Shown here one piece after another: positions 1-32,626 of a stretch of 32,626 nt of DNA. The translations under genes were made by a program, and so were the position numbers. Position 1 is the stretch's first letter. The number at the start of each line of letters is the position of its first letter. Under the pieces are notes generated by a model that saw nothing but the letters and a program-made list of their open reading frames with translations, did no database searches and was not told where the DNA came from. The stretch comes from an uncultured Bacteroidota bacterium (GTDB lineage: Bacteria; Bacteroidota; Bacteroidia; Chitinophagales; Chitinophagaceae): NCBI GenBank assembly GCA_903839875.1, contig CAIMDZ010000118.1, forward strand, positions 1-32,626. Direction: 5' to 3'.

Positions 1-23
1 TCAGCATATCCCACACCACGGAA

Positions 24-103
24 AACCCTTTCAGGGTTGGCCCCTGTTGACTTTTTCCCGTGGGTTGCACCCACGGCTATTCACGGGAAAGCCCGCTGGG
101 CTT
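24..103 (-). repeat. 80-bp three-hairpin intergenic repeat, copy 1
   Basis: Three short inverted repeats lie in a row: AACCCTTTCAGGGTT (24-38), an 8-bp stem CCGTGGGT/ACCCACGG with a 3-nt loop (58-76), and AAGCCCGCTGGGCTT (89-103). Read on the minus strand it has the same order, spacing and total length (80 bp) as the copy at 25946-26025. The conserved parts are the two end palindromes and the AATAGCCG...GGGAAAA frame around the middle stem. It resembles REP-like palindromic elements that are common between Bacteroidota genes; that assignment is inference. Confidence 0.75.
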
Positions 104-212
104 GGTTAAATTGCCTGCTTCGGTAATAGGCACCCAGGCAATATTTGTGTCCTAACGGTAGCCCTTTAGGGATGGGGTTTTCACGCAGCTGGCGGGCAAA
201 ATCAACGGGCAT
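84..212 (-). pseudogene. Possible 43-codon gene remnant
   Basis: A short minus-strand reading frame starts at the ATG at 212-210, inside the tail of the porV terminator, and ends in the 80-bp repeat. Its first residues (MPVDFARQLRENP) look like the opening of DUF559/Vsr-like endonuclease domains, but the similarity then fades. No ribosome-binding site or promoter is evident. It may be a decayed fragment truncated by the repeat, or chance. Low confidence. Confidence 0.18.
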
Positions 213-237
213 AAAAAAGCCCCGCAGGTGCAGGGCT
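211..237 (-). terminator. Rho-independent terminator after porV
   Basis: On the minus strand an 8-bp stem (AGCCCTGC/GCGGGGCT, one G-T pair) with a 4-nt loop at 218-237 is followed directly by a run of six T. It lies 23 bp past the porV stop codon. Confidence 0.85.
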
Positions 238-259
238 CTCTTTATGATGTTCTTTAAGA

Positions 260-1447
260 TTATGGTGTCTTAACCGGTTCTGACGGAGTTTCGTCGTCTT
301 TTGCTTTTTCTATCTTATCAAATTCGAAAATAAGCGAGAAGCGCAATGTATTAGATAAGGGGTTGCGGGTAGTACCTGTACCCTGTGCTACCAGGTAGGA
401 CATGTTAAGCTGAAATACATTGTACTTTACACCCAGGCCGCAGGTAATAAACTGGCGGTCGCCGTTATTTTTATCTTCGTAAAAATAACCTGCCCTGAAA
501 GCAATTGTATTCTGGTACCAGTATTCAGCGCCAATGGAAGCGTCAATTTCCCTTAGCTGGTCGCCTGTGGAAAATGATTTAAATATACCAGTAACAACAT
601 TCACCTGTGTATCAGTACCATTGGAAGAATAAATTGCGGGAACCAGCAATTTATTGAGGTCAACCGCAAAAGTGATCTTGTTGTATTCATCAAACAGGGA
701 AGTATAGGCTACGCCAATACCGAGATTCATGGGTATAAAATCTTTCCTGCTTGAGTTGTAAGAGATCTTGGAACCAAGGTTGCTGGCTACAGCCCCGAAA
801 CTAAAAGTATTGCTCTTGATGCCATCTATATCATGTTTTTTGGAGTAGTAAACGCCAAGGTCGGCAGCGGCGGCATTACCTGGGCTATATTGCCCTGAGC
901 CTGAACTGTAATTGACGCCTGAGGCGATTGCAGAATGGATATAACGGAAACTTAGCCCGGTAGATAAAAACTCGGAAAGCTTACGTGAATAGCCCAGGTC
1001 AAAGGAATACTCCCTCGGCATGCCTGTACCTATCGGGTTTCCCAGCGCATCTGTGTAGTTGATATTACCCAGAGAAAAGTAACGCATGGAGGCGCTTACG
1101 GCATTCACATTGTCTTTACCAAATTTGGCATAACCAGAGATGTAGGCAAGGAAAATATCAGGCACGAGGTCTTTGAGCCACGGTGTATAAGTAGCTGAAA
1201 CACCGAAGTTTTTATCCGAAAAAGGAATTTTTGCCACGTTCCAGTATTGGGCGTTAGGGTCGGGTGTAACAGCTATACCTGCATCGCCCATCCCTCCTGC
1301 GCGGGCATCCGGAGTGATTCTTAAAAAAGGCACGGCAGTAGTTACAAAAGAAGGGTTATTGCCACCTCCGGATGTTTGAGCTAGAGCATTAAATGCAGAC
1401 ATTCCTGTCAATAGCGTCAGGCCTATTAAAGCAAAGTTTTTTGCCAT
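260..1447 (-). CDS. porV: T9SS outer-membrane barrel shuttle PorV (LptO)
   Basis: A 395-residue outer-membrane beta-barrel of the FadL-like PorV family. In the type IX secretion system it takes substrates from the SprA/Sov translocon and delivers them to the PorU sortase at the cell surface. The start chosen is the ATG at 1447. A TTG eleven codons upstream is in frame, but it is itself the end of the -7 promoter element, so it cannot be in the transcript. The N-terminus is a signal peptide ending NALA, with Gln as first mature residue. The family hallmark FLRITPDARAGGMGDAG follows (about residues 41-57), then amphipathic strands to the end. The last 20 residues form a charged tail (KDDETPSEPVKTP). 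It lies 86 bp downstream of porU and has its own promoter and a strong terminator. The porU-porV pairing is also known in Porphyromonas gingivalis. Confidence 0.95.
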   Translation of the reverse strand: MAKNFALIGLTLLTGMSAFNALAQTSGGGNNPSFVTTAVPFLRITPDARAGGMGDAGIAVTPDPNAQYWNVAKIPFSDKNFGVSATYTPWLKDLVPDIFLAYISGYAKFGKDNVNAVSASMRYFSLGNINYTDALGNPIGTGMPREYSFDLGYSRKLSEFLSTGLSFRYIHSAIASGVNYSSGSGQYSPGNAAAADLGVYYSKKHDIDGIKSNTFSFGAVASNLGSKISYNSSRKDFIPMNLGIGVAYTSLFDEYNKITFAVDLNKLLVPAIYSSNGTDTQVNVVTGIFKSFSTGDQLREIDASIGAEYWYQNTIAFRAGYFYEDKNNGDRQFITCGLGVKYNVFQLNMSYLVAQGTGTTRNPLSNTLRFSLIFEFDKIEKAKDDETPSEPVKTP

Positions 1448-1477
1448 TCTGTTATTATTATAAAATTTAAAGTTTTG

Positions 1478-1508
1478 CAAAAGTATTTCTTTTTGCCCAT
1501 TCTGTCAA
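1478..1508 (-). promoter_or_regulatory. Bacteroidota-type promoter of porV
   Basis: On the minus strand TTG (1508-1506), then 20 bp, then TACTTTTG (1485-1478) matches the Bacteroidota -33/-7 consensus TTTG-N19-21-TAnnTTTG. It sits in the 86-bp gap between porU and porV. Initiation would fall just downstream, giving a leader of about 25 nt to the ATG at 1447. Confidence 0.75.
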
Positions 1509-1533
1509 TATAAAATTGACATTGGGTTACCTA

Positions 1534-4500
1534 TTAACGTGTAATTACCAGTTTTTGGTATGCAGTGGATTTAAATCCTGTACTTACAGAGGAAATAGTC
1601 AGTCGGTATACATACACACCCGATGGTAATCTATCTCCGTTAATATCCGTTCCATCCCATGTTATTTCATTGCTCCGGCTACCTGATGGTATGAATATTT
1701 TCTGGATATTTTTCACCAAAGAACCGCTCGTATTAAAGATATTTATTTGTACGTTAAGCTCCTCATCCGGGTGGTTATGTTCAAAAATGAAATTAGTGGT
1801 ATTATTAAACGGATTGGGATAATTCATTAGTTGCTGTATGTCTACCACTTTACCATCTACTACCATAAAGTCTACCGTTCCTACACCAACATTATTGTTC
1901 ACATCCCATGCTTTTACAGTAATTGAATGCCTTCCGTTGGCTAACCCCGTTATCGGGAAGGATACAGAACCACGCTGGTAAGTATTAGGAGCTGTTTCAT
2001 AGTAATCATTGAGAATGTAGGGTGATTCAATATTGCCATCGAGTACCGCGGTCAGGTCGTGCCCCACTTCGCTGCCTGAAACATTAATACCCGTTTTGTC
2101 ATAAAATGTTACGAACAGGGAAGTATTGCTGCCGGTAATTCCTCCATTCAGGAACAAACTGTCGTTGATGTATGGTTTTACTATCGGGGGTTCACTGCTG
2201 ATGACAGGGTGGTCTGAGAAACCGCCTATTTTCAATGTTGAGTCAGCGCCTGCGGCGTCTGTAACGCCGTTTTCGGCATAGGTGCTTACCTTGCCTGTGC
2301 CAAAGTAATAATTGATGTCCTTAGGAGTAATAAAAGTAAATGAAAACAGGCCATTTGTAACGGATACCCTTCCTTTGTAAACGATATTGTCCTGTACCTG
2401 GTAGGTCTGGTCACATCCGCTGATAGTGGTAATGGTTCTTGGCTTATCGTAGAGGGTAACGGATAACATGCCGTTAAAATCTGTTTTTATATGGTCGGAG
2501 TTGTCTCTTACACTGCCATTAATAATATAGGCGCCCAAAGCTTTTATGGTATCAGCGCGGTTCAGGGTATATCCGTCGGTAGCACTGTCTATTGCAATGT
2601 TAAATTCCGGGAAATCAGGGGTAAGTGCAGGGTCGCCGAGCAAGGAGAACTTACGGAAATTGGCAATTTCGCCGAAATCGTGCGATTTGACGAAGGTTAT
2701 ATTTTTCCCGATCCGGCTTGCCTCTCCGAAAGTCTTTCTTTTACTGCCCAAAATTTTTGTGATCTGCGCGGTCAGGTATTGAACATTGATCTCACGGTTG
2801 TAATATGCATATACTGCCTGGGTAGTGGTTAGTATGGCAATAGCTCCGCCGCCTTTACGCAAAACCAGTTGTTCAGCAGATGATACAAACTGCGGGTGGT
2901 CAAATTGCCCGAAATCGCAGGTTGCGGTTATCATAAAAGGAAGCATATTTGCATTGTTCCAGCTATTATAATCATCTAAGGTAAGGATACGTTCTGCAGA
3001 CCATACCTGGGGGTTACCATGCCCGTTATAATTGATCAGGAAAGTTCCTTTGAACACCTGTTCGTTTAATGCGGCATTTGCACCCGGGCAACGGGCCCCT
3101 GCAGGTGTTGAGACAATAGGAAGTGCGTCAACATACACCTTGCCTTCATTGTATAAATTATTACCTGCAGTTCCTACAGCATTAGCAGCAGCTTCGGCAT
3201 CATCCATATGATTTCCGGCAGGATCATTGCATCCCTTGTCTGCAACATGAGTCGTTGATATTCTCCATGGCCCTAAGGTAGCCGGAGCGGCATAACCTTT
3301 AATTTTATCCACCAGTATGGTGGCATCATTCTGGTTTCTTGCAGGTAGTCGTCCTATACCAATGTCCATTACATTGAGTATTGCTTTGTTTTCGATATAT
3401 TCGTTGTCATCTAAGAAGGTGTAAAAATCATCTGATGAAAAGCTCAGGAGGTCATTAAGGGACTCTGCCGATTCAAAAACGGGTACAAAATTACTATTGT
3501 TAGCTACCCTGTTTTTGTAATCATAAGAGGCGCCTCCCAATAATAGCAGGTACTTAGGCAAATCAGCCGTGTCTTTAGCATTTTTATAAAACATACGCAC
3601 GAAGTCCCTTATAGCGCTTATATCCTGGCATCCCGATGAGAACTCATTATATACTTCAGTAGTGGTAGCAACAACAACACGCATTTTGTCATGATTAAGA
3701 TGATATGCGGCAAGGTCTTCGGCCTGCGTCTTAAATCCGGGATAAGTGACAATAATAAGGTCTGCTGCATTACGGCCTCCATCCGACATTTTGTGCAGGT
3801 CCTGGTTGGCGACCGGGCCGACATATTTAGGTGTACTGAAGCTGGTGTTGTTCATTACTGTAAATTCGTGCAATGCTGCTGCATCCTGGGTAAAGGTGAA
3901 GGCACTGCCGCTGAGCGTGCCATTCATAATAACAGGAGACTGCGGGTTGGTAACATCCCATACCATTGTATTACTGTTAGCACCTTGTAACTGGTAATTA
4001 GCAATATTGCCTGCACCGGTGCTGTTTAAATCGCGGAAACTCATCTGGTCGCCTGTTATGATCAGGTCGCGCCGGGTATTTATCTCTATATAATCAAGGT
4101 AACCCGTTCCTGTACCATTAACCGGAGCAAAATTTACACCTACATTTACAACCTGGGCGCCACAGGCGCCACTCAGGCTAAGGGCATTATAATTCATAAC
4201 ATTATCTCCTGTTGTAGCGCTATTAAAGGTATAGGAAGCTCCCGGAGTTGCGCCGTTAAGTGACACAGAAAAACCACATCCGCCTGTTGCTGAAGTTGAT
4301 GCGAAAGCTACCGTACAGTAAACACAGGTAACCGGAGAACCCATGTCGAATGTGAAATTCTGGTTAAGGTTAGCCAGTTGCGGATAAAACTGTTCTCCAT
4401 ACCAGTATTTACCAAGTGTAGCCGGGTTCACTTCATCATTTTCGTGTACATCATAATAGTTATAGCTGGTTACATTTACATTACCCGGTGCCATAGCCGG

Positions 4501-5304
4501 TTGCTGGCCTATGCGCAAGCCGGCTCCCTGATCGAAGGTGATGAAATAACAGGCAGTATCGGTATATAGATTTTTCAGGTGATTGAACCTTTTATGTGCC
4601 GTGTCTGCATCCCACGCCATTGTGCCCACTCCGTAAAACACTGCAAACTCACCTTTATCAAAAACATTATCCCCGTTACCTGTCACCCATAAGGCATTCT
4701 CAATAAGATCAGAAGGGCGTGGAACTGCATTATCTTCTGACAGCATTCTGCCTCCATTGCCAAATATGCGGATATTGGCAGGGTTAATATTGGCAGGATT
4801 TAAGCCCAGGCCGGTAATAAAGTCATTGTCTATTTTGTAAAATCCGGTTTTGGTGATACCTATTTTATACCAGGTTCCGCTGGCCAGATGGGATGAGGTA
4901 GTAGCATCGGTGGTTTTTGCTCCTATGTTGTTCTCTGCCTTTGGGGCTTCTTCGAAAGAAATTGAAAAAGTGCTCACCTGGTTCACAAGACCGGCGCCGG
5001 CTCCTGCTACATAAGCAGGTATCCGTACCACCATAAAGGGCCTCTTTCGTTCCATGCCTATCTGTACCATATATTTGCCGGGATCAGACAGCGTTGCATC
5101 GCCGGGCAAAGCAACATTTTCGGTATACCCGATATTTGTAAGGTATATTTTGGGAATGGCATAATTATTAAGCCATATTTTCTCGACAATATAACCTTCA
5201 TAAATGTCACCCTGCGATACCTGGCAGGTAGTGGTAAATGCGCAAACAGGGCGGGACCCCAACAGGGTTATTAGTAAAACCAGTAATGATATAATATTTT
5301 TCAT
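1534..5304 (-). CDS. porU: T9SS sortase PorU (C25 gingipain-like)
   Basis: A 1256-residue surface protease-like protein. PorU removes the C-terminal sorting domain of T9SS substrates and joins them to A-LPS, working in complex with PorV. An N-terminal signal peptide (about residues 1-22) is followed by a long beta-rich propeptide-like region. The C25 cysteine-peptidase domain runs from about 513 to 890, with the catalytic His762 in NYNGHGN and Cys796 in TATCDFGQ both present. Ig-like regions follow, then its own T9SS type A sorting domain (about 1155-1256: NYPNPFN, then WDGTDINGDRLPSGVYVYR). It is divergent from gldJ and upstream of porV. Length and order of parts fit PorU of P. gingivalis and Flavobacterium. 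No frameshift is visible. Confidence 0.95.
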   Translation of the reverse strand: MKNIISLLVLLITLLGSRPVCAFTTTCQVSQGDIYEGYIVEKIWLNNYAIPKIYLTNIGYTENVALPGDATLSDPGKYMVQIGMERKRPFMVVRIPAYVAGAGAGLVNQVSTFSISFEEAPKAENNIGAKTTDATTSSHLASGTWYKIGITKTGFYKIDNDFITGLGLNPANINPANIRIFGNGGRMLSEDNAVPRPSDLIENALWVTGNGDNVFDKGEFAVFYGVGTMAWDADTAHKRFNHLKNLYTDTACYFITFDQGAGLRIGQQPAMAPGNVNVTSYNYYDVHENDEVNPATLGKYWYGEQFYPQLANLNQNFTFDMGSPVTCVYCTVAFASTSATGGCGFSVSLNGATPGASYTFNSATTGDNVMNYNALSLSGACGAQVVNVGVNFAPVNGTGTGYLDYIEINTRRDLIITGDQMSFRDLNSTGAGNIANYQLQGANSNTMVWDVTNPQSPVIMNGTLSGSAFTFTQDAAALHEFTVMNNTSFSTPKYVGPVANQDLHKMSDGGRNAADLIIVTYPGFKTQAEDLAAYHLNHDKMRVVVATTTEVYNEFSSGCQDISAIRDFVRMFYKNAKDTADLPKYLLLLGGASYDYKNRVANNSNFVPVFESAESLNDLLSFSSDDFYTFLDDNEYIENKAILNVMDIGIGRLPARNQNDATILVDKIKGYAAPATLGPWRISTTHVADKGCNDPAGNHMDDAEAAANAVGTAGNNLYNEGKVYVDALPIVSTPAGARCPGANAALNEQVFKGTFLINYNGHGNPQVWSAERILTLDDYNSWNNANMLPFMITATCDFGQFDHPQFVSSAEQLVLRKGGGAIAILTTTQAVYAYYNREINVQYLTAQITKILGSKRKTFGEASRIGKNITFVKSHDFGEIANFRKFSLLGDPALTPDFPEFNIAIDSATDGYTLNRADTIKALGAYIINGSVRDNSDHIKTDFNGMLSVTLYDKPRTITTISGCDQTYQVQDNIVYKGRVSVTNGLFSFTFITPKDINYYFGTGKVSTYAENGVTDAAGADSTLKIGGFSDHPVISSEPPIVKPYINDSLFLNGGITGSNTSLFVTFYDKTGINVSGSEVGHDLTAVLDGNIESPYILNDYYETAPNTYQRGSVSFPITGLANGRHSITVKAWDVNNNVGVGTVDFMVVDGKVVDIQQLMNYPNPFNNTTNFIFEHNHPDEELNVQINIFNTSGSLVKNIQKIFIPSGSRSNEITWDGTDINGDRLPSGVYVYRLTISSVSTGFKSTAYQKLVITR

Positions 5305-5572
5305 TTATACAATTGGTATTTAAACGATTAAAAGGGTATAAGACATTTGTATCAAAATTAACTAATAAATGCAATAAAAACCCACATTCAGAGTTTTTTT
5401 TAATAAGGTTATAACGTAATAATTTTTCAAATATTATATTCTTAAAAAATAAATTTTGCAATTTTTTTCAGGCTAACCTTCTGAAAGCTTGAAAATTTGA
5501 AAAGAATGAGGTAACATTGTAACAAGTTTTGACTACTTACCTGCTAATTAGTGTAAATATTTTAGAATAATT

Positions 5573-7117
5573 ATGAAAAGAAAACTCATTTTTATTGGTT
5601 TCCTGTGCATAGGTGCAGTTACTTTATTATCCAGTTGCGCAAAGAATTCGAAAAAGAAAGGCAAGGGTGCCGGTGTTTCCCAGGTTACAGGGTGGCCACT
5701 GAACGATAAACGTTTTGGTGGTTATGAAGTAACTAACTACCCAGGGCAGCAAACACCTGTGGGCATGGTGTTCGTACAAGGCGGACGCTTTACCATGGGC
5801 GCAACTGATGACGAAATGCCAACCCTGGAAAATAACAGCATGAGGCGCACAGTTACTGTATCTTCCTTTTATATGGATGCAACAGAAGTAGCCAACGTTA
5901 GCTACCGGGAGTATATTTACTGGCTTCAGCGCGTTTACGGAAATGACTACCAGGATCTCGTATACAAGGAAATGCCGGACCCATGGGTATGGCGTTCTGC
6001 CCTTGGTTATAATGAGAACTATGTCAAGAACTACTTTTGGCATAATGCATACAACAATTATCCGGTTGTAGGGGTAAACTGGTACCAGGCAACGGATTTC
6101 TGTCAGTGGCGCACCGACCGTGTAAATGAGTATCTGCTTATCATGGATGCAGGAGCCCTCAAGCCTAACTCAACGCAGTCAGGTGAGGACGTTTTCACTA
6201 CTGAGTCATACCTTGCAGGACAATATGAAGGAACAGCAGGTCCTCGTCCGCACAAAGATCTTGATCCCCAGGGTTCCGGTAAAAGGATAGTTAAAAGGCA
6301 GGATGGCGTATTTCTTCCCGATTACCGCCTGCCAACTGAGGCTGAGTGGGAATATGCAGCTTTAGGCCTGATAGGTAATAACCCAAGCCCTGAAAACAAA
6401 CGCCGTCGTGGTGAAGAAGTTGTTACTGACAGGAATTCAATGCCTTGGGGTCCAAAAAATACACCCCGTTATGGTTTGCATAACCAATACCAGGGCCTTT
6501 TTGAAGGTAACTTTATGCGTGGTAAGGGTGATATGATGGGTGTGGCAGGCGGCCTTAACGATAATGCGGACATTACTGCTCCGGTTGACCGTTACCTCCC
6601 CAATGCATTTGGTTTGTATAATATGGCCGGTAACGTAAATGAGTGGGTTATGGACACATACCGTCCTATGTCGCATGAAGATGTGAATGAATTCCGTCCA
6701 TTCCGTGGTAATAAATACAGGAGGGTTCAGCTACAGGAAGATGGTACGATTGAAGAAAAGGACAGTATAGGTAATCTGCCTTATGTGGATGTTTCTCCTT
6801 CCGAAATCCTGTCTAACAGCAAGTATGATGTACGCAGCGGAGATTTGAATAACTACCACGATGGTGATACTTTATCTAACGCGGTATATGATTACGGCAA
6901 GAGTTCACTCATCAATGATTCAACCAAAGTTTATAAAGGTGGTTCATGGGCCGACCGTCAATATTGGGTTTCTCCCGGCACCCGTCGTTTTATGCAGGGC
7001 AACCTTTCCACGAATACAATTGGTTTCCGTTGTGTAATGGATCGCCTGGGTAGTCCGGATGGTGATAATGAGCCGGGTGGCAATAGCTTCGGCAGGCAGA
7101 AATACCATAAAAGATAA
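5573..7117 (+). CDS. gldJ: Gliding/T9SS lipoprotein GldJ (FGE-like fold)
   Basis: A 514-residue lipoprotein. The signal peptide ends in the lipobox LSSC with the lipidated Cys at residue 22. The rest is a formylglycine-generating-enzyme (SUMF1/FGE) domain, about residues 55-490: GRFTMGATDDE, DATEVANVSYREY, YRLPTEAEWEYAA, GLYNMAGNVNEW, YKGGSWADRQYW and GFRC. The two catalytic cysteines of true FGEs (human C336 and C341, about 8 and 13 residues after KGGS) are not Cys here, so a structural role is expected. It resembles GldK/PorK, but it is not followed by gldL; it stands next to porU/porV and murF, the arrangement of gldJ in Flavobacterium johnsoniae. GldJ is needed there for gliding and stable T9SS function. 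It is followed by a perfect terminator hairpin. Confidence 0.88.
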   Translation: MKRKLIFIGFLCIGAVTLLSSCAKNSKKKGKGAGVSQVTGWPLNDKRFGGYEVTNYPGQQTPVGMVFVQGGRFTMGATDDEMPTLENNSMRRTVTVSSFYMDATEVANVSYREYIYWLQRVYGNDYQDLVYKEMPDPWVWRSALGYNENYVKNYFWHNAYNNYPVVGVNWYQATDFCQWRTDRVNEYLLIMDAGALKPNSTQSGEDVFTTESYLAGQYEGTAGPRPHKDLDPQGSGKRIVKRQDGVFLPDYRLPTEAEWEYAALGLIGNNPSPENKRRRGEEVVTDRNSMPWGPKNTPRYGLHNQYQGLFEGNFMRGKGDMMGVAGGLNDNADITAPVDRYLPNAFGLYNMAGNVNEWVMDTYRPMSHEDVNEFRPFRGNKYRRVQLQEDGTIEEKDSIGNLPYVDVSPSEILSNSKYDVRSGDLNNYHDGDTLSNAVYDYGKSSLINDSTKVYKGGSWADRQYWVSPGTRRFMQGNLSTNTIGFRCVMDRLGSPDGDNEPGGNSFGRQKYHKR

Positions 7118-7140
7118 TAATTCTGATAGCTTTTTAAAAG

Positions 7141-7176
7141 AACCCTCCCGATGTTTCGGGAGGGTTCTTTATTTTT
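7141..7176 (+). terminator. Rho-independent terminator after gldJ
   Basis: A perfect 10-bp stem (AACCCTCCCG, 6-nt loop, CGGGAGGGTT; 7141-7166) is followed by CTTTATTTTT. It separates gldJ from murF, so murF needs its own promoter within the next 30 bp or some read-through. Confidence 0.9.
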
Positions 7177-7199
7177 ACACTTTATCCAAATCACGACTT

Positions 7200-8483
7200 G
7201 TGGAAATAACCCGTTTATACGAATTATATCTGCAGCACCCGGCTGTGCAGACGGATACGCGCAAAATTAAAGCGGGAGAAATATTCTTTGCGCTAAGCGG
7301 AGAGAATTTTAACGGAAACACATTTGCAGCACAGGCTTTGGAAAAGGGGGCGGCCTGCGCTGTTATTGACGATGCTTCTTTCGCAATAAACGAAAGATGT
7401 ATTCTTGTACCCAATGCTCTGGAAACGTTGCAGCAGCTTGCAAAATACCACAGGAGCCAATTCACTATACCTTTTATTGCTATCACCGGATCTAATGGTA
7501 AAACAACCACAAAGGAACTGGTTGCTGCCGTTCTCAGTACCCGGTTTACTACTTATGCCACAGAAGGCAACCTGAACAACCATATTGGTGTTCCGCTCAC
7601 AATGCTGAAAATTAAAAATGACGCCCAGATGGCCATCATAGAAATGGGCGCCAACCACCGGAAGGAAATTGAAAGTTACTGCAGTATCGCAATGCCTACC
7701 CATGGCATCATCACCAACTGCGGTAAGGCGCATATCGAGGGTTTTGGCGGAATAGAAGGTGTGCGGAAAGCGAAAGGTGAATTGTACGATTTTATACGTG
7801 CCAGCCAGGGAACAATATTCAGAAATACCGATCTTGACTACCTGGAGCAAATGGCCGCGGGAATTGCACACCAGGTAACCTACGGCAGCGCCAATGCTGA
7901 GTATATAGGTAAGCCAATTATGGACGGGGTATTCCTGAATATAGCCATGCTCACAGCGCATACCGAGACTACTATTCATACTCACCTGGTAGGGGCGTAC
8001 AACGCTCCGAATGTGTTGGTGGCGATTGCTGCAGGCCTGCATTTCGGTATATCCATTGATGTGATAAAGCAGGCTATTGCCGCCTATAACCCCGACAACA
8101 GCCGTTCGCAGTGGTTACAAAAAGGCACCAACAAAATTATTCTCGATGCTTATAACGCCAACCCCACCAGTATGCGGGCGGCAATAATCAATTTTGCTGA
8201 GGCTGACCTGCCCAATAAAATGCTATGGATCGGCGGTATGAAAGAAATGGGCGCAGAAGAACACAATGAGCACCTGGAATTAGTTGCGCTGATTGGTCAG
8301 TACCATTGGAAAGATGTGATGCTGGTAGGCAAGGAATTCAGGGATTTACATAATAGCTACACCTGGTTTGAAAACTCGGCTGACGCGGCAGCGTTTGTCA
8401 GGTCTCATAAGCCTGAGCATAGTTCAATTCTTATTAAAGGGTCAAGAGGCAGTAAGATGGAGGTGTTGATGGAAGCGTTATGA
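7200..8483 (+). CDS. murF: UDP-MurNAc-tripeptide--D-Ala-D-Ala ligase MurF
   Basis: The last cytoplasmic Mur ligase, adding D-Ala-D-Ala to UDP-MurNAc-tripeptide with ATP. The start is a GTG at 7200, giving 427 residues that begin MEITRLYELYLQHP, as Bacteroidota MurF proteins do. The frame is open further upstream, but that part is the gldJ terminator and is not coding. A TTG at 7197 is an alternative. Visible are the N-terminal substrate domain (TDTRKIKAGEIFFAL), the ATP P-loop ITGSNGKTTTKE (Lys101), the carbamylated-lysine/Mg region (IEMGANHRKEIE), GKAHIEGFGG, and the C-terminal domain (DAYNANPTSMRAAI, GGMKEMG). The stop codon overlaps the convergent stop of the next gene by 6 bp. Confidence 0.93.
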   Translation: MEITRLYELYLQHPAVQTDTRKIKAGEIFFALSGENFNGNTFAAQALEKGAACAVIDDASFAINERCILVPNALETLQQLAKYHRSQFTIPFIAITGSNGKTTTKELVAAVLSTRFTTYATEGNLNNHIGVPLTMLKIKNDAQMAIIEMGANHRKEIESYCSIAMPTHGIITNCGKAHIEGFGGIEGVRKAKGELYDFIRASQGTIFRNTDLDYLEQMAAGIAHQVTYGSANAEYIGKPIMDGVFLNIAMLTAHTETTIHTHLVGAYNAPNVLVAIAAGLHFGISIDVIKQAIAAYNPDNSRSQWLQKGTNKIILDAYNANPTSMRAAIINFAEADLPNKMLWIGGMKEMGAEEHNEHLELVALIGQYHWKDVMLVGKEFRDLHNSYTWFENSADAAAFVRSHKPEHSSILIKGSRGSKMEVLMEAL

Positions 8484-9917
8484 TTTAGAATACACTTTTA
8501 TTTCACAATATCCTTTTGCTGCTATGATACGCACCGGCACCGGTAATTTTCCCGACATTAGTATGTTAGCCATATCGTTCGCCTGCTCTATTGTGAAGCT
8601 CCCGGTCACCTGTGTGCTGGCTGCTTCTATGGGGCCGTCCACTCTCGGGCAAGAAAATACCCGGTTATCATATACCATGGCTATGAAATTACCTACATTC
8701 TTCGTGGTGAATTGTTTCCAGCGCCTGGCACCTGTTAGGTTCATGTCTATAGTTACAGCAGGTTCACCCGTAATGGGATCAAAATCTGCACGCGCCTTAG
8801 TGATACAACTGCAATCTAAAACAAGAGACCCATCGGTTGGATATTTTATGGCATACACTGGTAAATATTTACTGGCAGGTTTATTTTTCTTGGGTTTATC
8901 CTCCACTCCGTAAACAATTCTGGCTCCGGCAGGTAATATATCTTTTACTCTTTTATCAGCCAGTATCATATCCAATTTCGTTATATCGTACCAGAACACA
9001 TAACCCACAACAGGCCCCGGTAAAGCCATGGCCTGATCCGTACTGTTTACACTTAGAGCTAATACAGTGAACAAAGGGTTTTTGCTCGCAAGCTCAGCTT
9101 TCTTATCTATGTCTCGTATCCAGTCAAGACTACATTTGGTATTGGCGCTCTGCACATAGTAGTTCAGACCGCCAGTATCCTCTTTGTATTTCAGACTGGC
9201 AGTATCCTCTTTGTATTTCAGACTGGCAGTATCCTCTTTTTCGGTGGGTTCATTTTTTTGTCGTCTTGTTTTAAACAATTGCCACAATTCGGGGTTATCC
9301 GAATCAAGAGCCGCTAACTTGTCATTTAGTATTACCCAAAATGGCAGAAAATCTTCGTTCTTATAGGTTTCTCCAAACAGCAGTTCGCCTTTTGACATAA
9401 AAGAGTTCAACCGGTCGTAACTATACTCCCCTTTAAACGTAGCTTTAATAATTCCTTTTTTCGGGTCATATTCCATGGTTGGATGGCCTTTATCCACCAT
9501 TCCGATCCTACTTTGTAGTATATGGTAGGTCTGGCTGGCAGCATCATTTGCCTGGCGGTTAAGAGCATTGATCACCGTTTCATTGTCGCTGTTGATACCA
9601 ATTTCAGATTGTGATGGTTTAATAAACAATTTCGCCATGTTTACACCCGGGTTTTCCCGTTGATAAATTGCGCCGAACAGAATGACAAATCCTGTATCGC
9701 TTATGCATCTGGTCGCCATGGTGTTTTCTATAGCAGCGTTCAATGCAGAGTCATTCGGGTCATTTGCTTTGTCCCTAAGAAATTCATCCAGGCTCACTTC
9801 CATGGTAACCCTTATTTCTTTTCCTTTAGTGACCGGTTTGCAGCAGATTACGGAGGTACATATAATCAGGGTCACAGTAATAACCACGAGATTATTTATA
9901 AGGCGTTGCAATTTCAT
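8478..9917 (-). CDS. Free-standing SecD first-periplasmic-domain protein
   Basis: 479 residues from the ATG at 9917, the start that gives a hydrophobic N-terminal segment (about residues 7-25, ending SVICC). That segment is either a signal anchor or an atypical lipobox. The rest follows the large first periplasmic domain (P1) of Bacteroidota SecDF from end to end. RVTMEVSLDEFLRD (36-49) corresponds to the start of P1. EIGINSDNETVINALNRQAN (105-124) and QTYHILQSRIGMVDKG (129-144) are the repeated core. NPLFTVLALSVN (280-291) and GPVVGYVFWYD (301-311) follow. The head subdomain is DFDPITGEPAVTIDMNLTGA (379-398), MVYDNRVFSCPRVDG (414-428) and TGSFTIEQANDMANILMSGK (438-457). It stops where SecD's second membrane helix should begin; the other SecD helices and SecF are absent, and murF fills the DNA beyond. 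Three in-frame 9-residue repeats lie at 227-253. The domain assignment is strong; the function (export helper, decoy or regulator) is unknown. Confidence 0.82.
   Translation of the reverse strand: MKLQRLINNLVVITVTLIICTSVICCKPVTKGKEIRVTMEVSLDEFLRDKANDPNDSALNAAIENTMATRCISDTGFVILFGAIYQRENPGVNMAKLFIKPSQSEIGINSDNETVINALNRQANDAASQTYHILQSRIGMVDKGHPTMEYDPKKGIIKATFKGEYSYDRLNSFMSKGELLFGETYKNEDFLPFWVILNDKLAALDSDNPELWQLFKTRRQKNEPTEKEDTASLKYKEDTASLKYKEDTGGLNYYVQSANTKCSLDWIRDIDKKAELASKNPLFTVLALSVNSTDQAMALPGPVVGYVFWYDITKLDMILADKRVKDILPAGARIVYGVEDKPKKNKPASKYLPVYAIKYPTDGSLVLDCSCITKARADFDPITGEPAVTIDMNLTGARRWKQFTTKNVGNFIAMVYDNRVFSCPRVDGPIEAASTQVTGSFTIEQANDMANILMSGKLPVPVRIIAAKGYCEIKVYSKS
9173..9240 (-). repeat. 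27-bp in-frame tandem repeat in the SecD-domain gene
   Basis: Two exact 27-bp units (9173-9199 and 9200-9226) are followed by a partial third. They encode KEDTASLKY twice, followed or preceded by the diverged KEDTGGLNY. The period is nine codons, so copy-number change would keep the frame. It lies in the variable linker region of the P1 domain. Confidence 0.9.
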
Positions 9918-10050
9918 AGAATGTAATAGTATAAAAATTATACGGGAATGCAAAAACCCGTGTTGATTGCAGTTTGCACTTTTCGGTACAAATCCAGAGG
10001 CATATAGCCTGGCTGTCAAAATTTATATCTTGCGTCCAGCTTTAAAAAAC

Positions 10051-10078
10051 ATGGGGAAGCCCCTTCAGGGGTTTGGGG
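10051..10078 (-). repeat. GC-rich hairpin overlapping the zapA stop codon
   Basis: On the minus strand CCCCTGAAGGGG forms a short stem, flanked by GGGGCTTCCCC and, about 15 nt later, a run of T. The TGA in the loop is the zapA stop codon. A related CCCC-TTTA-GGGG-CAGGGGG motif occurs at 21924-21942, so this looks like a common intergenic repeat that has settled on the 3' end of zapA. It may also act as a terminator. Confidence 0.5.
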
Positions 10079-10379
10079 CGGTCCCAATCACCTTGTCAAT
10101 CTTCCGCTCCAGCTTGTTCAGTTCTTCCTGCAACAATGGATTGTTGAAAGATTCGATAGCGCTGTCGGCGGCATAGCTCAGCAGGCACATGGCCATAAAA
10201 TCCTGGTCATCCTTGCCTGCATAATGGTTTCTCATTTCTTTTACCTTTTCATCGGCCATCTTCACCGCTTTGCGAACGGCAGATTCTTCCTCCGGCTTTA
10301 TGCGGATGCGGTAGCTGCGCCCCGCCAGCCATACGGCCACGGAGATTGTATTGTCTTCTGCTGAATTTTCTTCTGACAT
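10065..10379 (-). CDS. zapA: Cell division protein ZapA
   Basis: A 104-residue cytoplasmic protein of the ZapA family, which crosslinks FtsZ filaments at the division ring. The N-terminal beta-strand region (ISVAVWLAGRSYRIRI) and the charged RKAVKMADEKVKEMRN helix are typical. The C-terminal helix (ESFNNPLLQEELNKLERKID) is a predicted coiled coil. It begins 3 bp after the lspA stop, so the two are very likely co-transcribed. The last residues (GTAPNP) and the stop come from a GC-rich intergenic repeat and are probably not functional. Family identity is judged from size, fold pattern and the ZapA-like N-terminus. Confidence 0.8.
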   Translation of the reverse strand: MSEENSAEDNTISVAVWLAGRSYRIRIKPEEESAVRKAVKMADEKVKEMRNHYAGKDDQDFMAMCLLSYAADSAIESFNNPLLQEELNKLERKIDKVIGTAPNP

Positions 10380-10382
10380 ACC

Positions 10383-11099
10383 TTATTGGGTTACTAAATT
10401 ATCGCTTGTGTTGTCACCACTGCTGTCACTGCTGTGCGTTTTATGTATGAGCCGCTTTTGAAAGAATACAAGTGTAAGTACTCCTATCGAAATTGCTGCA
10501 TCCGCGATATTAAATACCGGTTCAAAAAAGATAAAGTTCCTGCCTCCGAAAAAAGGGACCCATGACGGCATCCTTGTATCCACCAGCGGGAAATAAAGCA
10601 TGTCCACTACTTTGCCCTGTAAAAATTTACCGTAACCGTGTCCGAATGAGGTAAGGTGAGCAACAGCCTCCTTGCTATGGTTCTGCAGCATATTATGCAG
10701 GTTGTCGTAATTGCCCGAGAAACAGGATGGAGGACTGTCTGAAAATATCAACCCGTAAAACATACTGTCTATCAGGTTGCCGAGGGCTCCTGCCAGTATG
10801 AGCGATCCGCAAATGATGGCCCCCTTGCTGTATCCTTTTTTTACTAATCTTTTCAACAGGAAGAATCCGAAAATTACCGCCACCAGCCTGAAGGAGGAAA
10901 GCAATATTTTACCCACCACCGATTCACTGATCTTCAGACCATACGCCATTCCTTCGTTCTCAATAAAGTGCAGCCTGAACCAGCTACCCAGCATCCTCAC
11001 TTCATCCCCGTTAGAGAAATGGGTTTTGATAAAGATCTTGAGCGCCTGGTCTGCAACAATGATCAATAAAACAATAAGTATGGCATTACGGTATTTCAA
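10383..11099 (-). CDS. lspA: Lipoprotein signal peptidase LspA (signal peptidase II)
   Basis: An inner-membrane aspartyl protease that cleaves prolipoproteins before the lipidated Cys. 238 residues, with four membrane helices at about 5-22, 64-82, 94-115 and 191-215. The two catalytic aspartates are visible: Asp111 in GALGNLIDS and Asp200 in FNIADAAIS. FIENEGMAYG (45-54) is the conserved periplasmic motif. It is longer than the E. coli enzyme (164) because of the insertion between the catalytic Asp residues (about 118-190), which Bacteroidota LspA proteins share in shorter form. It heads an lspA-zapA unit. It fits the window, which encodes several lipoproteins (GldJ, BamD, Omp28-like, QC-like, YwqK-like). 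Confidence 0.93.
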   Translation of the reverse strand: MKYRNAILIVLLIIVADQALKIFIKTHFSNGDEVRMLGSWFRLHFIENEGMAYGLKISESVVGKILLSSFRLVAVIFGFFLLKRLVKKGYSKGAIICGSLILAGALGNLIDSMFYGLIFSDSPPSCFSGNYDNLHNMLQNHSKEAVAHLTSFGHGYGKFLQGKVVDMLYFPLVDTRMPSWVPFFGGRNFIFFEPVFNIADAAISIGVLTLVFFQKRLIHKTHSSDSSGDNTSDNLVTQ

Positions 11100-11124
11100 A
11101 ATACTTTATATTTTTTAAACAGCG

Positions 11125-11155
11125 CAAATATAGTGCAAAGTAAGTAAGTGTAAAC
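11125..11155 (-). promoter_or_regulatory. Probable promoter of lspA-zapA
   Basis: On the minus strand TATATTTG (11132-11125) matches the Bacteroidota -7 consensus TAnnTTTG exactly. A GTTTA block lies 19 bp upstream as the -33 element. The lspA ATG is 25 bp downstream. Confidence 0.65.
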
Positions 11156-11165
11156 TCTAAAAGAA

Positions 11166-11909
11166 TCACAATTCGCCGGCACTGAATTTTACGGGCGTTA
11201 TTACCGTATCTGTAATAACGCGAATATTTGAGATACTATCGGTTAAAGCGTAACGGACTAAACACCTATAATCACCTTTGACCCGGAATTTAACCGGGAT
11301 AACAATTGTACACTCATGTAAGTTATTCGCTTGATCGTACGTAATATTATTTATGAATGTATCCAGACCCCCACCCGAAATGCTGATCTGCAATGAACCG
11401 GTAACATGCTTAAATATTCGGCAGTTATTTGCAACAGATGCTGTGAGATCAGGCCCAACTACCGCCACTGTTGAGTTAAATGTTTTGTTGTTGGAATTAT
11501 AAGACCGGCCATGCTCTTGCTTAATATCAACACTGACACCATCATGAATGATTGTTTTCAACCGCCCATTCTCAAAAAAAGTATAAGTATTCTGGCCATG
11601 GTCCTCCACACCATTCTTCATAAACGATAAAGTACTCATTTCTCCATTGGGGTAATATTCTCTGCGAATCCCGTTCATTACATACTTATCACGGCTGTTG
11701 CTGTCTGTGCCAATTTTGTTATCGGGAATTATTGTTACCTCGGCCTCATACCTTAGTTTGCCATCGGGGTAAAAGCGCCGCATGACGCCTTTATCTTTCG
11801 AGATTTCTACGATTTTGTAATGGCCACCGCCATTACATGCGGCTATAAAAACGCAAAGAGCGAGCACCATTAAGATGGCAGGCCGGAATTTTAGTTTGTT
11901 CTTCATCAA
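11166..11909 (-). CDS. Lipoprotein with YwqK/MORN-like repeats
   Basis: 247 residues; the signal peptide ends in the lipobox IAAC with Cys25. The N-terminal half has about three repeats of the MORN/YwqK type: GVMRRFYPDGKLRYEAEV, GIRREYYPNGEMSTLSFM and YTFFENGRLKTIIHDG. The C-terminal half (about 135-247) is beta-rich with no family I recognise, and ends DTVITPVKFSAGEL. Its ATG overlaps the stop of the upstream QC gene by 4 bp (ATGA), so translation is probably coupled. YwqK-like repeats occur in antitoxin-like and surface proteins; the role here is unknown. Confidence 0.7.
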   Translation of the reverse strand: MMKNKLKFRPAILMVLALCVFIAACNGGGHYKIVEISKDKGVMRRFYPDGKLRYEAEVTIIPDNKIGTDSNSRDKYVMNGIRREYYPNGEMSTLSFMKNGVEDHGQNTYTFFENGRLKTIIHDGVSVDIKQEHGRSYNSNNKTFNSTVAVVGPDLTASVANNCRIFKHVTGSLQISISGGGLDTFINNITYDQANNLHECTIVIPVKFRVKGDYRCLVRYALTDSISNIRVITDTVITPVKFSAGEL

Positions 11910-12916
11910 ATTGCGGGTTGAGCCTGTTCATAAACCACCTGCAGCAAAGTTTGCCCTACAGCTTTCAGCGTGCTTTTATCAATAATGTTCATCTGGTCGG
12001 CATGGGTGTGCCAGTGCGCCGGGAATGGCTTTTCCGGATCGTTGCCGAGGTTGATGATATCGATTGTTTTGATGCCGGTCATTTTGTTGATCGGTACATG
12101 GTCATCTGTAATGTCTACACTGGCTACGAATGGGAAGTAAGATGAATAACCTGCGGTGCGGGCTGCCTGCCATACCTTTTGCTGCACATCTCCTCCGTAT
12201 TGTGTAGAGTAACCCTCCATCGGAAATTGCGCGCCTCTTGCGCCTACCATATCCAGCAGTATCCCGAAATCAGCCTTGTAGCCGGGCACATGCGGGTGCC
12301 GCGCCCAGTATTGGGTGCCGAGGCAATAGGAATCTTCGCCCCATTCGGTGCGGCCATAGTCTTCTACATCGGTGAACAAAATATCTATGCCCATGTTAGC
12401 CGGCAGGCTGAAGCCCTTTATTGCGCGGGCCAGTTCCAGTAATACGCCTACTCCGCTGCCGGCATCATCGGCCGCAAGAATGGGTTTGTCCAAATCCCTG
12501 GTATCCTGGTCGGCCCATGGACGGCTGTCCCAGTGGGTAAGTAACAATATACGTTTGGCAGCCTTTGGATTAATTACACCGATAAGGTTAATGCAGGGCA
12601 GCGATTTCTTGTCGCCGCCAGTCACATGTACTTCCTGCCTGTAAACCGTATCACATACTTTTTTCAGTTTTGCCTCCATCCATGCTGCGCATTTGGTCTG
12701 GCCGGCAGACCCCGGTGTGCGTGGCCCGAATGCTACCTGGTCGCCTACATATCCATAAGCCGTGTCGGCATCAAATACTGGTGTTTTTACCGGTACCGGT
12801 TTTACAGTATCAGTAACTACCGGTGTTTTCTTTTCTTCGCCGCTGTTATTGCATCCTGTCCCAACTGCCAAAACAAGGACTGATAGAAAAAAACCGGCCT
12901 GAATAAAGTATCTCAT
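11906..12916 (-). CDS. Glutaminyl-peptide cyclotransferase-like lipoprotein (M28 fold)
   Basis: 336 residues with a signal peptide and lipobox GTGC (Cys22). The M28-type zinc domain runs from about 50 to 330: LTHWDSRPWADQD (127-138), ILAADDAGSGVGVLLELA (146-163, Zn-binding Asp), DVEDYG (183-188, Glu185 as the cyclase Glu), DSYCLGTQYWARHP and DDHVPINK (271-278, His273). The late motif PFPAHWHTHADQMNIID (297-313) is characteristic of glutaminyl cyclases rather than aminopeptidases. The best match in memory is the animal-type QC of Porphyromonas gingivalis. Such enzymes turn N-terminal Gln of exported proteins into pyroglutamate, which suits the Gln+1 signal peptides seen in this window. It is upstream of, and overlaps, the YwqK-like lipoprotein gene. 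A plain M28 aminopeptidase is the alternative. Confidence 0.82.
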   Translation of the reverse strand: MRYFIQAGFFLSVLVLAVGTGCNNSGEEKKTPVVTDTVKPVPVKTPVFDADTAYGYVGDQVAFGPRTPGSAGQTKCAAWMEAKLKKVCDTVYRQEVHVTGGDKKSLPCINLIGVINPKAAKRILLLTHWDSRPWADQDTRDLDKPILAADDAGSGVGVLLELARAIKGFSLPANMGIDILFTDVEDYGRTEWGEDSYCLGTQYWARHPHVPGYKADFGILLDMVGARGAQFPMEGYSTQYGGDVQQKVWQAARTAGYSSYFPFVASVDITDDHVPINKMTGIKTIDIINLGNDPEKPFPAHWHTHADQMNIIDKSTLKAVGQTLLQVVYEQAQPAI

Positions 12917-12933
12917 GTATGAAAATAATCCTT

Positions 12934-12964
12934 TAAAAAAATGCCTTGCCGGTTAAGACAAGGC
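12934..12964 (-). terminator. Terminator between the Omp28-like and QC genes
   Basis: On the minus strand GCCTTG/CAAGGC (6 bp, 10-nt loop, 12964-12943) is followed by A and seven T. It ends the Omp28-like transcript 22 bp past its stop, so the QC gene is probably transcribed separately. Confidence 0.75.
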
Positions 12965-12986
12965 TATAAAAAATATCAGATGCTGC

Positions 12987-13877
12987 TTATGGTACTAAAT
13001 TGGTCTTCCATGATTGTAGAATATGGAAGTCACCGCCTGTGCCGCCAGGGGCGTTCACAAATGCGATTACCCGGCAATGTGCAGGTATTATGGCAGGTGT
13101 CATTGTAGCCGGTGTATAAGTGTATTTACGGATGAAGGTTCTTCCTTTTTCTTTGGTTGCCATGGTATCCAGTATAGGGTCTCCCAATGGTACTGAGGTG
13201 ATCATATCCCTGAAAACATTGGTAAAGGTATAGGTACTGTCATACCCGCTTGGGTATGCTGTGCCGGGTACTATTTCCTGAATATCTACCATGCTGTCTT
13301 CAACAATTACTATAGTTAAATTTTGCTTTGTGGACATTTGCTGCAGATAAGTAATCTTCGCTGTTATGGTGGCTACGCCTCCTGCAAAGCTGCTTGATAC
13401 CAGCAGGTTTACGGAGTCCGTTAAAAGCTTCTGCGCATTTACTACAGAATTCCAGTCCGATTTGCCTAAAAGAAGGGAGCCTGCAAGAGGAATCCTGTCC
13501 ACTCCGCCCAAAGGCATGGCGCCTATTCCACCATATATGCCTGACCCTATTTTAGATGCTGCTAAATGCCTGAAGTCATAATGGGCGCCGGATGGCGGTG
13601 TGGTTTGGGTGAAATCTGTAATATAGAGTGAAACTACGTTTACATGACCTGTACCTTCTAAACCAAGAAGCACGGTATGCGCTGCGGGACAATTGGAGCA
13701 GCTTGCGCCTGTAAACTCCTCTATCAGCACATTATGGGCATCGGCTGAGGGTAAACCTGATGTTTGTACATAAGTACTGTCTGTACTATAGCTGTGACTA
13801 AAAACAATAGGAGTGTCATTTTCTTTGCAGCATGCAAAGAGGATAATACTGCTGATAGCTAAAAATGCCTTCTTCAT
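12987..13877 (-). CDS. Omp28-related lipoprotein with thioredoxin-like CxxC
   Basis: 296 residues; signal peptide with lipobox LFAC (Cys16, followed by Cys17). Near the N-terminus of the mature protein is NVLIEEFTGASCSNCPAAH, the signature of the Omp28 family, with a thioredoxin-like CxxC at C60/C63. A beta-rich C-terminal domain (about 150-296) follows. Omp28-type proteins are outer-membrane lipoproteins of Bacteroidota, many of them extracellular. The CxxC suggests thiol-disulfide or metal handling, but no substrate is known. It is divergent from rbfA and followed by a terminator. Confidence 0.8.
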   Translation of the reverse strand: MKKAFLAISSIILFACCKENDTPIVFSHSYSTDSTYVQTSGLPSADAHNVLIEEFTGASCSNCPAAHTVLLGLEGTGHVNVVSLYITDFTQTTPPSGAHYDFRHLAASKIGSGIYGGIGAMPLGGVDRIPLAGSLLLGKSDWNSVVNAQKLLTDSVNLLVSSSFAGGVATITAKITYLQQMSTKQNLTIVIVEDSMVDIQEIVPGTAYPSGYDSTYTFTNVFRDMITSVPLGDPILDTMATKEKGRTFIRKYTYTPATMTPAIIPAHCRVIAFVNAPGGTGGDFHILQSWKTNLVP

Positions 13878-14002
13878 ACATTCGGTTAAAGCACGAATTT
13901 ACAAATATTTATCAATTTAATTCACCTGTTTTTTGCTCCTGTAAGGGCGAATAATCCCTTTGACCAATTAATGTTTAACTTTATCCCTTTAATTTATGAC
14001 CT

Positions 14003-14398
14003 ATGGAAGAGAATAAAAGGCAAAAACAGGTGGGTAAGCTGATAATGGAAGAAATGAGTGATATTTTTCAGCGCGAAGGAATGAATATTATTGATGGCGG
14101 AATGGTATCTATATCGAAAGTAATGATTACCCCGGATCTTTTAGAGGCGCGGGTATACCTTTCCTTTTTCCAGGTAAAGGACCAGTCTGCACTGCTGCAT
14201 AAAATAAAAGAACGCGGATGGGAATGGCGCAAGTTGCTCGGGCAACGAATAAAAAACCAGCTTCGCCGTGTTCCTGAGCTTACCTTCTATTCCGACGATA
14301 CCCTGGAGCATGTGTTTAAAATGGATCAGTTATTTAAGAAAATTAATGAAGAACGCAAATCCCACGAAACGGGCACTGAGGAAAGTTCTGCCGGGTAA
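14003..14398 (+). CDS. rbfA: 30S ribosome-binding factor RbfA
   Basis: 131 residues of the RbfA family, a KH-like cytoplasmic factor for late 30S subunit maturation and cold adaptation. Seen in the sequence: the N-terminal helix with KQVGKLIMEEMSDIFQRE, the strand MVSISKVMITPDLLEARVYLS with the usual TPDL motif, and the end of the fold in IKNQLRRVPELTFYSDDTLEH. The last 20 residues are a charged tail. The gene is followed by the permease gene; Bacteroidota often pair rbfA with an FtsX/LolE-type permease. A TTTG...TATCCCTTTA arrangement upstream (about 13959-13993) could be its promoter, but the match is weak. Confidence 0.92.
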   Translation: MEENKRQKQVGKLIMEEMSDIFQREGMNIIDGGMVSISKVMITPDLLEARVYLSFFQVKDQSALLHKIKERGWEWRKLLGQRIKNQLRRVPELTFYSDDTLEHVFKMDQLFKKINEERKSHETGTEESSAG

Positions 14399-14461
14399 AT
14401 TTTGAGGAATAACAAGAATTCAGGCAACACTACTTTTGGCTTTTCACTTTTAACTTTTCCC

Positions 14462-15718
14462 TTGAATATTCTGATATGGCAACTGGCACTTAGATACCTG
14501 CGCGGCAAGCGTTCGGCTAATGCTGTGCCTGTATTATCACGTATCAGTATGGTGGCCATTGCGGTTAGCAGCGGCGCTATGATTATTATCTTTTCGGTCT
14601 TTAACGGGCTCGAGTCCATTGTTAAGGACATGTACAAAGCCTTTTATCCCGAGATCAGGATCACTGTTGCCAGGGGCAAATTCTTTCCGATGGACAGCGC
14701 CGGGATACAAGCCATAAAAAATATAAAAGGAGTTGAAAATGTAACCACCGTTCTGGAAGACAATGTATTTGCCATCAACAACAACCAGGAAAGTATCATC
14801 TCCCTGAAAGGAATTGATAACAATTATTTTAAAGTAAATGACGTACTTGATTACCTGGTGCAGGGCGATAGTACGGTTACTGTTGGCCAGCCTTTGACAG
14901 ATACCTCCAAAGCTAGTCCAGGTACTGCTATAGTTGGCCGCCATATTATGAACGAATTAGGTACTGATGTCCATACGCTTAGTTATATTACCCTCTGCTA
15001 TACCAATCCGGATGTTATCAATCCGGCTCTGAATCCAACATCCGCTTATCAAACCCTGACCCTCCACCCCGCAGGTGTGTTTGCCATAGGAGATGAGTTC
15101 GACAGTAAGTATGTATTGGCGCCTTTACCCCTTGTTCAACGATTGTTTTCAGCTGAAAAAAAGTTTTCTTCCATTGAGATAAAAGCAGATGCCGGCGCAG
15201 CGCCTGAAATTCAAAAGCATTTGCAATCGCTGCTGGGCAATAACTTTAAAGTGGAGAAACGGTATGAGCAAAACAAGACCATGTACATGGTTATGGGGTC
15301 GGAAAAATGGGCTATCTATGCCATATTAGTGCTTGTGCTTATTATAGCCTCCTTCAACATGGTTGGCGCCCTATCTATGCTCGTACTCGAAAAACAAAAA
15401 GACATCGCCATTCTGAAAGCCATGGGTGCATTCCCCGAAACTATAAGGAGGATATTTCTTCTTGAAGGGGTTTTATGGGCCCTTACCGGAGGGCTTACAG
15501 GTCTTTTGCTCGGCACCGGAATCGGTTTGCTGCAGCAGCGGTTCGGATTTATTAAGCTGGTTGGCAGCTCGTTTGCAGTGGAGGCTTATCCCGTGGAGTT
15601 TCACTTCAAGGACTTCGTGCTCGTTATCATTACCATTTTAGTGGTTGGCTTGCTGGCTGCCTGGTATCCATCTATAAGGGCTACCAAAGCAGTGGACCCG
15701 TCGCTGAAGAGCGCTTAG
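14462..15718 (+). CDS. FtsX/LolCE-family ABC transporter permease
   Basis: 418 residues from the TTG at 14462, giving MNILIWQLALRYLRGKRS, the usual start of these Bacteroidota permeases. The frame is open upstream to 14402, but that DNA is the TTTTGGCTTTTCACTTTT kind of intergenic filler. One N-terminal membrane helix (about 27-48) with SRISMVAIAVSSGAMIIIF is followed by a large periplasmic domain (about 60-285). Three C-terminal helices (about 293-317, 348-370, 385-405) form the FtsX domain, with LEKQKDIAILKAMGA between them. This layout matches LolC/LolE, which release lipoproteins from the inner membrane. No ATPase gene is adjacent, so the partner must lie elsewhere. The exact substrate is not visible. 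Confidence 0.85.
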   Translation: MNILIWQLALRYLRGKRSANAVPVLSRISMVAIAVSSGAMIIIFSVFNGLESIVKDMYKAFYPEIRITVARGKFFPMDSAGIQAIKNIKGVENVTTVLEDNVFAINNNQESIISLKGIDNNYFKVNDVLDYLVQGDSTVTVGQPLTDTSKASPGTAIVGRHIMNELGTDVHTLSYITLCYTNPDVINPALNPTSAYQTLTLHPAGVFAIGDEFDSKYVLAPLPLVQRLFSAEKKFSSIEIKADAGAAPEIQKHLQSLLGNNFKVEKRYEQNKTMYMVMGSEKWAIYAILVLVLIIASFNMVGALSMLVLEKQKDIAILKAMGAFPETIRRIFLLEGVLWALTGGLTGLLLGTGIGLLQQRFGFIKLVGSSFAVEAYPVEFHFKDFVLVIITILVVGLLAAWYPSIRATKAVDPSLKSA

Positions 15719-15784
15719 TTTGGTTGATACGTTGATAAGTTGACTGGTTGATAGGTTGATAAGTTGATAGGTTGATAAGTTGAA
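15719..15784. repeat. Degenerate tandem octamer (RGTTGATA)n
   Basis: About eight copies of an 8-bp unit, alternating GGTTGATA and AGTTGATA with a few changes, begin directly after the permease stop codon. No coding role is visible. Tandem runs of this kind are seen between Bacteroidota genes; slippage could change the copy number. Confidence 0.85.
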
Positions 15785-15854
15785 CCGTTATTTAGCGTGC
15801 TTTTAGTACAGCAGGTTATTTTACAATAGTTCTATTCACTTTTTCCCTTTTAAC

Positions 15855-15887
15855 TTTTTACATTTGACTTAATCATTGATAACTTTG
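15855..15887 (+). promoter_or_regulatory. Probable acs promoter, nearly leaderless
   Basis: TAACTTTG (15880-15887) matches the -7 consensus TAnnTTTG, with a T-run (15855-15859) 20 bp upstream as a -33 element. Only 4 bp separate it from the acs ATG at 15892, so the mRNA would begin at or within a few bases of the start codon. Confidence 0.55.
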
Positions 15888-15891
15888 ATTT

Positions 15892-17805
15892 ATGTCATTT
15901 CCATTCCAAATAAAATCACTCCAAGAATACAACACAGCCTACGCCAAAAGTGTGGAAAACCCGGAACAGTTCTGGGCTGATATTGCTGACACTTTTATGT
16001 GGCGCAAAAAATGGGATAAAGTCCTGGAATGGGACTTTAAAAAGCCCGATATTAAGTGGTTCATCAACGGCAAACTGAACATCACCGAAAACTGTCTTGA
16101 CCGGCACCTGGCACGCTCCGGCGACGACCCCGCCATCATCTGGGAACCTAACAGCAAGGACGAGCCGCATAAGGTGCTCACTTACAACGACCTTCATTTC
16201 AGGGTAAATCAGTTTGCCAATGTGCTGCGCAATAATGGCGTAAAAAAAGGCGACCGGATATGCATCTATATGGGCATGGTACCAGAACTGCCAATTGCTA
16301 TGCTGGCATGCGCCCGCATAGGCGCCATCCACTCTGTAATATTCGGTGGATTCAGCGCACAAAGCATTGCCGACCGTTTGCAGGATGCAAATGCTGAATT
16401 CATCATCACCTGCGATGGCGCCTATCGTGGTGGTAAAGACATCGCACTGAAAAACATTATAGACGATGCATTAATTGCCTGCGCGTTTGTAAAAAGAGTT
16501 ATTGTCTTTAACCGTACCCATACCCCCGTGAGTATGATAAAGGGACGGGATGTTTGGTGGGACGAAGAAATTCAGATTGTGGAAGAGCAGGGTAATCCTG
16601 TTATGCCCGCCGAAGAAATGGATGCCGAAGATCCGTTGTTTATTCTCTATACCTCTGGTTCCACCGGCAAGCCAAAGGGGGTGGTGCATTCCTCCGCTGG
16701 TTATATGGTGTACAGTACTTACAGCTTTGTAAATGTATTTCAATACCAGCCCGGCGATGTACATTTCTGCACCGCTGATATAGGGTGGATCACAGGGCAT
16801 ACCTACATTATCTACAGTGTGCTATGTGCTGGCGGCACATCGCTGATGTATGAGGGCCTGCCCGCATGGCCCGATGCAGGAAGGCTTTGGGATATAGTTG
16901 ACAAGCATAAGGTAAATATCCTGTATACAGCGCCTACAGCCATTCGCAGCCTGATGGCTTACGGACTTGAGCCATTGAAAGGCAAAAGCCTGGATACACT
17001 CAGAGTATTGGGAACTGTAGGTGAACCTATCAATGAAGAAGCCTGGCACTGGTATGATGAGCATATAGGTAAAAAGCGGTGTCCCATAGTAGATACCTGG
17101 TGGCAAACGGAAACCGGTGGCATCATGATATCGAACCTTGCAGGGGTTACTCCTTCTAAACCATCCTATGCCACGCTTCCGCTCCCCGGTATTCAGCCGG
17201 TATTGGTAGATGAGCAGGGAAAGGTTATAGAGGGTAATGATGTCAGCGGCAACCTGTGTATCCGCTTTCCCTGGCCCTCTGTTATCCGTACCACCTATGG
17301 AGATCATGAGCGGTGCCGCCTCAACTACTTTGCCACCTACCATGATCTGTATTTTACCGGCGATGGCTGCTACCGCGATTCGCAGGGGCAATATCGTATC
17401 ACCGGCAGGGTAGACGATGTGTTGAATGTAAGCGGCCACCGTATAGGCACCGCCGAAGTGGAAAACGCAATAAACAGGCACACCGGCGTACTCGAAAGCG
17501 CGGTAGTAGGTTACCCCCACGACCTGAAGGGCCAGGGTATCTATGCGTATGTGATACTTGGCCACAGTCCGGAAGATGCAAACTATATGCGTGCTGACAT
17601 AAACCAGACAGTCACCCGCATCATCGGCGCCATTGCCCGCCCCGATAAAATTCAGTTTGTCAGCGGCCTGCCCAAAACCCGGAGCGGAAAAATAATGCGC
17701 CGCATTCTGCGGAAAATAGCGGAAAATGAAATGGGGTCTATCGGCGACACCACCACGTTACTTGATCCGGCGGTTGTTGAAGAAATTAAGGCCGGCAGGG
17801 TGTAA
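15892..17805 (+). CDS. acs: Acetyl-CoA synthetase (AMP-forming)
   Basis: 637 residues. Converts acetate, ATP and CoA to acetyl-CoA through acetyl-AMP in the cytoplasm. The start MSFPFQIKSLQEYN is typical of the family. Motifs in order: WFINGKLNITENCLDRHL, GDRICIYMGMVPELPIAMLA, VIFGGFSAQSIADR, the A3 loop YTSGSTGKPKGVVHSSAG, DIGWITGHTYI, DTWWQTETGG, TGDGCYRDSQGQYRITGR, DDVLNVSGHRIGTAEVENA and PKTRSGKIMRRILRKIA. Lys600 in SGK is the conserved adenylation lysine, which is acetylated in other species. Full length, no damage. It stands as a single gene with its own promoter. Confidence 0.97.
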   Translation: MSFPFQIKSLQEYNTAYAKSVENPEQFWADIADTFMWRKKWDKVLEWDFKKPDIKWFINGKLNITENCLDRHLARSGDDPAIIWEPNSKDEPHKVLTYNDLHFRVNQFANVLRNNGVKKGDRICIYMGMVPELPIAMLACARIGAIHSVIFGGFSAQSIADRLQDANAEFIITCDGAYRGGKDIALKNIIDDALIACAFVKRVIVFNRTHTPVSMIKGRDVWWDEEIQIVEEQGNPVMPAEEMDAEDPLFILYTSGSTGKPKGVVHSSAGYMVYSTYSFVNVFQYQPGDVHFCTADIGWITGHTYIIYSVLCAGGTSLMYEGLPAWPDAGRLWDIVDKHKVNILYTAPTAIRSLMAYGLEPLKGKSLDTLRVLGTVGEPINEEAWHWYDEHIGKKRCPIVDTWWQTETGGIMISNLAGVTPSKPSYATLPLPGIQPVLVDEQGKVIEGNDVSGNLCIRFPWPSVIRTTYGDHERCRLNYFATYHDLYFTGDGCYRDSQGQYRITGRVDDVLNVSGHRIGTAEVENAINRHTGVLESAVVGYPHDLKGQGIYAYVILGHSPEDANYMRADINQTVTRIIGAIARPDKIQFVSGLPKTRSGKIMRRILRKIAENEMGSIGDTTTLLDPAVVEEIKAGRV

Positions 17806-18165
17806 AAAATATTATAGTTTGAAACGACCAGTAGAAATCCCGTCAGAACACCTTTTCGTTGTCAGAGGGGTATTTCGTTAAGGGTCAGACAGAGTAATCT
17901 TATATATAACGATTAAATTATATCTAATGTTCTAACCTTATGCCTTAATGGGTAAAAACCTAACTTTTACGTTACCTCTTTGCGCCCTTAAAAAAACAAT
18001 GTGGAAAATTGCGCCTTTGCACCTCCTTTGCGAGAGATTTTTTACGAAACATTATAGTCCTTGCATGGTATAACGAAAAATTCTTTTAGATTTATTAAAA
18101 TGAATACATTATTTTTACGGAAACTAAATGCTCCTTCCCATTTGCCCGGGAATAAATTTTTTATT
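17806..18165. other. 360-bp intergenic region with no gene
   Basis: Between acs and the Ig-repeat cargo gene I see no coding potential. It holds one copy of a degenerate repeat (17979-18038) that recurs at 31031-31080, and otherwise AT-rich DNA. A TTG-started extension of the downstream gene to 18061 is possible but would place extra residues before a clear signal peptide. Confidence 0.6.
17979..18038 (+). repeat. TTTGCGCCCTT...GCGAGAGA repeat, copy 1
   Basis: TTTGCGCCCTTAAA, a short variable part with ATG(T)GG.AAATTGCGCC, then TTTGCGAGAGA. The same blocks in the same order and orientation occur at 31031-31080, where the spacing before GCGAGAGA is about 10 bp shorter. Non-coding in both places. 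Confidence 0.6.
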
Positions 18166-19839
18166 ATGGTACGTAAATTTACCCTCCTGGTATTGTTGTT
18201 TATTGGCATCAATGCTGCCGTTCAGGCTCAGGTGCTCGACGCCGTTTCTATCGAAATGCCATATGGCACAGACACTACTTGTCCTGGCGAACAGCTAACA
18301 TTCATTGCTACGCAAAGCAACGATACGTTTACCCATGTCCAATACCACTGGTACACAAATCTTACCTACACAGGTGTAATTATTGATACTTTTTATACCA
18401 CTGCGCTGGTGGATGGTGACAGCGTTTATTGCTGGTTAGTTTATCACAACAGCCTCGGTGTGCTTGACAGCTCCAGGTCTAACACTATTATTATTCATCG
18501 CAGTTCCAGTTTTGCCCCGGCAGTGGTGATTTCACTGATGGTGGGCAGCAACCCCGATTGCGCGGGGCACAAGCTTACGTTCAAGGCGTTCCCTGTTAAT
18601 GGTGGCCCCGGCCCGCAGTATCAATGGCTCGTCAATGGCCTTCCGGTGGCGGGCGAAGACAGTGTTACCTTTACTCGTTTTTTCAATCATCACGACACCG
18701 TTTCTGTGCAGATGCTATCTAATTCACCCTGTGCCGCTCCATTCCCCCTCACTGATACTTCCAATTATATAGTGGTATCTCATGACTCGCTTACGGCAGG
18801 GATTAATATCATGGTTACGCACAACCCTATTTGCCTTGGTGTCAACGACACGTTTACTGCTACAACCTCCAGTACAGGTTATGGCGCTTATTTATCCTGG
18901 TATGTAGACAGCGTGCTTATTCCCACTGCTTTAGGGCCTTTGTACCATACCACAGGACTACATAACGGAGATATCGTTTATTGCATATTACATGCACTAG
19001 ACGCATGTGTTGTCAACCATACAACCGTTTCAAATCCGATTACCATGACGGTAATCACGCCGTTAATTACCACAGTTTCAGACCTCATTTCGGCAGGTTC
19101 CAATCCGGGTTGTCTTGATTCTCCGGTTACCTTCACAGGCTACTATACTAACTTTGGTGTAGCCCCGAGTTACGACTGGTATGTAAACGGCGTTCTTGTT
19201 GCTCACGATACCACAAAGTTTACGAGCACCTTCCAGAATGGAGATGTTGTAACCTTTAAAGTAAGGGAGAATGATAACGGCTGTTATAATCATGATTCGG
19301 TTACTGCTCCACCCTTCCTTATGGTTCGAGATAGTACACCGGTTACACCATGGTTGTCACTCCATGGGGACCTGTTGGAAGCAAATAGCGGAGGTTTGTA
19401 TCTATGGTACTTTAATACTGTCAATTCCTACACAGGAACAAACCTTACACTTATTCCCGGGGCTAATACTGAAACCTGGAATCCACATACTCTGGGTTAT
19501 TATTTCATAGTTAAGGATTCTTCTGTTTCCTGCCATTCGGCGCCATCCAATATTTTATATATTTCGTTGGTTGGGGTGAAAAGTGTGAATACTACCGATG
19601 TAAATATTTATCCCAACCCTACCACAGGTATTCTGAATATTGACTGGGGCAGCCGCATAGTGAACCATATGAAACTGGACGTATTCAATATTGTAGGCCA
19701 GGGTATGCGCCACGAAGAAATAAATAACAGTTCTCATTTCGAAACTGATCTTTCTTATCTTCCCGAAGGCAATTACATAATTGTCCTCCGCGATGAGGAT
19801 GGCAGTAAAGCCACTTACAAAATTTACATTGCTAAGTAA
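18166..19839 (+). CDS. Secreted Ig-repeat protein with T9SS type A sorting domain
   Basis: 557 residues from the ATG at 18166, chosen because it opens a clean signal peptide (MVRKFTLLVLLF...AAVQA) with Gln as first mature residue. The body is about four repeats of 80-95 residues of Ig-like character: each has NPxC near its start, a central YxWYVNG or similar, a F.NGDxV motif and a second Cys, suggesting one disulfide per domain. The C-terminal ~80 residues are a T9SS type A sorting domain: NIYPNPTTGILNI, then VFNIVGQGM, then SYLPEGNYIIVLRDEDG and a basic end. It is expected to be exported by Sec, then by the T9SS, and processed by PorU. Substrate or ligand unknown. A strong terminator follows. 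Confidence 0.85.
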   Translation: MVRKFTLLVLLFIGINAAVQAQVLDAVSIEMPYGTDTTCPGEQLTFIATQSNDTFTHVQYHWYTNLTYTGVIIDTFYTTALVDGDSVYCWLVYHNSLGVLDSSRSNTIIIHRSSSFAPAVVISLMVGSNPDCAGHKLTFKAFPVNGGPGPQYQWLVNGLPVAGEDSVTFTRFFNHHDTVSVQMLSNSPCAAPFPLTDTSNYIVVSHDSLTAGINIMVTHNPICLGVNDTFTATTSSTGYGAYLSWYVDSVLIPTALGPLYHTTGLHNGDIVYCILHALDACVVNHTTVSNPITMTVITPLITTVSDLISAGSNPGCLDSPVTFTGYYTNFGVAPSYDWYVNGVLVAHDTTKFTSTFQNGDVVTFKVRENDNGCYNHDSVTAPPFLMVRDSTPVTPWLSLHGDLLEANSGGLYLWYFNTVNSYTGTNLTLIPGANTETWNPHTLGYYFIVKDSSVSCHSAPSNILYISLVGVKSVNTTDVNIYPNPTTGILNIDWGSRIVNHMKLDVFNIVGQGMRHEEINNSSHFETDLSYLPEGNYIIVLRDEDGSKATYKIYIAK

Positions 19840-19861
19840 ATTTTTGTTTTCATAATAATGC

Positions 19862-19898
19862 AGATGCTGCTCTTTTTTAAGGGCAGCATCTTTTATTT
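19862..19898 (+). terminator. Rho-independent terminator after the Ig-repeat gene
   Basis: An 11-bp stem (AGATGCTGCTC/GGGCAGCATCT, one T-G pair) with loop TTTTTTAA at 19862-19891 is followed by TTTATTTT. It lies 22 bp past the stop codon. Confidence 0.9.
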
Positions 19899-19984
19899 TA
19901 CACCCATAAAGAAAAACTTTTTACCCATCCAAATTACGTATTTTTGAGAAGCTGAACGGTATGCGAAGAACCAGTGTTTTTTCG

Positions 19985-20026
19985 GAAGCGGGACGCTTCG
20001 GTATTTAAGGACGAAGCGAGACGCTT
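19985..20026. repeat. Two GAAGCG-RGA-CGCTTM hairpin units
   Basis: GAAGCGGGACGCTTC (19985-19999) and GAAGCGAGACGCTTA (20013-20027) are near-identical short inverted repeats 13 bp apart, just upstream of the orphan secreted gene. They look like REP-type units; a role in the 5' region of the next gene is possible but not shown. Confidence 0.7.
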
Positions 20027-20108
20027 ACCAGTGGGCAATCGATGAAAAATCGCAAAAGACGAATCTTTCAACATTTACTCCAAATGCGCAACCTCAAATA
20101 ATTAGAAA

Positions 20109-20558
20109 ATGAAAAAAAATCTGCTATATTTCTTTTGCTTCACGACGTGGTCATTTGCGTGCAATGCACAAAATGAAAGCGTTAATTATAATGACGAATT
20201 TGTCAAGAAGTTAGAATTAGAAATTAATAGAAATATAGTATTCTCCGACAAAACATTCAATGATACTGTAATTTTTATATTTAAAAACAGGTCATTAAAA
20301 TCAGCAAATAAGGAAGTGAAAAAGAAAAATTTCAATAAAATGAAAAATGCATTTAAAAGTACGGATTATATAATTGGCAATAATAAATATAAAAAATTTG
20401 AACCGGCAATAAAGACGCGGGGATTAAAGTATTATAGAATATATAATCATACAGATGGCTACCTCATAGGCATAAATGAAAAAGGACGGATATCGGTCAT
20501 TCAGCAAGAAATATGGGATTCGCCACCAGGCGCGCCTAAAATTAAAGGTCATTATTAA
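20109..20558 (+). CDS. Orphan small secreted protein, unknown function
   Basis: 149 residues, a family I do not recognise. The N-terminus is a signal peptide (MKKNLLYFFCFTTWSFACNA) and the next residue is Gln, the Bacteroidota pattern. A Cys18 lipidation (SFAC) is the alternative. The mature part is Lys/Asn-rich with short beta-like stretches (DTVIFIFKNRSL, RGLKYYRIYNHTDGYLIGI) and ends SPPGAPKIKGHY. It is markedly more AT-rich than the flanking genes (many AAT, AAA, ATA codons), which suggests recent acquisition. No partner gene is adjacent. Downstream lies a long gene-poor stretch. Confidence 0.6.
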   Translation: MKKNLLYFFCFTTWSFACNAQNESVNYNDEFVKKLELEINRNIVFSDKTFNDTVIFIFKNRSLKSANKEVKKKNFNKMKNAFKSTDYIIGNNKYKKFEPAIKTRGLKYYRIYNHTDGYLIGINEKGRISVIQQEIWDSPPGAPKIKGHY

Positions 20559-21019
20559 GGCGGATAGTATGATAATGTAGGTAGTGTATTCAATATGTTG
20601 TTGAAAAATAAAACACTGTTCGGTAGCTGCTCCGATTATCCGACCGTTAAAACGACCCGTTCTTCTGGATGTTAACGTTTGCGCATCTTGTAGTACATAA
20701 TTACTCCATCTGCGATGGTATTCAATGGACAGTCGGCAAATGATAGGGAATTGTCCCCCACACAATCACTTCAGCCTTCCGGTATGCAGTTTTCCCCCAC
20801 TTCATTATATCTAACCAAATGATTATAAATATCTTACCACCAAAAAAACTTTCTATCATAGCCCAAAAACTGTACTATCATGTAAGTTATATTTGGTAAT
20901 TTAAAATTTATGTCTTACATTTGTTCACCCACGGCCAAAAAAGCCTGATGCATAAGGATGCTGTTGAGATTTATTCTCTTATCACATCACTTTATTTATT
21001 TATGGTATACATAAATGAA

Positions 21020-21068
21020 CTTCCGGTCGCACTTCCATTCCCGGAAGAAACCGGAAAGAAACCGGAAA
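21020..21068 (+). repeat. CCGGAA direct repeats and inverted partner
   Basis: CCGGAA occurs at 21041, 21051 and 21062, spaced 10 and 11 bp, about one helical turn. CTTCCGG at 21020-21026 is the inverted partner of CCGGAAG at 21041-21047 (7-bp stem, 14-nt loop). Helical phasing could suit protein binding; coding origin is also possible. Confidence 0.6.
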
Positions 21069-21306
21069 TTGTCTGAGATACAACTTATTGATAATCAATT
21101 AAAATTGCTGAACCTGCAAACTATTTTTATACCAGAAATTTTTATAAAATCACTACAGTTATGAATTATAAATAGTATAATTTGATATTTTCGTCGGTCT
21201 TGTACCGATAATTGTAGGGGCGGTACCCATGTGTCCGCCCTGCGCAACATGGGCTAAACAACACAAGCAGCATTACATGAATGGCGCAAAATGTGACCAA
21301 AAACAA

Positions 21307-21651
21307 TGCGACAATAATGCGACAATGATTTAACATAAACTATTGATAACCAAATGCAAGATGCGCAAAAAAATGAAAAAATGCGACAATGGTTCCCCGG
21401 CTGAATTGACGGGCCTGCCCGGCCTGTCTGCCGATAGGCAGGCTGAACAGACGGGAAAAAAAGACCATGCCTCTATCCGGAAAGTGCAGAAGTGAAATAA
21501 ATCTAAAATTTGAACCAACTGCCACTTACGACTTACGACAAAACACGACAATGATACGACATTTGACTATTTGTAATACAGTTGCCAGTAAAGCTTTTCA
21601 ACCCTATTTATAATATGAGTTATCCACAAAAAATAGGAGAAATGCGACAAT
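21307..21651 (+). repeat. Dispersed TGCGACAAT motif, four exact copies
   Basis: TGCGACAAT is at 21307-21315, 21318-21326, 21382-21390 and 21643-21651, with variants ACGACAATG near 21545 and TGTGACCAA near 21292. Three of the four share one reading frame, where the peptide reads (K/Q)CDN(N/G/E), but stop codons separate them. Confidence 0.7.
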
Positions 21652-22008
21652 GAAACGACCATGCTAAAATCGAAAATTTGCACACAGAGGAATGAAATCG
21701 CGCAGTTGAACAAGTTAATGATGCTGACGGGAGTTCCATACGGCAATTGGAAAGACAAATATTTTCGGATGAAAAATTGGTTTAACATATTATTAGGAGG
21801 CTTTCGCACCAAGCTAAATGGTTTGCATATCAGATTATATAAGTTATTGAAAATCAATTAATAGCCATAGTTTTTTATTCGTTGAGAAATGGTAGAAAGA
21901 GCAAAATTAGTTCTCAAAGTGCTCCCCTTTAGGGGCAGGGGGTAAATCTTTTTTTATTTTCTACCCAAGATTCCACCCGTGTTTTACGTCTATATATAAG
22001 AGTGGTTA

Positions 22009-22047
22009 GTTTCAATAACGGAAGGCGCCTTCCAATTTTACTGAAAC
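22009..22047. promoter_or_regulatory. Nested palindrome upstream of the ECF sigma gene
   Basis: A perfect 14-bp palindrome GGAAGGCGCCTTCC (22020-22033) is flanked by GTTTCA (22009-22014) and TGAAAC (22042-22047). Inverted symmetry at two levels, without a T-run, is more like a protein-binding site or element end than a terminator. It lies 184 bp before the sigma-factor start. Confidence 0.45.
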
Positions 22048-22230
22048 AAACCTTCAAAACCTGCCCCTGTAAATACTTTATGAACTATGATGTACCCTAA
22101 GGCCTTGCTCCTGGCAAGGAAAATTGGAATTAAATTTTTTGAGAAAATGAGAAATATGTAGTAAATTACTTTAATAATCAGGTCAGATACTATTAGGTTT
22201 TTGACTGTTGACCACTTAGACTTAGCATTT

Positions 22231-22812
22231 ATGCCCGCATATTCTGAAGAAGAAATAATCGCAGGGTGCCGGAAAAAGAACCGGTTAATACAGGAGCACC
22301 TGTATAAAACGTACTATAGTATGTTTTTGAAAGTGTGCGCCCGTTATGCTAAGAGTATGCAGGATGCGGAACAACTGCTTAATGATGGATTTCTTAAAGT
22401 ATTTAACCAGGTAGAATTTTTTAGAAATACAGGCTCTTTTGCCGGATGGATGCAACGTATTATGATCAACACCTGCCTCGATTATCTGAGAGGCACCTCG
22501 CTTAAAGAAGAAATGGCTATGCATATGAATGCCATTCCTATTGAAGATACCAGGTTGTCAATAGGCAATGATGCACTGGAAAGTATAGAGTTCAGGGAAC
22601 TAGTGAGCCTCATCCAGTCTTTGCCGGCAATGACACGTACCGTCTTTAACCTGTTTGTTTTCGACGGATACAACCATAAAGAAATATCATCGCAGTTAAG
22701 TATAAGTGAAGGTACTTCTCACTGGCATGTACACCAGGCGAGAAATATGCTTCAGAAAAAAATAATGAAAACTGAACAACAAAAAGTGACGTATGAAGCC
22801 AAAAGAATTTGA
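22231..22812 (+). CDS. ECF-family RNA polymerase sigma factor
   Basis: 193 residues from the ATG at 22231 (MPAYSEEEIIAGCRKKN); an upstream in-frame TTG at 22201 is less likely. Region 2 runs from about 18 to 88 (HLYKTYYSMFLKVCARY, DAEQLLNDGFLKVF, GSFAGWMQRIMINTCLDYLR). Region 4 is about 118-180 (LVSLIQSLPAMTRTVFNLF, DGYNHKEISSQLSISEGT, WHVHQARNML). It lacks regions 1 and 3, as ECF sigmas do. It is of the Bacteroidota type found beside membrane anti-sigma genes. The 3' end overlaps the next gene by 20 bp, so the two are translationally coupled and likely a sigma/anti-sigma pair. Confidence 0.9.
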   Translation: MPAYSEEEIIAGCRKKNRLIQEHLYKTYYSMFLKVCARYAKSMQDAEQLLNDGFLKVFNQVEFFRNTGSFAGWMQRIMINTCLDYLRGTSLKEEMAMHMNAIPIEDTRLSIGNDALESIEFRELVSLIQSLPAMTRTVFNLFVFDGYNHKEISSQLSISEGTSHWHVHQARNMLQKKIMKTEQQKVTYEAKRI

Positions 22813-24154
22813 CGAACTGATCAGGCAAAAATTTGATCAGAACGACTTTGCTTACAATCCCAAAAATTGGGATAGTCTCGCAGAGCAGTTGGACGGCCGT
22901 GCAAAAAAACGCAGCATTATTATGTGGTGGCTGATGCCGCTCGCAGGTGTAGCCGCATCTGTTGCCCTCGCCATGGTTGGTATCAGGCCTGTAATACATG
23001 AAAACGAGACTGGCAATAAGATCGTTAAAACTCAACCCGTTGAGCAACGCAAAATTGAACAGTCTCAGCCACCGGTTTACACAGCACCCATTGCTGATGC
23101 CGGCAAGGTATATACCGGCATACGCATATCCGGGACAACTAATGTTCATAATAAGCATGCAAAAGGACAGGTAAAAGAAGAAAACTTGGAAGAAGAAGTT
23201 CGTATCAGTTATCAGAATGCTTTCCCTGCATCACAACCTTTGCGTAAAAAAACCGAAATTGATCTCTTAAATAAGCCTGAGGTTGCAACCACTAAAAACA
23301 AGGAAAAAAAGAAGGAACTTGCCAGAAATGAACCCGTGAATACGTTTAAACAGGAACCGGCAAAAAAACCTTCCGGCTTTTCTTTGATATTAACAGGCGG
23401 GTATAGCCAGGGCACAGTTATCACTGGTTACATGGCGGGATTAACTGTTCGTAAAATGGTGAATAAGTCAGTATTCGTTGAAAGTGATGTGGCCTTTGCC
23501 AGCAGTAACAATACGCAGTCCGGAACAATGAACGTGCCCGTTACTATTGGAGGCGGTGCTATTACAGGCGTTAGTAACAGCAGTGGTATTTCGTTCTCAA
23601 ATGGCAGCAACACCGCTCCGGTAGCCCCCCCTTCACCAATTGGACCCGATCCTAACCACGCAAGCTATACTAACCCAAGTGCGAGAACTGCACCAGTAGG
23701 TGCAAAATCATCAGCGCCGGCAGCCAAGACCACCTCAGGTGGAACCGATGGCGGGCAAAGGACCACAGTGGATGGAAACAATACAGGTAACAACAACCAG
23801 ATATTTGTGAGGCAGTCTGTAACTCAGAATTACACACAGTCATATGCGCAGATCACACCATCAATAGGCGTGAAAATAACAAAGAAGATCGCGGTTGGTG
23901 CAGGCCCTGATTTTCAGCAGTCTATTGGTGGCGACCACCGCCCGGAATCGTTTGTATCAGACAGGGAAAACATTCAAAGGGCACCTTTGTTTGATGTAGG
24001 AATGGTGGCCAAATCGGAATTTAATGTGACAAAGAACATAAAAGCGGGCGTTTATTACCGCAAGGGAATCAATAATGTGCTTACCCCGAACGGTAGTTTC
24101 ACCGACCGCGACTACATGCAGTTTCAGTTGAAATGGGCAATATTTAATAAATAA
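22793..24154 (+). CDS. Membrane-anchored anti-sigma-like protein with barrel-like C-terminus
   Basis: 453 residues. The N-terminal ~40 (MKPKEFDELIRQKFDQNDFA, PKNWDSLAEQLDG) are cytoplasmic and resemble short anti-sigma-type segments of Bacteroidota. One membrane helix follows (about 42-63, MWWLMPLAGVAASVALAMVG), then a Lys/Glu/Gln-rich linker to about 190. From about 195 to 240 and 345 to 453 there are amphipathic beta-strand patterns (GFSLILTGGYSQG, PSIGVKITKKIAVGAGPDF, KAGVYYRKGINNVL, YMQFQLKWAIF) like PorT-type outer-membrane barrels. A Gly/Ser/Asn/Pro-rich low-complexity insert lies at about 240-343. It overlaps the ECF sigma gene by 20 bp, which suggests it controls that sigma. The two-membrane layout is unusual; whether the barrel part reaches the outer membrane is unknown. 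A terminator follows. Confidence 0.7.
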   Translation: MKPKEFDELIRQKFDQNDFAYNPKNWDSLAEQLDGRAKKRSIIMWWLMPLAGVAASVALAMVGIRPVIHENETGNKIVKTQPVEQRKIEQSQPPVYTAPIADAGKVYTGIRISGTTNVHNKHAKGQVKEENLEEEVRISYQNAFPASQPLRKKTEIDLLNKPEVATTKNKEKKKELARNEPVNTFKQEPAKKPSGFSLILTGGYSQGTVITGYMAGLTVRKMVNKSVFVESDVAFASSNNTQSGTMNVPVTIGGGAITGVSNSSGISFSNGSNTAPVAPPSPIGPDPNHASYTNPSARTAPVGAKSSAPAAKTTSGGTDGGQRTTVDGNNTGNNNQIFVRQSVTQNYTQSYAQITPSIGVKITKKIAVGAGPDFQQSIGGDHRPESFVSDRENIQRAPLFDVGMVAKSEFNVTKNIKAGVYYRKGINNVLTPNGSFTDRDYMQFQLKWAIFNK

Positions 24155-24178
24155 ATAGTAGAACCAGTAGTATTTCAA

Positions 24179-24216
24179 CGCAAAGTATTCTTAAAAAATA
24201 CTTTGCGCTTTTCTCA
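24179..24216 (+). terminator. Terminator after the sigma/anti-sigma pair
   Basis: A perfect 11-bp stem (CGCAAAGTATT/AATACTTTGCG, 24179-24207) with a 7-nt loop is followed by CTTTTCTC. It closes the sigma/anti-sigma unit 25 bp past the stop. Confidence 0.85.
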
Positions 24217-24252
24217 TTGTTATAGTTTTACAATTTATTTTACCTAGCTCTG

Positions 24253-24873
24253 ATGCGTAACTACGATCGTATTGCCCGGTTTTATGACGGTTTGTCGCGC
24301 ATAGTTTTTGGGCGTACCCTTAAAAATGCTCAATTGTATTTATTGAATGCAATACCCCGCAATAGCAGTATATTGATAGCAGGTGGTGGCACAGGGTGGA
24401 TACTGGAAGAGATCACGAGGTTGCATCCATCAGGGTTAACAATAACCTGCCTCGATATATCAGCTAAAATGATTGCGCTGTCTGAAAAAAGAGAAATTGG
24501 TAACAACAAAGTCACTTTCATTACCGCCGACGCCTGCCAGGTTAAGTTAGATGGAATGTTTGATGTAGTACTCACTTCCTTCCTGATTGACAACCTTTCA
24601 GAGGATAACATGGAGAAAGTTTGCACCACTTTCGATGCACATCTTGTAAAAGGCGGTAAATGGCTTTACTGCGATTTCTGTGATACAGGTAAATTAAGAC
24701 ATAAAGTTTTATTGATGGCTATGTATACCTTTTTCAGGTTGTTTGCAGGAATAGAGGCAACAGATCTGCCCGGTATTGATGCATGGTTCTCAGTGCATTG
24801 TTTTAATATTACAGGTCAGAAGACATTTATGAGCGGATTTGTAAGAGCAGTCATTTACGAAAAGCGAACTTAG
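24253..24873 (+). CDS. Class I SAM-dependent methyltransferase
   Basis: 206 residues. Rossmann-type methyltransferase signatures are present: motif I SILIAGGGTGWILEEI (39-54), the acidic strand end TCLDIS (Asp68), TADACQ for motif II/III, FDVVLTSFLIDNL for motif IV, and VKGGKWLYCDF for motif V. The N-terminus (MRNYDRIARFYDGLSRIVFG) resembles UbiE/Methyltransf_11-type enzymes. The substrate cannot be read. The stop codon TAG touches the ATG of the next gene (TAGATG), so the two are co-transcribed. Confidence 0.85.
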   Translation: MRNYDRIARFYDGLSRIVFGRTLKNAQLYLLNAIPRNSSILIAGGGTGWILEEITRLHPSGLTITCLDISAKMIALSEKREIGNNKVTFITADACQVKLDGMFDVVLTSFLIDNLSEDNMEKVCTTFDAHLVKGGKWLYCDFCDTGKLRHKVLLMAMYTFFRLFAGIEATDLPGIDAWFSVHCFNITGQKTFMSGFVRAVIYEKRT

Positions 24874-25347
24874 ATGACGACCATAAAACTAACCACGTTT
24901 ATCAAAGCTCCGCCTGCCCGGTGTTTTGACCTGTCGCTGAGTGTAGACCTGCATATGCGATCAACGCAGAATACGGGCGAAAAGGTAGCAGGTGGCCGTT
25001 TGTCTGGCCTGATGCTATCAGGTGAATCAGTGACCTGGGAGGCTGTGCATTTTGGAGTGAGGCAGCGGCTCACCTCACGGATCACGCAAATGAACCGGCC
25101 TGGCCACTTCAGGAATGAAATGGTAAAGGGTGCATTTAAGAGCATGGTGCATGACCATTATTTTGAACCTGAACGTGATGGCACGGTAATGAAGGACGTA
25201 TTTAATTATGAAACGCCCTGTGGCATTTTTGGCTTACTATTCGACCGGCTGGCCTTGAAACGCCATATGACATTGTTACTGGAAGAAAGAAACAGAACAA
25301 TTAAAATTGTTGCAGAAGGAAGTGATTGGGTAAATTTCCTGAAATAA
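24874..25347 (+). CDS. SRPBCC-family (START-like) protein
   Basis: 157 residues, cytoplasmic. The pattern TIKLTTFIKAPPARCFDLSL, then TWEAVHFGVRQRLTSRIT, then MVKGAFKSMVHDHYFEP and the long C-terminal helix with LALKRHMTLLLEERNRTIK is that of SRPBCC ligand-binding proteins, often annotated as cell-division-inhibitor-like or polyketide cyclase-like. The first codon follows the methyltransferase stop directly, with no gap. A small hydrophobic ligand is expected for the fold, but none can be named. Confidence 0.8.
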   Translation: MTTIKLTTFIKAPPARCFDLSLSVDLHMRSTQNTGEKVAGGRLSGLMLSGESVTWEAVHFGVRQRLTSRITQMNRPGHFRNEMVKGAFKSMVHDHYFEPERDGTVMKDVFNYETPCGIFGLLFDRLALKRHMTLLLEERNRTIKIVAEGSDWVNFLK

Positions 25348-25389
25348 CGATTTCAGGGGTATTATCTTTACAGTAATAATAAAATTTGG

Positions 25390-25929
25390 ATGATCAGTAA
25401 ACAATTAGAGAAGATCACCTCGGTAGTGCAAAGGGAATTTTCAGAACTAGACGATGAAGAATTGAACAGGAAACCTGCGCGTGATAAATGGAGTATTGCA
25501 CAATGCCTCGATCACCTGGTTGTTTCAAATGGATCCTATTTCCCTGCTTTTGAATCTTTATTGAATGGGAAATACAGGAGGTCTTTCTGGCAAATATTTA
25601 ATCCGCTTACCAATGTTTCCGGAAAAAAAGGATTGGAATTATTGAAATCAGGCAAAATAAAACTGAAAGCACCGGCAATATTTGCACCTTCAAAAGAAAA
25701 GGAAATAAGAAATAGTGTTGAAGCCTTTATTACGCACCAGGAAAAATTAGGAGTTCTATTCGACAAACTGGAAGCTGCCGGCGTACTGGATAAGGTCATT
25801 AGTTCCCCCGTAACTTCTGCCCTTACCCTGAAGACAGGTGATGCTATTAATATTATTATCGAGCATGAATCAAGGCATCTGAAACAGGCATTGGCTGTGA
25901 AGGAAATTTGTATTACCCATAAAGGTTAA
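25390..25929 (+). CDS. DinB-family four-helix protein
   Basis: 179 residues. DinB/YfiT fold with the metal-binding His triad: His42 in CLDHLV, and His159 and His163 in EHESRHLKQA. WSIAQCLDHLV is the usual first helix signature. Proteins of this family include thiol-dependent S-transferases (bacillithiol or mycothiol type) and uncharacterised metalloproteins; the substrate is unknown. It starts 42 bp after the SRPBCC gene and may share its transcript. The 80-bp hairpin repeat follows 16 bp past the stop. Confidence 0.82.
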   Translation: MISKQLEKITSVVQREFSELDDEELNRKPARDKWSIAQCLDHLVVSNGSYFPAFESLLNGKYRRSFWQIFNPLTNVSGKKGLELLKSGKIKLKAPAIFAPSKEKEIRNSVEAFITHQEKLGVLFDKLEAAGVLDKVISSPVTSALTLKTGDAINIIIEHESRHLKQALAVKEICITHKG

Positions 25930-25945
25930 TGTCATTAACTTAAGG

Positions 25946-26025
25946 AAGCCCGGCGGGCTTCAATGTAAATAGCCGCCGGTGAAACCGGCGGGAAAACATT
26001 AATATGGGTCAACCCTGAAAGGGTT
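25946..26025 (+). repeat. 80-bp three-hairpin intergenic repeat, copy 2
   Basis: AAGCCCGGCGGGCTT (25946-25960), an 8-bp stem CCGCCGGT/ACCGGCGG with loop GAA (25973-25991), and AACCCTGAAAGGGTT (26011-26025). Length, order and spacing equal those of copy 1 (24-103, opposite orientation). In the middle stem two positions differ between copies and both changes keep the pairing. Confidence 0.75.
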
Positions 26026-26108
26026 GAATTTGGTGAGGGAAATCCCAAAACCACTTATGTCAATGACATGCCCTCAGAATGAACTTAACAAACAACAATT
26101 ACTTAGCA

Positions 26109-27881
26109 ATGAAGCAGCTATTTTATATACTCATGATCCTATTCCCGCTTTCAGTAGATGCGCAGAATAATAGTGTGCCCGCAACCAAATATCCGCAGGA
26201 TTATTTTCGCAATCCTTTGGACATTCCCATTTTTCTTGCAGGCAATTTCGGTGAGTGCAGGCCGGGGCATTTTCACAGCGGAATTGATATTAAGACACTC
26301 GGCAAAGAAAACGAAGTTGTGCATGCCGCTGCCGAAGGTTATATTTCCAGGATCAAAATGGAGAAGGGTGGATTTGGACACGCTTTATACATTACGCACC
26401 CAAACGGTTATACTACACTGTATGCGCACCTGAATGACTTTGCACCCGCGATCCAGAAATACGTGCATGAAGTTCAATACGAACGTAAACGCTGGGATGT
26501 AGATTTACAGATACTACCTTCGCAATTCCCGGTAAAGAAAGGCGACCGGATTGCCTGGAGTGGTAACACCGGCGGCTCTACTGCTCCGCACCTGCATTTA
26601 GAGATCAGGAATACGAAGACAGAGCATCCGCTAAACCCGCAGTTATTTGGATTTGAGATAAAGGATACGATTGCACCTGTGGTGAAGGAAATAGCGTTTT
26701 ATAAGAATGATTTTGGTTTTTATTCAGACTGGCCAACACTCGTGAACATTGAAAAGAAAGGAGAAACCTATAAACTCGCGAAAACAGAATTTTTACCATA
26801 CCCTGTGATTAAAATGAACCAGGATACAATTTTTTTGTGGGAGGGAAAATATGGAATAGGTATCAATGTAGATGACTATATGAACAATAGCGAAAATACA
26901 ATTACATTTTACACTGCGAAATTATACCTGGATGACAGCTTACAAGTCCAGATTACAATGGATAACATTGGATATGAGGAAGCACGTTACATTAATGCGT
27001 ATACTGATTTCACAGTTTATGGCGCTTGGAGTGACAGGCATAAATGGATACAGTGTTTTTTCCTATTGCCCGGCAATAGATTGAATATTTATGGATCATT
27101 GAATAAACTAAAAGGCTGGCTGAACTTAACAGATTCCCAAAAACACAAAGTGAGTATTGTTCTAACCGACAACAACGGGAATGAAAGTAAGATATTATTC
27201 TATACTGTTCATTACCCTTATGTTGAAATCACTGATATGAACCATGAAGGGGGGGGTGGCATTGATTTTTATGCAAACCGTAGTAACACATTTAATAATG
27301 GAAGTGTGGCTTTCACGTTGGATAATACGCAATTATACGACAGTTTTTATTTCCACATGGTGAGGGCCGAAAGCGATGGTTGTTCAGAGAAATTCCGGTT
27401 GGTCGGGAACTGGACTAGAAATATTCCTGTACACCACTACTTTGATATGAAAATTAGACCAAATAAAAATATTCCAGCCGCATTAAAGAACAAAGTAGTA
27501 ATGAAATACAGTTTCGATAAAGATGAAGATGGCAGGGCTGCTGCAGCAATAGACAGCGGATGGTACAGCGCAAAGGTTCGCAACTTCGGTACTTACTGGC
27601 TTGATATAGACACCATACCCCCGTTAATAAAATCGCTGCAGAAAAATAACGCCAACCTAAGCAAAGCTAAACAGATAACCTTCGAAGTAAAAGATGCCAT
27701 GACCTCAGTAAAAAGCTTCAGCGGCTACCTTGATGGCAAATGGATCTGCTTCGAAGCCCATGCCGATCTCATCTTCTACAAATTTGATGACCACTGCCCG
27801 CGCGGGAAACACGAGATGGTGTTCCGGGCCGAGGATGAAAACGGGAATAGTAGTACATATAAAATGAATTTTACAAGATGA
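26109..27881 (+). CDS. Secreted M23 (LytM-type) peptidase
   Basis: 590 residues from the ATG at 26109, which opens a short signal peptide (MKQLFYILMILFPLSVDA, then Gln). An upstream in-frame ATG at 26079 is disfavoured for this reason. The M23 zinc-endopeptidase domain is N-terminal, about 45-180: HSGID (His56, Asp60), LYAHLND (His107), and PHLHLEIR (His161, His163), with HPNGYTTLYAH typical. Such enzymes cut peptide crosslinks of peptidoglycan. The remaining 400 residues form a beta-rich part (about 190-590) with no family I can name, ending in an Ig-like segment. An 8-bp G run (27249-27256) lies in it, encoding EGGGG. The stop overlaps the peroxiredoxin start (ATGA). Confidence 0.85.
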   Translation: MKQLFYILMILFPLSVDAQNNSVPATKYPQDYFRNPLDIPIFLAGNFGECRPGHFHSGIDIKTLGKENEVVHAAAEGYISRIKMEKGGFGHALYITHPNGYTTLYAHLNDFAPAIQKYVHEVQYERKRWDVDLQILPSQFPVKKGDRIAWSGNTGGSTAPHLHLEIRNTKTEHPLNPQLFGFEIKDTIAPVVKEIAFYKNDFGFYSDWPTLVNIEKKGETYKLAKTEFLPYPVIKMNQDTIFLWEGKYGIGINVDDYMNNSENTITFYTAKLYLDDSLQVQITMDNIGYEEARYINAYTDFTVYGAWSDRHKWIQCFFLLPGNRLNIYGSLNKLKGWLNLTDSQKHKVSIVLTDNNGNESKILFYTVHYPYVEITDMNHEGGGGIDFYANRSNTFNNGSVAFTLDNTQLYDSFYFHMVRAESDGCSEKFRLVGNWTRNIPVHHYFDMKIRPNKNIPAALKNKVVMKYSFDKDEDGRAAAAIDSGWYSAKVRNFGTYWLDIDTIPPLIKSLQKNNANLSKAKQITFEVKDAMTSVKSFSGYLDGKWICFEAHADLIFYKFDDHCPRGKHEMVFRAEDENGNSSTYKMNFTR

Positions 27882-28345
27882 AAACACATTTAAAACCGGG
27901 CGATAAAGCCCCCGCCTTCGCGGCCCCCGACCAGAACGGTAATTCGGTGTCTCTGAAAGACCTTAAAGGCAAGAAAGTAGCTCTCTACTTCTACCCCCAT
28001 GACATGACATCGACGTGTACCATCGAAGCCTGCAACCTCCGCGACAACTATGCACTGCTGAAACAGAAAGGCATTGAGATCATCGGCGTGAGTATAGACG
28101 ATGAAAAAAGCCATAAAAAGTTTGAGAAAAAGTACTCCCTGCCTTTTCACTTGCTCGCAGATACAGATAAGAAGATAGTCAATGACTACGGCGTCTGGGG
28201 TGAGAAGCAGTTTATGGGGCGCACTATCATCAGCACCTACCGCACTACTTTTCTCATCAGCGAAAAAGGAAAAATAGACCATATCATAGACAAAGTGTTA
28301 AGCAAAGACCATGCCGCCCAGATAATAGAAGTCTGGGGATTATGA
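27878..28345 (+). CDS. bcp: Thioredoxin-dependent peroxiredoxin Bcp (PrxQ type)
   Basis: 155 residues. Reduces H2O2 and organic peroxides in the cytoplasm. The peroxidatic Cys47 is in PHDMTSTCTIEAC, with Pro40 and Thr44 of the PxxxTxxC motif, and the resolving Cys52 is five residues later as in the atypical two-Cys Bcp class. FHLLADTDKKIVNDYGVWGEK and RTTFLISEKGKI are further family motifs. Full length. It begins inside the M23 stop (4-bp ATGA overlap), so it is translationally coupled to that gene; the link is not obviously functional. Confidence 0.93.
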   Translation: MKTHLKPGDKAPAFAAPDQNGNSVSLKDLKGKKVALYFYPHDMTSTCTIEACNLRDNYALLKQKGIEIIGVSIDDEKSHKKFEKKYSLPFHLLADTDKKIVNDYGVWGEKQFMGRTIISTYRTTFLISEKGKIDHIIDKVLSKDHAAQIIEVWGL

Positions 28346-28387
28346 TATTATTGTTTTTAGAGCTGGTCTTTTAAGCGTTAAATACTG

Positions 28388-28395
28388 TATTTTTG
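28388..28395 (+). promoter_or_regulatory. Probable -7 element of the NHL-repeat gene
   Basis: TATTTTTG at 28388-28395 matches TAnnTTTG and is 9 bp before the ATG. A TTTT block about 15 bp upstream is only a weak -33 element. The leader would be very short. Confidence 0.45.
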
Positions 28396-28404
28396 CCATA
28401 GCTT

Positions 28405-30792
28405 ATGAAAAAATATTTATTGTTTATTCTTTGTGTTTTATCTGCACCCGCATTATGGGCCCAGATCATAACTACGGCAGCCGGTACCGGTGTATATGGT
28501 TATACAGGCGATGGCGGTCCGGCTACTGCCGCTGCTTTTAATAATCCCTGGAGTACCACGGTTAGCAGCAACGGCACCTTATACATCAGCGATTTCAACA
28601 ACAATGTTGTCCGTAAAGTAAGTACCACCGGTATTATTACCACCGTTGCCGGAAATGGTACTGCCGGATTTACAGGTACCGGCGGGCCGGCTACCTTAGC
28701 TGAATTGAACATACCCCGCGGAATAGTAGTGGACGCAGCCGGGACGATCTTTATCGCCGATCAGAATAACCATGTAATACGGAAAGTAAGCCCTGCCGGA
28801 TTTATTACTACAGTAGTTGGCACAGGTGTTGCCGGCTTCAGCGGTGATGGCGGACAATCAACCGCAGCCAAAATTGATTACCCGCAAAACGTTGCTTTAG
28901 ACAAATTCGGCAACCTCTTTATCAGTGATTTCTACCATGTTATCAGGAAGGTAAACGCAGCAGGGGTTATCACCACCATTGCAGGCACTCCCGGCACTCC
29001 CGGCTACAGTGGCGATGGCGGCCCCGCCACCGCTGCAGAGCTTAACTACCCCTATGGTATGACTTTCGATACCTCCGGTAATATGTATTTCGCCGACAAC
29101 TGGAACAACGTTATCCGCAGGATCAGTACCACTGGTATCATCACGACGGTTGCAGGCAATGGTACCGCAGGGTATAGCGGAGACGGCAGTGCAGCTACCA
29201 CAGCCACGCTCAACAGGCCAACAGACGTAGCCGTTGACAGGTACGGTAACCTGTACATTGCCGACCAGGTCAATAATGTTGTGCGAAAGGTAAACCCCAA
29301 TGGCATTATCAGCACCTTCGCCGGCAACCATACCGCAGGCTATATAGGCGATGGCGGCCTGGCAATCGCTGCCGAACTGAATGTGCCTGCTGACGTTACT
29401 GTTGATACCTCCGGAAAATTATACATCGCCGACAATGGCAATTTTGTGGTCCGTAAGATTGGTATCAAAAATCATGCGCCTGTATTCACTGCCGGTGCCA
29501 TTGATAGTTTCAGGGTATGTGAAAATTCCGGTACCATTACCGTTGATACCCGTCTTGCCATTCACGATTCAGATATTGGCCAGAACCTTACATGGAGCCT
29601 TATCTCAGGCCCTTTGCATGGCGTAGCGCTTACCTCCTTCGGTGCGCTTTCGGCCAGCAGCACTATTATCCCTTCCGGGCTTACTTATACACCGGCTACC
29701 GGCTATAGCGGCAACGATACCTTCAGGGTCATGGTTTCTGATGGCATTGCTTCCGATACCATTTCCATTATTGCCACCATTATGCCATTCCCCAATCCGG
29801 GTGCCATAATAGGTCCCACTATTGTTTGCATAGGCACGCCAGATGCGTTATTCGAAACTGTGCCCGGCGGCGTATGGACCATCAGCAACGGCCACGCTAC
29901 CATTTCCTCAACCGGTACAGTCAACGGACTGACCTTTGGTCTCGATACGGTCACCTATACAGTCTCTCTGTTCGGTTGCACGTCCGATACTTCTGTAGTG
30001 CTTAGCATATTGCCTGTAACAGATTATATTACAGGTGCAAATGGCGTGTGCATCGGCGCCTATATCGGACTAACCGGCACGCCCACCGGCGGAGTCTGGA
30101 CTACAACCAATTCCACAGCTTCGGTAAATTCAAGCGGTTTGGTCGCCGGGCTTTCTTCAGGAATAGATACTATCATCTACACCATTGTAAATGCATGTGG
30201 CACCTCGGTTTACCAGCAGCAGGTCTATGTCAATGCGCTTACCGCGCCCTATGTTGATATTGTCGCTTACCCCGGCTATGTGGTCGGCCCCGGTCACTAC
30301 GATACTCTTGTATGCCAGCTGATAGGCGGCACAGGCGCGCATTATACCTACACCTGGTTTCTGAACGACTCAGTCATTCCCGGCGCTACTGATAGCTTCT
30401 ACATCAGCAACACGTTCACCACCCACGATTCTGTAACGTGTCAGGTGTCCAACAACCCCTGTTCCATCACCACCTTCGGCTGGGCATTTATTATTGTAAG
30501 CTCTGTGGGTGTAAGCTCCATAGATCTTGCGGGTGGAGACCTCACAGTCATCCCGAATCCTAACCAGGGCGACTTCACCATCGGAGGCTCTTTATCAACC
30601 GGTAATAACGAGGTAACTATCGAAGTAACAGATATCATAGGCCGAATCTGCTACTCAGACAAAGTGACAATTAAGGATGGTGAATTAAAGAAGAACATAC
30701 ACCTAGATGATAACCTGTCCCCCGGCCTCTACCTGCTGCACCTCACCACAGACGCCGGCTCGAAAGTCGCGCGGATAGTGCTTTCCAGGTAG
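28405..30792 (+). CDS. Secreted NHL-repeat protein with T9SS type A sorting domain
   Basis: 795 residues. Signal peptide MKKYLLFILCVLSAPALWA followed by Gln. About six NHL repeats of ~55 residues (about 20-355), each with TTVAGNGTAGYSGDGGPAT, a P-rich turn, DxxGNxYxAD and NNVIRKV; this is a beta-propeller. Next is a cadherin-like/tandem Ig domain (about 368-455: LTYTPATGYSGNDTFRVMV), then two or three Ig-like stretches with GGVWTxxNxxAxxxxxGxVxGL patterns (about 465-610) and one YTWFLNDSVIPGATDSFY domain (about 640-690). The C-terminal ~85 residues are a T9SS type A sorting domain (VIPNPNQGDFTI, then SPGLYLLHLTTDAGSKVARIVLSR). Surface or secreted; the ligand is unknown. Confidence 0.87.
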   Translation: MKKYLLFILCVLSAPALWAQIITTAAGTGVYGYTGDGGPATAAAFNNPWSTTVSSNGTLYISDFNNNVVRKVSTTGIITTVAGNGTAGFTGTGGPATLAELNIPRGIVVDAAGTIFIADQNNHVIRKVSPAGFITTVVGTGVAGFSGDGGQSTAAKIDYPQNVALDKFGNLFISDFYHVIRKVNAAGVITTIAGTPGTPGYSGDGGPATAAELNYPYGMTFDTSGNMYFADNWNNVIRRISTTGIITTVAGNGTAGYSGDGSAATTATLNRPTDVAVDRYGNLYIADQVNNVVRKVNPNGIISTFAGNHTAGYIGDGGLAIAAELNVPADVTVDTSGKLYIADNGNFVVRKIGIKNHAPVFTAGAIDSFRVCENSGTITVDTRLAIHDSDIGQNLTWSLISGPLHGVALTSFGALSASSTIIPSGLTYTPATGYSGNDTFRVMVSDGIASDTISIIATIMPFPNPGAIIGPTIVCIGTPDALFETVPGGVWTISNGHATISSTGTVNGLTFGLDTVTYTVSLFGCTSDTSVVLSILPVTDYITGANGVCIGAYIGLTGTPTGGVWTTTNSTASVNSSGLVAGLSSGIDTIIYTIVNACGTSVYQQQVYVNALTAPYVDIVAYPGYVVGPGHYDTLVCQLIGGTGAHYTYTWFLNDSVIPGATDSFYISNTFTTHDSVTCQVSNNPCSITTFGWAFIIVSSVGVSSIDLAGGDLTVIPNPNQGDFTIGGSLSTGNNEVTIEVTDIIGRICYSDKVTIKDGELKKNIHLDDNLSPGLYLLHLTTDAGSKVARIVLSR

Positions 30793-30965
30793 CGCATTGT
30801 TGGAACACCGCTATCAAAACATGTACGTCCTACTGAAGAAAGATCAGCATTATGCCAAGGCCAAATTGACTTGATGATCTCCCTTGGGTTATAGCATTGT
30901 GTGTTGGCCGAAGGGGGGAGGGGATGTTTTTTTGCAGTATTTACAGCAACCCACCACAAAGGAAA

Positions 30966-31007
30966 AAGAAGCTGCCTTTTTACAAAGCAGCTTCTTCAAT
31001 TATTTTT
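30966..31007. terminator. Bidirectional terminator between the NHL gene and rpoZ
   Basis: A perfect 10-bp stem (AAGAAGCTGC/GCAGCTTCTT, 30966-30996) with an 11-nt loop. On the plus strand CAATTATTTTT follows; on the minus strand TTTCCTTTG follows the last stem T's. The two convergent transcripts can share it. The rest of the 307-bp gap (30793-31099) holds only the repeat at 31031-31080. Confidence 0.75.
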
Positions 31008-31030
31008 CAAGGCTTTAATCACCTGATACT

Positions 31031-31080
31031 TTTGCGCCCTTTAAAACACAACATGGGAAATTGCGCCTTAGCGAGAGACC
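31031..31080 (+). repeat. TTTGCGCCCTT...GCGAGAGA repeat, copy 2
   Basis: TTTGCGCCCTTTAAA, then CATGGGAAATTGCGCC, then TTAGCGAGAGACC. Same blocks as at 17979-18038. It lies just downstream of the rpoZ stop, on the opposite strand to that gene. Confidence 0.6.
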
Positions 31081-31099
31081 TTTCCCGGTTATCCCGGCA

Positions 31100-31423
31100 C
31101 TACTTCTTACGGTAATAAATCTGGTCGTCATTAAACTCAGTCATAGATTGCAGCGACGGATTAGCCATACGCTCATAGATGCGCGATATTTCTATCTGCT
31201 CCTTGTTCTCATGCACCTCTTCCAGGTTGTCGCCATGCACCGTAAATTCATCAAGCTTGCGGTGCAATTCTTCCTTCATGGTCACCGCTATCTGGTTGGC
31301 CCTGCGCGACATCACAACGATTGATTCATACAGGTTGCCTGTTTTTTCTTTTATGGCTATCACATCGCGTGTTTCCACAAGTGGATTAACCGAAGTAAGG
31401 GATTTTCTATTGGGGCTGCTCAT
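31100..31423 (-). CDS. rpoZ: RNA polymerase omega subunit (Bacteroidota Rpb6-like type)
   Basis: 107 residues. The Bacteroidota form of the omega/Rpb6-like subunit, which stabilises RNA polymerase. Key part: VNPLVETRDVIAIKEKTGNL, then YESIVVMSRRANQIAVTMKE, matching the family core with its RANQI motif; the C-terminal part (EEVHENKEQIEISRIYERM) is lineage specific. The start overlaps the end of bamD by 17 bp, so both are one transcript. In other Bacteroidota bamD, rpoZ and coaBC are often consecutive; here coaBC does not follow. Confidence 0.82.
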   Translation of the reverse strand: MSSPNRKSLTSVNPLVETRDVIAIKEKTGNLYESIVVMSRRANQIAVTMKEELHRKLDEFTVHGDNLEEVHENKEQIEISRIYERMANPSLQSMTEFNDDQIYYRKK

Positions 31424-32225
31424 TACGTATTTTTTTTATGTTATTGTTTGCTTCGTTATATATCTTATCAGCGTCTGCAATATACTTAGATTGCGGATAA
31501 GTATCCTTTAATTCTTTGTAAGCGCTGAGTATCGTGGTATAGCGTTCTTCCTGCCTGGCTGGTATACTTGCCTTGGCGAATTTATACATAGCCCTCATGA
31601 TCATATACTGGTACAGGTCGCCGTTGGGCGATTCCGGGTAGTTGCGCAGCACACTCCTGTAGGCTACCGTTGCCGCTTTAAACTGGTTGATGTTAAAATA
31701 AAGTTTGGCAGCCGCGGCCATCTTGGCCTCCATTTTCTTCCTGCTCAGGTCAATAAACCCGTTTGCCTCAGCAATATGCTTCGATGCAGGGTACTTATAA
31801 GCAAACGACTGCATCGCTTCAAAAGCCTTGATGGTATTGGTCTGATCAAGCGATGCTTTAGGGGCGTACTTATAAAGGCACAAAGCGCTCATATACTCGC
31901 ACTCCTCAGCGTCCTTGCTCACCGGAAAGTATTCAACGAAATTCCTGAAATAGTAACTGCCATCCAGGTAATCCTTCATGTAGTAGAAGCAATAGGCATA
32001 CTTATAAAACAGCGCCTCATAGTTGCGGGTGCTCTTCATAATGGGCATCAGCTCCTTATACAGTTCGCTGGCGTGGTGGTAATCCTGCTTGTCGAAATAC
32101 TCGTTGGCCTTGGTGAGTTTGTAGTTCACATCACTGCTCTTCCTGATCTTCTCAAATCCCCCGCAGGAGCTCAGAGATACCAGCACAACAAACAAATACA
32201 ATAAATTCTTAAATCGAAATTGCAT
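31407..32225 (-). CDS. bamD: Outer-membrane assembly lipoprotein BamD
   Basis: 272 residues from the ATG at 32225, chosen because it opens a lipoprotein signal peptide (MQFRFKNLLYLFVVLVSLSS with lipobox Cys21). Upstream codons of the same frame are AT-rich non-coding DNA. The mature protein is built of TPR repeats: LTKANEYFDKQDYHHASELY, ALFYKYAYCFYYMKDYLDGS, RNFVEYFPVSKDAEECEYMS, QSFAYKYPASKHIAEANGF, YRSVLRNYPESPNGD and KDTYPQSKYIADADK. BamD is the essential lipoprotein of the BAM complex that folds beta-barrels such as PorV into the outer membrane. Confidence 0.9.
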   Translation of the reverse strand: MQFRFKNLLYLFVVLVSLSSCGGFEKIRKSSDVNYKLTKANEYFDKQDYHHASELYKELMPIMKSTRNYEALFYKYAYCFYYMKDYLDGSYYFRNFVEYFPVSKDAEECEYMSALCLYKYAPKASLDQTNTIKAFEAMQSFAYKYPASKHIAEANGFIDLSRKKMEAKMAAAAKLYFNINQFKAATVAYRSVLRNYPESPNGDLYQYMIMRAMYKFAKASIPARQEERYTTILSAYKELKDTYPQSKYIADADKIYNEANNNIKKIRNEQPQ

Positions 32226-32234
32226 AAAGGGACG

Positions 32235-32242
32235 CAAATATA
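32235..32242 (-). promoter_or_regulatory. Probable -7 element of bamD-rpoZ
   Basis: On the minus strand TATATTTG (32242-32235) matches TAnnTTTG exactly, 9 bp before the bamD ATG. No clear -33 TTTG lies at the expected distance, so this is tentative. Confidence 0.5.
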
Positions 32243-32429
32243 TGGAAAAGTAGTGGTTTTTATGTAGTTGAAGTGTTAAAAAAAGGGGGAGGGTGTTTTT
32301 GTCATCCAGAAAAAGGTAAAAATTTCTGAAATATAGCGGGGTTATTACTTTTTTATGATCAAACACGTTGATTATCAATTAATTGACTAATAATGAAATG
32401 TAAAAATGTAATAATTTACTACCAAAAAA

Positions 32430-32458
32430 GGTAAAAAAAAGGTAAAAAAAAGGTAAAA
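32430..32458. repeat. 11-bp tandem repeat GGTAAAAAAAA (phased A-tracts)
   Basis: GGT followed by eight A is repeated exactly twice with a partial third (GGTAAAA). The 11-bp period is about one helical turn, and phased A-tracts bend DNA. It is about 205 bp upstream of bamD. Confidence 0.85.
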
Positions 32459-32626
32459 TATGGAAAATTGATCATGTAAATGGGGGCCTTGCCTCGTCCT
32501 GAAATCTGTTTACACGTTGGTTAGATAATCCTGATTTTTGTTTACTGCCATTTCATTTTTTCATTTGCCTAAATAAACGTGAATGTTGTGGTATTTGACC
32601 CCATAGATTTTGCTTAGGAACGATGA

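Follow-up and report, generated by a model that had tools for sequence, protein, structure and literature searches.

SecD and SecDF are the closest described relatives of the gene reported here. Their P1 domain is represented by the Thermus thermophilus structures 3AQO and 3AQP, by 5XAN and 5YHF, and by the NCBIfam model NF009585. The head of P1 has been described as having a substrate-binding pocket and contacting PpiD (PMC11470409), and AlphaFold models place SurA on it (PMC9987972). More than one SecD-derived set can occur in a genome: a second SecDF set, secD2-secF2, is described for Vibrio (PMC11470409), and secDF plus secD/secF for Streptomyces (PMC4139356).

Here we analyze a gene that encodes P1 alone, in a 32,626-nt contig of an uncultured member of the Chitinophagaceae (Bacteroidota). 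This whole stretch is called the window, and the gene and its product are called solo. The solo protein is like the P1 of SecD/SecDF in sequence and in its predicted base-plus-head fold, and it has a variable linker between base and head in common with the SecDF of its own genome. It differs from SecD/SecDF in lacking motor helices, SecF and the LGLDLQGG motif, in its apparently lipoprotein-type N-terminus, and in diverging much faster. Like the second sets of Vibrio and Streptomyces, it is an extra SecD-derived protein in one genome; those sets, however, are complete membrane motors, whereas the solo protein is P1 without one. Our literature search returned, among the matches listed, no report of a motor-free P1 protein beside SecDF.

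A SecD P1 domain encoded as a separate gene

The 479-residue frame of the original prediction is real, with the correction that its coding strand is the minus strand (Table 1); the plus strand across 8478-9917 is riddled with stops. Only a 12-residue tail follows the P1 head. As had been proposed, murF occupies the DNA beyond the stop, in convergent orientation, and gldJ and porU are also among the neighbors. A terminator scan found none (shuffles average 2.3). Of 10 sigma-70-like matches (5.2 expected), one is placed immediately ahead of the solo start. Elsewhere in the window, a short tandem repeat (8 bp/24 bp; 15721-15783) lies directly behind a LolC/E-like gene (14402-15718).

Table 1. Window coordinates of the solo gene, its parts and adjacent genes
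Feature	Position	Strand	Remark
Solo SecD-P1 gene	9917..8478	minus	479 aa from ATG, plus stop
Residues 1-26, hydrophobic N-terminus ending TSVIC-C	9840..9917	minus	read by eye
Residues 35-205, diverged P1 base part 1	9303..9815	minus	40% to own SecDF
Residues 206-275, variable linker	9093..9302	minus	low model confidence
Three 27-bp tandem repeats within linker	9159-9239		
Residues 276-345, P1 base part 2	8883..9092	minus	41% to own SecDF
Residues 352-467, P1 head subdomain (PF22599)	8517..8864	minus	52% to own SecDF
zapA (PF05164)	10065..10379	minus	directly upstream of solo, same direction
lspA, lipoprotein signal peptidase	10383..11099	minus	context
murF	7059/7173-8483	plus	converges on solo, 6-base overlap with its 3' end

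Profile searches firmly identify the solo protein as a SecD P1 domain, as originally predicted. NF009585 matched residues 35-466 (E 2.4e-67) with positions 83-481 of its 993, and Pfam SecDF_P1_head (PF22599) matched residues 365-460 (E 7.1e-25; 87.6 bits, cut-off 27). The NF009585 match covers P1 and nothing beyond it, in agreement with the predicted lack of translocase helices, and the whole-model score was 227.8 where 1037 is required. Neither the SecD_SecF_C helices nor the Sec_GG motif, both present in the genome's own SecDF, were found in the solo protein. Among solved structures, the nearest relatives by sequence alone were two SecDF chains: 3aqo of Thermus (E 2.6e-13) and 5xam (E 5.3e-8), the latter presumably from Deinococcus. 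An AlphaFold model built from five sequences was mediocre (pLDDT 64.3, pTM 0.51). With this model as the query, Foldseek ranked SecDF entries 1-9 and a holo-translocon chain 10th, with eight matches at E<=0.001. The alignments were long and their TM-scores low (0.14-0.25 by query), which we attribute to the two-part domain and its uncertain linker.

The further claim that the protein covers P1 in full stood only in part. The base is alignable and the head is kept, but the Pfam model of the N-terminal part of P1, SecD_1st (PF21760), found no match up to E 10 in the window solo or up to E 0.01 in those of three relatives (G021, G026 and G029); the genome's own SecDF matches it at 50.1 bits. This indicates that the base has diverged strongly, though it can still be aligned. 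Also missing is LGLDLQGG, which the aligned own SecDF has immediately ahead of its first P1 strand. The solo protein lacks features that define a SecD subunit and is therefore not classed as SecD. It is a P1 duplicate built from a known domain, the head of which Pfam already holds as a domain.

The paralogue originally proposed does have its complete SecDF elsewhere in the genome, on contig C100. This frame of 1,041 aa scored 1127.9 bits with NF009585 (cut-off 1037) and holds P1, the GG motif and SecD_SecF_C, matched twice. The window genome also holds a second P1-like frame, on contig C146 (L041:6567-7346), of 250 aa and without the head. It has a good lipobox by eye (TGC) and adjoins an IS200-like transposase gene (PF01797).

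Distribution and divergence of the solo gene in the genus

Thirty-four of 35 genus genomes matched the solo protein at E<=1e-4, the exception being G003. SecDF-type frames of 787-1117 aa were present in 33/35 (the window's included), and G019 had a solo match only. In six genomes (the window's G000, G019, G020, G021, G026 and G029), a solo gene follows zapA directly in the lspA-zapA row. In all six an M28 gene precedes lspA, with one extra gene between them in the window. Relatives with the same truncation and neighbors, for which the original prediction had proposed a search, thus exist in the genus. Frames are open in the three copies visible whole (G000, G021 and G026). The G019 copy is cut by a contig end, that of G029 is split over two contigs, and that of G020 is broken into two overlapping frames. 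Searching beside zapA with a solo profile gave no match in 20 of the 29 non-carriers; in the remaining nine, murF and lspA are ~380-495 bp apart, too tight for a solo gene.

A role in the export of type IX secretion (T9SS) cargo had been suggested, and gldJ and porU do lie in its neighborhood. This link is not supported, as the gldJ-murF/zapA-lspA block occurs without the solo gene in five genomes (G006, G023, G025, G028 and G033), and the neighbors thus give no special connection to T9SS.

Residues 1-26 of the solo protein look like a lipoprotein signal rather than the first transmembrane helix of SecD. All six genus solos have a lipoprotein-type start. That of the window (VIC-C) is off-consensus by eye, with a Cys preceding the presumed lipidated Cys; those of the five relatives read SAC, TGC, TGC, TSC and SSC, which likewise by eye are good lipoboxes. 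The lipobox-type starts in five relatives suggest that the solo protein is likely a lipoprotein. Surface lipoproteins of C. canimorsus are described as carrying an acidic export signal, K-(D/E)2 or Q-A-(D/E)2, after the Cys (PMC5080379). By eye, no signal of this type follows the Cys in the window solo (CKPVTKGKE) or its relatives (CNPGK, CKGYGD, CKFPEG, CSSFK and CSFFN), from which we infer an anchor facing the periplasm; other species use other signals.

The six genus solos formed one branch in both P1 trees (SH-aLRT 97 and 99), with long branches; for G020 the trees include just the C part, and for G029 just a single contig. The C146 frame fell outside this branch in the first tree and, with four family rows, was left out of the second. 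Grouping solos with the SecDF of their own species was not rejected by AU tests (p 0.25 and 0.097), so a single origin rests on the tree together with the shared place and shared residues. Position 177 is Gly in 5/5 solos versus Ala in 30/30 SecDF sequences (Gly also in the C146 frame and in the chimera described below), and position 53 is Asp in 4/4 solos versus Asn in 30/30. The 30-row SecDF set omits G003 and G019 (no SecDF retrieved), G030, G031 and G033, of which G031 and G033 were compared later. When presence is mapped on a tree built from the portion of SecDF that follows P1, at least four changes are required for the five carriers in the 30 rows. Chance often gives a number as low (109 of 500 shuffles). 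The patchy presence would reflect repeated loss, or transfer. These changes, with absence at the locus in 29/35 genomes, indicate that the solo gene is dispensable.

The genus SecDF itself (L004-L032, L042, L082-L085) looks mosaic. Behind P1, two deep types are seen among 30 sequences; just after P1 they are 88-92% identical within and 72-75% between types, with types assigned on a tree of the region behind P1. No two-type split is seen in the N-terminal half, which includes P1. G009 has one SecDF frame of each type, and contamination of this MAG is possible.

The solos evolve fast and more loosely than their neighbors, yet are under selection against amino-acid change where this is measurable, which is in the relatives. 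Between G020 and G029, identity is 88% for SecDF P1, 84% for murF and 94% for lspA, and 51% (N part) and 40% (C part) for the solo. Two G029 contig variants, possibly strain variants binned together, gave a dN/dS of 0.14 (126 codons; 17 synonymous and 9 non-synonymous changes). Two other pairs gave 0.19 and 0.23 with saturated dS (2.07 and 2.59), so that these values are a rough sign only; a third pair was not computable. The murF, lspA, M28 and SecDF genes gave 0.03-0.08, below the 0.14-0.23 of the solos. Such fast divergence, with dN/dS above that of the neighbors, is unusual for a housekeeping helper, and the value from the one close pair argues that the solos are not simply decaying. Purifying selection measured in relatives of the window gene is in line with the original rejection of a decaying duplicate; the broken G020 copy speaks against that rejection. 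The proposal of a retained, separately anchored paralogue is supported by the same pair and by relatives with the same truncation and neighbors.

In 5/5 solos compared, the head is nearer to the own SecDF (52, 40, 49, 52 and 44% identity) than the base parts are (25-45%). Cells invariant in SecDF are kept at 159/360 (44%) in base part 1, 43/57 (75%) in base part 2 and 178/300 (59%) in the head. As invariant cells are kept in the base too, the head is not the sole part held.

Loose P1 heads beyond the genus

We counted P1 heads in the wider family with the head model, which misses solos without a head, and took frames of at least ~590 aa as SecD by length alone. In addition to SecDF, 11/127 family genomes (the window's included) have short frames of 129-544 aa, 13 in all, with a head above the cut-off; a 37-aa match in G153 fell below the cut-off and was left out. 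In a set spanning the phylum, 4/128 genomes had a short head frame (G000 and G065 again, with G257 and G238 new). Like the solo, these short PF22599 frames (14; L048-L061) have the head without a translocase; they differ from it in their neighbors and, in some, by an added DUF4440. By eye, most start signal-like or lipoprotein-like (the latter L051, L055 and L059), and several hold little besides the head. Head plus DUF4440 proteins are encoded at four family loci (L048-L050 and L052, in three genomes and a further one), each gene flanked by nuo-looking genes, confirmed at L048 as those for the 49-kDa and 51-kDa NADH dehydrogenase subunits. The window's neighbors (murF, zapA, lspA, M28 and gldJ) have no counterpart in any of the 14 regions, suggesting that loose P1 heads arose, or moved, more than once. 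In G125, secDF is directly preceded on its own strand by a P1 frame of 412 codons (L054:3969-5204), apparently with helices at either end.

Two genus genomes, G023 and G027, encode a 669-aa chimera with a Cys-rich start, putative membrane stretches (by eye) and P1 at its end. It lies on a block of ~3.06 kb that is 98.0% identical in the two species and has unrelated flanks (L035:1439-4496 and L036:4669-7726). Related stretches of ~115 bp (73%) stand at both ends of the L035 block, and tyrosine recombinases are near the block in both. CapP-like (3e-68), E2-like (2.9e-55) and weakly MBL-like (5e-8) genes are near the L036 block; in a PADLOC scan of this neighborhood, the chimera itself matched no model. 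The P1 tree places it apart from the solos, with weak support (81).

Contig-database searches gave no match with the window protein alone. The solo alignment recovered five loci, all in MAGs of uncultured Bacteroidetes, and had no match in viral contigs. Of 50,697 phage records, three had a short head match. Plasmid records matched in 41/72,556 cases; among the best 20 of these 41, wherever the matched stretch carried a gene name, it was SecD/SecDF.

Possible roles of a motor-free P1

We give roughly even credence to the reading that the solo protein is an unpowered, periplasm-facing lipoprotein that arose by duplication of the SecDF P1 domain and acts as a passive binder, helper or competitor. 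The P1 domain would have been duplicated, detached from the membrane motor and given a lipoprotein-type signal. The product would be exported by Sec, lipidated by Lgt/LspA and left facing the periplasm. Having no transmembrane helices, it could not be driven by the proton motive force and would act passively. Its P1 head may bind emerging polypeptides, or periplasmic partners recruited by SecD P1, making the protein either an accessory holdase or one that competes with the P1 of SecDF itself.

It is less probable, in our estimate, that the solo and other loose heads serve as decoys or competitors, occupying an attacker of the periplasmic side of SecDF (a phage or bacteriocin factor) or damping SecDF. 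Such a function would account for the fast change at dN/dS below 1, for the patchy presence in the genus, and for a P1 chimera borne on a mobile block common to two species, near tyrosine recombinases and, at L036, CapP-like and E2-like genes. However, the chimera falls outside the solo group in the tree, a placement with weak support, and has no PADLOC match, relaxed constraint can equally produce fast change, and we know of no attacker of SecDF P1.

We also think it unlikely that the gene is a weakly constrained relic, a jobless P1 duplicate being lost species by species. Its absence at the locus in most of the genus, the broken G020 copy, the truncated second copy in the window genome, and a dN/dS exceeding that of the neighbors twofold to severalfold would fit such a history. 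Against it are the three open frames, the lipoprotein-type start in all six solos, residues common to the solos such as G177, and the dN/dS of the close G029 pair. That the solo is the first half of a split SecDF, the organism's only SecD, is very improbable and was rejected, because SecDF is complete on C100 (unless that contig is a binning error) and 32 other genus genomes also have SecDF-type frames.

Taking the putative unpowered P1 lipoprotein together with the loose heads, we raise, as a speculative and rather doubtful generalization, that in Bacteroidota the head of SecD P1 behaves as a detachable module. It would have been freed repeatedly as periplasmic or lipid-anchored proteins, carried on moving DNA, and would regulate or shield the periplasmic face of the Sec motor under an arms race. 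If true, this would be a layer of Sec control for which we found no description among the literature matches listed. Found in a genome that also has an intact SecDF, this natural P1 without a motor allows a direct test of whether the domain can do useful work in the absence of the proton-driven helices. Loose P1 heads recur in other Bacteroidota, which suggests that the domain has uses outside the current SecDF model.
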